From Methylovorus sp. MM2 (GTDB lineage: Bacteria; Pseudomonadota; Gammaproteobacteria; Burkholderiales; Methylophilaceae), in assembly GCF_001648895.1 (NCBI RefSeq), contig NZ_LXUF01000011.1, positions 1-64,000 of the forward strand: DNA of 64,000 nucleotides, read 5' to 3'. Under the pieces are notes generated by a model. That model worked only from the letters and a program-made list of their open reading frames with translations, was not told the origin of the DNA and did no database searches. The position numbers and the translations under genes were made by a program. Positions 1 through 64,000 of the stretch are shown here, in pieces. How positions within the stretch are numbered: the stretch's first letter is position 1; each line of letters begins with the position of its first letter.

Positions 1-114
1 TTGAGTATCAACTTAAATCAAAGATTTCGCACATCCCAACCAAAGTCAGGCAGCTCGTCCATCTAAGCCAATTTCACCCAATCCATAAGCACTCACACCT
101 ATCGATTGTCCAGT

Positions 115-127
115 TTGTTAAAGAGCG
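115..127 (-). promoter_or_regulatory. boxA-like antitermination element in a probable rRNA operon leader
   Basis: Read on the minus strand this is CGCTCTTTAACAA, a close match to the boxA element that NusB/S10 antitermination complexes bind in rRNA leaders. It is followed, going left, by CAATCGATAGGTGTGAGTGC, which resembles the conserved leader segment before 16S rRNA in betaproteobacteria. No terminator is visible between the upstream initiator tRNA and the left edge, so the transcript probably continues into 16S rRNA outside the window. The rRNA itself is not seen, so this part is inference. Confidence 0.6.
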
Positions 128-153
128 ATTTCGTTACAACGTATTTCAGCAGT

Positions 154-230
154 TGGTTGCGGGGACAGGATTTGAACCTGTGACCTTCGGGTTATGAGCC
201 CGACGAGCTGCCAGACTGCTCCACCCCGCG
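154..230 (-). tRNA. Initiator tRNA-fMet (anticodon CAT)
   Basis: A 77-nt cloverleaf with an encoded 3' CCA (TGG at 154-156 on the plus strand). The anticodon CAT is at 194-196 of the plus strand. Two hallmarks identify the initiator rather than the elongator: the 5' base C faces A72, an unpaired end, and the anticodon stem ends in three G:C pairs (GGG/CCC around CTCATAA). It supplies formylmethionyl-tRNA for translation initiation. It lies 38 nt after the predicted transcription start of a strong promoter and just before a boxA-type leader. Confidence 0.97.
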
Positions 231-274
231 TCCGCTTCGACCAGTGTGTTACATACGTTGCGCCGAGAAGTGAG

Positions 275-304
275 ACTATAGCAAGGTTTGAAGATTACTG
301 TCAA
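275..304 (-). promoter_or_regulatory. Strong sigma-70 promoter for the tRNA-fMet/rRNA leader transcript
   Basis: On the minus strand a perfect -35 TTGACA (299-304) is separated by 18 nt from a -10 TATAGT (275-280). Transcription would start near 268, about 38 nt before the tRNA 5' end. No other gene lies between it and the tRNA. The near-consensus hexamers fit a stable-RNA promoter. Confidence 0.72.
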
Positions 305-428
305 TCAGGATTTGAGGATATTTACAGAGGCTGGTCGCTTTTTGGAGCGAAAATATGGCGTGATTTTAGCAATCTCGCAAGTAAATCAAAGGGGTTACAG
401 AAGCTGCGATTTATAAAAAATATTTGAA

Positions 429-1193
429 TTAAATCTGAGCTTCAGCAAAATATTTTCTAACTTGCGCAAGATCATGCTCTGTATCCACCCCTCTTGCCGG
501 TGCATGCTCAGTGATTGCGACACTGATATGGTAGCCATGCCATAACACCCTTAACTGTTCGAGCGATTCAACTTTTTCAATCATCGCGGGCTTGAGTTGA
601 GAATAAGTGGCAAGAAAACCAACGCGGTAGGCGTAGATGCCAATGTGTCGATAAACATCAACATCTTCAGGGATATCTTGGTCAGCAGCAAAAGCATCGC
701 GGGGGTATGGAATGGGTGCCCGACTGAAGTAGAGGGCATGCCCCTCAGCATTGATCACGACTTTCACAACATTCGGATTCAGGATGGAAGCCTTGTCATG
801 AATAGGATGACATGCCGTGGCCATCGAGGCGCCTGCATGTTGGGCAAGATTAAGGGCGACCTCTTGGATGAGTATCGGATCAATCAGCGGCTCATCACCT
901 TGAACATTGACGACGATAGCGCCGTCATCCCATCCCATCAGCTTTGCGACTTCGGCAATTCTATCTGTACCGGAAGGATGGTCTGCACGTGTCATGACGG
1001 CATTAAATCCATGCTGCTGAACAACCTCTAATATTTCAGCGTTATCGGTGGCAACAACGACAATATCAGCGCCACTTGCCATTGCCTGCTCCGCCACGCG
1101 AACCACCATGGGTTTGCCTGCTATATCTAACAGCGGTTTTGCTGGCAAACGACTGCTAGCATAACGTGCAGGAATGACGACCTTAAAACTCAT
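429..1193 (-). CDS. kdsB: 3-deoxy-manno-octulosonate cytidylyltransferase (CMP-KDO synthetase)
   Basis: Activates KDO with CTP to CMP-KDO, the sugar donor for the inner core of lipopolysaccharide, in the cytoplasm. The 254-residue length is normal for the family. The N-terminal nucleotide-binding motif [16 protein letters not shown] starts at residue 6, and the [10 protein letters not shown] segment carries the acidic metal-binding residues near position 98. It is the last gene of the msbA-lpxK-Trm112-kdsB run on the minus strand and starts 3 nt after the preceding stop codon, so translation is probably coupled. No clear terminator follows it. Confidence 0.96.
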
Positions 1194-1196
1194 GAA

Positions 1197-1376
1197 TCAA
1201 ATCTCTTCATCATCAGCAAGTTTACGGGCCTCTTCTTCAAGCATCACCGGGATACCATCGCGAATTGGGTAGGCAAGGCGTGCAGATTTGCTCACTAGCT
1301 CTTGTTCTGCTTTTTTATAGATGAGAGGCCCTTTTGTGACAGGGCATACAAGTATTTTAAGTAACTTATTATCCAT
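1197..1376 (-). CDS. Small Trm112/YcaR-family protein
   Basis: A 59-residue protein beginning [18 protein letters not shown]. It matches the Trm112 (UPF0434, YcaR) family by its N-terminal [13 protein letters not shown] block, the central [15 protein letters not shown] block and its length of about 60 residues. Only one cysteine (C11) remains, so it is not a full zinc finger. Its start overlaps the lpxK stop by 8 nt (ATGGATAA) and it ends 3 nt before kdsB. The lpxK-ycaR-kdsB order is also found in enterobacteria, which supports it being a real gene. Its biochemical role is unknown; a helper or stabilising role for a partner enzyme is typical of the family. Confidence 0.9.
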
Positions 1377-2364
1377 TTTTATTTCCTAATTTATCTACGA
1401 CCAAACGGATCAGCGATTCATCAACAACGGCTTCTACTGGCAGGTACCACCAGTTATCCTTGGCAAAGGCACGACATTTCACCGCATCTTTTTCGGTCAT
1501 TAGTATTACGTCAGCCTGCTCAATTTGCAAATCTTCAGGCTGAAATGCATGGTGGTCAGGAAAAACATGGGATTCAAATTGAAGGCCCATCATTGACAAT
1601 GTATTGAAGAATCTTGACGGGTTGCCGATGCCGGCAATCGCATGGATACGTTTTTGTGCAAAATCTTGAGATTTAGCAATGCTTGTATCAAGCAGATGAT
1701 GAAAATCGGCAGTATGTAGATGCATATTAATTGCATTACTGGCTTCACTGCCGCCATTATAAACAATCGCATCAATCGATTTTAGTCTAGCCTCAGACTC
1801 ACGCAGGGGGCCCGCAGGCAACAATAGCCCATTACCGAACCCCCTTGCGGCATCGACCACCACGATTTCGATATCACGCTGCAAAGCATAATGCTGCAAT
1901 CCATCGTCACTAATGATGACATCGCAATCTGGGTGCACTTGCAGTAATTTACGAGCGACTGCCGCACGATCACGACCGACCCAAACCGGACAATCCAGAT
2001 GACGGGCCATCAATACTGGCTCATCCCCCACGATAGCCGCAACGCTATCTTCATAGACGGGCGATATGACATTGGCAGATACTCCATACCCACGGCTAAC
2101 GACTGCAGGATGGTATCCAGCGCGTATCAATTGTTTCGCCATCCATATCACCAATGGCGTTTTTCCAGTGCCGCCAACCGTAATATTGCCGACAACGATA
2201 ACAGGCACGGGCAATCTGGAAGATTTGAATATATGCGTGTGATATAAAAAACGACGACAAGCAGATAAAAGCCTAAATAGCCATGAAACAGGCAGAAGAA
2301 AGAGGTGCCAGAACGTGCGGCGATACCACTGTTTTTGTAAGCAATCTGCGAACCATGTGTTCAC
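1369..2364 (-). CDS. lpxK: Tetraacyldisaccharide 4'-kinase
   Basis: Phosphorylates the 4' position of tetraacyldisaccharide 1-phosphate to make lipid IVA, at the inner face of the inner membrane. It shows an N-terminal membrane-anchoring stretch and the P-loop [15 protein letters not shown]. Later VSRGYG and [11 protein letters not shown] motifs are typical of LpxK. I start it at the GTG at 2364 (331 residues) because GAGG lies 8 nt upstream and the protein then begins, as in the family, shortly before the aromatic-rich membrane segment. The longer reading frame to 2454 would overlap the 3' end of msbA by 80 nt. It follows msbA by 10 nt and overlaps the Trm112-like gene by 8 nt. Confidence 0.95.
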
Positions 2365-2374
2365 GCTGTATGCC

Positions 2375-4126
2375 TCAATGAAACTGCTTGTGATACAGCT
2401 TAGCGTAATGCCCGCTTGAAGCAAGAAGCTGTGCATGGCTACCGCTTTCAACAATAGTACCTTGCTCCATCACTAAAATACGATCGGCATTCTCAATGGT
2501 GGAGAGCCGATGCGCAATAACGATGGTCGTACGATTCTTCATCAATTCATCAAGCGCGGCTTGAACATGCAATTCAGATTCCGTATCCAGCGCTGAAGTC
2601 GCTTCATCGAGCAATAAGATGGGCGCATCTTTAAGAATCGCACGTGCGATAGCTAATCTTTGCCGCTGGCCGCCGGATAACCTAACGCCACGATCACCGA
2701 TCTCACTTTGCAAGCCATTCGGTAGTTGCTGGATAAATTCCCAAGCATGGGCGGCTTTAGCTGCGGCAATCACTTGCGCCTCAGTAGCGCCGCGCAATAC
2801 GCCATAAGCGATATTATTAAAAACTGTGTCATTAAATAGGATGACATCCTGACTCACGAGGGCGAATTGCTGGCGCAGATTCTTTAAAGACATGTCACGT
2901 GTATCAATACCATCCAGCAACAGCATACCCTCTTGATGCTCGTAGAATCTTGGCAATAGATTCACTAGCGTGGTTTTGCCGCCGCCGGAGCGTCCAACCA
3001 ATGCCAGTTTTTCGCCTGGTTGTATCGTAAAACTGAGTTCACTAAGGGCATTGCGCTTAGCGTTCTCATAACGCAGGCCAACTGATCGAAATTCGATCTC
3101 GCCTTTTGCTCGAGATACTGTCTTTTGCCCATGATCCAATTCTGGTTCGGTATCTATGAGGGTAAATACACTATGCGCAGCGGCCAAGCCGACCTGAATA
3201 TCTTCATTTAATCCTGTCAGGCTTTTAATAGGTGAGATCAGCATCAATAAGGCACCGATGAATGCGGCAAACTCTCCGGCGGTGAATTTGCCGACCGCAT
3301 AATAAACGACCAGCGCCAAAGCTACTGCTGCCAGCAACTCGATCACCATACTATTGATGCCGGATATTCTTGCCAGACGGATCTGCATATGCCGATTCTT
3401 GCCGACCACATCGGAGAACCGGTCATGCTCATACTCGGCACCACCGAATATCTTCACCATACGCTGACCGGAAACGGCTTCTTCCACTACCTGCGTCATA
3501 TCGCCCATAGACTTTTGGACGAACTTACCTGATGCGCGCAATTTTGGCGTCATCTTATTCAAATAGAAGCCCATTAACGGTGCCATAAAGGCAAAAATCA
3601 AAGTCAGGCGCCAATCAAGATAAAGCATATAAGCCACCATACCGACAATGGTCAGTGAATCTCGGATCGCGGCAACCGCAACATTGGTAGAAGCTTTGGA
3701 CATCTGCTCAGTATCATAAGTAAGCTTGGATGTGACGATCCCTGCGGAATGCGCGTCAAAAAAGCTCACAGGCAAGGTCATGAGCCTAGCAAAAGCATCT
3801 ACCCGTAAATCTTCTACAACACGGCGCCCTACCCAGCGCATAGCAAACCCTGAGATGAAGCCGGCAAGCGCACGTACGGCCAGCATGCCGAATAACATTA
3901 ACGGCAACAGACTCAATTTCTCACTATCTTGCCGAACGAAACCTTCATCCGTCACCAGTTTAATCGTCGCCAAAAAGCCCGTATTCGTTGCAGAGAGCAC
4001 GATAAGTGAAACGATGCTGATCGCGAATACATGCCAATATTTTGCGGCGTATTTGAGCAACCGCGCATACAAGACCTTGGCTGTATCAGAGGGGACTGGA
4101 GGTAACTGGGCGGATTTTTTAGACAT
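2375..4126 (-). CDS. msbA: Lipid A flippase / ABC exporter MsbA
   Basis: A homodimeric ABC half-transporter that flips the lipid A core across the inner membrane. The 583 residues are normal for the family. An N-terminal six-helix transmembrane domain (about 30-320) is followed by an ATPase domain with Walker A GRSGGGKT at 378-385, signature LSGGQ at 483-487 and Walker B ILLLDE at 503-508, plus a late H-loop (VIAHRLST). It heads the lpxK-Trm112-kdsB run. A strong terminator-like hairpin ends about 15 nt before its start codon, which leaves little room for a private promoter and suggests controlled read-through from exbBD. Confidence 0.96.
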   Translation of the reverse strand: MSKKSAQLPPVPSDTAKVLYARLLKYAAKYWHVFAISIVSLIVLSATNTGFLATIKLVTDEGFVRQDSEKLSLLPLMLFGMLAVRALAGFISGFAMRWVGRRVVEDLRVDAFARLMTLPVSFFDAHSAGIVTSKLTYDTEQMSKASTNVAVAAIRDSLTIVGMVAYMLYLDWRLTLIFAFMAPLMGFYLNKMTPKLRASGKFVQKSMGDMTQVVEEAVSGQRMVKIFGGAEYEHDRFSDVVGKNRHMQIRLARISGINSMVIELLAAVALALVVYYAVGKFTAGEFAAFIGALLMLISPIKSLTGLNEDIQVGLAAAHSVFTLIDTEPELDHGQKTVSRAKGEIEFRSVGLRYENAKRNALSELSFTIQPGEKLALVGRSGGGKTTLVNLLPRFYEHQEGMLLLDGIDTRDMSLKNLRQQFALVSQDVILFNDTVFNNIAYGVLRGATEAQVIAAAKAAHAWEFIQQLPNGLQSEIGDRGVRLSGGQRQRLAIARAILKDAPILLLDEATSALDTESELHVQAALDELMKNRTTIVIAHRLSTIENADRILVMEQGTIVESGSHAQLLASSGHYAKLYHKQFH

Positions 4127-4141
4127 ACATCAACTTAAAAC

Positions 4142-4185
4142 AAAACAAACACTAGGCATTAAAGGCACTAGTGTTTGTTTTTTTG
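4142..4185. terminator. Bidirectional terminator-like hairpin between exbD and msbA
   Basis: A perfect 14-bp inverted repeat (4142-4155 with 4168-4181) with a 12-nt loop. A T-run follows on the plus strand and a T-rich tract follows on the minus strand. On the minus strand it sits after exbD and immediately before msbA, so it can end or attenuate the exbBD transcript. Confidence 0.8.
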
Positions 4186-4238
4186 GGGATTGGATGGTCA
4201 ATGAAATAATTGCACTGAACTAAATAATTTCAGTGAGA

Positions 4239-4661
4239 TTAAGAACCAGATTTAACCTGTGTAGCAAAAGTAATATGGGTATAGCCTTCCTGACGGGAGG
4301 CTTCCATTACATTCACCACCGACTGATGGGTACTGTTTGCATCCGCATTAATCACGATGGTTGGCTCCTTGCCACCACCTACGGCACGACGTAGGGCAAC
4401 GCCCAAGCCTGCGATAGTAGGATCAGAGACAGCAGCATTATTCACTACATAATGACCAGATGCATCGACATCGACCGTAATGACTAATGGCTTTTCTTGA
4501 GGAGAGTTTGCTTCCGCTGTCGGCAAGTTGATCTGCAATTCACTGACACGTGAAAACGTTGCACTCACGACCAAGAAAATAATGATCACCAAGAGCACGT
4601 CGATCAACGGCACCAGATTCATCTCTAGATCTTCATGCTTTTTACCGCGTTGAAAATTCAT
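4239..4661 (-). CDS. exbD: ExbD/TolR-family biopolymer transport protein
   Basis: A single-pass inner-membrane protein of the proton-driven stator complexes that energise TonB or similar partners. It has 140 residues. The short cytosolic N-terminus is followed by one transmembrane helix (about 16-38) starting NLVPLIDVLLV; Asp21 in that helix matches the proton-carrying aspartate of ExbD. The remainder is a periplasmic domain. It lies 15 nt after exbB, so the two form a transcription unit. No tonB is nearby, so the partner is unknown; the adjacent lipid A genes match a common betaproteobacterial exbBD-msbA-lpxK order. Confidence 0.9.
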   Translation of the reverse strand: MNFQRGKKHEDLEMNLVPLIDVLLVIIIFLVVSATFSRVSELQINLPTAEANSPQEKPLVITVDVDASGHYVVNNAAVSDPTIAGLGVALRRAVGGGKEPTIVINADANSTHQSVVNVMEASRQEGYTHITFATQVKSGS

Positions 4662-4676
4662 GATGATGCCTTTAGA

Positions 4677-5282
4677 TTATTTACGATCGCCGTGGAGGAT
4701 CTCAACCAGCTTGACAGCTTGCTGTTCCATTTCAACGATCAGGCCATCGACCTTACCGCGGAAATAACGATAGAAGATCATCGCTGGTACTGCGACGACA
4801 ATACCGCCTGCGGTATTGTAGAGCGCCACTGAGATGCCTCGTGCGAATTGTGCAACATCGTGACCAGTGGCAGTGAATGCGCCGAAAAGCTCGACCATCC
4901 CGATCACTGTACCCAGCAACCCCAGCAATGGGCTGACTGTGGAAATAGTCCCGAGAGTCGTCAGGTACTTCTCTAGCTTGTGCGCGACTGAACGGCCGGT
5001 TTCTTCAATCGCTTCTTTAGTGACTTCACGTGGTGCATCAGCATTGGCTAAAGCACTGGCGAATATCTCGCCCAGCATAGAGTGTTGTTGAAGCTTTTCG
5101 ATAGCATCTTTAGGAATACCCCCTTGGCTCAAGCTGTTTTGTATTTCTGGTAATAGATTTTTTGGCGCAACGACATCTTCGCGCAACGCCCATAGACGCT
5201 CACCGATAATCGCCAGCGCGACGACTGAAGCCAAGATTAGCGGCCAAATTGGCCAACCAGCCGCTTGAATGATTTCCCACAC
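4677..5282 (-). CDS. exbB: MotA/TolQ/ExbB proton channel family protein
   Basis: The polytopic subunit of an ExbB-ExbD type proton channel in the inner membrane. Its 201 residues contain an N-terminal helix (about 10-30), a long cytosolic part and two C-terminal helices, the first in LGTISTVSPLLGLLGTVIGM and the second in the GISVALYNTAGGIVVAVPAM region. The conserved threonine/glycine-rich pore helices are intact. It is followed at once by exbD. It could energise a TonB located elsewhere; nothing in the window shows the substrate. Confidence 0.9.
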   Translation of the reverse strand: MWEIIQAAGWPIWPLILASVVALAIIGERLWALREDVVAPKNLLPEIQNSLSQGGIPKDAIEKLQQHSMLGEIFASALANADAPREVTKEAIEETGRSVAHKLEKYLTTLGTISTVSPLLGLLGTVIGMVELFGAFTATGHDVAQFARGISVALYNTAGGIVVAVPAMIFYRYFRGKVDGLIVEMEQQAVKLVEILHGDRK

Positions 5283-5363
5283 AGTGATGCTCCTAAGAAT
5301 ATCTAAAAAGTGCCGTTACTTTAGCGCGCAGCGCTATTTTCAGCAAGCGCGGCATGCGATTGT

Positions 5364-7733
5364 TTAATCGGCATGCCAATATCTTTTGTCCGCCACGCGA
5401 GAACGTGTGATGGCAATCCCCCGCTCGCTGGCAAAATCCAGCGTAATGGCGCCATCATCATCTGACCGATAAGCGCGTGCATTCATTTCAGCATATCGAT
5501 TTGCAATCAGCACATTGGGATGTCCAAAACGGTTGCGATACCCCATGGCAAATACAACAATAGATGGATGCACAGCCGCGATAAAGTCCTGAGTAGAGGA
5601 TGTTTTACTACCATGATGTGGCGCCACGATGACATCAGAAGCAAAAATCTCAGGGTTATTGCTTACCATATTGGCCTCAGCCTGCTTTTCAATGTCACCA
5701 GGTAACAGAATGCTGCCGAAACGACTGCTGACACGTAGTACGCAACTACGATTGTTATCGGTCACTGCAGCATCGCCATAGCTTGTGTACTCAGGGGATA
5801 TCAATTCAAAGTGTACATCATCCCAAACCCATCGCTGCCCGGCAAAACAACGGATATGCTTAACGTTGATTAACTTATCAGAAGTGTCTGGCAATGAGCT
5901 TAGCACCCAAGAAACAGGCACCTGTGCCAGAACAGAGGGTGCTCCGCCGCTATGATCAAGATCGTCGTGACTGATGACGAATCCATCAAGAGATGAAACG
6001 CCAGTTGCCCGCAGGTAGGGCACAACAATTCTGCTGCCGCTATCATTTTGTGCTGAATATTTTGGCCCGGCATCATAAAGCAAAGCGTGCGAGGCGGTTT
6101 TGACTACAACAGACAGCCCCTGCCCGACATCCAGCACCGTGACACGCATTGCTCCGACAGCGGGTACAGGCGGTATAAGCAGGAACATTGGAAGCAAACC
6201 TGCCAACCCTAGCCAGCGCATTGGGAACCCCCGCGGCAGCAAAATCCAGAGAATGCCGAGTATAGCGACAGGTAGTGTCCATGCTGGCGGCGCATGTTGC
6301 TGCCATGTGCTCAATGGAAAGGCCGATAACCACCTTAAACCCTCCAAACCCCAATTCATGACCCAATGCGCAAGATGCAATGCCCAATCAAATGGCGAAA
6401 GCGCACCCAATAGTGTCAACGGCACAACGACCAGACTCACCAGCGGAATAGCAATAGCATTAGCCACGGGCGAGATTAGCGAGAATTGTTGAAACAACAC
6501 CAGTAATAAAGGGATCAAGCCGAGCGTGACTGCCCACTGCGTCGAGATAGATTCGCGCAGCCAGTGCGGTCTCTGTAAACGCCCACCGAGCGCATAGGTG
6601 ATGATGGCGACCGCACCAAAGGACAACCAGAAACCCGGTGCGAGTACAGCCCAGGGGTCTAGGAACACCACGAGCAACAACGCATAGGCAAGTACGCGTG
6701 CAATGGAGACATGACGACCACTCCACAACGCGATCGCAAATACTGACAACATATATAACGTGCGTTGGGTAGGCACTGAAAATCCAGCGATCAAAGCATA
6801 AAGCATCGCAACAACGGCACCGACCACGATGGCAGCTTTGCGGGCGGGCACGCGCAAAACGAGCCATTCGACCCGGCGCCAGATCATCAATACTAGTGTA
6901 AACGCCAAGCCCGATAACATGGTGATATGCAGACCAGAGATGCTAATAAGATGATTGACCCCTGTACGCAGAAATACCTGCCAATCTGCTGTCGATATGG
7001 CTTTATCGTCACCAATAGCCAGTGCTTGTAGTATCCCGGCGCATGGCGCATTACCTAGCACGTGACGCATACGCTCACGAATTCGTTCACGGGCAACCTC
7101 GACGATGTAGCCCGGGCGCATCACAAAATTTGTGATTAAACGGTTATCAGCATTTTTCCTGATATAACCAGTCGCCCGAATATTTCGCTCTAACGCCCAT
7201 GATTCAAAATCGAATCCATAAGGATTCAGTATTCCATGAGGCTGGGTTAGCTTGACATGTAGTTGCCAGCGCTCGCCTGCATGAAAGGGTTGGACCGTTG
7301 CTAGCAACGCCTCAGACTTGTTACCAAAAAATGTATTATCGCGTTGCGCCAATGAGATATGCGTTGGCACGACAGCGTCAGCGGTCAGGACTTGCTCAAC
7401 ATCAAACTCGAACCGCGCGCCGCCATCCTGTAATTGTGGCATGCCAGCGACGACCCCGATGACTTGGATATCCTTACCTTCCAAGTCATGCGGCAATGTG
7501 TCAGATAAGCGATATTGCGCGACCCCGGTAGCCCAGAAAAAACCTGCCGCCATCGCTAGAACTACCATCAATATTCGTCGAGATAGCCACCCAGCAGGCG
7601 ATCCAACGCCCCGTAAGACGAATAAAAGCAAGGCCAATGGAAGTAATGCAAACGACCAGAAAGGGCTAGGAAGTACAGCCTGCTGTTGTAACACCCAGAC
7701 ACCGAAAACAAAAGTGAGGGCGAAGAGGGTCAT
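5364..7733 (-). CDS. comEC: DNA internalization competence protein ComEC/Rec2
   Basis: The inner-membrane channel for single-stranded DNA during natural transformation. It has 789 residues if started at the ATG at 7733; a GTG lies directly before it. Order: hydrophobic N-terminus, a soluble OB-like part (about 90-200), the multi-helix Competence domain (about 220-520) containing LISISGLHITMLSG, then a C-terminal metallo-beta-lactamase domain with LDVGQGLSVVV and the metal motif SHDDLDHSGG, then APHHGSKTS. All parts look intact. Together with the pil genes elsewhere in the window it suggests competence. It is a single gene between exbB and lolD. Confidence 0.95.
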   Translation of the reverse strand: MTLFALTFVFGVWVLQQQAVLPSPFWSFALLPLALLLFVLRGVGSPAGWLSRRILMVVLAMAAGFFWATGVAQYRLSDTLPHDLEGKDIQVIGVVAGMPQLQDGGARFEFDVEQVLTADAVVPTHISLAQRDNTFFGNKSEALLATVQPFHAGERWQLHVKLTQPHGILNPYGFDFESWALERNIRATGYIRKNADNRLITNFVMRPGYIVEVARERIRERMRHVLGNAPCAGILQALAIGDDKAISTADWQVFLRTGVNHLISISGLHITMLSGLAFTLVLMIWRRVEWLVLRVPARKAAIVVGAVVAMLYALIAGFSVPTQRTLYMLSVFAIALWSGRHVSIARVLAYALLLVVFLDPWAVLAPGFWLSFGAVAIITYALGGRLQRPHWLRESISTQWAVTLGLIPLLLVLFQQFSLISPVANAIAIPLVSLVVVPLTLLGALSPFDWALHLAHWVMNWGLEGLRWLSAFPLSTWQQHAPPAWTLPVAILGILWILLPRGFPMRWLGLAGLLPMFLLIPPVPAVGAMRVTVLDVGQGLSVVVKTASHALLYDAGPKYSAQNDSGSRIVVPYLRATGVSSLDGFVISHDDLDHSGGAPSVLAQVPVSWVLSSLPDTSDKLINVKHIRCFAGQRWVWDDVHFELISPEYTSYGDAAVTDNNRSCVLRVSSRFGSILLPGDIEKQAEANMVSNNPEIFASDVIVAPHHGSKTSSTQDFIAAVHPSIVVFAMGYRNRFGHPNVLIANRYAEMNARAYRSDDDGAITLDFASERGIAITRSRVADKRYWHAD

Positions 7734-7776
7734 CACGCTATCAGATCTTAATAAATAGAGTAGGTAAGATCAGTTT

Positions 7777-8460
7777 CTAAGATACGCCATTGACCAGCAG
7801 GCCATCCTGCAATCGATACTGACGCTTCATTTTGGCGGCTAACTCAAGATCATGGGTCACGACGATCAGACTAACACCTTGCGCCTGATTAAGCTCAAGC
7901 AAAAGATCAAAAACATGATGTGCCGTATGCCGATCAAGATTTCCTGTTGGCTCATCAGCAAGAATACACTGTGGGTTGGTTACCAAAGCACGAGCGACAG
8001 CAGCACGTTGACGCTCACCGCCAGAAAGTTCACCGGGCATATGCTCAAGCCTGTGCTTCAAACCGACTTTCTCAAGCGTAACTGCGGCTTGCTCGAGCGC
8101 CTGTTTACGTGGCAATCGGCGAATCATCAAAGGCATGGCGACATTCTCTATTGCCGTGAATTCTGGCAACAGATGGTGGAACTGATACACAAAACCTAAT
8201 GATTGATTACGCAACTCGCCACGTTTTGCTTCACTTAAGGTGGCCAACGGAGCGCCAAGCACACTGACCTCACCACCACTTGGTGCATCAAGACCGCCGA
8301 GCAGATGCAGCAATGTGCTTTTGCCAGAGCCTGAAGTACCGACAATAACGACTTGCTCGCCATGGTTCACCTGTAAATCGATACCGTTTAATACTGCAAC
8401 TTCAAGCCCCGCATAGGTTTTCTGCAGATTTTTACAAGCAATAATAGATTGATTACTCAT
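7777..8460 (-). CDS. lolD: Lipoprotein-releasing ABC transporter ATPase LolD
   Basis: The ATPase of the LolCDE complex, which extracts outer-membrane lipoproteins from the inner membrane and hands them to LolA. At 227 residues it is the family length. Walker [10 protein letters not shown] is near residue 41, the signature [15 protein letters not shown] near 145 and the Walker [12 protein letters not shown] near 167, the last a MacB/LolD-type hallmark. It overlaps lolC by 8 nt, so the two proteins are coupled. Confidence 0.95.
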
Positions 8461-9706
8461 AGCGCAATGCCTCGGCCGGATTGATCTTCGCGGCGCGCCA
8501 GCTCGGATAGAGCGTTGCCAATAGACTTAAGATAAATGACATGCCTGTGATTACGAAGACATCCGACCACAACAAATGCGATGGCAGCTCACTAATGTAG
8601 TAGATATCTTTTGCAAGAAACTGAATACCAATCACGCGCTCGATAAAAGGTACGATGGTCTCGATATTAAGCGCGATGATGGCTCCAAGTACAGAGCCGA
8701 TCACGGTACCGATCACACCGATCAAAGCGCCTTGTACGATGAATATCTGCATGATGCTGCGTGGACTTGCGCCGAATGTGCGCATGATGGCGATATCTGC
8801 CCGCTTATCCGTGACCGCCATGACAAGTGTTGAGACGATATTGAAAGCTGCAACGGCAACGATAAGCGCCAAGATGATGAACATAACGCGCTTTTCCATC
8901 TGTATCGCACGAAAAAAATTGGCATGCTGTTGCGTCCAGTCTGTCACATAGAAGTTGCCCTGAGAAGATAGCTGGTTGGCGATCTGCTGAGACACTTCGG
9001 GTGCCTTGAATAGATCATCCAGCTTCAGCCTTACGCCAGAGACATCGGTATCCATACGATATAACTTCGCGGCATCGGACATATGGATAAGCGCAAGCCC
9101 CGCATCATATTCATACATGCCGATCTGGAATAAGCCCACCACAGTAAACTGCTTGATGCGTGGTACGACACCGGTAGGTGTGAATTGCCCTTGCGGTGCC
9201 ATCAACACGACTTTGTCGCCCAGAATAACGCCTAGAGATTGAGCCAACTCGGCACCAAGCACAATACCAAACTCCCCCGCACGCAAATCACTCAGCTTAC
9301 CGGCACGCATATTAGCACCTAGCTCAGCCACTTTATCTTCATCAGCAGGCAATATCCCGCGGACTAATGCCCCTTGCACGGACTGTCCATAAGACAACAT
9401 GCCTTGCGCCATGATATAAGGTGCCGCAGCTTCTACGTGTGGGGCATCTTTTACAGATTTAACGACACTAGGCCAATCTTGCAATACATTGCTAGCACCC
9501 GTGATTTGCATGTGCGAAGCCACGCCCAATATACGCGCGCGCAACTCTTCCTGAAAACCATTCATCACAGATAAAACGATAATCAACGCAGCAACGCCTA
9601 GGCCGATGCCCACCATGCTGGTTAATGAGATAAAAGAGATAAAATGATTGCGGCGTTTGGCGCGGGTATAACGCAGGCCAACGAATAATTCATATGGTAA
9701 ATTCAT
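8453..9706 (-). CDS. lolC: Lipoprotein-releasing ABC transporter permease LolC/LolE
   Basis: The membrane subunit of the lipoprotein release machine. I start it at the ATG at 9706 (417 residues, beginning [19 protein letters not shown]) because LolC/E proteins begin with this amphipathic segment. A further in-frame start 27 nt upstream is less likely. It has one N-terminal helix (about 25-50), a large periplasmic domain and three C-terminal helices, with the coupling motif [12 protein letters not shown]. Only one LolC/E gene is present, suggesting a homodimer type (LolF-like) instead of separate LolC and LolE. Confidence 0.93.
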
Positions 9707-9757
9707 GCGGCATTCTAGCTTGAATTCAAGCAATAAAGCGCATCTTGGGAGATGAAA

Positions 9758-9795
9758 ATAAAAAGCCCATCCGGTTGCCCGAACAGGCTTTTTAT
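9758..9795. terminator. Bidirectional rho-independent terminator
   Basis: The 10-bp arms ATAAAAAGCC (9758-9767) and GGCTTTTTAT (9786-9795) enclose a further CGG/CCG pairing. It lies 15 nt after the stop of the PEP-CTERM gene and 50 nt upstream of lolC. A- and T-rich arms give a U-tract in either direction. Confidence 0.82.
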
Positions 9796-9809
9796 CTCAT
9801 GCTAATGCT

Positions 9810-10514
9810 TTAAGCTGATTTACGACGACGCGCCATAAAGCCTACCAGCCCTAAACCAAGCAATACCATGCCATAGGTTTCTGGTTCTGGTACGGCTGCA
9901 GTGAATATCACCAGATCCTGATAGCTAGCTGAAGTGATGTACTGGATATTGTAGCTGCCAGTATATGCCACGCCAGAATCACTCAGGCCAGTCAGCCAAG
10001 ACTGTGCAAGCGTCAATGCTGCAGAATTCGCAGTACCGCCAGTTGCAGCAAAGCTACCAGAGCCTAGGTTATAAGCACCTGAGCCTTCGAACATGATCTC
10101 CCATGTTGCGATCTGGAAAGCAGCTGATGTAGTCGCATCTGAAACCAAAGCGTAATACTTGTCACCCAACACACTGAGGTCAGTGGCTTTCGTGCTACCA
10201 AATGCACTCGTCAAGTTGCCATCAGTATAAGTTTGCGAGCTACCCCATGGCGCCAGATATTGCGCGATATCCACGCAATATGCGATAAAAGCGCTTGATG
10301 ATGTCGTACCTGCAAAACCACCGGCATATACAAACTCTGTCACGCTTGGACTGGTTGAAGAAATTGTCGTTGTAAGTGGGCTTGTATATGCAAAACCACC
10401 GACTGTAGCAGTAGTATCAGCAAATGCAGACTGACTTAAAACAGACATCCCGAGTAGAACGCTTCCCGCCAACAATGGTTTAATTGTTGCGGTCATCCCC
10501 TTGAAATTAACCAT
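9810..10514 (-). CDS. PEP-CTERM sorting domain-containing secreted protein
   Basis: A 234-residue exported protein of unknown function. It has an N-terminal signal peptide (hydrophobic LLAGSVLLGMSVLSQSAFA), a Ser/Thr/Gly/Ala-rich central domain and a C-terminal sorting signal from about 208: VPEPETYGMVLLGLGLVGF then ARRRKSA. Exosortase/EpsH normally cleaves this signal and the protein then goes to the cell surface or exopolysaccharide. The start ATG has AGGGG 6 nt upstream. No exosortase or EPS gene is in the window. A sigma-54 promoter candidate lies about 150 nt upstream and a terminator follows, so it is monocistronic. Confidence 0.92.
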   Translation of the reverse strand: MVNFKGMTATIKPLLAGSVLLGMSVLSQSAFADTTATVGGFAYTSPLTTTISSTSPSVTEFVYAGGFAGTTSSSAFIAYCVDIAQYLAPWGSSQTYTDGNLTSAFGSTKATDLSVLGDKYYALVSDATTSAAFQIATWEIMFEGSGAYNLGSGSFAATGGTANSAALTLAQSWLTGLSDSGVAYTGSYNIQYITSASYQDLVIFTAAVPEPETYGMVLLGLGLVGFMARRRKSA

Positions 10515-10660
10515 AACACCCCTGATAGAATAAATCTTTAATTAATGTTGAAAAACTGACAACATCGCTGATAAGTCATTCATTATTCACCAAGATATTG
10601 TTGAGATTCCCAGCAATACCGTTGGTTGACTATTGTTTTCTGGCGATGCAATCTATCTAC

Positions 10661-10676
10661 AGCAAAACTCAGGCCA
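10661..10676 (-). promoter_or_regulatory. Sigma-54 (-24/-12) promoter candidate for the PEP-CTERM gene
   Basis: On the minus strand TGGCCTGAGTTTTGCT matches the RpoN consensus TGGCACG-N4-TTGCT at both invariant dinucleotides: GG at 10674-10675 and GC at 10662-10663, with the required 10-nt spacing. The transcript would start near 10650 and carry a leader of about 135 nt. PEP-CTERM genes in other betaproteobacteria are known to depend on RpoN with the PrsK/PrsR two-component system, so context supports the call. Confidence 0.6.
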
Positions 10677-10753
10677 GTTTTCTGATGGTGCCTTGTAGAG
10701 ATGTGTGTTGTTTTTTCAAAGAATTAAAGCATGAAGAATGTTAAAATAAGCAC

Positions 10754-11359
10754 ATGTTTACTGGCATCGTTCAGGCCCTAGGCCAAATCACTGAAATCAC
10801 CCCCTTAGCTGAAGATCTACGCCTGCGAGTGGATTGCGGCACGCTTGATATGTCAGATGTCGCTATTGGCGATAGCATTTGTGTCAATGGCGTATGCCTG
10901 ACAGCCATCAGCTTAGCTGAAAAACACTTTGAAGCGCATGTGTCTAAAGAGACGCTCTCTTGCACCGTTGGGCTGGATACTCCGCGCGCAGTCAACCTTG
11001 AAAAAGCATTGAGGTTCTCTGACAGGTTAGGCGGCCATATCGTCAGCGGTCATGTCGATGGCGTTGGCCAGATTGTCCGCTTTGAACCTGTTGGCGATTG
11101 CATCCTGTTGGCGGTACGTGCACCACATGCGCTATCTCGCTACGTTGCGATCAAAGGTTCAATTACCATCGATGGGGTAAGCCTCACAGTCAACACCGTG
11201 GATAAAGATAGCTTTAGCGTAAACCTCATCCCGCATACATTGTCTGTGACCTCATTAAAAAGCCTTGGTGTTGGCAGTCGTGTCAACCTTGAAGTTGACC
11301 TTATCGCCCGCTACGTGGATCGCATGACGCAATGGAATAACGAAGGAGATAGCGCCTGA
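10754..11359 (+). CDS. ribE: Riboflavin synthase alpha subunit
   Basis: Dismutates two 6,7-dimethyl-8-ribityllumazines into riboflavin. At 201 residues it has the usual two lumazine-binding repeats (about 1-97 and 98-195), begins MFTGIVQALG as is typical, and has the repeat motifs VCLTAI (near 50) and SLTVN (near 145). Its stop overlaps the ribBX start by one base. I see no FMN riboswitch in the 239 bp before it. Confidence 0.96.
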   Translation: MFTGIVQALGQITEITPLAEDLRLRVDCGTLDMSDVAIGDSICVNGVCLTAISLAEKHFEAHVSKETLSCTVGLDTPRAVNLEKALRFSDRLGGHIVSGHVDGVGQIVRFEPVGDCILLAVRAPHALSRYVAIKGSITIDGVSLTVNTVDKDSFSVNLIPHTLSVTSLKSLGVGSRVNLEVDLIARYVDRMTQWNNEGDSA

Positions 11360-12453
11360 TGTACGAGTCAATACGTCCGACACAGGAAATCATCGAAGAA
11401 ATACGCCAAGGCCGCATGGTGATCCTAGTAGATGAAGAGGACAGGGAAAATGAAGGCGACCTCGTGCTCGCTGCTCAATTCGCTACGCCAGAACATATCA
11501 ATTTCATGGCAAAGCACGGGCGTGGACTGATTTGCCTGACGCTATCGGAAGCACGTTGTGAACAGCTTGACCTGCCACAGATGGTGCAGAAGAACGGCGC
11601 GCCACTTGGCACTGCATTCACTGTTTCGATAGAAGCCGCAGAAGGTGTGACGACAGGTATATCAGCGGGTGACCGAGCGCGTACCATTCAAGCCGCTGTC
11701 GCCAAAAATGCTAGCGCGAAAGACATTGTGAGCCCCGGGCATATATTTCCGCTCACCGCAGAAAATGGCGGTGTACTTGTACGTGCCGGCCATACAGAAG
11801 CAGGTTGCGACCTTGCGGCACTCGCTGGCTTCGAACCTGCATCGGTCATATGTGAGATATTAAAAGATGACGGTAGCATGGCACGCTTGCCAGATCTCAT
11901 GGAATTCGCAAAACAACATGAAATCAAGATCGGTACAATCGCTGACCTGATTCGCTATCGCAACGAGACAGAATGCTTAGTAAAACGTACAGCCGAACGC
12001 ACTATCGCAACCCCATATGGCAAGATGCGCCTGATCGCTTACAGTGACATCATCGCCAACGAGACACATCTTGCCTTAGTGAAGGGTACCCCAACTCCAG
12101 ATGTAGAGGTGCTTGTGCGTGTGCATGAACCACTTTCCGTGTTTGACTTACTGGACAGCTCCAGCCGTTCTCATTCATGGAATGCCTTAAAAGCCATGGA
12201 AACCATACAAAAATCCGAGTGTGGTGTGATCATTCTATTACGCGGAGAGGAAGACGGCGCAGGCTTGGTAAATCGCATACAACAGGCGGATGAACCGATC
12301 AGGCCTAAACAGGATTTACGTAATTATGGCATCGGCTCGCAGATATTGCTCGACCTCGGTGTACGCAAAATGAAACTGCTGGCAACGCCGAGAAAGATGC
12401 CAAGCATGGTCGGCTTCGGTCTAGAAGTGACAGGATATCTCGAAGCACCCTAA
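11359..12453 (+). CDS. ribB: 3,4-dihydroxy-2-butanone 4-phosphate synthase with degenerate GTP cyclohydrolase II-like domain (RibBX)
   Basis: The N-terminal domain (about 1-205) is a RibB, which makes the four-carbon unit of riboflavin from ribulose 5-phosphate. It shows the metal-binding [11 protein letters not shown] at 25-35 and [17 protein letters not shown] near 145. The C-terminal 160 residues resemble GTP cyclohydrolase II, including [17 protein letters not shown], but the zinc-binding cysteine cluster (normally ECLTGDVFGSxRCDCG) is replaced by [21 protein letters not shown] hydrolysis is therefore unlikely, and a separate RibA should exist elsewhere. This fits the known RibBX class, where the domain may modulate RibB. 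It is cotranscribed with ribE. Confidence 0.93.
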
Positions 12454-12507
12454 ACTCTACTTAAGAATATTGTCTATCCTAATGATTTTTATGAGATAAT
12501 ACGCGCC

Positions 12508-13068
12508 GTGGAAAATGTAAACTTTACTGGTCATTTTTTGATTGCGATGCCCGCAATGACTGACCCATATTTCGCAAAATCAGTTACCTATATCTGCGAG
12601 CATAACGCAGATGGCGCCATGGGGATTGTCATCAATCGCCCCATCGAAATGACGCATGATGCCCTATTCGGGCAAATCAATCTTAAGCTGAATGATAACC
12701 CTATCGCCAACCAGCCAGTTCATTTTGGCGGCCCTGTGCAGATAGATCGCGGCTTTGTGTTGCATCAACCTGCTGGTGAATGGCAGTCGACGATTGCCAT
12801 CGCTGGGGACATCGCACTGACCACCTCAAAAGATATTTTGGAGGCAGTGGCAAATGGCAGCGGCCCAGAGAAGATATTGATCACTTTGGGCTATGCTGGG
12901 TGGGCAGCAGGCCAAATAGAAAAAGAGATGGCAGCAAACGCCTGGCTGTCAGTACAAGCAGAAGACTCCGTCATATTCGACCTGCCAAGCGCAGAAAAAC
13001 TGACTGCTGCAATGGGTCTGTTGGGGCTTGATTTTGCCAGCCTTTCTGAAGAGGCTGGACATGCTTGA
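12508..13068 (+). CDS. yqgE: YqgE/AlgH family protein (UPF0301)
   Basis: A 186-residue cytoplasmic protein of the UPF0301 family. It has the family start ([21 protein letters not shown]) in split form and the segments [11 protein letters not shown] near 38 and FGGPV near 75. Its biochemical role is not established; AlgH was linked to alginate regulation in Pseudomonas. The start codon is GTG at 12508. It overlaps the start of ruvX by 8 nt and begins the yqgE-ruvX-pyrR-pyrB-pyrC' run, an order widely kept in beta- and gammaproteobacteria. Confidence 0.93.
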
Positions 13069-13603
13069 TATGGTCAGCATAAAACCTCAGCCCTCTATCG
13101 ATGCCACACTGCTCAAAACAATCAATAACGATCCATCCAAGCAATTAGCGCTTACCGCGCAAGGTACTGCCTTAGCCTTTGATTTTGGTGAAAAAAGAAT
13201 CGGTATTGCTATAGGTGAGCATCTGCTCGGCATCGCACACCCGCTCACCACAATAGATACTGAAGGCAATAATGAACGCTTCGAGCTCATCAGCAAGTTG
13301 ATTGCCGAATGGACACCTAGCGTGCTGATCGTTGGTTTACCACTCTCTATGGATGGGGAAGAACATGCGACTACCATGCTGTGTAAGAAATTCGCGCGCA
13401 GACTGGATGGCCGCTTTGATCTACCCGTTGTCATGATAGATGAACGATTAAGCTCCGCTGAAGCGAGCCAATCACTTAAAGAAGTCGGCATTGGCGGACG
13501 CAAACAAAAACCATTGATAGACCAAGTCGCTGCACAACATATATTGCAATCATATTTTGATATCGTCGCTAGCCACAATCCATTATCAGGAGCTTTGTCA
13601 TGA
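13061..13603 (+). CDS. ruvX: Putative pre-16S rRNA nuclease YqgF/RuvX with N-terminal extension
   Basis: An RNase H-like fold enzyme, thought to mature the 5' end of 16S rRNA. The core begins [16 protein letters not shown], carrying the first catalytic Asp, followed by GLPLSMDG and the DERLSS and [10 protein letters not shown] segments. I place the start at ATG 13061 (180 residues) because AGAGG lies 6 nt upstream and it overlaps the yqgE stop by 8 nt. This leaves about 35 residues before the core, which most relatives of 138-150 residues lack. An in-frame start at 13028 would overlap yqgE by 41 nt and is less likely. Confidence 0.92.
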
Positions 13604-14103
13604 AGCCCAACTTGCCGAATGCAGAAGCACTTTTGAGCGACTTGGCAATCCAGCTCAAACCACTCATCAAACCAGAAACAGCGCTCGTCGGCATCCATAG
13701 CGGTGGTGTTTGGCTACTTGACCGTTTACTGCCAATACTAGGTGCAGATATCCCGCATGGCGTACTGGATGTCTCGTTCTACCGGGATGATTTTCAACAA
13801 CGTGGATTACACACTGAACCCAAGCCTTCGCAGATCAACTTTGATGTAAAAGATCGGCACATCATTCTGGTCGATGATGTCTTCTACACAGGCCGCACTA
13901 TACGCGCGGCGATGAATGAGCTATTCGATTACGGCAGGCCGGCAAGCATCAGCCTAGCAGTGCTAGTCAATCGCGGCGGTCGGGAGTTACCTATCGCACC
14001 CCAGATCAGCACCTACGAGATCGACCTGCCAATAAATTCGAACCTACAACTGCTACGCAAGGAAGATGGTAGTTTTTATCTGCAACTGGAAGAAAGCGTT
14101 TAA
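13600..14103 (+). CDS. pyrR: Bifunctional pyr regulator / uracil phosphoribosyltransferase PyrR
   Basis: A 167-residue type I phosphoribosyltransferase fold with the PRPP-binding loop [19 protein letters not shown] at about 87-105. In Gram-positives PyrR binds pyr mRNA. In proteobacteria it often stands before pyrB and its regulatory role is less clear. It overlaps ruvX by 4 nt (ATGA) and its stop overlaps the pyrB start by 1 nt. I see no attenuator or PyrR-binding hairpin inside these tight junctions, so any RNA-level control would have to act upstream of yqgE. Confidence 0.95.
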
Positions 14104-15053
14104 TGCGTAATCCACAACTGACAAGTGACGGCAAACTCAAACATCTATTAACGATAGACGGGCTGCCAAGAAATATCCTTAACCAGATACTGGATACAGC
14201 GGAATCTTTTGTCGGTGTAGCAGAACGGGAAGTAAAAAAAGTACCTCTGCTGCGAGGCAAGACCGTCTGTAATATATTCTTTGAAAACAGTACGCGCACC
14301 CGCACGACGTTCGAGATCGCCGCCAAACGCCTGTCAGCTGACGTCATCAACCTCAACGTCAACACCTCTTCGCAAGCCAAGGGTGAGACGATTATGGATA
14401 CCATTGATAACCTGACCGCCATGCATGCAGACATGTTCGTTATCCGCCATGCCCAGTCAGGCGCGGCACACTTCATCGCCCAACATGTAGAACCACACAT
14501 TCACGTCATCAATGCAGGTGATGGTCGGCACGCACATCCCACACAAGGTTTACTGGATGTCTTTACAGTACGCCGTTACAAGCCAGACATGCATAATCTA
14601 CGCGTTGCCATCATTGGTGATGTGTTGCACTCCCGTGTCGCCAGATCTGAGATTCACGCACTTACCACGCTAGGCGTGCCAGAAGTCCGCGTGATTGCTC
14701 CCAAAACTTTACTACCCGCGCATGTTGAAAAACTGGGCGTTCATGTCTATCACGATATGAAAGAAGGCCTGAAAGATGTTGATGTCATCATGATGTTACG
14801 CTTACAGAACGAGCGGATGAACGGTGCCCTGCTGCCAAGCGCTCAGGAATACTTCAAATGTTTTGGCCTGACGCAGGAAAAACTCGCTTACGCAAAACCG
14901 GATGCCATTGTCATGCACCCCGGCCCAATGAATCGTGGTGTAGAGATAGACTCCGCTGTCGCAGATGGCAGCCAATCGGTCATCTTGCCGCAAGTCACCT
15001 ATGGTATTGCGGTGCGCATGGCCGTGATGAGCATCTTGGCGGGAAATAGCTAA
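14103..15053 (+). CDS. pyrB: Aspartate carbamoyltransferase catalytic subunit
   Basis: Condenses carbamoyl phosphate and aspartate in pyrimidine synthesis. Its 316 residues contain the carbamoyl-phosphate loop [13 protein letters not shown] near 60, [16 protein letters not shown] near 138, and [13 protein letters not shown] near the C-terminus. No PyrI regulatory subunit is present. It overlaps the next gene (pyrC') by 1 nt. In Pseudomonas PyrB forms a dodecamer with a catalytically dead PyrC', and the neighbouring gene here has the same inactivation. Confidence 0.97.
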
Positions 15054-16330
15054 TGAAAAAACTAATCAAGAATGGGCGTTTGATAGACCCGATCAACGGC
15101 ATAGATGCGATAAAAGATGTTTATATCGCTGCGGGCAAGATCGTAGGGATAGGCGACGAATTACCAGAAGGATTCATTCCAAACAAGATCATCGATGCTG
15201 CTGGCCTGATCGTCTGTCCGGGCTTGGTTGACCTGTCAGCTCGCTTGCGAGAGCCAGGCTTTGAATATAAAGCCACACTCGAAAGCGAGATGCGTGCGGC
15301 GACAGCAGGTGGCATCACTAGCTTAGCCTGCCCACCAGATACAGACCCTGTTCTGGATGAGCCGGGCTTGGTAGAGATGCTGAAACATCGTGCGAAGCAG
15401 CTCAACCTGACCCATGTCTATCCGCTGGGTGCACTCACGCGCCAGCTTGCTGGTAGCCAATTGACTGAAATGAGCGAATTGACCGAGGCAGGCTGCGTTG
15501 GCTTCTCACAAGCAGACATCGCCATTACCGATACACAAGTGCTATGGCGCGCCATGCAATATGCAGCCACCTTCGGATTCACCGTCTGGTTACGTCCAGA
15601 AGAGCATTATTTGGCTAAAGGCGGCTTGGCACATGATGGTGAAGTATCTGCCCGCTTGGGATTGAAAGGCATACCTGCAACAGCAGAAACCCTAGCGATT
15701 GCAACCATCTTGAGGTTAGCAAAAGATACTGGCGCAAAAGTACATTTATGCCGCTTATCTACCGCTGAAGGCGTCGATATGGTACGTGATGCGAAGCAAC
15801 AGGGCTTGGCGATCACTTGCGATATCAGTACCAACCACCTGCACTTGACCGAACATGATATTGGCTTTTTCGATGCAAACTTTCACCTTAAACCACCCCT
15901 CCGCAGCCAACGTGATAAAGATGCCCTAATTGCCGGACTGCGTGATGGCAGCATAGACGCTGCATGCTCCGACCATACACCAGTTGATGATGATGCGAAG
16001 TTACTGCCTTTTGGAGAGTCCGAAGCAGGCGCGACAGGGCTTGAGCTGATGTTGCCCCTCACCCTAAAATGGGCAAGCGAAAATAAAGTGCCATTAATCG
16101 ATGCGCTCACCCGTATCACCAGCGCACCCGCAAAGATACTAGGGATTGATGCCGGGCATCTCAGCTTGAATGCTGACGCAGATATTTGCATCTTCGACCC
16201 GGAACATTACTGGAAAATAGAGCCCGCAGCACTCATCAGCCAAGGCAAGAACAGCCCTTTCCTAGGATTAGAGCTAGCTGGCAAGGTACGTTACACGCTC
16301 GTCAACGGTCACTTGGTACATCAAGCATAA
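15053..16330 (+). CDS. pyrX: Dihydroorotase-like protein PyrC' (probably non-catalytic)
   Basis: A 425-residue amidohydrolase-fold protein similar to type I dihydroorotase. The metal-binding HxH of the N-terminal PGLVDxHxHLREPG motif is replaced: the sequence reads PGLVDLSARLREPG, with Ser62 and Arg64 where histidines belong. Other segments such as ACSDHTPVDDDAK and FGESEAGATGLELMLPL are kept. Such PyrC' proteins are structural partners that PyrB needs for activity. A functional PyrC must be encoded elsewhere. It starts at the overlapping TAATG of pyrB. Confidence 0.92.
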   Translation: MKKLIKNGRLIDPINGIDAIKDVYIAAGKIVGIGDELPEGFIPNKIIDAAGLIVCPGLVDLSARLREPGFEYKATLESEMRAATAGGITSLACPPDTDPVLDEPGLVEMLKHRAKQLNLTHVYPLGALTRQLAGSQLTEMSELTEAGCVGFSQADIAITDTQVLWRAMQYAATFGFTVWLRPEEHYLAKGGLAHDGEVSARLGLKGIPATAETLAIATILRLAKDTGAKVHLCRLSTAEGVDMVRDAKQQGLAITCDISTNHLHLTEHDIGFFDANFHLKPPLRSQRDKDALIAGLRDGSIDAACSDHTPVDDDAKLLPFGESEAGATGLELMLPLTLKWASENKVPLIDALTRITSAPAKILGIDAGHLSLNADADICIFDPEHYWKIEPAALISQGKNSPFLGLELAGKVRYTLVNGHLVHQA

Positions 16331-16333
16331 ACC

Positions 16334-16666
16334 ATGGATCTGCTCAAAACACTCATCTTATTCGTCGGCACCGCATTGGCCGAGATTATCGGCTGCTACT
16401 TACCTTACCTTTGGCTGAGAGAGAATAAGCCAATCTGGCTATTGATTCCGGCAGCCATTAGTCTGGCGATTTTTGCATGGCTGCTTACATTACATCCTCA
16501 AGCCAGTGGTCGTGTGTATGCAGCGTATGGCGGAGTGTATATTACGGTTGCACTAGGCTGGCTTTGGGCGGTTGATTCGGTCAAACCCAACCTCACAGAC
16601 TATATCGGTGTTGCATTCTGCCTGACAGGCATGGCGGTCATCATGCTAGGCTCCCGCAGCGCTTAA
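16334..16666 (+). CDS. ynfA: YnfA family small membrane protein (UPF0060)
   Basis: A 110-residue inner-membrane protein with four predicted helices, beginning [18 protein letters not shown]. The conserved [15 protein letters not shown] (residues 15-29) and [12 protein letters not shown] (about 59-70) are family signatures. It resembles small multidrug resistance proteins in size and topology, and some relatives have been linked to efflux, but the function here is not known. It starts 3 nt after pyrC' and ends 3 bp from the convergent pilU. Confidence 0.93.
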
Positions 16667-16669
16667 GCT

Positions 16670-17806
16670 TTACACAATCCCCAGCCCACCCAAGCCTGCT
16701 GCCAGATCTTTATCTTGTGCACCGTGCCCTTCAAGCTTAATCTTGAGACGTACATCATTGACTGAGTCCGCATTGCGCAATGCATCTTCGTAACTGATCT
16801 GTCCTGTTTCATGTAACTCAAACAAAGCTTGGTCAAAAGTCTGCATCCCTAGCTCTCTCGATTTAGACATGATTTCCTTGATCTCATGCACATCCCCCTT
16901 GAAGATGAGATCAGAGATTAATGGTGAATTCAGCATGATCTCCACCGCAGCAGCACGACCGACGCCATCGACTTTTGGAATCAAGCGCTGGGAGATGAAT
17001 GCCTTCACGTTCAGCGATAAATCCATCAACAACTGATGGCGGCGCTCTTCGGGGAAGAAGTTGATAATACGATCCAGTGCCTGATTGGTACTATTGGCAT
17101 GCAAAGTTGCCATGCATAAGTGCCCTGTTTCAGCAAAAGCAATCGCATAGTCCATCGTTTCGCGATCTCGTATCTCACCGATCAAAATCACATCCGGTGC
17201 TTGGCGCAATGTGTTTTTAAGTGCCGCAAACCAGTTATCAGTATCTACGCCGACTTCACGCTGCGTCACGATACAGTTCTTATGTTCATGTACAAATTCA
17301 ACAGGGTCTTCAATAGTAATAATGTGACCGTAACTATTTTCGTTACGGTAGCCGATCATCGCAGCCAAAGAGGTTGATTTACCAGAGCCTGTACCGCCGA
17401 CCAGAATCACTAAGCCACGCTTGGTCATCGCCACATCGCGTAATACTTCAGGCAGGTTCAATTCTTCAAACTTAGGGATCTTGGTTGTGATGGTACGGAA
17501 AACAAGACCTGTAGAGCCGCGCTGCACAAAAGCATTGACCCGGAAGCGGGCAACGCTTGGAATGCTGATAGCAAAGTTACATTCCCGTGTGGCATCGAAC
17601 TCAGACGCCTGTTTATCATTCATGATGGCACGCGCGATCTCACGCGCATGCTGGGCAGTGAGCGCTTGGCTAGTAACTGGCGTCATCTTGCCATCGATCT
17701 TCATCGCAGGGGGGAAACCAGCCGTGATGAACAAGTCGGAAGCGTTTTTCCCTATCATCATGCGTAATAAATCAAAAACGAATTTCTCTGCCTGACCTTG
17801 ATCCAT
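16670..17806 (-). CDS. pilU: Type IV pilus retraction ATPase PilU
   Basis: An accessory hexameric ATPase for pilus retraction. It has 378 residues with Walker A GGTGSGKST near 137, the Asp box ITIEDPVEFVH, the Walker B LIGEIRDRETMDYA and the His box TGHLCMATLHAN. It lacks the PilT AIRNLIRE motif, reading SPLISDLIFKGD there, which separates it from PilT. It follows pilT by 55 nt in the same direction. PilU usually needs PilT for function. Confidence 0.94.
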   Translation of the reverse strand: MDQGQAEKFVFDLLRMMIGKNASDLFITAGFPPAMKIDGKMTPVTSQALTAQHAREIARAIMNDKQASEFDATRECNFAISIPSVARFRVNAFVQRGSTGLVFRTITTKIPKFEELNLPEVLRDVAMTKRGLVILVGGTGSGKSTSLAAMIGYRNENSYGHIITIEDPVEFVHEHKNCIVTQREVGVDTDNWFAALKNTLRQAPDVILIGEIRDRETMDYAIAFAETGHLCMATLHANSTNQALDRIINFFPEERRHQLLMDLSLNVKAFISQRLIPKVDGVGRAAAVEIMLNSPLISDLIFKGDVHEIKEIMSKSRELGMQTFDQALFELHETGQISYEDALRNADSVNDVRLKIKLEGHGAQDKDLAAGLGGLGIV

Positions 17807-17861
17807 GATTTAACCCTGAGTTTTTATCTATTTTTAATTAATTTGAAGTGAGGAGCGATGA

Positions 17862-18905
17862 CTATCCGCCAAAAGTTTCTTTATTCGATGCTTTTGCGCG
17901 CGCTTCACCAATAGAGATGATGTTACGACGGACTAGATCCTGCAAATTCTGATCCAAGGTCTGCATCCCCACATTTTGGCCAGTTTGAATCGCAGAATAC
18001 ATCTGGGCGATCTTGTTTTCGCGAATCAGATTACGAATCGCAGGCGTACCAATCATGATCTCATGGGCAGCCACTCGGCCTTGTTCATCTTTGGTTTTAC
18101 AGAGCGTCTGTGAAATAACCGCACGCAACGACTCAGAAAGCATGGACCGCACCATTTCTTTTTCAGCAGCCGGAAATACGTCCACGATACGGTCAATCGT
18201 CTTAGCTGCTGAACTGGTATGCAAGGTACCGAATACCAAGTGCCCTGTTTCGGCAGCACTCAATGCCAAACGAATCGTTTCAAGATCCCGCATTTCACCA
18301 ACCAGAATCACATCAGGATCTTCACGCAATGCAGAACGTAGCGCGTTATTGAATGAGAGTGTATGTGGGCCAACTTCACGCTGGTTAATCAGGCATTTCT
18401 TGGAGGTATGAACAAATTCGATCGGGTCTTCAACAGTGAGAATATGCCCCATCTCATTTTCGTTAACATAGTCAACCATCGCAGCGAGCGTGGTTGATTT
18501 ACCTGACCCAGTAGGCCCAGTCACTAGCACGATACCGCGTGGATTTTGGGCAATATCTTTAAAAATGGGTGGGCAGCCAAGCTGCTCCATGGAAAGAATC
18601 TTGGATGGAATCGTCCGGAAGACAGCACCAGAACCTCGATTCTGGTTAAAAGCATTCACACGGAAACGGGCTAGATTAGGAATCTCAAATGAGAAGTCAC
18701 ACTCAAGCGTCTCTTCATATACCTTGCGCTGGCCATCATTCATGATGTCATACACCATGTCATGCACTTGGCTATGATCCATCGATGGCAAGTTAATCTT
18801 ACGTATATCCCCATGCACACGGATCATTGGAGGCAACCCTGCTGACAGATGCAAGTCAGATGCTTTATTTTTGACCGAAAATGCCAGTAAATCTGAAATA
18901 TCCAC
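17862..18905 (-). CDS. pilT: Type IV pilus retraction ATPase PilT
   Basis: Disassembles the pilus fibre to drive twitching and DNA uptake. It has 347 residues, with Walker A GPTGSGKSTT near 130, LTVEDPIEFVH, the Walker B ILVGEMRDLET and the C-terminal TPAIRNLIRE motif that is diagnostic for PilT. It is divergent from yggS (56 bp between start codons), a common proteobacterial arrangement. It heads the pilT-pilU pair. Confidence 0.96.
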   Translation of the reverse strand: MDISDLLAFSVKNKASDLHLSAGLPPMIRVHGDIRKINLPSMDHSQVHDMVYDIMNDGQRKVYEETLECDFSFEIPNLARFRVNAFNQNRGSGAVFRTIPSKILSMEQLGCPPIFKDIAQNPRGIVLVTGPTGSGKSTTLAAMVDYVNENEMGHILTVEDPIEFVHTSKKCLINQREVGPHTLSFNNALRSALREDPDVILVGEMRDLETIRLALSAAETGHLVFGTLHTSSAAKTIDRIVDVFPAAEKEMVRSMLSESLRAVISQTLCKTKDEQGRVAAHEIMIGTPAIRNLIRENKIAQMYSAIQTGQNVGMQTLDQNLQDLVRRNIISIGEARAKASNKETFGG

Positions 18906-18961
18906 AGAGCGCTCCTGATATAATTTTTAAGTAAATTTTTACGATAGCTAATGAAGTGATT

Positions 18962-19672
18962 ATGACAACAATTGCAGAGCGCTTGCAAGCAGTGCGCACT
19001 AGGATTATTGCAGCAAGCAATAATATAGGAAGAAATGCAGATTCCGTAATGCTTTTAGCCGTGAGTAAAGCACAACCTGAAAAAGCACTACGCGAAGCAT
19101 TCACAGCGGGGCAGCAAGCTTTTGGCGAGAACTACCTGCAAGAGGCATTAGAGAAGCAGGTTGCACTCTCAGACCTTGATATCGAATGGCACTTTATCGG
19201 CCCTATACAAAGCAACAAGACACAACTGATCGCACAGCACTTTGATTGGGTGCATGGTGTAGATAGACTCAAGATCGCCGAGCGGCTTAATGCCGCACGC
19301 CCTGCCCATATGGCACCTTTGCAGATATGCATTCAAGTAAATATCAGCGATGAAGCAAGTAAAGGCGGCGTGGCACCAGAAGAAACAGAGCCATTAGCTG
19401 CGGCTATCAGCAAGATGCCAAATCTAAGATTGCGAGGCTTGATGACGATACCGGCACCTACAGATTCCGTGGCGTTGCAACAAAAGCAGTTTAGAATGCT
19501 GCGTGAATGCAGAGATATGCTGATTGCAAAAGGCTATGCACTTGATACGCTCTCCATGGGCATGTCGGATGATTATGAAGTCGCGATTACTGAAGGTGCC
19601 ACTATCGTCCGTGTGGGTTCTGCGATATTCGGTGCCCGCATTAAACCGGATAGCGAACCCATCATAGTTTAA
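18962..19672 (+). CDS. yggS: YggS family pyridoxal phosphate homeostasis protein
   Basis: A single-domain PLP-binding TIM barrel (236 residues) that buffers PLP levels and affects amino-acid metabolism. The PLP lysine is in MLLAVSKAQPEKAL near 30-43. The segments FGENYLQEAL, WHFIGPIQSNK and MGMSDDYEVAI are family hallmarks. ATG at 18962 is chosen over a GTG two codons earlier. It is the first gene of yggS-proC-yggT, and lies opposite pilT. Confidence 0.95.
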   Translation: MTTIAERLQAVRTRIIAASNNIGRNADSVMLLAVSKAQPEKALREAFTAGQQAFGENYLQEALEKQVALSDLDIEWHFIGPIQSNKTQLIAQHFDWVHGVDRLKIAERLNAARPAHMAPLQICIQVNISDEASKGGVAPEETEPLAAAISKMPNLRLRGLMTIPAPTDSVALQQKQFRMLRECRDMLIAKGYALDTLSMGMSDDYEVAITEGATIVRVGSAIFGARIKPDSEPIIV

Positions 19673-19711
19673 AATCAATACCAAATAACTGAACATACTG
19701 GATAGCCTCAA

Positions 19712-20521
19712 ATGAATATTAGCTTTATCGGCGGCGGCAACATGGCACGCGCCATGATCAGCGGACTAAAAGCGAATGGCTTTGCCATGGAGTCGATCAA
19801 TGTCATCGACCCTGATTCGGAAAAACGTGCGCAATTAAAAGCTGAATTCGGTATCACAACTACAGAGCAGCTACCCAGCATCAGCAACGCGGATGTCATC
19901 GTGCTAGCGGTCAAACCGCAGCAGTTAAGAGACTTGGCGATTTTTCTCGGCAGCATGCTACAGCACCAGTTGGTCATTTCGATTGCGGCCGGCATACGTA
20001 GCCATGATCTTGCTCGCTGGTTAGGCGGCTATGCAAAGATCGTGCGTGTAATGCCCAACACCCCCGCACAGATCCAGTTAGGCATTTCAGCACTTTATGC
20101 GATGCCAGAAGTGACCTCAAAACAACATGAACAAGCTGAGATGATCTTGGCTGCCGTTGGCAAAACATTGTGGCTGGATGAAGAATCGAAGATGGACGCT
20201 GTCACCGCGATCTCCGGTAGCGGCCCTGCTTACATCTTCTATTTTATCGAAGCCATGCAGCAAGCGGCGGTCGAGCTAGGATTAAGCGAAGAAGAAGCGA
20301 GAACCTTGAGCTTGACGACATTCACAGGCGCGAGCCAGCTTGCAACATTAAGCAGCGATAGTCCCTCAGCATTGCGTGCTCAAGTCACCTCAAAAGGTGG
20401 CACAACCGAACAGGCGATTCTTGCATTAGAATCAGCAGCAGTAAAATCCACCATTATTAAAGCGGCGAAAGCCGCTGCGAATAAATCAGAAGCGCTGGGC
20501 GATCAGCTAGGCAAAGATTAG
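19712..20521 (+). CDS. proC: Pyrroline-5-carboxylate reductase
   Basis: Catalyses the last step of proline synthesis, reducing pyrroline-5-carboxylate with NAD(P)H. Its 269 residues have an N-terminal Rossmann motif FIGGGNMARAMISGL (4-18), VMPNTPAQI near 112 and the substrate-site ISGSGPAYIFYFIEAM near 167. The C-terminal VTSKGGTTEQAI signature is intact. It lies 39 nt after yggS and 24 nt before yggT. Confidence 0.96.
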   Translation: MNISFIGGGNMARAMISGLKANGFAMESINVIDPDSEKRAQLKAEFGITTTEQLPSISNADVIVLAVKPQQLRDLAIFLGSMLQHQLVISIAAGIRSHDLARWLGGYAKIVRVMPNTPAQIQLGISALYAMPEVTSKQHEQAEMILAAVGKTLWLDEESKMDAVTAISGSGPAYIFYFIEAMQQAAVELGLSEEEARTLSLTTFTGASQLATLSSDSPSALRAQVTSKGGTTEQAILALESAAVKSTIIKAAKAAANKSEALGDQLGKD

Positions 20522-20545
20522 TTTCAAGTATATTCAGGATAAAAG

Positions 20546-21121
20546 ATGATCACGACGGCATTACAATTTCTACTACAAACCATCTTGGGATTATTCGCAC
20601 TGACCGCATTGCTGCGCTTCTATCTGCAACTCACCAATGCTCCTTTTCAGAATCCAGTATCGCAACTTGTAGTAGCGCTCACCAATTTCATCGTTATTCC
20701 TACAAGACGTTTTATCCCAAGCTGGCGCGGCTTTGATCTTTCGACTCTGTTATTGGCTTATGCCGCAGAGTTGTTGATTAAACTAGGATTATTATGGCTG
20801 GGCGACTTCCCACTGATGCTCGCGGGCAATTTGATTTGGGTAGCAATATTTGGATTGGCGTTAGTGGAGGTGTTAAAACTGAGCATCTACATCTTCCTCT
20901 ATGCCACCATCCTGCAAGCCATTCTGAGCTGGGTAAATCCTTACTCACCGGTAGCACCAGTACTGGATGCATTGACGAGGCCATTACTTAAACCGCTACG
21001 CAAACGTATTCCATTGGCTGGTGGCTTCGATCTCACTCCTATCATCGTATTCATCGTTGCTCAGCTATTGTTGCTGGTATTTATATCGCCTTTGGAAATT
21101 TACTTCTCCAGACTCTATTAA
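20546..21121 (+). CDS. yggT: YggT family integral membrane protein
   Basis: A 191-residue inner-membrane protein made of two copies of the YggT domain (about 5-85 and 100-185), each with two helices and a conserved segment (NPVSQLVVALTNFIVIPTRR and SPVAPVLDALTRPLLKPLRK). Its function is unknown; roles in osmotic stress and cell-envelope assembly have been proposed for relatives. It ends 12 bp from the convergent rng. Confidence 0.92.
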   Translation: MITTALQFLLQTILGLFALTALLRFYLQLTNAPFQNPVSQLVVALTNFIVIPTRRFIPSWRGFDLSTLLLAYAAELLIKLGLLWLGDFPLMLAGNLIWVAIFGLALVEVLKLSIYIFLYATILQAILSWVNPYSPVAPVLDALTRPLLKPLRKRIPLAGGFDLTPIIVFIVAQLLLLVFISPLEIYFSRLY

Positions 21122-21133
21122 TACCCAGAACAG

Positions 21134-22594
21134 CTACATGAGCACGATATCGAATAACTCTTGAGGATACTGAGTCTCGGCTTTTAGAGAGATCGGTTTA
21201 CCGATAAAGTCGGATAGATTGGCAAGGCTTTGCGCCTCTTCATCCATGAGTAGATCAATCACCTTTTGAGAAGCAAGCACGCGATACTCACGCGCACTGA
21301 ATTGCTTCGAATGACGAAGTAATTCACGCAAGATTTCATAACAGACGGTTTGCGCTGTCTTCAAAGCCCCTGTGCCTTTACAGCATGGGCAGGACTCAGA
21401 AAGTATATGGGAGAGGCTTTCACGCGTACGCTTGCGTGTCATCTCCACCAGCCCTAACGCTGAAAAACCGTTGATGCCAATGCGTGCACGGTCATTCGCC
21501 ATTACACGCTTCAGTTCATTCAACACGGTCATGCGCTGCTCATCATCTTCCATATCGATAAAATCGATGATGATGATGCCACCAAGGTTACGTAACCTGA
21601 GTTGTCGCGCAATACATTGGCAGGCCTCGAGATTGGTTTTGAAAATGGTATCAGCAAGATTTCGCCCGTTGACGAAACCACCCGTATTTACATCAACGGT
21701 GGTCAATGCTTCTGTCTGGTCGATAATAAGGTAACCACCACATTTCAACTCCACCTTACGCGACATCGCCTTTGCGATCTCCTGTTCCACATGGTGTGTA
21801 TCAAATAAGGGGCGATTACCTTGATAATGCTCAAGCCGCTTGACCGCGCACTCTGCGTAATGCTCAGAGAACTCAAGCAGGCCTTCATAGGTTTCGCGCG
21901 AATCTACCAAGATACGATCTGTGGATTTATTGACGATGTCGCGCAAGATACGCATTGGCAGGTTGAGGTCTTGAAATACCAGCGAACGCGCTGCCGCTGT
22001 CTTGCTGGAAACCTGTACGTTACTCCATACTTTTTGCACATATTCGATATCAGACAACAACTCTTCATCCGTCGCTGTCTCAGACATAGTGCGAATGATA
22101 TAACCACCTTCATGGTTTTCAGGCAGCAAGCTGATCAATCGCTCTTTCAAATACTCACGCTCTGCTTCGTCTTCAATACGCTGCGAGACCCCGATATGAC
22201 ATTGCTGTGGCAAAAAGACAAGAAAACGCCCTGCAATACTTAATTGTGTCGTCAATCGAGCACCTTTAGTACCGATAGGTTCTTTGATCACTTGGACGGT
22301 CACGCTCTGGCCTTCGCGCAAGACTTCCTGAATCTGCTTCTCATGATCCGTTTTTGTACACTCAAGCACATCTGCCACATGCAAAAATGCGGCACGTGCC
22401 AAGCCGATATCTACAAATGCAGACTGCATACCCGGAAGCACACGGCAAACGGTTCCACGGTAGACGTTACCAACCAGCCCAAGCGAAGTATTGCGCTCAA
22501 TGTGCAATTCCTGCACGACACCCTGCTCTACGATAGCGACACGCGTCTCTTGCGGCGTGACATTGATCAATATCTCTTCATGCTTTTTCGGCAT
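21134..22594 (-). CDS. rng: Ribonuclease G
   Basis: An endoribonuclease of the RNase E/G family that matures 16S rRNA 5' ends and degrades mRNA. An S1 domain (about 35-120) is followed by the catalytic part with IIIDFIDM (metal-binding aspartates) and the zinc-link SCPCCKGTG. There is no long RNase E-type C-terminal scaffold. I use the ATG at 22594 (486 residues) because homologues begin right before EEILINVTPQETRV. A GTG at 22666, overlapping the maf stop as GTGA, would add 24 polar residues and is possible by translational coupling. Confidence 0.93.
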   Translation of the reverse strand: MPKKHEEILINVTPQETRVAIVEQGVVQELHIERNTSLGLVGNVYRGTVCRVLPGMQSAFVDIGLARAAFLHVADVLECTKTDHEKQIQEVLREGQSVTVQVIKEPIGTKGARLTTQLSIAGRFLVFLPQQCHIGVSQRIEDEAEREYLKERLISLLPENHEGGYIIRTMSETATDEELLSDIEYVQKVWSNVQVSSKTAAARSLVFQDLNLPMRILRDIVNKSTDRILVDSRETYEGLLEFSEHYAECAVKRLEHYQGNRPLFDTHHVEQEIAKAMSRKVELKCGGYLIIDQTEALTTVDVNTGGFVNGRNLADTIFKTNLEACQCIARQLRLRNLGGIIIIDFIDMEDDEQRMTVLNELKRVMANDRARIGINGFSALGLVEMTRKRTRESLSHILSESCPCCKGTGALKTAQTVCYEILRELLRHSKQFSAREYRVLASQKVIDLLMDEEAQSLANLSDFIGKPISLKAETQYPQELFDIVLM

Positions 22595-22662
22595 ATCGTC
22601 TTTGCATTGTTTTTTACTTTCAGCGCTTTCCTGAATAATCGGCTCAGATCGCAATATCGTAT

Positions 22663-23250
22663 TCACAATACATGTACTCCAACATTTTTAAGTAATGCTG
22701 CTGTTTCAAAAAATGGCAAGCCCATCACACCCGAATAACTACCATCGATTCTTTTGATAAACGTACTGGCAAGCCCTTGAATACCATAAGCGCCCGCCTT
22801 ATCACGCGGCTCACCAGAAGCCACATAAGCCTGAATCAACGCTTCCGATAATTCGGACATTTCAACAAGCGTTGTCGAAAGTGCGGCCTCGACGACCCCG
22901 CCATTAATTACCGCGACTGCAGTATGAACCTCATGGCACCGCCCGGACATCATGCGCAGCATATTAGCAGCCTCTTTGTCATCAACAGGTTTACCTAAGA
23001 TCAGGTGGTCAACGGCCACAGTTGTATCGGCAGCCAAAATCGGCAATATCGGTAGCCCATGCACTTCCATATACGTCACACATGCTTGCGCCTTTTGCTT
23101 GGCTAATCGCAACACATACTCCGCTGGCGACTCATTAGCTGCCACCGCTTCATCGATATCTGATGGCAACACCTCAAAATCGATGCCCATTTGTTGCAAC
23201 AACTCAGCTCGGCGTGGCGAACGAGAGGCTAAATAAATCTTCTTAATCAT
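22663..23250 (-). CDS. maf: Maf-family nucleoside triphosphate pyrophosphatase
   Basis: Hydrolyses non-canonical or dTTP/UTP-type nucleotides to monophosphates, in the cytoplasm. Its 195 residues start with IYLASRSPRRAELLQQMG (the Maf signature). ILAADTTVAV and GKPVDDKEAANML are the usual active-site segments. It precedes rng, an order conserved in many proteobacteria (maf-rng). The preceding 421 bp hold no clear gene. Confidence 0.94.
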   Translation of the reverse strand: MIKKIYLASRSPRRAELLQQMGIDFEVLPSDIDEAVAANESPAEYVLRLAKQKAQACVTYMEVHGLPILPILAADTTVAVDHLILGKPVDDKEAANMLRMMSGRCHEVHTAVAVINGGVVEAALSTTLVEMSELSEALIQAYVASGEPRDKAGAYGIQGLASTFIKRIDGSYSGVMGLPFFETAALLKNVGVHVL

Positions 23251-23671
23251 GCATCTCTTTGTTTAATTACCAGATTACAAACAACTGTACTCGACATTTA
23301 GGCTAAGCTTAATATTTAACCAGTTAGTCAGACTATCTATTTCGTAGATTTCATATTCTCCAGCGGTTTAGGCTTTCCAACAGTCAGCACATGCAAAATA
23401 CCGCTCAATCACAATAGTATTACAACTCATTAACATTTTATTAACAATTTGATTCAATACTAACTGATTCTGGCAAGATTCAACAACAAGAAAAACACAG
23501 CGTAAGGGAATAATTCCCATAAAAATATGCCATAACTTCCCACTATCATTGAAGCTATTCACACAGCCCATCACACTTACCAAGCCTAGGCAGCATAAAG
23601 CCTCAGTGATTTAAGCTGGTCTGATTGGCTGACTAGAGGTAAAATAGCCGATTTTTCAAATAGCTAAGCCA
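23251..23671. other. 421-bp AT-rich intergenic region without a supported gene
   Basis: It separates maf (minus) and the Nudix gene (plus), so it must contain divergent promoters. A 71-codon frame at 23368-23583 on the minus strand has no recognisable domain or ribosome-binding site, and I do not call it. A short palindrome GGGAATAATTCCC at 23506-23518 could be an operator. No other conserved RNA or repeat is seen. Confidence 0.6.
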
Positions 23672-24115
23672 ATGATTTGGAAGCCTAATGCTACGGTTGC
23701 AGCCATCGTGGAACAAGATGGTAAATTTCTGCTCGTTGAAGAAGAGACCGCAGAAGGCATCCGCCTGAATCAACCCGCAGGACATTTGGAAAATGGCGAG
23801 ACACTCCTGCAAGCAGTCATTCGCGAAACTCAGGAAGAATCCGCATACAAATTCTCACCAGAATCTTTGCTGGGCATTTATCATTGGCAGCACCCGAAAA
23901 AAGACCTCACCTATCTACGGTTTGCTTTTATTGGTTCGGTATCAAACCATGCTCCTGAACAGCCGTTAGATAAGGGAATCATCCGCGCAACATGGATGTC
24001 CATAGAAGAGATTCGTGCAAACCAGCACATGCATAGAAGCCCGCAAGTATTAAAGTGCTTTGAAGATTATTTATCAGGACAGAAATTCCCACTTAACGTG
24101 GTATCGCATCTATGA
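23672..24115 (+). CDS. nudJ: Nudix hydrolase, NudJ-like phosphatase
   Basis: A 147-residue Nudix protein. The Nudix box runs [20 protein letters not shown] (about 38-57) followed by SAY. It has G-x5-E-x7-RE-x2-EE but Ala at the late glycine position. NudJ hydrolyses thiamine pyrophosphates and other nucleotide phosphates. Its position immediately before mnmA, overlapping by 4 nt (ATGA), is the same as in Escherichia coli, which supports the NudJ assignment. Confidence 0.88.
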
Positions 24116-25197
24116 CAAAAAAACGTGTAGTCGTCGGGCTTTCCGGCGGCGTTGATTCATCTGTTGCCGCTTTGCTTCTTAAGGAGCAAGGCTATGATGT
24201 TGTCGGTCTCTTCATGAAGAACTGGGAAGATGACGATAACGACGAATACTGTTCGTCCAAGCAAGACCTGATTGATGCCGTCTCTGTCGCTGATCGACTG
24301 GGCATCGAGATCGAAGCCGTCAATTTTAGTAAAGAATATAAAGAACGTGTATTCCAGAATTTTCTGGATGAATACAAAGCTGGCCGTACGCCTAATCCGG
24401 ATATCTTCTGCAACTCAGAGATCAAGTTCAAAGCCTTTCTCGACCATGCGATGGGCTTGGGCGCAGACATGATTGCGACTGGTCACTATGCGCAGGTTCG
24501 CGAAAAGAATGGTCTATTCCAATTACTAAAAGCCGAGGATGGCAGTAAAGACCAAAGTTATTTCCTTTATCGCTTGAATCAGGCTCAGCTTTCAAAGACA
24601 TTATTTCCATTGGGCCACCTGCTAAAACGCGAAGTACGCGACATCGCACGCAACGCTCAATTAGCCACCAGCGAGAAAAAAGACTCCACTGGTATCTGTT
24701 TCATTGGTGAGCGCCCATTCCGTGAATTCCTAAATCGTTACCTGCCTCGCGAACCAGGCGAGATGCAAACACCTGAAGGGACAGTGGTCGGACAACACGA
24801 CGGGCTGATGTATTACACACTAGGACAACGACAAGGCCTGAAGATTGGCGGCTCTCGTGAAAGCAACGGCGAGCCATGGTTCGTTGCAGCTAAAGATATG
24901 GATCGCAATGTATTGGTGGTTGTACAAGGCCATGAACACCCGATGCTGCTCAATGATGGCTTGGTGGCTAATCAACTCCATTGGATCGCAGGTCATGAGC
25001 CTGAAACACATTGGGTCTATGCAGCAAAGACACGTTATCGCCAGCCAGACGCGCCATGCGAAATTGATAGGTTAGATAGCGAAAGCACAGATATTCGATT
25101 TGGCCAGCGCCAATGGGCGATCACGCCTGGACAATCTGCTGTGGTTTATGAGAGCCAAGTATGCTTGGGTGGCGGCATCATCACCGCCACGGTCTAA
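24112..25197 (+). CDS. mnmA: tRNA-specific 2-thiouridylase MnmA
   Basis: Installs 2-thiouridine at wobble position 34 of Lys, Glu and Gln tRNAs. Its 361 residues open with the PP-loop [15 protein letters not shown] (9-23). The catalytic cysteines are in [13 protein letters not shown] and [12 protein letters not shown]. The C-terminal barrel is complete. It overlaps the Nudix gene and ends 5 nt from the convergent glutathione transferase gene. Confidence 0.96.
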
Positions 25198-25202
25198 AGC
25201 GA

Positions 25203-25814
25203 TTAATTTGCAGGTGGGACGCTTTGCTTAAATGAAGGGCGTTTCATCAATTCAGCATATAGATCAGCAAGATTAGGATATTGTGCTTTCCAGTCGATGT
25301 GCTGGCAACGTAATTCCAAATAGCCAAGCGCACACCCAAGTGCGATATCTGCAAGGCTAAATGCATCATCCACACACCACTTGGCGTCACCAAGGTCATC
25401 ACTCAACGCTTTTAATCCCCGCTCCACTTTTCCATACTGCTTAGCTATCACCGCGGCATCCTGCATACCCGCAACACGACGAGATTCATTCACTGCCATC
25501 ACCGCTGCATCACATACACCGTCGGCCAATGCTTCCCAGCGCTTTACCTTTATTTTGAGGCTATGATCTTGCGGAATCAAATGGGCAACAGGAGTGCGAT
25601 GATCCAAAAACTCAGCGATCACACGTGAATCAAATAAGCTATCGCCATCATCCAGAATCAGCACAGGTATCTTGCCTAGTGGATTATGATTAGCGACAGG
25701 GGAGTCTGGAGAAGCAAGAACGACTTGTACCATGTCAATATCGATACGTTTTTCTGCAGCGACAATCCTGATTTTTCGCGCGTAAGGGCTGGTGAGGGAA
25801 TACAAAAGCTTCAT
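25203..25814 (-). CDS. Glutathione S-transferase family protein (YibF-like)
   Basis: A 203-residue GST with an N-terminal thioredoxin-fold domain (MKLLYSLTSPYARKIRI, Ser near position 9-10 as probable glutathione-activating residue; LGKIPVLILDDG near 46; SRVIAEFLD) and an all-helical C-terminal domain (about 85-200) with FSLADIALGCALGYL. The substrate is unknown. It stands alone on the minus strand between mnmA and nadC. Confidence 0.9.
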   Translation of the reverse strand: MKLLYSLTSPYARKIRIVAAEKRIDIDMVQVVLASPDSPVANHNPLGKIPVLILDDGDSLFDSRVIAEFLDHRTPVAHLIPQDHSLKIKVKRWEALADGVCDAAVMAVNESRRVAGMQDAAVIAKQYGKVERGLKALSDDLGDAKWCVDDAFSLADIALGCALGYLELRCQHIDWKAQYPNLADLYAELMKRPSFKQSVPPAN

Positions 25815-25875
25815 AAATTGTAGTGTTTTCTAGATTAGCACTGCGAGGTGCAAGGGCTGCATTATAATAGAAATC

Positions 25876-26781
25876 ATGAATGCACATTTACTCCAACATC
25901 TATCGCCATCTCTGCAAAAAGCCGTACTAAAAAACGTGCAAGATGCAATTGATGAAGACTTGGGTACTGAAGGCTTTGCCAACGAAAGTCTGAGTACTGA
26001 GGGTATAGCCAGTGGAGACTTAACGGCCCAGTTAGTTCCGCAAAATCAAACCATCAACGCAACGATCATTAGCCGCGAAGCGGCTGTCATCTGCGGCATT
26101 CCTTGGGTGGATACCTGTTTTGATAAAATCGATTCCGGCACCCTGATTACGTGGAACGTCAAGGAAGGCGAGTCAGTAAAGCCCAACCAAGTGTTATGTC
26201 AGATCAAAGGCAATGCCCGCAGTATATTAACTGCCGAACGTTGCGCACTTAATTTTTTACAGTCCTTGTCGGCAACAGCGACCATAACGAAACATTTCGT
26301 TGATGCGATCAAAGGTACAAATGCCAAGATTCTTGATACGCGGAAAACCATCCCAGGCATGCGCCTCGCGCAGAAATATGCTGTCACTATTGGTGGCGGA
26401 TGCAATCAGCGTCTCGGCTTATATGATGGCATCTTGATAAAAGAGAACCATATCGCAGCGGCAGGCAGCATAGCGCAAGTGCTAAAAGAGGCTGGGAAGA
26501 TCAATGCCAACACAAGCATCCAGATCGAGGTAGAGAATCTGCAAGAGCTATCAGAAGCGCTCGAAGCCGGGGCCAAATTGATTCTTTTGGATAACTTTGA
26601 TTGTAAAACACTCATGGAATCCGTGAAATTAAATGCCGGGCGCGCTATATTAGAGGCATCAGGCGGCATTTCCATAGAAAATGTCCGTGAGATCGCATTG
26701 ACAGGGGTTGACCGCATCTCGATAGGTAGCCTGACAAAAAATATCGCCGCAATAGATTTATCTTTAAGATTTAACTATTAA
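25876..26781 (+). CDS. nadC: Nicotinate-nucleotide pyrophosphorylase (quinolinate phosphoribosyltransferase)
   Basis: Converts quinolinate and PRPP to nicotinate mononucleotide in NAD synthesis. At 301 residues it is 15-25 longer than usual. The family core is intact: SAERCALNFLQ-like block (LTAERCALNFLQSLS), LDTRKTIPGMRLAQKYAV, GGGCNQRLGLYDGILIKENH and IEVENLQELSEAL. The extra length is an insertion at 31-50, where two tandem 10-residue units (TEGFANESLS and TEGIASGDLT) replace the single normal SGDLT segment. Confidence 0.95.
   Translation: MNAHLLQHLSPSLQKAVLKNVQDAIDEDLGTEGFANESLSTEGIASGDLTAQLVPQNQTINATIISREAAVICGIPWVDTCFDKIDSGTLITWNVKEGESVKPNQVLCQIKGNARSILTAERCALNFLQSLSATATITKHFVDAIKGTNAKILDTRKTIPGMRLAQKYAVTIGGGCNQRLGLYDGILIKENHIAAAGSIAQVLKEAGKINANTSIQIEVENLQELSEALEAGAKLILLDNFDCKTLMESVKLNAGRAILEASGGISIENVREIALTGVDRISIGSLTKNIAAIDLSLRFNY
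25964..26023 (+). repeat. Degenerate tandem 30-bp repeat inside nadC
   Basis: Units 25964-25993 and 25994-26023 both begin GTACTGA and share GCCA at the same offset, with about 18 of 30 identical positions. They encode residues 31-40 and 41-50 of NadC. The in-frame unit length suggests an old duplication that was kept by selection or is tolerated. Confidence 0.6.
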
Positions 26782-26840
26782 CACCAAAATTCAGCAGCGT
26801 TTTATCATGTTGAATCAAAACAAGGCTTGAAAGACCAGAC

Positions 26841-28625
26841 ATGAGCAAATCAGCAACGATAGCCAAGACGATTCAAGGAAAACTTATTCTGGGGGATGTC
26901 CTTCGCTTATTAGTCAATGATGGCCTGGTCAACAAAGAACAAGCAGAACAACTATACAAAGACCGCAAGATGGATACCTCCAACTTGCACCCGCTCATCA
27001 TTGTCGGCGAACAAAAATGGATCAATAAATCGGCGCCTGACAAAACACTGACGATAGAGAATCTGACTAAGTGGCTGGCAGTACAGGCAGGATTAGACTA
27101 CTACAACATTGACCCGTTAAAACTTGACTTTGGCCCCATCGCGCAGGTGATTTCCAAAGGGTATGCAGAGCGGCTCAAGATCATGCCGATCAAAGTCGCG
27201 GGCACAGAAGCCACCATCGCCACAGCGGAACCATTTCAGACGGACTGGGTAAAGGATATCGAACATATCCTGAAGATGAAGGTAAAGCTTGTCGTTGCCA
27301 ACCCCATCGAGATCAGCCGCTATCTGCCAGAAGTCTACAATCTGGCAAACTCCATCCAGCATACTAAAACGGCCAAAGCTGGGCAAAGCATCGGCGTACA
27401 AAACTTCGAGCAATTAGTCGAGCTAGGCAAAAACAAAAATCTGGATGCTAATGAACAGCATGTGGTCAATATCGTAGACTGGCTATTCAAATATGCATTT
27501 GAACAGCGCGCAAGTGACATTCACTTAGAACCGCGCCGCACCATGGGCGTATTACGTTTCCGTATCGATGGCGTATTGCATCAGGTTTATCAGCTACCTT
27601 CTACCATCATGAATGTGATCACCAGCCGCATCAAACTGCTGGGACGTATGGACATGGTGGAAAAACGTCGACCACAAGATGGCCGAATCAAAACGCTGAC
27701 TCCAGAAGGGGTAGAAGTTGAATTGCGCCTCTCGACTATGCCTACAGCCTTCGGCGAAAAGTTGGTCATGCGGGTATTCTCGCCTGAAATCATCATGAAA
27801 GATTTCCTGCAACTTGGTTTTTCTAAATCGCAAGCAGACCAATGGAATACTTGGACAAAACAACCAAACGGCATCATTTTGGTTACAGGTCCAACAGGCT
27901 CTGGTAAAACGACGACGCTCTACTCGACACTCAAACACTTGGCAACTTCTGAAGTGAATGTCTGTACCGTTGAAGACCCGATAGAAATGGTCGAGCCCGC
28001 TTTCAACCAGATGCAAGTACAGCACAATATCGGCCTTACCTTCTCAGGCGGAATCCGCACCCTTTTGCGACAAGACCCTGACATTATCATGGTTGGTGAG
28101 ATCCGCGATGTAGAGACGGCAGAAATGGCGATTCAAGCAGCACTTACAGGCCACTTGGTTTTATCTACGCTACACACGAATGATGCCCCATCCGCCATTA
28201 CGCGGCTACTCGATTTGGGTGTGCCCTCCTACCTTATCCAGTCTGCACTTCTGGGCGTCATGGCACAGCGACTAGTACGCACACTTTGTCCAAGTTGCAA
28301 AAAACCGGGTACGATTGAGGACACCGAGTGGTCATCACTTGTAGGCAAATGGAAACTTAACAAACCGTCCCAACCCAACACGACCGAAGGCTGCTTAGAG
28401 TGCCGCATGACTGGCTATAGAGGCCGTAACGGCATCTATGAGATGCTATCTATCAGTAAAAATATCCAAAAGCTCATCACCCCGGATACCGATCTCTCTA
28501 AAGTCAAAGCCCAAGCCTATCGTGAAGGCATGAAACCCCTCATGATTAATGGCGCTGAAAAAATCGCCGCAGGTCTTACGACAATAGAAGAACTATATAA
28601 AGTAACACCTCCTTTAGACGATTAA
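26841..28625 (+). CDS. GspE/PilB-family secretion ATPase, orphan
   Basis: A 594-residue type II secretion/type IV pilus ATPase. It has an N-terminal MshEN/GSPII_E_N-like domain (about 15-170), then the catalytic part with Walker A GPTGSGKTT at 350-358, the Asp box VEDPIEM, the Walker B IIMVGEIRD at 415-423 and TLHTND. A zinc-binding four-cysteine element is present (C483, C486, C518, C521), as in GspE and PilB. No gsp or pil gene flanks it: nadC is upstream and ilvI downstream. It is a divergent paralogue of the PilB at 51.9 kb; its cognate system is unknown. Confidence 0.88.
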   Translation: MSKSATIAKTIQGKLILGDVLRLLVNDGLVNKEQAEQLYKDRKMDTSNLHPLIIVGEQKWINKSAPDKTLTIENLTKWLAVQAGLDYYNIDPLKLDFGPIAQVISKGYAERLKIMPIKVAGTEATIATAEPFQTDWVKDIEHILKMKVKLVVANPIEISRYLPEVYNLANSIQHTKTAKAGQSIGVQNFEQLVELGKNKNLDANEQHVVNIVDWLFKYAFEQRASDIHLEPRRTMGVLRFRIDGVLHQVYQLPSTIMNVITSRIKLLGRMDMVEKRRPQDGRIKTLTPEGVEVELRLSTMPTAFGEKLVMRVFSPEIIMKDFLQLGFSKSQADQWNTWTKQPNGIILVTGPTGSGKTTTLYSTLKHLATSEVNVCTVEDPIEMVEPAFNQMQVQHNIGLTFSGGIRTLLRQDPDIIMVGEIRDVETAEMAIQAALTGHLVLSTLHTNDAPSAITRLLDLGVPSYLIQSALLGVMAQRLVRTLCPSCKKPGTIEDTEWSSLVGKWKLNKPSQPNTTEGCLECRMTGYRGRNGIYEMLSISKNIQKLITPDTDLSKVKAQAYREGMKPLMINGAEKIAAGLTTIEELYKVTPPLDD

Positions 28626-28685
28626 ACCGACTCAAATCACTCGGAATATTGCCTATCTCATCATAATAATCTCTGACTTTCATTC

Positions 28686-28714
28686 TTGACCAAACACTGA
28701 CAAACGGTTACTGT
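28686..28714 (+). promoter_or_regulatory. Candidate sigma-70 promoter for the ilvIHC operon
   Basis: A -35 TTGACC (28686-28691) is 17 nt from a -10 TACTGT (28709-28714). The start of transcription would lie near 28721, about 30 nt before ilvI. This is a visual match only. Confidence 0.42.
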
Positions 28715-28750
28715 ATAGGGTTACCCAATCACCAGTAATCAATAAGAATC

Positions 28751-30493
28751 ATGGAAGACCGTACCAATCAGATCACGGGCGCAGAAATCGTCATCCGATG
28801 CTTGCAAGAGGAGAATGTTAAATTCCTTTTTGGCTATCCAGGTGGCGCAGTTCTCAATATCTACGACGCGATTTTCAAGCAAGATAAATTCAAACATGTC
28901 TTAGTACGCCATGAACAAGCGGCTGTGCACGCGGCCGATGCATTCTCGCGCGCGACCGGTGATGTAGGTGTCGCACTCGTTACTTCCGGCCCTGGCGCTA
29001 CCAATGCGATCACAGGCATCGCCACTGCATACATGGACTCCATCCCGCTGGTTGTAATCAGCGGGCAGGTTCCGACACCAGCCATAGGCATGGATGCTTT
29101 TCAGGAAGTCGACATGGTTGGCGTTACCCGCCCATGCGTAAAACATAATTTCTTGATCAAAGATATCAAGGATATCGCCACGACCATGAAGAAGGCATTT
29201 TATATTGCCTCGACTGGCCGCCCTGGTCCTGTTGTTGTAGATATCCCGAAAGACATCACCGCACAATTTGCAGAGTTTGAGTATCCAAAATCTGTTGAGA
29301 TGCGCTCGTACAACCCGATACTTAAAGGGCATTCTGGGCAGATCAAAAAAGCACTCAAACTGATGCTCGAAGCCAAACGCCCGATGATATATAGCGGCGG
29401 CGGTGCAGTGCTGGGTGACTGTTCTGATGAATTGGTAAAACTGACGCGTCGCCTAGGCTTCCCTATCACCAACACATTGATGGGCTTGGGCGGCTACCCC
29501 GCGACTGACAAGCAGTTTGTTGGCATGCCTGGCATGCACGGCACCTATGAAGCCAACATGTCCATGCAGAATTGCGATGTACTGATCGCCATCGGATCGC
29601 GTTTTGATGACCGCGTGATCGGCAATACAGAGCACTTCTATAATAAAGACCGCACCATCATTCACATTGATATTGACCCTTCTTCGATATCAAAACGCGT
29701 TAAGGTTGATGTGCCTATCGTAGGCCACGTTCAATCGGTATTAACTGAAATGAACGAGCTCCTTGATGGCGAATTTAAAGCCTTAACAGAAAACAAACCA
29801 GATGCCGGTGCTTTAAAAGCTTGGTGGAAACAGATTGAAGAGTGGCGTAGTAAAGACTGTCTAAGCTATACACAGAGCGACGAAGTCATTAAGCCGCAAT
29901 TTGTGATTGAGAAGCTTTGGGAAGTCACCAAAGGCGAAGCATTTGTAACGTCTGACGTAGGTCAACATCAAATGTGGGCTGCTCAATACTATAAATTCGA
30001 CAAACCACGTCGCTGGTTGAATTCGGGCGGCTTAGGCACGATGGGCGTTGGTTTACCTTATGCAATGGGCGCTCAATTAGCATTCCCTGATGCACAGGTT
30101 GCGTGCGTCACTGGCGAAGGTAGCATCCAGATGAATATTCAGGAACTTTCCACCTGCAAGCAGTTCCATCTGCCGATCAAAGTGATTCTACTGAATAACC
30201 GCTATCTGGGCATGGTCCGCCAATGGCAACAGTTCTTCTATGGCAATCGTTATTCAGAATCTTATATGGATAGCCTGCCTGACTTTGTAAAACTGGCAGA
30301 GTCTTATGGCCATGTGGGCATGCTGATCGAAAAGCCATCGGATGTTGAAAGCGCATTGAAGCATGCATTCAGCCCGGAATTGAAAGAGCGTTTCGTGTTC
30401 ATGAATTTCCTGACAGACCCTAAGGAAAATGTTTTCCCGATGGTGCCGAACGGAAAAGGTTTGTCTGAAATGATCCTGTCTGAAGAACTATAA
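28751..30493 (+). CDS. ilvI: Acetolactate synthase large subunit
   Basis: The TPP- and FAD-dependent enzyme that makes acetolactate or acetohydroxybutyrate for valine, leucine and isoleucine. It has 580 residues. Visible are GYPGGAVLNIYDAIF near 24, the catalytic Glu in VRHEQAAVHAADAF, the FAD segment and the TPP motif GEGSIQMNIQELSTC near 457 ending in NN. It is followed by ilvH and ilvC with small gaps, an operon typical of beta- and gammaproteobacteria. Confidence 0.96.
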   Translation: MEDRTNQITGAEIVIRCLQEENVKFLFGYPGGAVLNIYDAIFKQDKFKHVLVRHEQAAVHAADAFSRATGDVGVALVTSGPGATNAITGIATAYMDSIPLVVISGQVPTPAIGMDAFQEVDMVGVTRPCVKHNFLIKDIKDIATTMKKAFYIASTGRPGPVVVDIPKDITAQFAEFEYPKSVEMRSYNPILKGHSGQIKKALKLMLEAKRPMIYSGGGAVLGDCSDELVKLTRRLGFPITNTLMGLGGYPATDKQFVGMPGMHGTYEANMSMQNCDVLIAIGSRFDDRVIGNTEHFYNKDRTIIHIDIDPSSISKRVKVDVPIVGHVQSVLTEMNELLDGEFKALTENKPDAGALKAWWKQIEEWRSKDCLSYTQSDEVIKPQFVIEKLWEVTKGEAFVTSDVGQHQMWAAQYYKFDKPRRWLNSGGLGTMGVGLPYAMGAQLAFPDAQVACVTGEGSIQMNIQELSTCKQFHLPIKVILLNNRYLGMVRQWQQFFYGNRYSESYMDSLPDFVKLAESYGHVGMLIEKPSDVESALKHAFSPELKERFVFMNFLTDPKENVFPMVPNGKGLSEMILSEEL

Positions 30494-30526
30494 AAACTAG
30501 ATATCACTGAGAAGAAGAGCGATTAG

Positions 30527-31018
30527 ATGAAACATATTATCTCCCTGCTCATGGAAAACGAAGCTGGTGCATTATCCCGCGTTGCCGGGCTATTCTCAGC
30601 ACGTGCCTACAATATTGAATCGCTGACTGTGGCTCCTACCGAAGATGCCACATTGTCACGCATGACCATAGTCACCTCCGGATCGGAAGAAGTGATCGAA
30701 CAAATCATCAAGCAACTCAACAAGTTGGTTGATGTGGTCAAAGTGCTGGATCTTAACGATGGTCGCTTTATAGAACGCGAACTGATGTTAGTTAAAGTCA
30801 AGGCTACTGGTGTTTTCCGTGATGAAATGAAAAGAATGTGCGATATCTTCCGAGGCCGCATCATCGATGTTGCCGATGGAAGCTACACCATTGAACTCAC
30901 TGGATCTGGCAGCAAACTGGATGCATTCCTAGAAGCTCTGGACAACACCGCCATCCTCGAGACTGTACGTACAGGCGCTTCCGGCATTGGCCGTGGCGAC
31001 CGTATCCTTAAAGTTTAA
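30527..31018 (+). CDS. ilvH: Acetolactate synthase small (regulatory) subunit
   Basis: Binds valine and activates or inhibits the large subunit. It has 163 residues with an N-terminal ACT domain (about 2-75) starting MKHIISLLMENEAGALSRVA, the SARAYNIESLTVAPTED stretch and a C-terminal regulatory half. It lies 33 nt after ilvI and 32 nt before ilvC. Confidence 0.96.
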   Translation: MKHIISLLMENEAGALSRVAGLFSARAYNIESLTVAPTEDATLSRMTIVTSGSEEVIEQIIKQLNKLVDVVKVLDLNDGRFIERELMLVKVKATGVFRDEMKRMCDIFRGRIIDVADGSYTIELTGSGSKLDAFLEALDNTAILETVRTGASGIGRGDRILKV

Positions 31019-31047
31019 TTAGATAAAAAGAATTTGTTGAAAGGTAG

Positions 31048-32067
<1,020 letters not shown>

Positions 32068-32099
32068 TACAGTCTCAACGTATTAAGCTTTAGTAAAAA

Positions 32100-32133
32100 T
32101 AAAGGCAAGGATTTGATCCTTGCCTTTATCATT
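32100..32133. terminator. Rho-independent terminator after ilvC (probably bidirectional)
   Basis: Perfect 12-bp arms TAAAGGCAAGGA (32100-32111) and TCCTTGCCTTTA (32117-32128) with a 5-nt loop. It lies between the convergent ilvC and rppH, so it can serve both. Confidence 0.88.
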
Positions 32134-32152
32134 TTCAGCTAACCTTGCTCCG

Positions 32153-32677
32153 TTAACCTTGCGTAGTCACAGGGCCTAGATTAGTACGTTTCTTAGGACG
32201 CGCCTCTCCTAGCAGATGCGGTGATAGCTCATTCAATGCCATCTTGTAGACCTCTCGTTTGAACTCGATGACATTATCCAGCGGTACCCAGTACTCGCTC
32301 CATCGCCATGCATCAAACTCAGGATGAGAGCTTGCGCGCAATGAGACATCACTATCCCTCCCAGTTAGTCGCAGCAGAAACCATATCTGCTTTTGTCCTT
32401 TATAACTACCACGCCACTCACGCTTGACCCAGTTAGTCGGCACATCGTACCTTAACCAGTCACGTGTACGACCCAGTATTTTTACATGCTCGGCACGCAA
32501 ACCGACCTCTTCCATCAATTCCCGATACATCGCCTGCTCAGGGGATTCGCCCTGCTTAATACCGCCCTGCGGGAACTGCCAAGAGTGTTCACGAATGCGC
32601 TTACCCCAAAACACCTGATTGCTGGCATTACATAAAATAATACCTACATTCGGGCGATATCCGTCGCGATCTATCAT
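32153..32677 (-). CDS. rppH: RNA pyrophosphohydrolase RppH
   Basis: Removes pyrophosphate from 5'-triphosphorylated mRNA and so starts 5'-end-dependent decay. It has 174 residues and begins [17 protein letters not shown], as in the family. The Nudix box [20 protein letters not shown] is intact (about 37-56), followed by VGL. It stands alone; a short AT-rich region precedes it. Confidence 0.96.
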
Positions 32678-32791
32678 GACAAAAAACCCCGTTAATTTTG
32701 TGTAATTTTTTCACACTTCCGGTCGTATTGAAAGCAAGCGATGAAAACAATCTGTTTTTATATGGCTTTAACTATTATGTCGTGCTATTCC

Positions 32792-32821
32792 TTGACGCTT
32801 TTTACAACCGCACTTTATACT
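32792..32821 (+). promoter_or_regulatory. Candidate sigma-70 promoter for the YVTN propeller gene
   Basis: A -35 TTGACG (32792-32797) is 18 nt from a -10 TATACT (32816-32821). Transcription would begin near 32828, giving a leader of about 98 nt. The hexamers are near consensus. Confidence 0.5.
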
Positions 32822-32925
32822 GCAAAAGCTTAATAACCATAGTTAACCTAATTTAGTAAACCAAAAATCAATCCAATCGTTTTATTCCATATCGACCTCA
32901 CAAATCTTTACGATTACAAAGCATT

Positions 32926-33903
32926 TTGCAACCAACTCTAAAATATTTTATCCGGCAAATCAGTGCATGCGCGGCGCTATGCGTAGCATTGACTACACCA
33001 GCACTTGCTGCAGGTTATGCATACATCACCAACCAAGCGAGTAATAATGTATCGGTCATTGATATTAGCAAGCAGCAAGTAATTGCAACAATTCCGGTAG
33101 GTAAAGCGCCAGTGGGTGTTGCGGTCTCGGCAAAACTTGCAAAAGTCTATATTTCCAATGTTGAGGGGCAATCCATCTCTATCATTGACGCCAATAAGTT
33201 TGAGCATCTTGAAGATTTCCCTATAAAAGGCTCACCCGTAGGCCTAGCAATCGCCCCCAATAGTAATGTGCTATATGTAGCAGACTGGTATGAAGATCGA
33301 ATCCTTGAAATTAACCTTAGCGACATGCAGCAACAGCGTGAAATCCATATTGGCAAAGCACCAGCAGGCATCATCGTTAGTCCTGATGGCAAAAAGTTAT
33401 ATGTAGCCAATCGCGACAGCAATGACATTGCCATCATTGATACTGAAAAATTAGTTGTGTTATCTCGCATCAATGTGGGCGAACACCCTTATGGGTTGAC
33501 ACTCAGCCCTGATGGTCAAAAACTATATGTGGTTAACGTCTATTCAAATACGGTTTCTCTAGTTGATACTGAGACTGGTCAAATAGATACAGTGCGCGTT
33601 GGCGAACACCCTTATTGCGTCGCAGTAAACCCTAACGGACAATATATCTACGTCACCAATACACAAGGCGATACTGTTTCAGTCGTAGATATCGCACTTA
33701 AGAAAACAATTGCATCTATCCATGTGGGAGGCTTTCCTGAAGGCATTGCATTTCAAGCCGCCACACAACAGATTTTTGTCGCCAACTGGTTCGACAACAC
33801 CGTTTCAGTGATTGACGCTTCAACTAATAAAGTGACCGCAAGCATTCTGACAGGCAATCAAAGTCGGGCTTTCGGCCAGTTTATTCTTGAACCCGTGCAT
33901 TGA
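32926..33903 (+). CDS. Secreted YVTN-family beta-propeller protein
   Basis: A 325-residue exported protein. A signal peptide (hydrophobic ISACAALCVALTTPALAA) is followed by seven repeats of about 42 residues, each with a Y-[IV]-x-N/D core and a SV-[IV]-D strand (for example LYVANRDSNDIAIIDT), so it should fold as a seven-bladed propeller. The start is TTG at 32926; no better ATG is found and the ribosome-binding site is weak. Such proteins are often found with PQQ-dependent alcohol dehydrogenases; the ligand is unknown. An MxaD-like gene follows 60 nt later, so the two may be cotranscribed. Confidence 0.85.
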   Translation: MQPTLKYFIRQISACAALCVALTTPALAAGYAYITNQASNNVSVIDISKQQVIATIPVGKAPVGVAVSAKLAKVYISNVEGQSISIIDANKFEHLEDFPIKGSPVGLAIAPNSNVLYVADWYEDRILEINLSDMQQQREIHIGKAPAGIIVSPDGKKLYVANRDSNDIAIIDTEKLVVLSRINVGEHPYGLTLSPDGQKLYVVNVYSNTVSLVDTETGQIDTVRVGEHPYCVAVNPNGQYIYVTNTQGDTVSVVDIALKKTIASIHVGGFPEGIAFQAATQQIFVANWFDNTVSVIDASTNKVTASILTGNQSRAFGQFILEPVH

Positions 33904-33963
33904 ATTTAGAGTCATAGTGATGATTCTTACCCGTACTAACTACTAATAAATGGAGAAAGACGA

Positions 33964-34500
33964 ATGAAAAAGTTACTCACACTCATCGCAATGGCCGCAT
34001 TACCACTCACCGCAGCAGCGCATGGCCCATCACCACAAAAAGTTGAGAAAGAAATCATCATCAAAGCTGAACCCGCAAAGGTGTGGGCTTTAGTCAAAGA
34101 TTTTGGTGGTTGGCAAAAATGGCATCCAGCTGTTGCCAGTACTAAAATCGAAGTGAAGAAAGACGACAACGGCGATGATGCAACTTTCCGCACATTAACA
34201 CTCAAAGATGGCGGAACGATTGTTGAAAAACTTCGCTCCAGCGACGACACATCCATGGTCATCAAATATGAGATTGAATCAGGTGTGCTACCAGTCTCAG
34301 ATTACTACTCCGTCTTCAGTGTAAAGCCTGGCGAAAATGCTGGTGAAACCAAAGTGACCTGGATGGGCCGCTTCTATAGAGTGTATAAACTGAACCCACC
34401 TATTCCAGAAGGTCAAGATGATGAATCTGCAATCAAAGCAGTGACAGGCATGTATGACTCTGGCCTTGCAGCACTAAAGAAAATCGCTGAAGGAAAATAA
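33964..34500 (+). CDS. MxaD-like periplasmic SRPBCC-family protein
   Basis: A 178-residue exported protein with a signal peptide ending around AAAHG. The mature part begins GPSPQKVEKEIIIKAEP and carries KVWALVKDFGGWQKWHP, a polyketide cyclase/START-like fold. In Methylobacterium, MxaD is a periplasmic protein that helps electron flow from methanol dehydrogenase to cytochrome cL. The start has GGAGA about 8 nt upstream. No methanol dehydrogenase gene is in the window, so the role in methanol oxidation is inferred from similarity only. Confidence 0.82.
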   Translation: MKKLLTLIAMAALPLTAAAHGPSPQKVEKEIIIKAEPAKVWALVKDFGGWQKWHPAVASTKIEVKKDDNGDDATFRTLTLKDGGTIVEKLRSSDDTSMVIKYEIESGVLPVSDYYSVFSVKPGENAGETKVTWMGRFYRVYKLNPPIPEGQDDESAIKAVTGMYDSGLAALKKIAEGK

Positions 34501-34531
34501 GCTTACGTGACATTTTTTGTCAGTAAATTGT

Positions 34532-34567
34532 AAAGAGATAGGTAATTACCCGCCTCTTTGTTTTTTT
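34532..34567 (+). terminator. Terminator after the MxaD-like gene
   Basis: Outer arms AAAGAG (34532-34537) and CTCTTT (34554-34559) enclose an inner palindrome GGTAATTACC. A run of seven T residues follows. It ends the propeller-MxaD transcript before pilA. Confidence 0.7.
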
Positions 34568-34597
34568 GCGATAGTATTTGAATCATAGAGACATGTA

Positions 34598-34619
34598 ATA
34601 CTTATTTCTCAATAAGTAT
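34598..34619. repeat. 22-bp inverted repeat upstream of pilA
   Basis: Arms ATACTTAT (34598-34605) and ATAAGTAT (34612-34619) flank a 6-nt centre. It ends 46 nt before the pilA start codon. It may be an operator or a leader hairpin; there is no T-run, so it is not a terminator. Confidence 0.5.
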
Positions 34620-34665
34620 GGCGTGTTATCTAAATAGAATTAATCAAACTTCAAGGAGCTAGACA

Positions 34666-35106
34666 ATGAAAAAAGTTCAACAAGGTTTTACCCTAATCGA
34701 ACTGATGATCGTAGTTGCGATTATCGGTATCTTGGCAGCAGTTGCGATTCCCCAATATAGCAATTACACATCCCGCTCTAAAGCAGCTGCAACTCTTGCA
34801 GAATTAGGATCATATCAAACAGCTGTTGCTTTGTGTTCTCAAGAAACAGGCGCATTAACTGACTGTAGCGCTGGCTCAAATGGCATTCCTGTAGTGGCTA
34901 ATACAAACAGCACAACTATAACTAGCGTAACAGCGGGTACAATCACTGGTACATCAAGTGCCACTGATACAGCTGGAGCTAGGTTGACATTCACATTTAC
35001 TCCATCACTAACTACTGATACATCGGCGAATCAAGTTTGGACATTGGCAGGTACTATCTGCAATGCGACTCGCGGTATTAAACCAGGTGTTGCTGGTTGC
35101 GTTTAA
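34666..35106 (+). CDS. pilA: Type IV major pilin-like protein PilA
   Basis: A 146-residue type IVa prepilin. The leader MKKVQQG is cut by PilD before Phe8, giving a mature N-terminus [19 protein letters not shown] with the essential Glu5 (residue 12 of the precursor). The helix ends in [13 protein letters not shown]. The rest is Thr/Ser-rich and holds four cysteines, with the last pair bracketing a C-terminal loop ([14 protein letters not shown]). AAGGAG lies 7 nt before the start. It is a single gene followed by its own terminator and then a candidate glycosyltransferase gene. Confidence 0.95.
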
Positions 35107-35126
35107 ACTGATTCAGTAATATAAAC

Positions 35127-35160
35127 AAAGCCTCTTCATTAATTGAAGAGGCTTTTTTTA
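35127..35160 (+). terminator. Rho-independent terminator after pilA
   Basis: Perfect 12-bp arms AAAGCCTCTTCA (35127-35138) and TGAAGAGGCTTT (35144-35155) with a 5-nt loop, followed by a T-run. It ends about 20 nt before the next start codon. Confidence 0.9.
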
Positions 35161-35180
35161 TCTATATATTTAGGTAATCG

Positions 35181-36785
35181 ATGAAGATAGCTAAGTGGAT
35201 TTATCCGTTAATTATTCTAGGGCTTACTAGCCTAGTGTATGGAAAGTTTCTTTGGAATCCTATTGTATTTGATGACATCTATTTTTTTCTTACCCCTGAA
35301 GCAACTTTAGAAAAGTTCACTAGCTCTTTCAACCTACTCTCTGTACGCTGGCTAGCTTATGCCACGCTTGCATTCCCTCTCAAATTCTTTGGGACGGATC
35401 TTATCAACTTCAGATTACCCGCTTTATTGCTTCATGCGGCAACTGGAGTTGCTTTATTCTTAACCTTAAAAGAAGTGTATGCCCTACCTACATTTTCCTT
35501 AGCAAAGAACAACTCTAAACAAACATTATCGTTATTAGCGTTATTATCAGCATGTATTTTTGTAACTCACCCTATAGCTGCTTATGCTGCGGGATACTTA
35601 ATACAGCGTACGATTGTTTTAGCCACACTCTTTAGCTTGCTTTCATTATTGACTTATTTACGTTACTTATCCACCAAGTCGACTTGGTTGTTATTCTGTA
35701 GCTTATGTATGTATTTATTGGCGGTATTGAGCAAAGAACACGCCATTATGTTACCTGCATTTATTTTGGTCATCAGCATGATGCTGGACAAAAACTTATT
35801 CAAGCAGAAATTGATCATTAGCTTCTTTATTATGTGCGGGATAATTGGATTGTATGTTGTGCTACAAAAAGCAGGGTTAATTGGTCATGTATATGAACCA
35901 GATGCCTCCCCCATGCTAATAGCGGAAGGTACTACCTATTCTCACCCTCTATTATTAAGCATAATAGGGCAATGTTGTTTGTATTTTAAGTACTTAGCTC
36001 TTTTAGTATTTCCTAATCCAGCATGGCTTTCGATAGACATGCGCGAGACATTCCCTACAAACATCTGGTCGTTGCAACTTGTTGGGATGATAGGGTTTTT
36101 TAGCTACGGATTTATAGCATTTAAGTTAGTTTTCAAACGTAATAGCTATAGTCTTTTGGGTTTGGCACTATTATTTCCATGGATATTATTCTTTACAGAA
36201 CTATCTGTTGTTAGGATTCAAGAATCTTTTGTACTTTATAGATGCTATTTATGGATGCCAGGTATTTTTATAGCTATTCCACTATTGCTGACAAAGATAA
36301 ATATCAAATCTCTATATGCATTACTTATCTTTATCGTTTTATGTTTTTCTGGGCTCACTATAAATCGATTAACAACATTCTCACACCCACTTCTATTGTG
36401 GGACGATGCAAGAATATTATTAGGGGATAATCTTAATTATCCTGGAGCAGATAGAATATTTTACAACTGTGGTATTGAGTTCAAAAACTTATATCAATAT
36501 CAAGATGCTATAACGAATCTAAAAGTAGCCATTCAAATACGCCCCAATTATTCGCCATACCTTACAGCGCTTGGCAACACATATGCGCTTAGTATGGATT
36601 ACTACAACGCAATTTACAGCTATCAACAGGCAATTAAGGTTGATCCAAATCAAGCACGAACATATCAATTGCTAGGTTTGGCATATAGTAAAACAAATCA
36701 AAACGAGTTAGCGAAAGATAGCTATCTAAAAGCGTGTACTCTAGGAAGGAAAGATGTATGCGAATCGTCAGGCAATACCCCTTAG
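35181..36785 (+). CDS. Multi-pass membrane protein with C-terminal TPR repeats, possible GT-C pilin glycosyltransferase
   Basis: A 534-residue protein. About ten hydrophobic helices span residues 5-410. The first periplasmic loop has FDDIY after NPIVF, the acidic pair usual in GT-C glycosyltransferases (PMT, PglL, TMTC-like). The C-terminal 110 residues form about two TPRs (LKVAIQIRPNYSPYLTALGN and YQQAIKVDPNQARTYQLLGL). I do not recognise a named family member. Its place 75 nt after pilA suggests modification of the pilin, as TfpW/TfpO genes do beside pilA in other species. It is AT-richer than its neighbours, consistent with transfer or rapid turnover. It ends 2 bp from the convergent CNB-rhodanese gene. 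Confidence 0.7.
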   Translation: MKIAKWIYPLIILGLTSLVYGKFLWNPIVFDDIYFFLTPEATLEKFTSSFNLLSVRWLAYATLAFPLKFFGTDLINFRLPALLLHAATGVALFLTLKEVYALPTFSLAKNNSKQTLSLLALLSACIFVTHPIAAYAAGYLIQRTIVLATLFSLLSLLTYLRYLSTKSTWLLFCSLCMYLLAVLSKEHAIMLPAFILVISMMLDKNLFKQKLIISFFIMCGIIGLYVVLQKAGLIGHVYEPDASPMLIAEGTTYSHPLLLSIIGQCCLYFKYLALLVFPNPAWLSIDMRETFPTNIWSLQLVGMIGFFSYGFIAFKLVFKRNSYSLLGLALLFPWILFFTELSVVRIQESFVLYRCYLWMPGIFIAIPLLLTKINIKSLYALLIFIVLCFSGLTINRLTTFSHPLLLWDDARILLGDNLNYPGADRIFYNCGIEFKNLYQYQDAITNLKVAIQIRPNYSPYLTALGNTYALSMDYYNAIYSYQQAIKVDPNQARTYQLLGLAYSKTNQNELAKDSYLKACTLGRKDVCESSGNTP

Positions 36786-36787
36786 AC

Positions 36788-37858
36788 CTAAAAGTGTCCT
36801 TTTATACCATCTTGTAGAACCATTACATTAAAACCCAAATTAATCAAAATGAATGCGGCCGCGCTACTCCTTCGACCACTGTGGCAATAAACAATATATT
36901 GCTTATGCCTATCTAATTTATACGCTTCTGTACGAATAAGATTTAATGGTAAATTCACTGCATTAGATTGATGATAAAAATCAAACTCTGATGAAAGGCG
37001 AACATCTAACCAAATTGCCCCATTAGCGACCTGAGAAGTAGCATCTTGTAATGAGATCTGATTAATTAGCGGTGCTTTTAATAGCTCAACAAAATCTTTC
37101 TTATTAAGTCTTAATAGCACACCATCTGTGTTCATGGTAATACTGGCATTCCTTTTATTCTCTGAGACCAAAGCTTCTTCGCCGAAAGTATCGCCTGATT
37201 CTAGCTGCGCTAAGACTAACGGAGGCTGACCAGCTTCAATAATACGGCTGACAACTGCTATACCACTTTCAATCAGGTAATAATAATCCCCTTCAGCGCC
37301 TTGCTTAATAATAACTTGACCCGCTTTTACATTGACTGAAGTCATACGACGAAACATCTCATCAATATTGGCTGTCGGTAGTCGGCTAAACACACCGCTT
37401 TGGAGCTTGGAAGCACTGAAGGCGCCTGTATTATTCATCCATGCGCTTGCACCACGGCCCTGAGCATATTGCTCCGTTTTTTCCAGAGGCTTTTCAAAAT
37501 CAGCAAGCTGATCCCAAGTCATCATGATGTCCAATAGATCCAAGTCAATCCGGATGATTTCAATATCAGTCAGCGCTATGGTGTTTTGCAAACCATTTCG
37601 ATTAGCGTCAATTGGATGCTTTGCAGCTTCTCCACCGCCTCGCATGACTTTTTTTGTGCCATCGGCAAACTGCAATCCAAGCTCACCTTGGATAAGATAA
37701 ATTGATTGGGCACTTTTAGTGATGTTCATCCTTAAGGGATCAATATCCTTACTGACTTTTTCAACGAAGCATAATCCGGCTAACTCTTTAAGTCGGCCTG
37801 CGGATAGTGTAGATATAGGCTCTAATTGAGCAATGAGGGAGGTTTCAACTGATGCCAT
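36788..37858 (-). CDS. Cyclic nucleotide-binding domain protein fused to rhodanese
   Basis: A 356-residue soluble protein. Residues 10-115 look like a degenerate cyclic-nucleotide-binding fold without a phosphate-binding cassette. Residues 150-265 are a canonical CNB domain with the cassette FGEEAL at 225-230, Glu227 for ribose and Arg236 for phosphate. Residues 270-356 are a rhodanese domain with the active loop YCHSGRRSS, Cys325 being catalytic. It probably senses the cAMP controlled by the two upstream genes and changes sulfur transfer or partner binding. It is the third gene of the cAMP operon, 48 nt after the phosphodiesterase. The output is unknown. Confidence 0.9.
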   Translation of the reverse strand: MASVETSLIAQLEPISTLSAGRLKELAGLCFVEKVSKDIDPLRMNITKSAQSIYLIQGELGLQFADGTKKVMRGGGEAAKHPIDANRNGLQNTIALTDIEIIRIDLDLLDIMMTWDQLADFEKPLEKTEQYAQGRGASAWMNNTGAFSASKLQSGVFSRLPTANIDEMFRRMTSVNVKAGQVIIKQGAEGDYYYLIESGIAVVSRIIEAGQPPLVLAQLESGDTFGEEALVSENKRNASITMNTDGVLLRLNKKDFVELLKAPLINQISLQDATSQVANGAIWLDVRLSSEFDFYHQSNAVNLPLNLIRTEAYKLDRHKQYIVYCHSGRRSSAAAFILINLGFNVMVLQDGIKGHF

Positions 37859-37906
37859 GTGAATGTTTATCTTCCGGACTTGAGTCAGCCATTATCGTAA
37901 CCTATT

Positions 37907-38671
37907 TTAAAGCTCAAAAATCTGCATATTTTTTATAGCATCTGGTTTGATTGCAAGCTGACTTTGCTCGAACTCACGCATAATGACTTCGCCTTCACCA
38001 GGTTTGAGGTGGGTAATGTAAATTTCTGCTGGTCGTTTGAGTTTTTTAAGTTCTTCGATCAGCAACGATGGTGATAAATGCTTGGATAATCTAGCTAATG
38101 CGATCTCACCGTCACCGAATGCAGTTTCAATAATCACATACTTCAGGTTTTCAATCTTATTTACATGCTCCCACAGGGCATCGCATGTGGTGGTGTCTCC
38201 ACTAAATACGAGACTATTTTGACCACTATCCAGACGATATCCTACGGCAGGCACCGTATGATTTGCAGGGAGTGCAGTAATTGTACGGTCACCAAGCGTG
38301 ACTGATTGACCAATGGCAATTTCCTGATATTGAAGAAAAGGCGTTTTGGCATCAGGAATCACATTAAAGTCAGGCCATATTTTCCAATTGAATATATGCT
38401 CACGAAGCGTATTGATGGTCTCAATCGTCGCATGGAGTGTCACTGGGTTAGGACGCAAGCCCATGACGGTATCAAGCAAAAATGGAATGGACGCGATATG
38501 ATCAAGATGTGAATGTGTCACGAAGATGTGGTCGATCTTGCATAATTCATCAATAGACAAATCACCAACACCAGTGCCTGCGTCAATCAGAACATCGTCA
38601 TCAAGCAAGATGGATGTCGTACGCAATCCGTTGCCTATACCACCGCTACAACCTAGAATTTTTACCTGCAT
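37907..38671 (-). CDS. Class II cyclic-nucleotide phosphodiesterase-like metallo-hydrolase
   Basis: A 254-residue metallo-beta-lactamase fold protein. The metal motif is THSHLDHIASIPF (H53, H55, D57, H58), with later NHTVPAVGY, FSGDTT and THLKPGE supplying the other ligands. The HxHLDH arrangement and overall layout match class II cAMP phosphodiesterases (PDE1 type). It probably hydrolyses the cyclic nucleotide made by the cyclase located 13 nt upstream. Alternative: a general MBL-fold hydrolase; the gene context favours the phosphodiesterase. Confidence 0.85.
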   Translation of the reverse strand: MQVKILGCSGGIGNGLRTTSILLDDDVLIDAGTGVGDLSIDELCKIDHIFVTHSHLDHIASIPFLLDTVMGLRPNPVTLHATIETINTLREHIFNWKIWPDFNVIPDAKTPFLQYQEIAIGQSVTLGDRTITALPANHTVPAVGYRLDSGQNSLVFSGDTTTCDALWEHVNKIENLKYVIIETAFGDGEIALARLSKHLSPSLLIEELKKLKRPAEIYITHLKPGEGEVIMREFEQSQLAIKPDAIKNMQIFEL

Positions 38672-38684
38672 TAATTACAGCCCA

Positions 38685-40922
38685 TTATTTGCTCTCATGC
38701 GTAAATACACCATCCCAATTACTCGCTACAGGGTTTTGTCTGAAGTAAGTGATGCGCTCAAGATATATTTGGTATAAATAACGCTGCGGATTAAGTTTTT
38801 GTAAATTTAGAAATTGGATTTCCGCCAGATCCCAATTTTGGGCGCGATATAGCTTGAGAGCCTCACGGTAGAACTTGAGTTCATCCTTAATCGCTTTATC
38901 TTCTGTCCCGGCTTCGCAAATAGGCTCATAAATCGTGACTGGCTTGTCTTTACCCTTAACACGCACTAAATCGAGTTCTCGATAGATATATTCAGGTACT
39001 TGGTCTTTGGTATATTCACTAACAATAATGTAGACGCCATAATTTTTCGTGAGACTCTCAAGTCTGGACCCCAGATTCACGGCATCGCCCATCACGGTAT
39101 ATGCCATACGAAATTCAGAGCCCATGTTGCCGACGGTCATTTCGCCAGTATTAAGCCCAACACCGATCTTGATCTCTGGCCACCCTCTTGCTTTGAACTC
39201 CACCTGTAGCTTACTCAAGCTTTCCATCATGCCCATCGCAGCATCAAGTGCGTGTTTCGCATGTTTTGCATCGTGCAAAGGTGCCCCCCAGAAAGCCATG
39301 ATGGCATCACCCATATATTTATCGATGGTGCCACGACTGTGGTGAATCACATGCGTCATCGGCGTCAGGAATTCATTCATCAATTGAGTGAGTTGTTTAG
39401 GATCAAGGCCCTCGGATATCGTCGTAAATCCACGGACATCAGAGAAAAGCACGGTCAATTCACGGCTCTCGCCTTCCAGACTGAATGCTTCCGGATTTTT
39501 AGACATTTCATCAACCAATTCAGGAGGCACATATTGCCCGAACAAACCCGCCAGTTGCCGTTTTCCACGTGACTCAACAAAGAACCCGTATGACATATTG
39601 AGAACGTAAATCAACCCAATCATGATTAAGAGCGATGCTAGTGGTAGTACTAGATTGCCAAACTGCCATACAGCCAGATTAAATAAAACCGTGAGAATGA
39701 AAACACCAGCAGTTAATGCAGTTGCCTGTAACGGATTAAGAATAGGTAGCAAGATTGCTAACAACAAACCAATAAGTAACAGCAAAATGAATTCGGCCCC
39801 CATCGTATACGCAGGGCGCTCTTTGATATTGTTATCCAAAATACCGGCAATCATATTGGCGTGAATCTCTACCCCGGGATAGATGTTCTGCACAGGGGTG
39901 GCGCGCAAATCCATTAAGCCGGGTGCTGTCGTACCTAACAAGATGATTTTATCTGCCAACACCTCTGGGGGAACCTTGCCGTTAAGTACATCACTTGCCG
40001 AGACATAAGGGAAACTATTTTGTGGGCCACGATATGGGATAAGCGCTGCTACTTGGGCATCGACAGGGATTCGTCTATCCGCAAGCTTTAACCACTCAAG
40101 CCCTGCATACCGGCTACCGACTCCAAAACCCTCGGCAAACTGTGCCTGTAATTTGGGCTGTCCCAATGCAACACGAGCGACAGCAACCGATAATGCTTCA
40201 TACAGGTCACCTTTGTGACTCATTAACATAGGTACTTTACGCGAAATACCGTCAGCATCCGGGTCAGGGTTAAAGTGCCCTGCGGTTAAGGCATTTTCTT
40301 GCAGAATCGGCAGGTTGGCACCAAAGCTTGTGACTTCTGTGAAATTGATACTCTTGCCTTTGAAGCTACCATCGACGAATGATGGTGAAGGAAGCGCACC
40401 AACACCTTCATTGCCATCTATATCCTGCCTAAAATAATACCCTAGGACAACATTACGCCCCTTTAAGCTATCAGCGAAAACCTGATCATAATCAAGCTGT
40501 GGTTTGATATCGGAAAGTACCTGATTAAAACGCTCATCTGTACTTAAATATTTTTTCTGCAGAGTCTCAAGGTTTTTTAGGCCAGAACTATCATCCGTCT
40601 CGGCAAAGACCACGTCAAAGCCCATGACTTTTACTTTGTACTGATCAAAAAGCCGATTGACCAGATCCGCCAGCTTATTTCTACCCCAAGGCCAGCGGCC
40701 TTGCTCTTGCAAGCTCTTTTCATCAATATCGACAATGACGATACGGCTATCTTGCCCACGTGGCATCAATAGATTCAAACGGACATCATAAGTAAAGTTT
40801 TCTAGGCGGGGAATAAACCCCAGATGAAAGACTTCAGCAGTATTCAGCAACAACAGAATAACGACGATCAGGCTTAAGCCGATACGAACAGCATGACGAG
40901 TAAATATTTCGGAAAAGTGCAT
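38685..40922 (-). CDS. CHASE2-domain class III adenylate cyclase
   Basis: A 745-residue membrane enzyme. One N-terminal helix (12-30) leads to a CHASE2 sensor domain outside the membrane (about 40-365), then three helices (about 375-445) and the catalytic domain (about 485-660). Metal-binding Asp495 and Asp539 are in FSDVRGF and KYMGDAIMAFWG. Lys535 and Thr609 occupy the base-recognition positions, a Lys/Thr pair typical of class IIIb adenylate cyclases, and Asn616 and Arg620 stabilise the transition state. A TPR-like tail of 80 residues follows. It heads the cAMP operon, with a CRP-type palindrome 97 bp upstream. Confidence 0.92.
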   Translation of the reverse strand: MHFSEIFTRHAVRIGLSLIVVILLLLNTAEVFHLGFIPRLENFTYDVRLNLLMPRGQDSRIVIVDIDEKSLQEQGRWPWGRNKLADLVNRLFDQYKVKVMGFDVVFAETDDSSGLKNLETLQKKYLSTDERFNQVLSDIKPQLDYDQVFADSLKGRNVVLGYYFRQDIDGNEGVGALPSPSFVDGSFKGKSINFTEVTSFGANLPILQENALTAGHFNPDPDADGISRKVPMLMSHKGDLYEALSVAVARVALGQPKLQAQFAEGFGVGSRYAGLEWLKLADRRIPVDAQVAALIPYRGPQNSFPYVSASDVLNGKVPPEVLADKIILLGTTAPGLMDLRATPVQNIYPGVEIHANMIAGILDNNIKERPAYTMGAEFILLLLIGLLLAILLPILNPLQATALTAGVFILTVLFNLAVWQFGNLVLPLASLLIMIGLIYVLNMSYGFFVESRGKRQLAGLFGQYVPPELVDEMSKNPEAFSLEGESRELTVLFSDVRGFTTISEGLDPKQLTQLMNEFLTPMTHVIHHSRGTIDKYMGDAIMAFWGAPLHDAKHAKHALDAAMGMMESLSKLQVEFKARGWPEIKIGVGLNTGEMTVGNMGSEFRMAYTVMGDAVNLGSRLESLTKNYGVYIIVSEYTKDQVPEYIYRELDLVRVKGKDKPVTIYEPICEAGTEDKAIKDELKFYREALKLYRAQNWDLAEIQFLNLQKLNPQRYLYQIYLERITYFRQNPVASNWDGVFTHESK

Positions 40923-41018
40923 AGGTAATTGTTATAGTGGTTATAATTCCCTGATTTATTTCAAGAGCATATAGCAAAATTACAGCGTTTAACAGCATTG
41001 TGTTTATGGATATTTCAC

Positions 41019-41040
41019 TTCTGTGAAGTAGCTCACAGAA
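41019..41040. promoter_or_regulatory. CRP-type palindrome in the cyclase/esterase divergent gap
   Basis: The 22-bp sequence has perfect 8-bp arms TTCTGTGA and TCACAGAA with a 6-nt centre. It contains TGTGA-N6-TCACA, the exact consensus for CRP/Vfr-type regulators. Its centre is 33 bp before the esterase start and about 107 bp before the cyclase start on the other strand. No crp gene is in the window. Function is inferred from the motif and from the adjacent cAMP genes. Confidence 0.65.
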
Positions 41041-41062
41041 ACACGAAACATTTGAGACATTA

Positions 41063-41746
41063 ATGACACAAACCCTCGAAAAAATAGAAATTGAAACATC
41101 AAGCCATGTGCGTTCAAGCGTGATTTGGCTACACGGATTAGGGGCTGATGGTCATGACTTTGAAGCTGTAGTCAGGCAACTAGAAATACCAAATACGCGT
41201 TTTATACTTCCCCATGCACCTTATCGAGCGATTACCCTCAACAATGGTTATGAAATGCGAGCTTGGTATGATCTATTCGGGCTAGAGCTTGGGAGCCCGC
41301 AAGATGAAACTGGCATCCGCGCGACAGAAACAGTGATTGCTGAGTTAATCAATCAGGAAATCGTGCGTGGGATAAAAGCAGATCAAATTATCCTCGCTGG
41401 TTTTTCGCAAGGCGGCGCGATTGCCTTGCATACGGCGCTGCGTTATCCAGAAAAACTAGCAGGTGTATTAGCGCTCTCTACGTATCTACCGCTTCAGCCA
41501 ACACTTGAAAAAGAAATGCATGCAGCAAATGCCGATACTCCGATATTCATGGCACATGGCACATTTGACTCGGTCATCACGCTGGATCGATGTAAGGTCT
41601 CTAAACACGCACTTGAAGCGCATGGTTACACACTCGAATGGCATGAGTATCCGATGGCACACTCAGTATGTATAGAAGAGCTTGCTGACATTCGTCACTT
41701 TCTTTTAAAAACCCTAGCTCTTAAAAACACTGACATGATCGATTAA
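41063..41746 (+). CDS. Alpha/beta hydrolase, carboxylesterase/phospholipase family
   Basis: A 227-residue hydrolase with the oxyanion motif WLHGLGADG near 23, the nucleophile motif LAGFSQGGAIAL (Ser in GFSQG) near 115, the catalytic Asp in AHGTFDSVI and the His in YPMAHSVCIEE. It belongs to the carboxylesterase (EstB/YpfH, Abhydrolase_2) group, which cleaves short acyl esters or acyl-proteins. It is divergent from the adenylate cyclase gene, and a CRP-type site lies 23 bp before its start codon. Confidence 0.9.
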   Translation: MTQTLEKIEIETSSHVRSSVIWLHGLGADGHDFEAVVRQLEIPNTRFILPHAPYRAITLNNGYEMRAWYDLFGLELGSPQDETGIRATETVIAELINQEIVRGIKADQIILAGFSQGGAIALHTALRYPEKLAGVLALSTYLPLQPTLEKEMHAANADTPIFMAHGTFDSVITLDRCKVSKHALEAHGYTLEWHEYPMAHSVCIEELADIRHFLLKTLALKNTDMID

Positions 41747-41865
41747 AACTAAAGCGTATTTCTCGTTACGCAACTTACAGCGTAAAATAGCTAGATATTT
41801 GAGAAACTGTTAATTTCAAAGTCATGTTGATAAAAGCATGACTCCACCCCCAAACTGCCTGATTC

Positions 41866-42102
41866 ATGAGCAAAAATAAGCAAAATAGCGCGCCAGATTT
41901 TGAAACTGCTGTTGCAGAGCTAGAAGCGCTGGTGCAGCAAATGGAGTCTGACCAATTGCCCCTTGAGCAATCTCTGCAAGCATTCAAGCGCGGCACTGAG
42001 CTATTACAATTCTGCCAAAAAGCACTGGCTGATGTTGAGCAGCAAGTTCGCATACTCAATGAATCCAACCAGCTTCAACCATATACCGATATTGATGACT
42101 GA
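41866..42102 (+). CDS. xseB: Exodeoxyribonuclease VII small subunit
   Basis: A 78-residue helical protein that supports XseA in degrading single-stranded DNA. The signature FETAVAELEALVQQMESDQL is followed by PLEQSLQAFKRGTEL. It overlaps the ispA start by 8 nt, as in many proteobacteria (xseB-ispA-dxs). XseA is not in the window. Confidence 0.95.
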   Translation: MSKNKQNSAPDFETAVAELEALVQQMESDQLPLEQSLQAFKRGTELLQFCQKALADVEQQVRILNESNQLQPYTDIDD

Positions 42103-42985
42103 TTTTAAAGCGTGGGCTTTCACTATCCAGGATCGTACTGAGAAGGTTCTGGATCATTTACTCCCTAAGCCAGATATTGCACCTCAACGCTTGCATGAGG
42201 CGATGCGCTACTCAGCACTTGGCGGAGGAAAACGTGTACGCGCGCTGCTTGTACATGCAGCAGGTGAGTTTTGTCAGGCGAATATGCATACAGTGGATAT
42301 AGCAGCTGCGGCAGTCGAGCTGATTCACGCTTATTCGTTGGTTCACGATGATATGCCATGCATGGACGATGATGATCTACGCCGTGGCAAACCCTCATGC
42401 CATAAACAATATGATGATGCGACAGCGCTATTGGTAGGCGATGCCTTGCAGACGCTCGCATTTCAGATTCTTGCGCAAAATGAGGCGATCACAAATCCAA
42501 AACAACAACTGGATATGATCAATCAGCTTGCCGTAGCCAGCGGCTCCCGAGGTATGGCGGGCGGGCAGGCAATCGATTTGGCAAGCGTAGGCAAGGCGCT
42601 ATCCCAAACTGAGCTCGAGCATATGCACATCCATAAGACTGGTGCATTGATTCGCGCGGCTGCATTACTAGGCGCAAAAAGTAGCGATTCAGTTGACCCA
42701 GCGCGCATACATGCGGTTGACCAATACGCACAATCCATCGGGCTGGCTTTTCAAGTAGTCGATGACATCTTGGATACGGAAGCGGATACGGCGACCTTAG
42801 GGAAAACCGCTGGCAAAGATGCTGAATCCAACAAACCAACGTATGTCACTATATTAGGGCTTGAGCGCGCAAAGTCGTTGGCTCAAGAACTGTATGAAAG
42901 TGCATTGGCCCCGCTAGCCACTTTTAGCGATGAAGCGACCCGCCTGAAACAGTTAGCTCAATTTATTACACAACGTGGCTTCTGA
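42095..42985 (+). CDS. ispA: Farnesyl diphosphate synthase / geranyltranstransferase
   Basis: Builds C15 farnesyl diphosphate from IPP and DMAPP for quinones, undecaprenol and other isoprenoids. I start it at ATG 42095 (296 residues), inside the xseB stop, because the protein then begins MTDFKAWAFTIQDRTEKVLD as in homologues; the frame extends upstream without a natural start. The two aspartate-rich motifs are DDMPCMDDDDLRRGKPSCH and FQVVDDILD. GGGKRVRALL near 44 binds IPP. Confidence 0.96.
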   Translation: MTDFKAWAFTIQDRTEKVLDHLLPKPDIAPQRLHEAMRYSALGGGKRVRALLVHAAGEFCQANMHTVDIAAAAVELIHAYSLVHDDMPCMDDDDLRRGKPSCHKQYDDATALLVGDALQTLAFQILAQNEAITNPKQQLDMINQLAVASGSRGMAGGQAIDLASVGKALSQTELEHMHIHKTGALIRAAALLGAKSSDSVDPARIHAVDQYAQSIGLAFQVVDDILDTEADTATLGKTAGKDAESNKPTYVTILGLERAKSLAQELYESALAPLATFSDEATRLKQLAQFITQRGF

Positions 42986-42991
42986 AATAAT

Positions 42992-44833
42992 ATGTATCCC
43001 TTACTAGACACGATCAACTCCCCTGAGCAGCTACGTTTACTGGATCGTAAAGAATTACCAGAGCTGGCTGCGCAACTGCGTACCTTTCTGATTGATAGCG
43101 TATCGCAGACGGGTGGGCATCTATCCTCGAATCTGGGTGTGGTCGAACTGACAATCGCCTTGCATTATGTCTTTAATACCCCAGATGATCGGTTGGTTTG
43201 GGATGTAGGCCACCAAACCTACCCGCACAAGATATTAACTGGGCGTCGCAATGCAATGAGCGGATTGCGTAAACCCAACGGTATCGCCGGTTTCCCAAGA
43301 CGCACTGAAAGTAAATACGACACGTTTGGCACAGGCCACTCAAGCACCTCGATCTCTGCTGCATTAGGCATGGCCATTGCAGCCCAGCAGACAGGGTCGG
43401 AAAGGCGTGCGGTTGCAATCATTGGCGATGGCGCAATGACCGCTGGCATGGCATTTGAGGCATTGAATAACGCAGGGGCGATGGATGCAAACCTGCTAGT
43501 GATATTGAATGACAACGATATGTCGATATCGCCAAACGTAGGTGCTTTGCAAAACTACTTAGCCAAACTGCTTTCGGGGCGTTTATATAGCACCGTGCGC
43601 AACTCTAGCAAAAAAGTGCTTGGCGTCATGCCACCAGTACTTGAGTTTGCAAAACATGCTGAAGAACACGTGAAAGGCATGGTGACGCCGGGCACACTAT
43701 TCGAAGAGTTCGGCTTTAACTACATCGGCCCAATCGATGGGCATGACATCGATGTGTTGATTGCCACATTGACCAATATTCGCCAACTTAAAGGGCCTCA
43801 GTTTCTGCATATCGTGACACAAAAAGGTCATGGCTATGGCCCAGCGGAAGACAACCCTGGAAAATATCATGGGGTAAGTAAGTTCGATCCAAAAAACGGC
43901 TGTGCTGTTGCGACAGGTGGCAAAAAAACCTACACGCAAGTATTCAGTGACTGGTTAGTGGATATGGCGGCAAAAGACACTAGACTGATTGGCATCACAC
44001 CCGCCATGTGTGATGGTTCAGGACTGAATGCATTTTCAGAAAAATACCCAAAACGTTTTTTTGATGTAGGGATCGCAGAGCAACACGCACTTACTTTTGC
44101 TGCGGGTATGGCCTGTGATGGCATGAAGCCTGTCGTCGCTATCTACTCTACATTTTTGCAGCGTGCCTATGACCAGTTTATTCATGACATTGCATTGCAG
44201 AACCTGCCTGTCATGTTCGCGATTGACCGGGCTGGCTTAGTAGGCGCTGATGGCCCGACACATGCAGGTAGTTTCGACATCAGTTATCTACGCTGTATCC
44301 CGAACATCATCATCATGACACCTAGCGATGAGAATGAGTGCAGACAGATGCTCTATACCGCCTATCAACATGACGGCCCTAGCGCCGTAAGATATCCACG
44401 AGGCGGCGGCCCCGGGGCAGCGATTAATGACACTATGTCAGCATTACCAATCGGGCAAGGTGAAATCCGGCGCAAAGGTAATAAGGTTGCGATTCTCGCA
44501 TTTGGTAGCATGCTAACCCCCGCTTTGGCAGCCGGTGAACAACTTGATGCCACCGTGGCCAATATGCGTTTTGTAAAACCACTAGATATCACTTTAATAT
44601 CAGCGCTAGCTAATTCTCATGAGGTGATTGTCACGGTTGAAGAAAATGCAATTATGGGTGGCGCGGGGGCTGCCGTTATGGAAGCATTGCAGGGCTTGAA
44701 TAAACCCATCACCGTCCTTACATTAGGTTTACCAGACGAATTTATTGAACACGGCACCCATGAAACTATGCTTGAAGACTGTGGTCTCAGTGCTAACGGC
44801 ATCGTGGCTTCGATTGAGAAAATAATAACCTAG
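42992..44833 (+). CDS. dxs: 1-deoxy-D-xylulose-5-phosphate synthase
   Basis: The TPP enzyme that starts the MEP isoprenoid pathway from pyruvate and glyceraldehyde 3-phosphate. It has 613 residues with the TPP motif [18 protein letters not shown] near 148, the catalytic His near 45 in [16 protein letters not shown], and the C-terminal [15 protein letters not shown] segment. It follows ispA by 6 nt, so supply and use of isoprene units are coregulated. Confidence 0.97.
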
Positions 44834-44883
44834 TAGTATACTAAGGTATTGTTGCACAAGCATTTTAACTATTGAGAATTCAG

Positions 44884-45690
44884 ATGAATCAACCCATCAT
44901 CCCCACCATTGAAGATGTCCAAAATACGCCAGATGTCAGGCATTTGGCAATTGATAAAGTCGGCATCAAGTCTATCCGCCATCCGGTAAAAGTCAAAGAC
45001 AAGACCGGCGGAGAACAGCATACAGTCGCTATGTTCGACATGTATGTGCATTTGCCGCACAACTTCAAGGGCACCCATATGTCTCGTTTTGTTGAGATTC
45101 TCAACATGAATGAGCGTGCTATTTCGATAGAATCTTTTGAGGGTATGTTGCGCGAGATGGTCAAGCGCTTGGAGGCTGAATCCGGCTATATCCAAATGAC
45201 ATTCCCTTATTTCATCAATAAAGCAGCGCCGGTTTCTGGCGTACAAAGCTTGCTTGATTATGAAGTGACCTTCATCGGTGAAATCAAGAATGGCAAGATC
45301 GATACGACAGTGAAAGTATTAGTCCCTGTCACCAGTCTCTGCCCATGCTCAAAGAAGATTTCTAATTATGGTGCCCACAATCAACGCTCTCATGTCACGA
45401 TCACAGCGCTGATCAATGATTTTATCTGGGTCGAAGACTTGATTCGTGTAGTTGAAACACAGGCATCTTCAGAATTATTTGGCTTGCTAAAACGTCCTGA
45501 TGAAAAATATGTCACAGAGCATGCTTATGATAATCCCAAGTTCGTTGAAGATATGGTGCGCGATGTAGCTGCCCAACTAAATGCAGAAAAGCGCATTGAT
45601 AAGTACATCGTAGAATCAGAGAACTTTGAGTCTATCCATAACCATTCTGCTTATGCATTGATTGAGAATGACAAACGTAAAGCAGCGTAA
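44884..45690 (+). CDS. folE2: GTP cyclohydrolase I type IB (FolE2)
   Basis: Makes dihydroneopterin triphosphate, the first step of folate and tetrahydromethanopterin synthesis, with an active site that does not require zinc. It has 268 residues from ATG 44884. The catalytic cysteine is in [19 protein letters not shown] near 150, and the tunnelling fold motifs SRFVEILN and ITALINDF are present. In methylotrophs the same product feeds H4MPT. I saw no Zur-type box in front of it, only a TAGTATACTA palindrome at 44834-44843. Confidence 0.95.
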
Positions 45691-45712
45691 CAAAGAAATT
45701 TAATGCTATAAA

Positions 45713-45745
45713 TAAAAAAGCGGCTTGTTATAAGCCGCTTTTTTA
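45713..45745. terminator. Bidirectional terminator between folE2 and the aspartic protease gene
   Basis: Perfect 14-bp arms (45713-45726 and 45732-45745), core AAGCGGCTT/AAGCCGCTT, with a 5-nt loop. A T-rich tail exists in both directions; both genes end at its edges. Confidence 0.92.
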
Positions 45746-46399
45746 TTAGTATTTCTTGGTCAATGTTAACGCTATACCGTCTCGTTTCATATCAACTCGG
45801 TTCAAAGCACTCATGCCTAACAAGACAATCGATGGAGAGCCCCCTTCAAGTACTGTACCATCTACTTGATTAAGCGTTAAGCCGCCTATTTTCAGCGTAT
45901 TAATCACTACGTGATAGGCAACCACATTACCATTTGCAGTCTGCACCACGCCACGCTCCCCACTTCTATACTCAATTCCGGCATATCTAGCATCACCACT
46001 ATTCATAGCAACCATCGTCGCACCCGTATCTACTAAAAATTTAAGCGGCACTCCATTAATAGATCCATCAGCCATATGGTGCCCAGATGGGTCAGCATAC
46101 AAAGTAACGCTACTCGCCTGAGAGGAAGCACCTCCGCCAACAGATGCTGCCTGCCCCATACCAAGCTCCTGGCGTTTACCCGCCACTTCAAATACAGCTT
46201 TAGTACTATCTGCTGACAGTAACTTCACACCGTCTGGCGACTGTTGCCCCACGGATAATATTTGCGTCTTACCATTATTGATGATGACAACGGCTTTACC
46301 GTTGAATAAGCCAACTACATTAATCTGGGTATCGGCATATGCAGCTAAAGACGTGCAACTTAGAAAAAAAACAAATGCGCTTTGGATGAGATATTTCAC
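45746..46399 (-). CDS. Periplasmic retropepsin-like aspartic protease
   Basis: A 217-residue exported protein. I start it at GTG 46399, which puts a signal peptide (YLIQSAFVFFLSCTSLAAYA) at the N-terminus; an AAGGA lies about 13 nt upstream, a rather long spacing. The longer frame to 46561 runs into the MFS gene and lacks a credible signal. After a small N-terminal beta domain, the catalytic motif FLVDTGATMVAMN appears near 130, then a hydrophobic LLGMSALN motif near the C-terminus. It belongs to the TIGR02281-like family of single-domain clan AA proteases, which probably act as dimers. Its substrate is unknown. Confidence 0.82.
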   Translation of the reverse strand: MKYLIQSAFVFFLSCTSLAAYADTQINVVGLFNGKAVVIINNGKTQILSVGQQSPDGVKLLSADSTKAVFEVAGKRQELGMGQAASVGGGASSQASSVTLYADPSGHHMADGSINGVPLKFLVDTGATMVAMNSGDARYAGIEYRSGERGVVQTANGNVVAYHVVINTLKIGGLTLNQVDGTVLEGGSPSIVLLGMSALNRVDMKRDGIALTLTKKY

Positions 46400-46434
46400 A
46401 AGCTTTTTACTTTCCTTAATTAAAATTAACGGAT

Positions 46435-47577
46435 TTATCGCACCTTTGGCATCATCCAGAAGAACAATATAAAGCCGAGCATAGCGCAGCTGCCTGAAAT
46501 GGTAAATGTCCAAGTTGGTCCTATCGACTCCCAAGCGAACCCACTCATCATGGCGCCACATGTTCCGCCCAATCCATAAGAAACACTTGTGTATAAGCCC
46601 TGCCCCTTAGATTGATGCTTTCCCTTGAAGTATCGGTGAGTCAACGCAACTGCTGTTGCGTGATAAGTGCCAAAAGTAGCGGCATGTAATGTCTGGGCTA
46701 TCAAGATCAATACCCAGCAGTCAACGGCCCAGCCAATCACAACGAATCGAATAAAAGCCAAAACCAGGCTACCGAGCATGATATTGCGCAAACCGAATAA
46801 AGCCGTCAGCTTAGGCATGGCTAGGAAAATCAATATCTCGCAAAAAACACCGATACCCCAAAGCCAACCAATCTGACCGGTTGTATAGCCATGATCAACA
46901 AGATAGATGGAGTAGAAGGTGTAATAGACGCCATGCGACGCCGCCATGGTAAAGCATGCAGCCATCAATGCAATCACCGCTGGCTGCCGCATGATATCCG
47001 CAAGCGATTTATCTTCAAGTTGCAGCTTCGGGATTTGAGGTTCTGGAAGCCTGTATGAGAAAGCAAATACCCCAACAAGTAAGGCCAGAATGACCCACAA
47101 CAAAGACTTGATATCGGTTACATCCAGCAAATAACCCAGACCGATTACCGCACCGATAAAACCGACCGAGCCCCATAAGCGAATACGCCCGTAACGATCA
47201 AACCGTTCACCCAAGTGACCTAAAGTCACCGCTTCAATCAAGGGTAAAGAGGCGCTCCAGAAAAAACTCAAGGTGAGCATGACTGCAAACAACCAGCCAA
47301 AGCTGGTACCTAGAAAAACGCCAATATAAGAAACAAGGCTTAGCCCCGCCAACCATTGGATGATATGTACACGGCGACCGGTATGGTCAGCGACCCAGCC
47401 CCAGATACTCGGGGCAAATATGCGTGCCACTTGAAAGAGGGAAAGCAAGGTGGCGATTTGAAATGCACTAAAAGCAAGTGACTTGAGGTAAAGCCCCCAA
47501 AAAGGAGTGAATGCGCCAACGAAGCCGAAATAGGCGAAATAAAATCCGGATAATCGCCAGTAAGGTATTTGCTTCAT
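46435..47577 (-). CDS. MFS transporter, LacY/HcaT-like (12-helix)
   Basis: An inner-membrane permease of the MFS_1_like group that includes HcaT and nucleoside:proton symporters. I start it at ATG 47577 (380 residues, beginning MKQIPYWRLSGFYFAYFGFV). The frame continues upstream to a TTG inside the aroC junction and is unlikely. Twelve helices are predicted, with the loop signature WGWVADHTGRR after helix 2. A short hairpin (47587-47603) separates it from aroC. The substrate is unknown; sugar, nucleoside or aromatic acid are possible. Confidence 0.88.
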   Translation of the reverse strand: MKQIPYWRLSGFYFAYFGFVGAFTPFWGLYLKSLAFSAFQIATLLSLFQVARIFAPSIWGWVADHTGRRVHIIQWLAGLSLVSYIGVFLGTSFGWLFAVMLTLSFFWSASLPLIEAVTLGHLGERFDRYGRIRLWGSVGFIGAVIGLGYLLDVTDIKSLLWVILALLVGVFAFSYRLPEPQIPKLQLEDKSLADIMRQPAVIALMAACFTMAASHGVYYTFYSIYLVDHGYTTGQIGWLWGIGVFCEILIFLAMPKLTALFGLRNIMLGSLVLAFIRFVVIGWAVDCWVLILIAQTLHAATFGTYHATAVALTHRYFKGKHQSKGQGLYTSVSYGLGGTCGAMMSGFAWESIGPTWTFTISGSCAMLGFILFFWMMPKVR

Positions 47578-47586
47578 CAATTTAAA

Positions 47587-47603
47587 TGCCGCGAACTGCG
47601 GCA
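47587..47603. repeat. Small hairpin between aroC and the MFS gene
   Basis: TGCCGC (47587-47592) pairs with GCGGCA (47598-47603) over a 5-nt loop. It sits just 10 nt before the MFS start codon and may tune translation or slow transcription. There is no T-run. Confidence 0.4.
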
Positions 47604-47608
47604 ATCAC

Positions 47609-48694
47609 TCATAGTTTTGGGGTAGTGGTCACGACATCAGCACATTGCGCTCGATGGCGAAGCGCATGATCGACCAGCACAAGCGCTAGCATGGCTTCAG
47701 CGATAGGCGTTGCGCGAACGCCGACACATGGGTCATGACGGCCATTAGTTTGCATTGTCACAGCATGGCCATCTTTATCGATGGATTGTCGCCCCTGCGG
47801 AATACTCGAAGTTGGCTTGAGCGCGATATGTACTTCAAGGTTTTGCCCGGTTGAGATGCCACCTAGAACGCCACCCGCATGATTAGTTGCGAAACCACTC
47901 GGTGTCAGCTCATCGCTATGGACTGACCCGCGTTGAGCGACACTTGCGAAACCTGCGCCGACTTCAACACCTTTCACGGCATTTATACTCATCATCGCAT
48001 AGGCGATCTCAGCATCGAGCCTATCGTAGACAGGTTCACCCCAGCCAACAGGGACGCCTTCAGCAACAATCGATATACGTGCCCCGACTGAGTCACGCTC
48101 AGCGCGGATTTTATCGAGATACGCTTCCAGCTCCGGGACGATAGCCTGATTGGGTGAGAAAAATGGATTCTCCCCCACGCCACTCCAGCTTTCAAAAGGT
48201 ATCTTGATCTCTCCCAACTGGCTCATATATCCGCGAATCACAACGCCATAACGGGCTTTGAGCCATTTTTTCGCAATTGCCCCAGCCGCCACGCGCACAG
48301 CAGTTTCACGTGCACTTGAACGACCACCTCCACGGTAATCGCGAATACCGTATTTTTGCCAATAGGTATAGTCAGCATGGCCAGGACGGAACGTATCCGC
48401 AATATTGCCATAGTCCTGACTGCGCTGATCCTCATTACGAATCAACAAACCAATAGGCGCACCAGTCGTCTTACCTTCAAATACACCTGATAATATTTCT
48501 ACTGTATCGGACTCTTTACGCTGCGTCACATGGCGCGATGTACCGGGTTTACGACGATCAAGCTCGATTTGGATGTCCGCTTCAGAGAGCTCCAATCCTG
48601 GCGGACAACCATCAACAACGCCCCCAATTGCAGGGCCATGCGACTCGCCAAATGAAGTCAGTGTGAATAAAGTACCAATGGTGTTACCAGACAT
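47609..48694 (-). CDS. aroC: Chorismate synthase
   Basis: Converts 5-enolpyruvylshikimate 3-phosphate to chorismate with reduced FMN. The 361 residues contain the signatures [18 protein letters not shown] (near 12-29), [27 protein letters not shown] in parts near 103-129, and [18 protein letters not shown] near 317. It is followed by the MFS gene on the same strand. Confidence 0.97.
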
Positions 48695-48758
48695 GGGGAA
48701 CTCTTAAATTATTGTGGGCATTAAAATTACAGCAAGTTTACCATATTCAAATGAAGCC

Positions 48759-49466
48759 TTAGCGCACCAGCCCTTGTATCCAGCGTTCATATATCGGATG
48801 GGCAATCGAACTCAACGTGGAGATGCGCGCTTGTAGATCATGCTTAATCTCTTCTGGCTGATAAACCGAAGGGCTGTCGCTAGAAGCCCTGATCTCATCC
48901 AATCCAATTTCGCACCACGTTTGCACCATTTTTTCTGTCATTTCGATATGACACTGAAACGCAATGTGCTTGCCAAGCGCATAAGCCTGATTTTTGCAGT
49001 ATTGACTCGCAAGCAAATGTACTGCCTGATCAGGCAAGCTAAAGGTCTCGCCATGCCAGTGAAACCCCTGAAATTTATCCAGCGTACCAAACCATTCACT
49101 TGCAGTCGGATTATCGCTCACAGTCACTTCGCCCCAGCCAATTTCTTTCACCGGGTTCTTGGTAACCTCAGCCCCCAAAGCTTTGCTGATTAACTGCCCA
49201 CCAAGGCAATGCCCCAATACGGGGATATTCAAACTGACCGCCTCACGAATCAAGTCAAGCAAAGGAGGTATCCAAGGCAATGGGTCATTCACACTCATCG
49301 GCCCGCCCATGAAGACTAGGCCGCTAAAATCCCTAGCAGAGGTAGGAATCGCATCATTTCGATCGATGCGTACCACCTCCCAGACAATCTCTTTCTGGTC
49401 TAAGAACTGCCCTAGATAGCCAGCCCCCTCACTGGCAGCATGGCGAAAAACAACAACAGGTTTCAT
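48759..49466 (-). CDS. Class I glutamine amidotransferase (GMP synthase-like)
   Basis: A 235-residue stand-alone GATase domain. The nucleophile Cys is in PVLGHCLGGQLISKALG near 87, and the catalytic His-Glu pair is in AFQCHIEMT near 175. It belongs to the GuaA-like amidotransferase group that often acts alone or on unknown partners (YfeJ-like). It is not the GuaA enzyme, because it lacks the ATP pyrophosphatase half. Its substrate is unknown. Confidence 0.88.
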   Translation of the reverse strand: MKPVVVFRHAASEGAGYLGQFLDQKEIVWEVVRIDRNDAIPTSARDFSGLVFMGGPMSVNDPLPWIPPLLDLIREAVSLNIPVLGHCLGGQLISKALGAEVTKNPVKEIGWGEVTVSDNPTASEWFGTLDKFQGFHWHGETFSLPDQAVHLLASQYCKNQAYALGKHIAFQCHIEMTEKMVQTWCEIGLDEIRASSDSPSVYQPEEIKHDLQARISTLSSIAHPIYERWIQGLVR

Positions 49467-49507
49467 AGCATTTCCAATATTACTAAATCAAATTGAATCC
49501 GGCTGGG

Positions 49508-50038
49508 TTATGAAGCTCTCCATTCACCCAATGGTATATTATCCAAGGTATATTCCCCAATCGCATACCGAATCAACCGGAGTGTGGGAAAACCAATCTT
49601 AGCGGTCATCCTCCGCACTTGGCGATTCTTACCTTCACTGATCTTTATTTCCAACCAAGTCGTGGGGATCGCTTTACGTTCACGGATCGGCGGCGTACGT
49701 ATCCAAAGATCTTTAGGTTCATCAATCACACGTATTTGCGCCGACTGCGTAATGAAATCGCCAAGATCAACCCCTTTTTTCAAGGGTGCTAAATCAACAT
49801 CACTAGGCGTGCCCTCAACCTGCGCCCAATATATCTTTAATTCTTTATGCTTAGGATGCGCAATTCGATGTTGTAGCGCCCCATCATCGGTTAAAATAAG
49901 CAAACCTTCACTGTCAGTATCAAGACGTCCTGCTGCATAAACGTCTGGCACGGTTATATAGTCCTTAAGCGTAGGATGTATTTCATGCGCACTGAACTGA
50001 CAGACAACGCCATATGGCTTGTTAAATAGAATGATCAT
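49508..50038 (-). CDS. rluE: 23S rRNA pseudouridine synthase, RluE-like
   Basis: A 176-residue pseudouridine synthase without an S4 domain. The catalytic aspartate is in [19 protein letters not shown] near 35-53, and [18 protein letters not shown] near 132 is the family motif. The closest layout is RluE, which modifies U2457 in 23S rRNA. It is divergent from icd, with 33 bp between their starts; in E. coli rluE also neighbours icd, which supports the name. Confidence 0.92.
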
Positions 50039-50070
50039 ATTAATACAACTGGCAGATTACTAAATATTGG

Positions 50071-51318
50071 ATGATGCAAATGTCGACAAAAATTGTTGTT
50101 CCTAGTCACGGCGAAAAGATTACCGTTAATGCAGATAATTCACTGAATGTTCCCAATCATCCCATTATCCCATTTATTGAGGGAGATGGTATTGGTGTAG
50201 ATATCACGCCCCCCATGATTAAAGTGATTGATGCCGCCGTCAATAAAGCTTATGCAGGCGAACGTGCAATTGCCTGGATGGAGGTATTCGCGGGCGAAAA
50301 AGCAACAACGGTTTATGGCAGCGACGCTTGGTTACCTGATGAGACCATGAAAGCAGTAAAAGATTATGTCATCTCCATTAAAGGGCCTTTAACAACCCCG
50401 GTAGGTGGTGGCATTCGTTCGTTAAACGTCACATTGCGCCAAGAGCTGGATTTATATGTATGTCTACGCCCAATCCAATACTTTACTGGCGTACCTAGCC
50501 CGGTAAAAGCGCCCGAAAAAACCAATATGGTCATCTTCCGTGAAAATACTGAAGATATCTACGCAGGCATCGAATGGGCTGCAGGCACGGATGAAGTTAA
50601 AAAAGTCATCGCATTTTTAAGTGATATGGGCGCCCGCAAGAAAATCCGCTTCCCGGATTCATCTGCAATCGGCATTAAACCCGTTTCAGTTGATGGCAGC
50701 AAACGCCTCGTTCGCAAAGCAATTCAATACGCAATCGACAATAATCGCAAATCTGTCACGATCGCCCACAAAGGCAACATCATGAAATTCACCGAAGGTG
50801 GATTCAAGAACTGGGGCTATGAAGTCGCTAAGGAAGAGTTTGGCGCAATCGAGATCGACGGTGGACCTTGGTGTAAACTGCCAAATGGTATGATTATCAA
50901 GGACTGTATTGCAGATGCATTCCTGCAAGAGATTCTGTTGCACCCACAAGATTATGATGTTGTTGCAACACTGAATCTGAATGGCGATTACATCTCCGAT
51001 GCATTAGCTGCACAAGTCGGTGGGATTGGGATTGCTCCAGGAGCCAATCTATCTGACACAACTGCCATGTTTGAAGCGACCCACGGCACAGCACCCAAAA
51101 TTGCGGGTAAAGATATCGCAAACCCGAGCTCCTTAATCTTATCTGCCGAAATGATGTTACGTCACCTAGGCTGGGTAGAAGCTGCAGATCTCGTTATTAA
51201 CGGTGTTGGCAAAGCAATCAGTGCGAAACGTGTCACCTACGATTTTTCTTCACAGATGGAAGGTGCTACCAACCTTTCAAGTTCGGAATTTGGCGAAGAG
51301 ATCATCAAACACATGTAA
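50071..51318 (+). CDS. icd: NADP-dependent isocitrate dehydrogenase
   Basis: Oxidative decarboxylation of isocitrate to 2-oxoglutarate. At 415 residues it is of the E. coli type. The phosphorylatable Ser is in [31 protein letters not shown] and [17 protein letters not shown] carry substrate and metal ligands, and [15 protein letters not shown] contacts NADP. In obligate methylotrophs the TCA cycle is incomplete and this enzyme mainly supplies glutamate. The start could also be 3 or 9 nt further in, since there are three ATGs. Confidence 0.96.
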
Positions 51319-51326
51319 CAAAAATC

Positions 51327-51354
51327 AAAACGGCCCGATAAACGGGCCGTTTTA
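51327..51354. terminator. Bidirectional terminator between icd and cspA
   Basis: Perfect 11-bp arms AAAACGGCCCG (51327-51337) and CGGGCCGTTTT (51343-51353) with loop ATAAA. It lies between two convergent genes and has A/T tails on both sides. Confidence 0.92.
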
Positions 51355-51386
51355 ATGAAGACTGTACTAGCTTGTATTCAGAATGC

Positions 51387-51590
51387 TTACGCCTTCTGAA
51401 TATTGGAAGCCTGTTTGCCCTTAGGGCCTTCGGTAACGTCAAAACTTACACGTTGACCTTCTTTAAGACTTTTGTAGCCAGCTTCTACAATTGCAGAAAA
51501 GTGAGCGAACAAATCATCGCCACCATCATCAGGTGTAATGAAACCAAAACCTTTGGAGTCATTAAACCACTTTACGGTACCTGTTGCCAT
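51387..51590 (-). CDS. cspA: Cold-shock-domain protein (CspA family)
   Basis: A 67-residue single OB-fold RNA chaperone. The start ATG at 51590 has AAGGAAG 7 nt upstream and gives the canonical beginning [23 protein letters not shown]1 (KGFGFI) and RNP2-like (DLFAHFSAI) motifs bind single-stranded nucleic acids. The open frame upstream to 51734 is leader, not protein. Its transcript likely carries a leader of about 100 nt, as cold-shock mRNAs do. Whether it is cold-induced cannot be told. Confidence 0.95.
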
Positions 51591-51705
51591 TTCATACTTC
51601 CTTGCAAAAACATTAAGGGGAGGCGCCCCCAAAAGTTTGTACTTCAAGAATTTAAGTCGGTAGTCGCCGGCTACAATGCACTCGAAATTCCAAACGCCTA
51701 TAGCT

Positions 51706-51734
51706 TTTTTACTTGCGTTATAAAAATAAGTCAA
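51706..51734 (-). promoter_or_regulatory. Candidate cspA promoter
   Basis: On the minus strand a -35 TTGACT (51729-51734) is 17 nt from a weak -10 TAAAAA (51706-51711). Transcription would start near 51698 and leave a leader of about 108 nt containing a G/C hairpin (51617-51630). The 339-bp region 51591-51929 holds nothing else that looks like a gene. Confidence 0.35.
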
Positions 51735-51875
51735 GTTTTTTATGGGTAATTTCGTAAAATATTTTAAAAGGCTATAAAATCAGATACATCACTGCATTTT
51801 CTCTAAAAATTAAGATTGCAGACTCGAAACTTATTTTTCAAAGATTCAACACCTTACCTTTACAAACAAAAGGCT

Positions 51876-51898
51876 AGCGTGCATTATTAATGCACGCT
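51876..51898. repeat. 10-bp inverted repeat upstream of pilB
   Basis: AGCGTGCATT (51876-51885) and AATGCACGCT (51889-51898) form a near-perfect hairpin with a 3-nt loop. It ends 31 nt before pilB and about 140 nt upstream of the predicted cspA promoter. It could be an operator or a terminator of unlisted upstream RNA. No T-run follows on the plus strand. Confidence 0.5.
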
Positions 51899-51929
51899 TA
51901 CTTTCAATGAATAATAAACAGTATAGATA

Positions 51930-53651
51930 ATGGCTGCGACGACTTTACCAAGCAAACTCGGCGGACTTGCAAGAATGTTAATGCAGGAAAAGCTATTAAC
52001 CGAAGATGAGGCGAATGCAATACAAGCCTCAGCCGCAACCCAACAATCTACATTCATCTCACAGTTAGTAAAAAGCAAAAAACTACCCGCTTTACAAATT
52101 GCAGAGCTTGCGGCCAACGCATTCGGATTCCCTGTATTTGATCTTGATACCCTTGACATAGACTATATATCCACAAAGGTGATTGAACCTAAGTTGATGC
52201 AAAGTAGCCGTGTATTACCAATGCGTAGCCGCGGTAATACACTGTTTGTCGCATTATCCGATCCTACGAATTTACACGCCTTGGATGATGTTCAGTTCCA
52301 AGTAGGTATGGCGTTATCGCCAGTCGTCGTCGAAGATGACAAACTAAGCAAATGGATTGATAAGATTGCAGAAGCAAGTGACACCAGCTTGCAATCAATA
52401 GATGTTGGTGATGATGAATTCGATCTCGATATAGAGACTGGCGATACAGCGGCACAAGAAGCAGCCGCCACCGAGATCGATGACGCGCCTGTCGTCAAAT
52501 ATCTCCAGAAAATCCTGCTGGATGCCATCAATATGGGCGCATCTGACTTACATTTCGAACCTTACGAAAAATTTTACCGTATCCGATACCGCGTTGATGG
52601 CATTCTCCGAGAGATTGCCCAACCGCCTTTAGCCATCAAAGATAAACTATCGTCACGGATAAAAGTCATATCCAGTCTGGATATTTCTGAGAAGCGCATC
52701 CCTCAAGATGGGCGCATGAAGCTCGTGCTGTCAAAAACACGTACGATTGATTTTCGCGTGAGCACGCTACCCATGATCAATGGTGAAAAGATCGTGATGC
52801 GGATTCTAGACCCAAGTAGTGCCACACTGGGGATTGAAGCGCTAGGTTATGAGCCGGCTCAAAAAGAAGCATTACTTTACGCCGTAGGAAGACCCTACGG
52901 ATTAGTACTGGTTACAGGACCGACTGGTTCAGGAAAAACCGTTTCACTTTATACGTGCTTAAACATCCTGAACAATCCAGGCATCAATATCTCTACCGCA
53001 GAAGATCCCGCAGAAATCCCTTTACCGGGTGTCAATCAGGTAAACGTGAATGATAAGCAAGGGCTGACTTTTGCTGCCGCACTCAAGTCCTTTTTACGCC
53101 AAGATCCCGACGTCATCATGATTGGTGAGATTCGCGATCTTGAGACCGCAGACATGGCAATCAAGGCAGCCTCGACTGGTCACATGGTACTATCAACACT
53201 ACATACCAATGACGCCCCCTCAACCCTGACTCGCTTGATGAACATGGGTGTTGCACCATTTAATATAGCATCAGCAGTTTCACTGATTACAGCCCAACGT
53301 TTAGCCCGTCGCCTATGCAAGAGTTGCAAGCAGCCTGTTGAAGTGCCTAAAGAAGCATTGCTGAGCGTTGGCTTTACTGAGAGCGACTTGACTGGAGACT
53401 TTCAGATATATGGCCCCAAAGAAGGCGGGTGTGAAATGTGCAACGGTGGTTATAAAGGTCGCGTTGGCATTTACCAAGTGATGCCAATCTCAGATGCCAT
53501 GAGCCGTATCATCATGACCAATGGCACCGCACACGACATTGCAGATCAAGCGAAAAAAGAAGGTATCAAAGACTTAAGGCAATCTGGTTTGTTAAAAGTA
53601 AAACAAGGACTTACCTCTATTGCAGAAGTTGAGTCTTGTACAAATGAATAA
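51930..53651 (+). CDS. pilB: Type IV pilus extension ATPase PilB
   Basis: The hexameric ATPase that powers pilus polymerisation. Its 573 residues have an MshEN/GSPII_E_N domain (about 45-150), an acidic linker, and the ATPase part with Walker A GPTGSGKT at 330-337, the Asp box AEDPAEI, Walker B IIMIGEIRDLET and TLHTND. A four-cysteine zinc element (CKSCKQP and CEMC) follows. There is no clear ribosome-binding site in front of its ATG. It is followed 15 nt later by pilC. Confidence 0.96.
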   Translation: MAATTLPSKLGGLARMLMQEKLLTEDEANAIQASAATQQSTFISQLVKSKKLPALQIAELAANAFGFPVFDLDTLDIDYISTKVIEPKLMQSSRVLPMRSRGNTLFVALSDPTNLHALDDVQFQVGMALSPVVVEDDKLSKWIDKIAEASDTSLQSIDVGDDEFDLDIETGDTAAQEAAATEIDDAPVVKYLQKILLDAINMGASDLHFEPYEKFYRIRYRVDGILREIAQPPLAIKDKLSSRIKVISSLDISEKRIPQDGRMKLVLSKTRTIDFRVSTLPMINGEKIVMRILDPSSATLGIEALGYEPAQKEALLYAVGRPYGLVLVTGPTGSGKTVSLYTCLNILNNPGINISTAEDPAEIPLPGVNQVNVNDKQGLTFAAALKSFLRQDPDVIMIGEIRDLETADMAIKAASTGHMVLSTLHTNDAPSTLTRLMNMGVAPFNIASAVSLITAQRLARRLCKSCKQPVEVPKEALLSVGFTESDLTGDFQIYGPKEGGCEMCNGGYKGRVGIYQVMPISDAMSRIIMTNGTAHDIADQAKKEGIKDLRQSGLLKVKQGLTSIAEVESCTNE

Positions 53652-53666
53652 TATCGGGGAACCATA

Positions 53667-54881
53667 ATGGCTGCACAAGCTGGTAAAGAAGTTACTTACG
53701 CCTGGGAAGGTACGGACAAAAAAGGCAAGCGCATCAAGGGTGAAATGAAAGCCTCTGGTGAAGCCTTTGTGAATGCCACTTTACGTCGGCAAGGTATTAC
53801 AGTGCTTAAAGTCAAAAAACAAAGTGGCTTAGCAAGCTCCGGAAAAGTCACAGAAAAAGATGTAACGTTGTTCACTCGCCAATTAGCGACAATGATGAAA
53901 GCTGGCGTCCCTCTTCTGCAAGCATTCGATATCGTAGGTAAAGGTCATAGTAACCCAGCCGTTTCAAAGCTTTTAGGCAGCATTAAATCTGAAGTTGAGA
54001 CTGGTAGCAGTCTAAGTCAGGCATTCCGCAAATACCCACTTTACTTTGATGCACTTTATTGCAATTTGGTTGGCGCTGGCGAACAGGCTGGTATCCTAGA
54101 CTCACTTCTAGATCGCCTAGCCACATATAAAGAAAAAATTATTGCTATCAAAGGCAAGATTAAATCCGCCCTATTCTATCCCATATCAATTCTTGTCGTT
54201 GCTTTTGTAATTACAGCAGTCATTATGATATTCGTTATACCTGCATTTAAAGAATTATTTAGCAGTTTCGGTGCAAATCTTCCAGCCCCAACAGTGATAG
54301 TTATGGCTATGTCAGACTTTTTTGTCTCCTATTGGTGGGCAATATTTGGCTCTATCGGGGGTAGTTTATGGTTTTTCCTTTATACGTGGAAACGTTCAGA
54401 AAAGCTACAAGGGACAATGGATCGGATTATGCTCAAGTTGCCATTGTTTGGAGATTTGATTAGAAAAGCGACTATAGCGAGGTTTGCAAGAACGTTGGCA
54501 ACGATGTTCGCTGCAGGAGTTCCCCTAGTAGAAGCTTTAGACTCAGTGGCTGGGGCTTCTGGGAACAAAGTGTATTTTGATGCAACCAAAAAGATTCAAG
54601 GCGAAATAAGCACAGGCACAAGTCTAACTGTTGCCATGCAAAATGTTGAGATTTTTCCTAACATGGTGTTACAGATGGTGGCGATTGGCGAAGAGTCCGG
54701 CGCGTTAGACTCTATGTTAAGTAAAGTTGCAGACTTCTATGAAGCTGAGGTAGATGATGCCGTAGAAGCATTATCAAGCCTAATGGAACCAATCATAATG
54801 GTGATTCTAGGCACATTAATTGGTGGTTTAGTTGTTGCAATGTATTTACCTATTTTCAAAATGGGCGAAGCGGTGGGATAA
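53667..54881 (+). CDS. pilC: Type IV pilus inner-membrane platform protein PilC
   Basis: The polytopic assembly platform that contacts PilB and PilT. It has 404 residues with two homologous T2SSF domains (about 68-195 and 270-400). Motifs are FTRQLATMMKAGVPLLQAF and FARTLATMFAAGVPLVEAL, and three transmembrane helices lie near 175-210, 220-245 and 375-400. The pilD gene that often follows in other species is absent; dsbC comes next on the opposite strand. Confidence 0.96.
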   Translation: MAAQAGKEVTYAWEGTDKKGKRIKGEMKASGEAFVNATLRRQGITVLKVKKQSGLASSGKVTEKDVTLFTRQLATMMKAGVPLLQAFDIVGKGHSNPAVSKLLGSIKSEVETGSSLSQAFRKYPLYFDALYCNLVGAGEQAGILDSLLDRLATYKEKIIAIKGKIKSALFYPISILVVAFVITAVIMIFVIPAFKELFSSFGANLPAPTVIVMAMSDFFVSYWWAIFGSIGGSLWFFLYTWKRSEKLQGTMDRIMLKLPLFGDLIRKATIARFARTLATMFAAGVPLVEALDSVAGASGNKVYFDATKKIQGEISTGTSLTVAMQNVEIFPNMVLQMVAIGEESGALDSMLSKVADFYEAEVDDAVEALSSLMEPIIMVILGTLIGGLVVAMYLPIFKMGEAVG

Positions 54882-54893
54882 AGTATATCAAAG

Positions 54894-55619
54894 TCATTTC
54901 TTATTAGACGATGCATTGCTTATAGCCTTCTCAATATCCTTTGCAGGATATGCGCCTAACATACGCTTACCATCGGCAAAAATAAGCGTTGGTGTACTTG
55001 TAATACCGAGTTTTTTAGCGAGCTCTGCAGTTTTCTCTACTGGCGTATCACAAGTCACAGCAACTTTAGGCAATTGTCCATTCAGTATCCAGTCTTGCCA
55101 AGCTACAGAACGATCTGCTGAGCACCAGATAGCACGCGACTTGTTAGCCGAATCAGGATGCAACTGTTCCAAAGGATATAAGAAAGTATAAATCGTCACA
55201 TCAGTCATACCGACCAGTTCTTTTTGCTCGAGTCGTTTGCAATATGGGCAGTCTGGATCAGAGAAGACTACCAACTTTCTAGCGCCACTGCCTTTAACGA
55301 CTTTGATTGCTTGATCAAGCGGCAATGAGGAAAAATCGACTTTAGTTAACTCGTCCATGCGCTCCCCTGTAAGGTCACGCTTGCTTTTTGTATCGATTAA
55401 CTTTCCCTCTGCTATTAAGAAATTGAATTTATCATCGGTATAAAGAATCTGACCATCCAGAAATACTTCGTATAGACCGGCATAGGGTGTTTTTGTGATA
55501 CTTTCGATGCGCACTTTAGGATAGGTAGCCTCGATTGCCTTACGCAATCCCGCTTCATCTGCAAAAGCACTGCTTGTTAACAATGCGGTGAGTAATATAC
55601 CTAAAGTTTTTCTTAACAT
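54894..55619 (-). CDS. dsbC: DsbC-family periplasmic disulfide isomerase
   Basis: Repairs wrong disulfides in exported proteins. It has 241 residues, with a signal peptide MLRKTLGILLTALLTSSAFA. The N-terminal dimerisation domain (about 20-80) is followed by a thioredoxin fold with the active site SDPDCPYCKRLE near 122 and the cis-proline region ITSTPTLIF. It is the last gene of a minus-strand run that begins at amgK, 46 nt after the hydroxylase gene. Confidence 0.93.
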   Translation of the reverse strand: MLRKTLGILLTALLTSSAFADEAGLRKAIEATYPKVRIESITKTPYAGLYEVFLDGQILYTDDKFNFLIAEGKLIDTKSKRDLTGERMDELTKVDFSSLPLDQAIKVVKGSGARKLVVFSDPDCPYCKRLEQKELVGMTDVTIYTFLYPLEQLHPDSANKSRAIWCSADRSVAWQDWILNGQLPKVAVTCDTPVEKTAELAKKLGITSTPTLIFADGKRMLGAYPAKDIEKAISNASSNKK

Positions 55620-55665
55620 AATTTGCCCTAAAATTAATTCGGTTTTACTAAATACTGTATGTTGA

Positions 55666-56835
55666 CTAGCTAATAGCTTGCTGAACTAAACGCTTTTTCC
55701 ATATTGCTTGATTATCTAGCCACTGTAAACCCAAGTTTCTAAGCTTCTGTATGGCGGAATGATCGCTTTCAAATAATATATTCAAACCATGCGTCAATTG
55801 TGTTAACCCAAGTATATCGGTTTGCCTTGCGCGTTCATATTTACGAAGCAGGGCAAGATCGCCAATATCTTGATATTTACTCTTTTGTTTTAATATATGG
55901 CTCAACGCAATAGCGTCGCGAAAACCTAAGTTAACGCCCTGCCCTGCCAATGCATGAATTTGGTGGGCAGCATCCCCAATCAGAACCAGTCTGGAATTGA
56001 CCAAAGAAGCGGCTGATCGTTTCACTAAGGGAAAAACCTTTGGGTTCGTGATCACAGACAATCCCCCTAATTGATTGTCTCCGGCATCAGCAATGCGTTC
56101 AGCAAGACTTTTCAGATCACGACTTAATAGCGCATGGGCATTTCGCGTTGACCACACAATCGATATACGCTTTCCTGGCAATGGCAACCATGCCAATACC
56201 CCATCGGCATTAAACCATTGCCGGGCAATATTCCCATGATGAAACTCCACCTCGAAATTAGCGACGACAGCAGATTGCTCGTATTCATATAAATTACTCG
56301 CAATACCAGCCTGATTGCGTACCCAAGAATTACCACCATCGGCTGCAACAATTAAGCGCGCTTGGATTTTTTGATGCTGACCAAGTTGCACGATGGCTCC
56401 ATCATCATGGATATGCATTTCAATACATTCCACCTCACTGATTATAGTGACGCCAGCGCTGCTCAATTGTTTCCATATGGCTTGCTGTAATTGCTTATTT
56501 TCAATGATTTCCCCAAGATTAGCAGCACTTGTACCAGAGCTGTCAAAGGTCAACTCCGCACCCCTATCACCCCATATCTGCATACGATCAATAGGGCAAA
56601 TCCGGCGATCATCCAGTGCACCCCATACTCTGAGCTCCTTCAGCCAAGAAATGTTGCCGGGGCTAATTGCGTAGATTCGGCTATCCCACAATGATTCCGA
56701 CTCTGGCTTCTCATCAATTTCAAGCGATTGGCGATCGATTAATACGACTTGATACCCTTGCTTAGCTAAAGCTAACGCCGCTGAAGATCCGACAAGGCCT
56801 GCACCGACAACAATAATGTCAAATACATCACTCAT
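55666..56835 (-). CDS. UbiH/UbiF/VisC/COQ6 family FAD-dependent hydroxylase (second copy)
   Basis: A 389-residue flavoprotein monooxygenase. The N-terminal Rossmann motif is VVGAGLVGSSAALALAKQG, DAAHQIHALAGQGVNLGFRDA near 290 carries FAD and the substrate cavity. It overlaps the upstream ubiH by 4 nt. Proteins of this family hydroxylate the ubiquinone ring at C1, C5 or C6; the position cannot be told from sequence alone. The order pepP-ubiH-ubiI in E. coli suggests a UbiI-like role. Confidence 0.88.
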   Translation of the reverse strand: MSDVFDIIVVGAGLVGSSAALALAKQGYQVVLIDRQSLEIDEKPESESLWDSRIYAISPGNISWLKELRVWGALDDRRICPIDRMQIWGDRGAELTFDSSGTSAANLGEIIENKQLQQAIWKQLSSAGVTIISEVECIEMHIHDDGAIVQLGQHQKIQARLIVAADGGNSWVRNQAGIASNLYEYEQSAVVANFEVEFHHGNIARQWFNADGVLAWLPLPGKRISIVWSTRNAHALLSRDLKSLAERIADAGDNQLGGLSVITNPKVFPLVKRSAASLVNSRLVLIGDAAHQIHALAGQGVNLGFRDAIALSHILKQKSKYQDIGDLALLRKYERARQTDILGLTQLTHGLNILFESDHSAIQKLRNLGLQWLDNQAIWKKRLVQQAIS

Positions 56836-58004
56836 CCACGGCTACCAAAACTCATTTTATTCACAATATGCTGCTTAACGGGATGTAGCACATCAAGAAG
56901 TCCGATCCCTATGCCGCGCGCTTTATTTAGGCCGAGGATTTCATTTGAAAATGTATTGACGAGAAAATCAGTAAAGAACATGCCACGCTTAGTATCAGTC
57001 ACTCTGCCCTGTTGATACTTATCCATCATGGCAACACCTCCGATTTCAGAGGGTTTTGCAGAGGCAATTTGCCCAGCGAGCTCCCATGCATCACGTAGGC
57101 CAACATTGAAACCTTGGCCTGCCACGGGATGCATGGTCTGCGCCGCATTACCAATGACAACAAGATGTGGCGCTGTCACTGGGGAAAGATAAGAGAGTTT
57201 TAACGGAAAAGTTAAGCGCTTACCAACCGAGAGAAATTCGCCGACACGATCTCCAAAATGACGGTGTAGCTCACTTAAAAAATCACTATCGCCTAAAGCC
57301 AATAAAGGTTGAATCTCTTCTTCTTTACCTGTCCAGACTAAAGAGAAATCACGAGGTCCGTTAGGGAGTAATGCAACTGGACCTGCTGGTGTAAATCGCT
57401 CATAAGCGATATTTTGATGGGGTAACTCGCATTTCACTTTGCTGACTAAAGCGTCATGCCCATAGCGTTTTGTTTCACGTTTTAGACCTGGGATCTCGGC
57501 CAAACTCTTACCGCCATCGGCAAGCACTGCCAGCCTACTATTGATACCTTGCTCAGTGCCATCCAAATTAAATATTACAGCAGCATGGTGAGTTTGGGGC
57601 TGAATTGATAATGCTTCAGCGCTATACAAGATATTTGCTTTAGGATAGTTTGCAAGCGCCATATCCAGCGCCCGACTCAAATCACCATAAGCCAACACAT
57701 AGCCTAAGGATGGCTGACCATGCTCTTCAGCCTTTAACCGCGTGCGGCCGAGACTACCACGCTGAGAGATGTGAATCGTATTGATTGGCGTAGCCTTTGC
57801 TTCAAGCTCACCCCATAGACCAAGACGGTCCAAGATCATGCGGCTGCCATATGAAAGTGCCAGCGCTCGTTGATCATCATGCGCAGCCCCTTGAGTACGG
57901 GCTTCCAGCATCGTCACGCCGATACCCTGCATCTGCAAGGCGAGTGCCAAGGTCGCTCCGACAGGGCCACCACCGACGATGACAATATCGTCACTCAAAT
58001 TCAT
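56832..58004 (-). CDS. ubiH: Ubiquinone ring hydroxylase UbiH-like
   Basis: A 390-residue FAD monooxygenase of the same family as the next gene. The FAD motif is IVIVGGGPVGATLALALQMQG, and NAAQTMHPVAGQGFNVGLRD near 283 is intact. The gene is overlapped by 4 nt with pepP on one side and the second hydroxylase on the other. Conserved linkage pepP-ubiH supports the name; the exact ring position is an assumption. Confidence 0.9.
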   Translation of the reverse strand: MNLSDDIVIVGGGPVGATLALALQMQGIGVTMLEARTQGAAHDDQRALALSYGSRMILDRLGLWGELEAKATPINTIHISQRGSLGRTRLKAEEHGQPSLGYVLAYGDLSRALDMALANYPKANILYSAEALSIQPQTHHAAVIFNLDGTEQGINSRLAVLADGGKSLAEIPGLKRETKRYGHDALVSKVKCELPHQNIAYERFTPAGPVALLPNGPRDFSLVWTGKEEEIQPLLALGDSDFLSELHRHFGDRVGEFLSVGKRLTFPLKLSYLSPVTAPHLVVIGNAAQTMHPVAGQGFNVGLRDAWELAGQIASAKPSEIGGVAMMDKYQQGRVTDTKRGMFFTDFLVNTFSNEILGLNKARGIGIGLLDVLHPVKQHIVNKMSFGSRG

Positions 58005-59305
58005 GACTGTGCCATCAATGCTTCAATATCCATAACAGATTTTGGCGCAGCGGCTGTAATCACTTCACAGCCTTGGCTCGTGACGACAGCATCATCTTCT
58101 ATGCGAATACCAATATTCCAGAAATGCTCGGGCACATTCGCTGCAGGGCGCACATAACAACCAGGCTCAACCGTCAGCACCATACCGGGCCGTAAATGAC
58201 GCCATTCTCCATGCTGTTTATACTCACCCACATCATGCACATCCAGCCCCAGCCAATGCCCTGTTCGGTGCATATAGAACTGACGATAATCGCCTGACTC
58301 AATTACGGCATCAACAGTGCCTTTACATAGGCCAAAATCTATAAAACCTCTAACCAAAGTGTGCAAAGCGGCTTCATGTGGTTCATTCCAGTGACATCCT
58401 GGCCGGACTTTTTCAATAGCAGCAAATTGCGCCGCCAGCACTAATTCATATAGGTCTTTTTGCGCGGCACTGAATTTTCCGCTCACAGGGAACGTACGGG
58501 TAATATCCGAAGCATATCCATGCAACTCACACCCTGCATCAATCAATAGAAGATCACCATCTTTCAGCACGGCATCATTGGCAATATAGTGCAACACGCA
58601 AGCATTAGAACCGCCTGCGACGATACTTGTGTAGGCTGGCGCACGACTGCCGTGCCGATAGAACTCATGCAGCAACTCTGCCTCGACTTCATACTCCATC
58701 ATTCCGGGGCGAGTCACTTGCATCGCACGCTGATGTGCGCTGGCTGAGATTTCTGCAGCAGCACGCATAGCGCATAACTCATACTCCGTCTTGAATAAGC
58801 GCATTTCATCCAGCAACACACGAATATCAATCGTTTTATGCGGTGCGGTAATGCCACTTCGCGATTGGCTACGTACATCGTTTAACCAGCCTGCCACCCG
58901 TTGATCTAATGAGGTATCTGCACCTAGGCTATGAAACAACTGTGTCTGGTTTCCTAAAAACTTGGGCGCAAGCTCATCCAAACGAGAGATCGGATAGGTT
59001 TCATCGAAACCAAAAGTTGATAATGCCGTTTCAGGCCCGTAGCGAAAACCATCCCATATCTCACGTTCGATATCTTTATCTCGACAAAACAAGATACTTT
59101 TGGGATGCTTACCCGCGATCAATATGACAAACGCCTCAGGCTCCTGAAAACCTGTCAGATAGTAAAAGTAACTATCAAATCGATAGGGATAATGGCTATC
59201 GCGGTTGCGTGTCACTTCCGGTGCATTCGCGATGAATGCGACACCTTCTTCCATCTGTTCAATCAGCTGTTGTCTTCTTGCGCGAAACTGTTCCACTTCA
59301 AACAT
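58001..59305 (-). CDS. pepP: Xaa-Pro aminopeptidase (aminopeptidase P)
   Basis: Removes the N-terminal residue before proline. Its 434 residues have an AMP_N domain (about 1-130) and a pita-bread catalytic domain with metal ligands in IDAGCELHGYASDITRTF, HRTGHWLGLDVHDVGEY, TVEPGCYV and IRIEDDAVV. It overlaps ubiH by 4 nt and is 42 nt after murU. Confidence 0.96.
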   Translation of the reverse strand: MFEVEQFRARRQQLIEQMEEGVAFIANAPEVTRNRDSHYPYRFDSYFYYLTGFQEPEAFVILIAGKHPKSILFCRDKDIEREIWDGFRYGPETALSTFGFDETYPISRLDELAPKFLGNQTQLFHSLGADTSLDQRVAGWLNDVRSQSRSGITAPHKTIDIRVLLDEMRLFKTEYELCAMRAAAEISASAHQRAMQVTRPGMMEYEVEAELLHEFYRHGSRAPAYTSIVAGGSNACVLHYIANDAVLKDGDLLLIDAGCELHGYASDITRTFPVSGKFSAAQKDLYELVLAAQFAAIEKVRPGCHWNEPHEAALHTLVRGFIDFGLCKGTVDAVIESGDYRQFYMHRTGHWLGLDVHDVGEYKQHGEWRHLRPGMVLTVEPGCYVRPAANVPEHFWNIGIRIEDDAVVTSQGCEVITAAAPKSVMDIEALMAQS

Positions 59306-59347
59306 AGATAGCGTTTATTCCCTAGTTTGATAAATTAGTCTGATACA

Positions 59348-60025
59348 TTATTTTGATGCATTTAATTGCCTATCCAGCTCGAAAAGACGCTGTGGGGTAC
59401 CGATATCATGCCAGATACCTTGATAATGTGTGCCACTCATCAAATTCTGGCTAATAGCATCTTTAAGCAACGGTGCCAGCTTTGCTGGTTCACCAACGCC
59501 CACTTTAGCAAAAAGCTGGGGATGGTATACCCCGATACCTGAAAAAGTCAGCATGTGTTGGCCACTTAGGGAAAGTAACCCGTCATTAAAAGCAAAATCA
59601 CCGTTTGGATGCTGAGGTGGATTATCCACTAAAACCAAATGGCCAAGATGGTCTCCGGTTATTCCGTTACTTAAGACTGAAAAATCATAATCCGTGAATA
59701 CATCACCGTTCACAACGACAAAAGGTTCGTTTCCTAACAACGGCAATGCTTTTGCGATACCACCAGCGGTTTCAAGCGCAATCAATTCTGCGGAGTATTG
59801 AATAGACACGCCCCAAGCATTGCCGTTCCCCAGATAAGCCTCGATCAACGTGCCTTTGTAAGCATGATTAATCACAAGCTCGGTAAATCCGGCATTTGCC
59901 AGTCGCTCAATATGCCATACGATCAGGGGCTTGCCACCCACCTCAAGCAGGGGCTTGGGTTTATGGTCAGTCAGGGGTCGCATACGCTCCCCGCGACCAG
60001 CTGCAAGTATCATGGCTTTCATCAA
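59348..60025 (-). CDS. murU: N-acetylmuramate alpha-1-phosphate uridylyltransferase MurU
   Basis: Makes UDP-MurNAc from MurNAc 1-phosphate in the peptidoglycan recycling pathway that bypasses the fosfomycin target MurA. It has 225 residues with the nucleotidyltransferase signature AAGRGERMRPLTDHKPKPL at 7-25 and VVNGDVFTDYD near 105. It overlaps amgK by 4 nt; that pair is diagnostic. Without the partner it could be read as a mannose-1-phosphate guanylyltransferase. Confidence 0.93.
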   Translation of the reverse strand: MMKAMILAAGRGERMRPLTDHKPKPLLEVGGKPLIVWHIERLANAGFTELVINHAYKGTLIEAYLGNGNAWGVSIQYSAELIALETAGGIAKALPLLGNEPFVVVNGDVFTDYDFSVLSNGITGDHLGHLVLVDNPPQHPNGDFAFNDGLLSLSGQHMLTFSGIGVYHPQLFAKVGVGEPAKLAPLLKDAISQNLMSGTHYQGIWHDIGTPQRLFELDRQLNASK

Positions 60026-61023
60026 AAAGTGTAGCCTGCCTGCTGCTGCTTATTCTCAAGCTGATCCAACAACCTGAGCAAAGGGATCAACTCCACATAG
60101 CGAGCGCATACCCGGCGCAGATAATCCATGACCAGCGGCATATCCTTCAAGTACCCACCTTTACCATCGCGATGATAAAGTCGTGCGAATATCCCTAAGA
60201 CCTTGATATGGCGTTGCGCACCCATCCATTCAAAATCGCGGTAAAAATCAGCAAAATCCTCCTGTATTGGCAACCCTGCAGCTTTTGCTGATTGCCAATA
60301 GCGGATGGTCCAATCCAGCACTTGATCTTCATCCCAAACGATATAGGCATCTTTCAACAATGAAACCAGATCATAGGTAATCGGCCCATAGACAGCATCC
60401 TGAAAGTCAAGAATGCCGGGGTTGTCGTCACAAACCATCAGGTTGCGCGAGTGATAATCGCGATGCACATAGACTTTTCCCTGCGACAAAATATTGCGAC
60501 TCAGTAATGCAAACGTCTTATCCAACACCGACCGCTGAGCATCGGTCAAATCAGCCCCCAGATGCTTGGCAATATACCAATCAGGAAGCAGCATCATTTC
60601 ACGATGCAACAACGCCTCATCATATAACGGGAAAACACCTTGTCGGCTGGCAAGCTGTAGCTTGACCAATGCATTGCTCGCATCACTATAGAGGTCTGCA
60701 GCTGTATTCTCGTTAAGCGCACTTAAATAGGTTGTATCGCCCAAATCACTTAACAGCAAGAAACCTTGATCCAAATCCTGCTCAATCACACGAGGAACAT
60801 TCAACCCTGCTTTTAGCAGTACCTCTGCAACTTGCACAAAAGGCGCGCAATTCTCCTGAGGTGGAGGCGCATCCATCGCAATCATTGTCTGACCATCTAA
60901 CCCAATACGGAAATAACGACGAAAACTCGCATCCGCCGAAGCCGGCACGATATCGTATTCATGGCTATCGAATATATTTCCCAACCAGACATTAAGCTCT
61001 TGTAACCGCGTCACGATTTGCAC
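60022..61023 (-). CDS. amgK: Anomeric MurNAc/GlcNAc kinase AmgK
   Basis: Phosphorylates MurNAc at the anomeric position for MurU. It has 333 residues in an aminoglycoside-phosphotransferase fold; the catalytic loop VHRDYHSRNLMVCDDNPGI is at about 166-184 and ILDFQDAVYGPITYDLVSLL follows. It heads the minus-strand run and is divergent from lptD, the same neighbourhood as in Pseudomonas. Confidence 0.93.
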   Translation of the reverse strand: MQIVTRLQELNVWLGNIFDSHEYDIVPASADASFRRYFRIGLDGQTMIAMDAPPPQENCAPFVQVAEVLLKAGLNVPRVIEQDLDQGFLLLSDLGDTTYLSALNENTAADLYSDASNALVKLQLASRQGVFPLYDEALLHREMMLLPDWYIAKHLGADLTDAQRSVLDKTFALLSRNILSQGKVYVHRDYHSRNLMVCDDNPGILDFQDAVYGPITYDLVSLLKDAYIVWDEDQVLDWTIRYWQSAKAAGLPIQEDFADFYRDFEWMGAQRHIKVLGIFARLYHRDGKGGYLKDMPLVMDYLRRVCARYVELIPLLRLLDQLENKQQQAGYTF

Positions 61024-61209
61024 CTATTCAAAATACTTAAAAATAAATCCTGTATCAATTTGCAGTCATAAAATAAATCTTATTAAGATTCAAAGACAAA
61101 GCATAAAGCACCTGATTTTATGGATTGCTTAAATAGCGAATTTATGCGATTTTATCACCCATAAAAGAAACACGCGCCTACACTTTAAAAGTCTGTAAAA
61201 ATATTCATT

Positions 61210-63651
61210 GTGAAAATCCGTTTAATAAGTTTAAGCCTAGCATTCATCTCACTAGCTTACAGTTTGGCGCAGGCAGCAGAAGTCCCAGCTAAACCTCAGT
61301 CTTCGGAGAATATCGCCTCAACAAATTCATCTGATGAAGTTGTGATCGAAGGCGACAAGCTTCAAGTCCAACTGGATCGCAGATTCAAATCTATCGGCAA
61401 TGCAGCCTTGCACCGTGAAAAACAGGATATATACGGTGACAGCATCGAATATGATGTTCAGAATCAGGAATTATTTGTCATTGGCAACGCACGTCTTGAG
61501 TTTCAGGGGAGCACGATTACAGGCCCAGCATTAAGAATGAAGCTTGATGACAATACAGGCGAAATGAAAGATGCATCCTTCAAGATGAAAAGTCAGTTCA
61601 CCAATCTCCCGCAAATGGGCGTTGCCAAGGCAACCGATGCTTTAAACAAAGGCTATGTTGACCCGAATGATGCACTGGTAGGGGCAACACAACAGCTATC
61701 GAGCACGCAAGCACTGGATAATGATTCATACACGCCGAGTCTTGGCAGACAAACAGGTAACTCTCGTGGAAATGCAGAAGAGATTCTATTTGAGGGGCAA
61801 GATAGAAAGCACCTCAAGAACGCCCGTTATACAACATGCTCTGCCGACTCAGATGATTGGTACATCAAAGCCAAGGACTTAGAACTGGACGACTACACAA
61901 AAACAGGGACTGCAACCCATGCTCGGGTTGAATTCATGGGATTGCCCATCCTATATACACCATGGATCAACTTCTCTTTCGTTAATCAAAGAAAATCTGG
62001 CCTTTTAGCGCCAACTTGGGGAGCAACATCCCGAAGCGGTTTCGAAATATTGACACCGTTTTACTGGAATATCGCACCAGACATGGATGCAACATTTGCA
62101 ACACGTTATCTAAGTAAGCGTGGCCTACAATACCAAGCAGAGTTACGGTACATTGGTGAAACATATAGTGGAATTAATAACGTCGAATATCTTGAAAAAG
62201 ATATAAATACAGAAAGAGCACGTTATTACGCAAAACTGAAACACGACCAGAACTGGGGTAATGGCTGGACCGCTGGATACAATCTGGAAAAAGTATCCGA
62301 TGATAAATACTTCTCTGAAATGACAACCAGAATCACGGCAACCAGCCGAGTAAACTTACCCCAAGCTGGTTTTGTAAGTTATACAGGTGATGTATGGCAA
62401 TTCAATGCGTTAGTACAAAAATATCAACATTTACAGAATACCAGTTCCAGCGTGGTAACGAGTGCGCCTTATGAAAAGCTACCTCAACTGACATTATCAG
62501 GAAATGATGACTTTGGCCCATTCAATGCAAACCTATATACGCAATGGGTCAGCTTTGATAGAGATCAAAATAACCCGAAAGTAATTACTACCGACAATGG
62601 TGGCCTGCTCACGACAAGTGTGACTGGTAATCGCATGACCGCATATCCAAGCGTTAGCTTACCTATGGCGCAACCCTACGGCTATATCACTCCAAAAATT
62701 GGCGTGCATTACACCAGCTATGGGCTTGATAATCCCGAATATAATTTAAATGGCGTAAATGGTAGCTATCAACCTGATAACCGCACATTACCAATCATGA
62801 GCGTAGATAGTGGGCTGTTTTTTGATCGCAAAGTGCGTGTAGTGAAGAACTCTTACACACAAACGCTTGAGCCTAGGCTGTTTTATGTCTATATCCCCTA
62901 TAAAGACCAGTCGATGCTACCGGTATTTGATACCGCGCAATCAGATCTCAGCATGAACACCCTGTTCCTAGAAAACCAATTTACCGGCAATGACAGGGTC
63001 AATAATGCCAACCAATTGAGCCTAGCAGTGACAAGCCGCATGATTGACAGCAGAACGGGCGAACAACGTATGGCAGCGACTGTAGGGCAACGCTTCTATT
63101 TTGCCGACCAAAAGGTTGGCGTTCCCGGTGCAACTCTAAGAACAGGTGACTCATCAGACATTATTACAGCAGTGACAGCACGCTTACTTAACAAGTGGAA
63201 CATTGATGCTGCCTACCAATACAATACCGATACGGCAGAGACAATCAAATCGAACATTGGCGCACGATACAGCCCTGAGCTTGGCAAGGTATTCAACCTG
63301 AGTTATCGCTATACACAAACCCGCCTTGAGCAGATCAATGTATCTGGGCAGTGGCCTTTGGGTAGCGGATTCTATGGTCTTGGGCGGTGGAACTACTCGC
63401 TTAAAGAAGGTCAGCCAATTGAAGGTCTTGCAGGTTTGGAATATGATGCAGGTTGCTGGCAGGCACGCACCGTCATGCAACGCGTATCAACGGCGACTGC
63501 AAATGCCAACTATGCATTGTTTTTCCAGCTTGAACTAGGTGGTTTGGCTTCCATCGGCTCCAACCCCTTGACACTACTTAAACGCGGCATTCCCGGCTAC
63601 ACCAGTAGCGGATTAATTCCTGACAGTAATCAGCAACTATCTTACGAGTAA
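61210..63651 (+). CDS. lptD: LPS-assembly outer-membrane protein LptD
   Basis: The outer-membrane beta-barrel that inserts LPS with LptE. It has 813 residues and starts at GTG 61210 with a signal peptide ([17 protein letters not shown]). An OstA/LptA-like periplasmic jellyroll (about 45-250) is followed by a 26-strand barrel (about 260-800). Three cysteines (CSAD, GCWQ and one in the signal region) leave few partners for the usual disulfides. Divergent from amgK and followed by surA after 14 nt, the conserved lptD-surA order. Confidence 0.95.
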
Positions 63652-63665
63652 CAAGTCCTAGCGCT

Positions 63666-64000
63666 ATGCTTTCTAAATATTCTATTCCCCTATTTTTTTC
63701 ATTGCTCGGCTTGATGAGTTTTGCGCATGCGCAAGTGAACGATACGGCAAAGATCGACCGCATCGTGGCCGTCGTCGACCAAGCCGTCATCACTGAGAAT
63801 GAGCTCGCTGACCGTATTCGTGTTGTTAGTAACCAACTCGAAAAGCAAGGCACGCAGCTACCTCCGCATGCAATCCTTGAAAAACAGATACTCGAACGCT
63901 TAATCAACGACACCTTGCAATTGCAATATGCCGCGCAGACTGGATTGCGCGTGGATGATAACCAACTGGATAAAACCGTTGAGCGCATTGCCGAACAAAA
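63666..64000 (+). CDS. surA: Periplasmic chaperone/peptidyl-prolyl isomerase SurA, 5' part
   Basis: The first 111 codons lie in the window; the gene runs off the right edge. The signal peptide (SIPLFFSLLGLMSFAHA) is followed by KIDRIVAVVDQAVITENELADRI, the start of the SurA N-terminal domain, then ILEKQILERLINDTLQLQYA. SurA escorts outer-membrane proteins, including LptD, to the Bam complex. It lies 14 nt after lptD. Confidence 0.94.
   Translation, partial: MLSKYSIPLFFSLLGLMSFAHAQVNDTAKIDRIVAVVDQAVITENELADRIRVVSNQLEKQGTQLPPHAILEKQILERLINDTLQLQYAAQTGLRVDDNQLDKTVERIAEQ

Follow-up and report, generated by a model that had tools for sequence, protein, structure and literature searches.

A perfect CRP-type palindrome beside a CHASE2 adenylate cyclase operon in Methylovorus sp. 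MM2: a candidate cAMP feedback site

The window analysed here is a 64,000-nucleotide stretch of DNA from Methylovorus sp. MM2. Three reverse-strand genes form a putative cAMP operon. The first (38685-40922) encodes a 745-residue protein with CHASE2 and class III adenylate/guanylate cyclase domains (Pfam CHASE2, 1.5e-62; Guanylate_cyc, 4.3e-23). The second (37907-38671) encodes a 254-residue metallo-beta-lactamase-fold protein that matches class II cAMP phosphodiesterases (PDEase_II, 7.3e-15; Lactamase_B_2, 4.2e-21) and scores far under the NCBIfam cut-off for a cyclic nucleotide-degrading phosphodiesterase. The third (36788-37858) specifies a 356-residue protein with cNMP-binding and rhodanese domains (1.5e-19 and 3.1e-11). 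On the forward strand, a 227-residue phospholipase/carboxylesterase (Pfam Abhydrolase_2) is encoded at 41063-41746. Of 14 relatives checked, most have the cyclase-phosphodiesterase pair, in many cases followed by the cNMP/rhodanese gene as the third, and the positions of the esterase gene and ispA are also unchanged in the nearest family relatives.

A divergent gap of 140 bp separates the cyclase ATG (40922, reverse strand) from the esterase ATG (41063, forward strand). A preliminary description of this DNA had placed a perfect CRP-type palindrome in the gap, and direct reading of the sequence agrees. The 22 bp at 41019-41040, assigned to neither strand, are TTCTGTGAAGTAGCTCACAGAA; that is, TTCTGTGA-AGTAGC-TCACAGAA, with perfect 8 bp arms and a 6 bp spacer. 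Inside lies the CRP core TGTGA-N6-TCACA (41022-41037), made of two inverted TGTGA half-sites 6 bp apart. The palindrome is approximately 100 bp ahead of the cyclase ATG, and the esterase ATG is 25 bp beyond the core. The core sequence has one exact match in the window. Dinucleotide-shuffled windows contained 0.05 matches on average, and 5 of 100 had one or more. Hence, the earlier figure of 0.06 chance matches per 64 kb was right. Perfect inverted repeats with 8 bp arms and a 6 bp spacer occur three times in the window and so are not rare. The unusual part of the palindrome is the CRP core, not the inverted repeat as such.

Upstream of the cyclase gene, the sequence TATGCT (40966-40971, reverse strand) is retained in most family relatives and is the likely −10 element of the operon. 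Alignment also identified a conserved TGTTAA at the −35 position (40989-40994, reverse strand). This is 17 bp from the −10 and a poor match to TTGACA; an automatic sigma-70 scan of the cyclase upstream region called no promoter. The distance from the palindrome centre to the first base of TATGCT is 58 bp. Reckoned from this inferred −10, the site would be centred at about −70.5. For E. coli CRP, class II sites are found near −41.5, and those of class I near −61.5, −71.5 and additional whole turns upstream. Hence, with the inferred −10 as reference, the palindrome has a promoter-compatible position, one suited to activating the cyclase in class I fashion.

The genome encodes two proteins with an HTH_Crp_2 domain. 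One (C11:170653) has a sub-threshold cNMP domain and a recognition helix lacking the R-E residues. The other, of 235 residues (G000:C16:185434-186138; L192:4932-5639), has cNMP_binding and HTH_Crp_2 domains that are both above cut-off, and is the one full candidate for a cognate CRP-type regulator with an RE-type recognition helix. In its N-terminal cNMP-binding domain (PF00027), the FGE...RT motif aligns with that of Mycobacterium tuberculosis CRP, and the FGE, RT and TN pair pocket motifs are all kept. The Crp-type helix-turn-helix (PF13545) has R-E at the TGTGA-contacting positions; the recognition helix reads SRESVNK, compared with SRETVNK in M. tuberculosis CRP. Thus, the preliminary description's call for a CRP homologue is answered by one protein with a TGTGA-reading helix and a cAMP-type pocket. 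From the recognition-helix and pocket residues, we infer that this protein reads the palindrome. No recognisable site lies ahead of the regulator's own gene, and autoregulation was rejected on this ground.

The solved chains nearest to the regulator are M. tuberculosis CRP (1.6e-32) and Corynebacterium glutamicum GlxR (~1e-30). E. coli CRP (~1e-20) and Vfr (2.9e-15) are more distant. The earlier label "CRP/Vfr-like" therefore holds for the CRP family, and Vfr is a less apt comparison than M. tuberculosis CRP or GlxR. The protein scores 89.6 bits against NCBIfam NF008732 (enterobacterial-type CRP), for which the cut-off is 266. Hence, judged by sequence, it is a CRP-like regulator and not a CRP orthologue in the strict NF008732 sense.

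GlxR and the M. tuberculosis CRP, Rv3676, resemble the regulator in recognition-helix residues and cAMP-pocket motifs, and share the target core TGTGA...TCACA (PMC4254451, PMC4005916). Conversely, the regulator described here is betaproteobacterial and the similarity is remote. The GlxR consensus is TGTGANNTANNTCACA (PMC4254451), and the palindrome has TA at its centre. The E. coli CRP consensus is TGTGAnnnnnnTCACA; Rv3676 reads a very similar one and depends on cAMP weakly (PMC4005916).

The preliminary description had suggested comparing the 22 bp among close relatives, and would have taken a lack of conservation as refuting the site. The palindrome was absent from every relative examined, comprising the cyclase upstream regions of 39 loci and further relatives. 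These include the nearest of those compared (G001), where the cyclase is 81% identical and the core promoter is conserved, and G014, with a cyclase 73% identical. The relatives compared are all from other genera, and it is within the genus that conservation would count. This lack of conservation takes away phylogenetic support for the site. It is no refutation, since the regulator is likewise missing from the relatives checked. Among 187 genomes of the family, only three others had a regulator match at E <= 1e-25, with 27-36% identity; the best match outside the family is 47% identical. In G001 and G014, the HTH_Crp proteins recovered, which are part of the HTH_Crp matches of those genomes, have no FGE/R pocket motif. 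Among the genomes compared, only the lineage of strain MM2 has the palindrome, and the same holds for its likely reader.

In the MM2 genome, the regulator gene is flanked by a type I secretion HlyD gene and a glycosyltransferase gene. In another relative (G016, L283), the corresponding two genes are neighbours with 40 bp between them, and the HlyD gene is 77% identical. Insertion of the regulator gene in the MM2 lineage or its loss in G016 would each account for this, and the wide absence of the regulator in the family favours insertion. The cyclase operon (36788-40922) is retained in relatives that yielded no CRP of this type.

Our best explanation, to which we give about an even chance, is that the palindrome is a CRP-type site through which cAMP feeds back on the cyclase operon, probably by activating it. 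The CHASE2 cyclase would make cAMP and so load the CRP/GlxR-type regulator. A regulator dimer would then bind the palindrome, some 70 bp upstream of the predicted cyclase transcription start, and touch RNA polymerase from a class I position. The outcome would be increased transcription of the cyclase-phosphodiesterase-cNMP/rhodanese operon. The resulting feedback loop would be buffered, because the operon itself carries a likely phosphodiesterase. Four elements of the scheme are directly established: the palindrome, the gene for a compatible regulator, a core cyclase promoter that is conserved, and a spacing that suits class I. The transcription start, binding, dependence on cAMP and sign of the effect are what we infer from them. 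The feedback proposed in the preliminary description thus gains an encoded regulator and class I spacing to a conserved promoter, and loses the expectation of a conserved 22 bp. As a feedback site, it seems to be ordinary and of recent origin, not conserved.

As a kind of system, CRP-type regulation of genes for cAMP turnover is well known. Vfr of Pseudomonas aeruginosa directly controls the phosphodiesterase gene cpdA, and the cyclases were found to be under no appreciable Vfr control (PMC13001225). This pairing of a CRP-family regulator with a cAMP turnover gene is a close functional parallel to the one predicted here from sequence. Conversely, the Methylovorus site precedes a cyclase, and the likely phosphodiesterase is second in the same operon. 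In Sinorhizobium meliloti, CHASE2-domain adenylate cyclases feed the CRP-family regulator Clr (PMC13001267). The predicted pairing here is alike in these two components, with the candidate site at the promoter of the CHASE2 cyclase. Literature searches found nothing on cAMP/CRP in Methylotenera, or on cyclase genes under positive feedback by CRP.

The palindrome may instead be an inverted repeat that arose by chance or is under no selection, lying in an A+T-rich gap and read by no regulator. We consider this unlikely. The palindrome is lineage-specific and, as described above, one of three such repeats in the window. The genome-wide picture also leaves room for chance. Exact TGTGA-N6-TCACA sequences number five in the genome, compared with one for the reversed control; they lie upstream of a TonB receptor gene, upstream of a PAS-GGDEF gene, in the cyclase-esterase gap and, in two cases, within coding sequence. 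Summed over 61 related genomes, there are 114 exact sites against 56 for the control, and six genomes have at least five. This approximately two-fold excess is general, and extends to genomes without the 235-residue regulator. Hence, the genome-wide count is weak evidence, and we rejected it as proof of function. Against chance, the CRP core has a probability of only ~0.05 per window, which is lower still for one gap before a cAMP operon. Furthermore, a compatible regulator is encoded and the spacing to the conserved −10 suits a class I position.

The same CRP-type regulator could also act as a repressor, either by blocking a divergent esterase promoter or by restraining the cyclase in a negative feedback. 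This is unlikely. Since the core ends only 25 bp ahead of the esterase ATG, a bound dimer would cover any usual esterase promoter, and the palindrome would sit under or beside it. However, a scan of the gap recognised no esterase promoter, and there is no positive evidence for the regulation of the esterase gene claimed in the preliminary description. Repression of the cyclase is opposed by the location of the site, which lies ~58 bp ahead of the −10 without overlapping it. Very improbable is the remaining alternative, in which the palindrome serves some other dimeric regulator or acts as a hairpin in the leader RNA of the esterase gene. The LexA (CTGT-N8-ACAG), FNR and NtcA patterns are missing from the gap. 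In its favour, the RNA folds into an 8 bp stem (-10.9 kcal/mol, z -1.80), which is only modestly better than shuffles, lacks a T-run and is absent in relatives. The palindrome contains CTGT-N10-ACAG, the spacing of which is unsuited to LexA; FNR and NtcA sites were likewise rejected.

Other CRP-type sites in the genome may belong with the proposed cAMP feedback. At the exact site upstream of the PAS-GGDEF gene (L194:3991; G000:C16:132490), a perfect TATAAT is found at class II spacing (−41.5). In this way, cAMP may be linked to cyclic di-GMP. Elsewhere, two tandem genes (L280:6200-11092 and 11363-17977; G000:C1) encode proteins of 1630 and 2204 residues with similar C-termini and RTX-type repeats, a label read from the sequence and not from a Pfam scan. 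Each has a CRP-type site with one mismatch 84-89 bp ahead of its ATG. For the first gene, a TATAAT is found at a spacing of −42.5. For the second, there is only TCTTAT at −41.5, which did not pass the scan. The frequency of TATAAT is 4.0e-4 per upstream position. For 15 site-gene pairs and 4 positions, ~0.02 perfect TATAAT sequences are expected at class II spacing and two were seen, in a comparison made post hoc, after the sites had been seen. These coincidences are no more than suggestive.

Counting against the best explanation, along with the low NF008732 score and the missing site at the regulator's own gene, sites with one mismatch were not clearly richer in intergenic DNA than control sites. 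Among the matches listed (50 of a total of 61), 14 were intergenic, compared with 6 of 35 controls, where genes were taken as the longest open reading frame only and significance was judged by eye. A refined consensus, TGTGARCTAGYTCACA, was also rejected. All four sites within two mismatches of it are upstream of genes; the consensus was built from those same sites, so the argument is circular, and overall the consensus is rarer than its reversed control.

We offer a wider reading of the proposed feedback site tentatively, as a doubtful possibility. The regulator would have been horizontally acquired, inserted between the type I secretion and glycosyltransferase genes, and would have captured an older CHASE2 cyclase-phosphodiesterase operon, kept in relatives without such a regulator. 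The new palindrome would then have closed a cAMP loop, linking cAMP to a diguanylate cyclase and to RTX-repeat secreted proteins. To known cases, the site adds a concrete and testable candidate feedback loop in a lineage whose relatives have the cyclase operon but no recognisable CRP of the kind described here. If true, the loop would illustrate on a small scale how a regulator new to a lineage can take control of a second-messenger operon already in place. It also raises the question of what reads cAMP in the relatives; one candidate is the cNMP-rhodanese protein of the operon.

Two unrelated genomes, G040 (L196:3978) and G027 (L198:3961), each of which carries a relative of the regulator, share an identical 16-mer, TGTGAAATATCTCACA. 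It lies upstream of a secreted-protein-like gene in G040 and a pstS-like gene in G027, and is one base away from the site upstream of the TonB receptor gene in the Methylovorus sp. MM2 genome.
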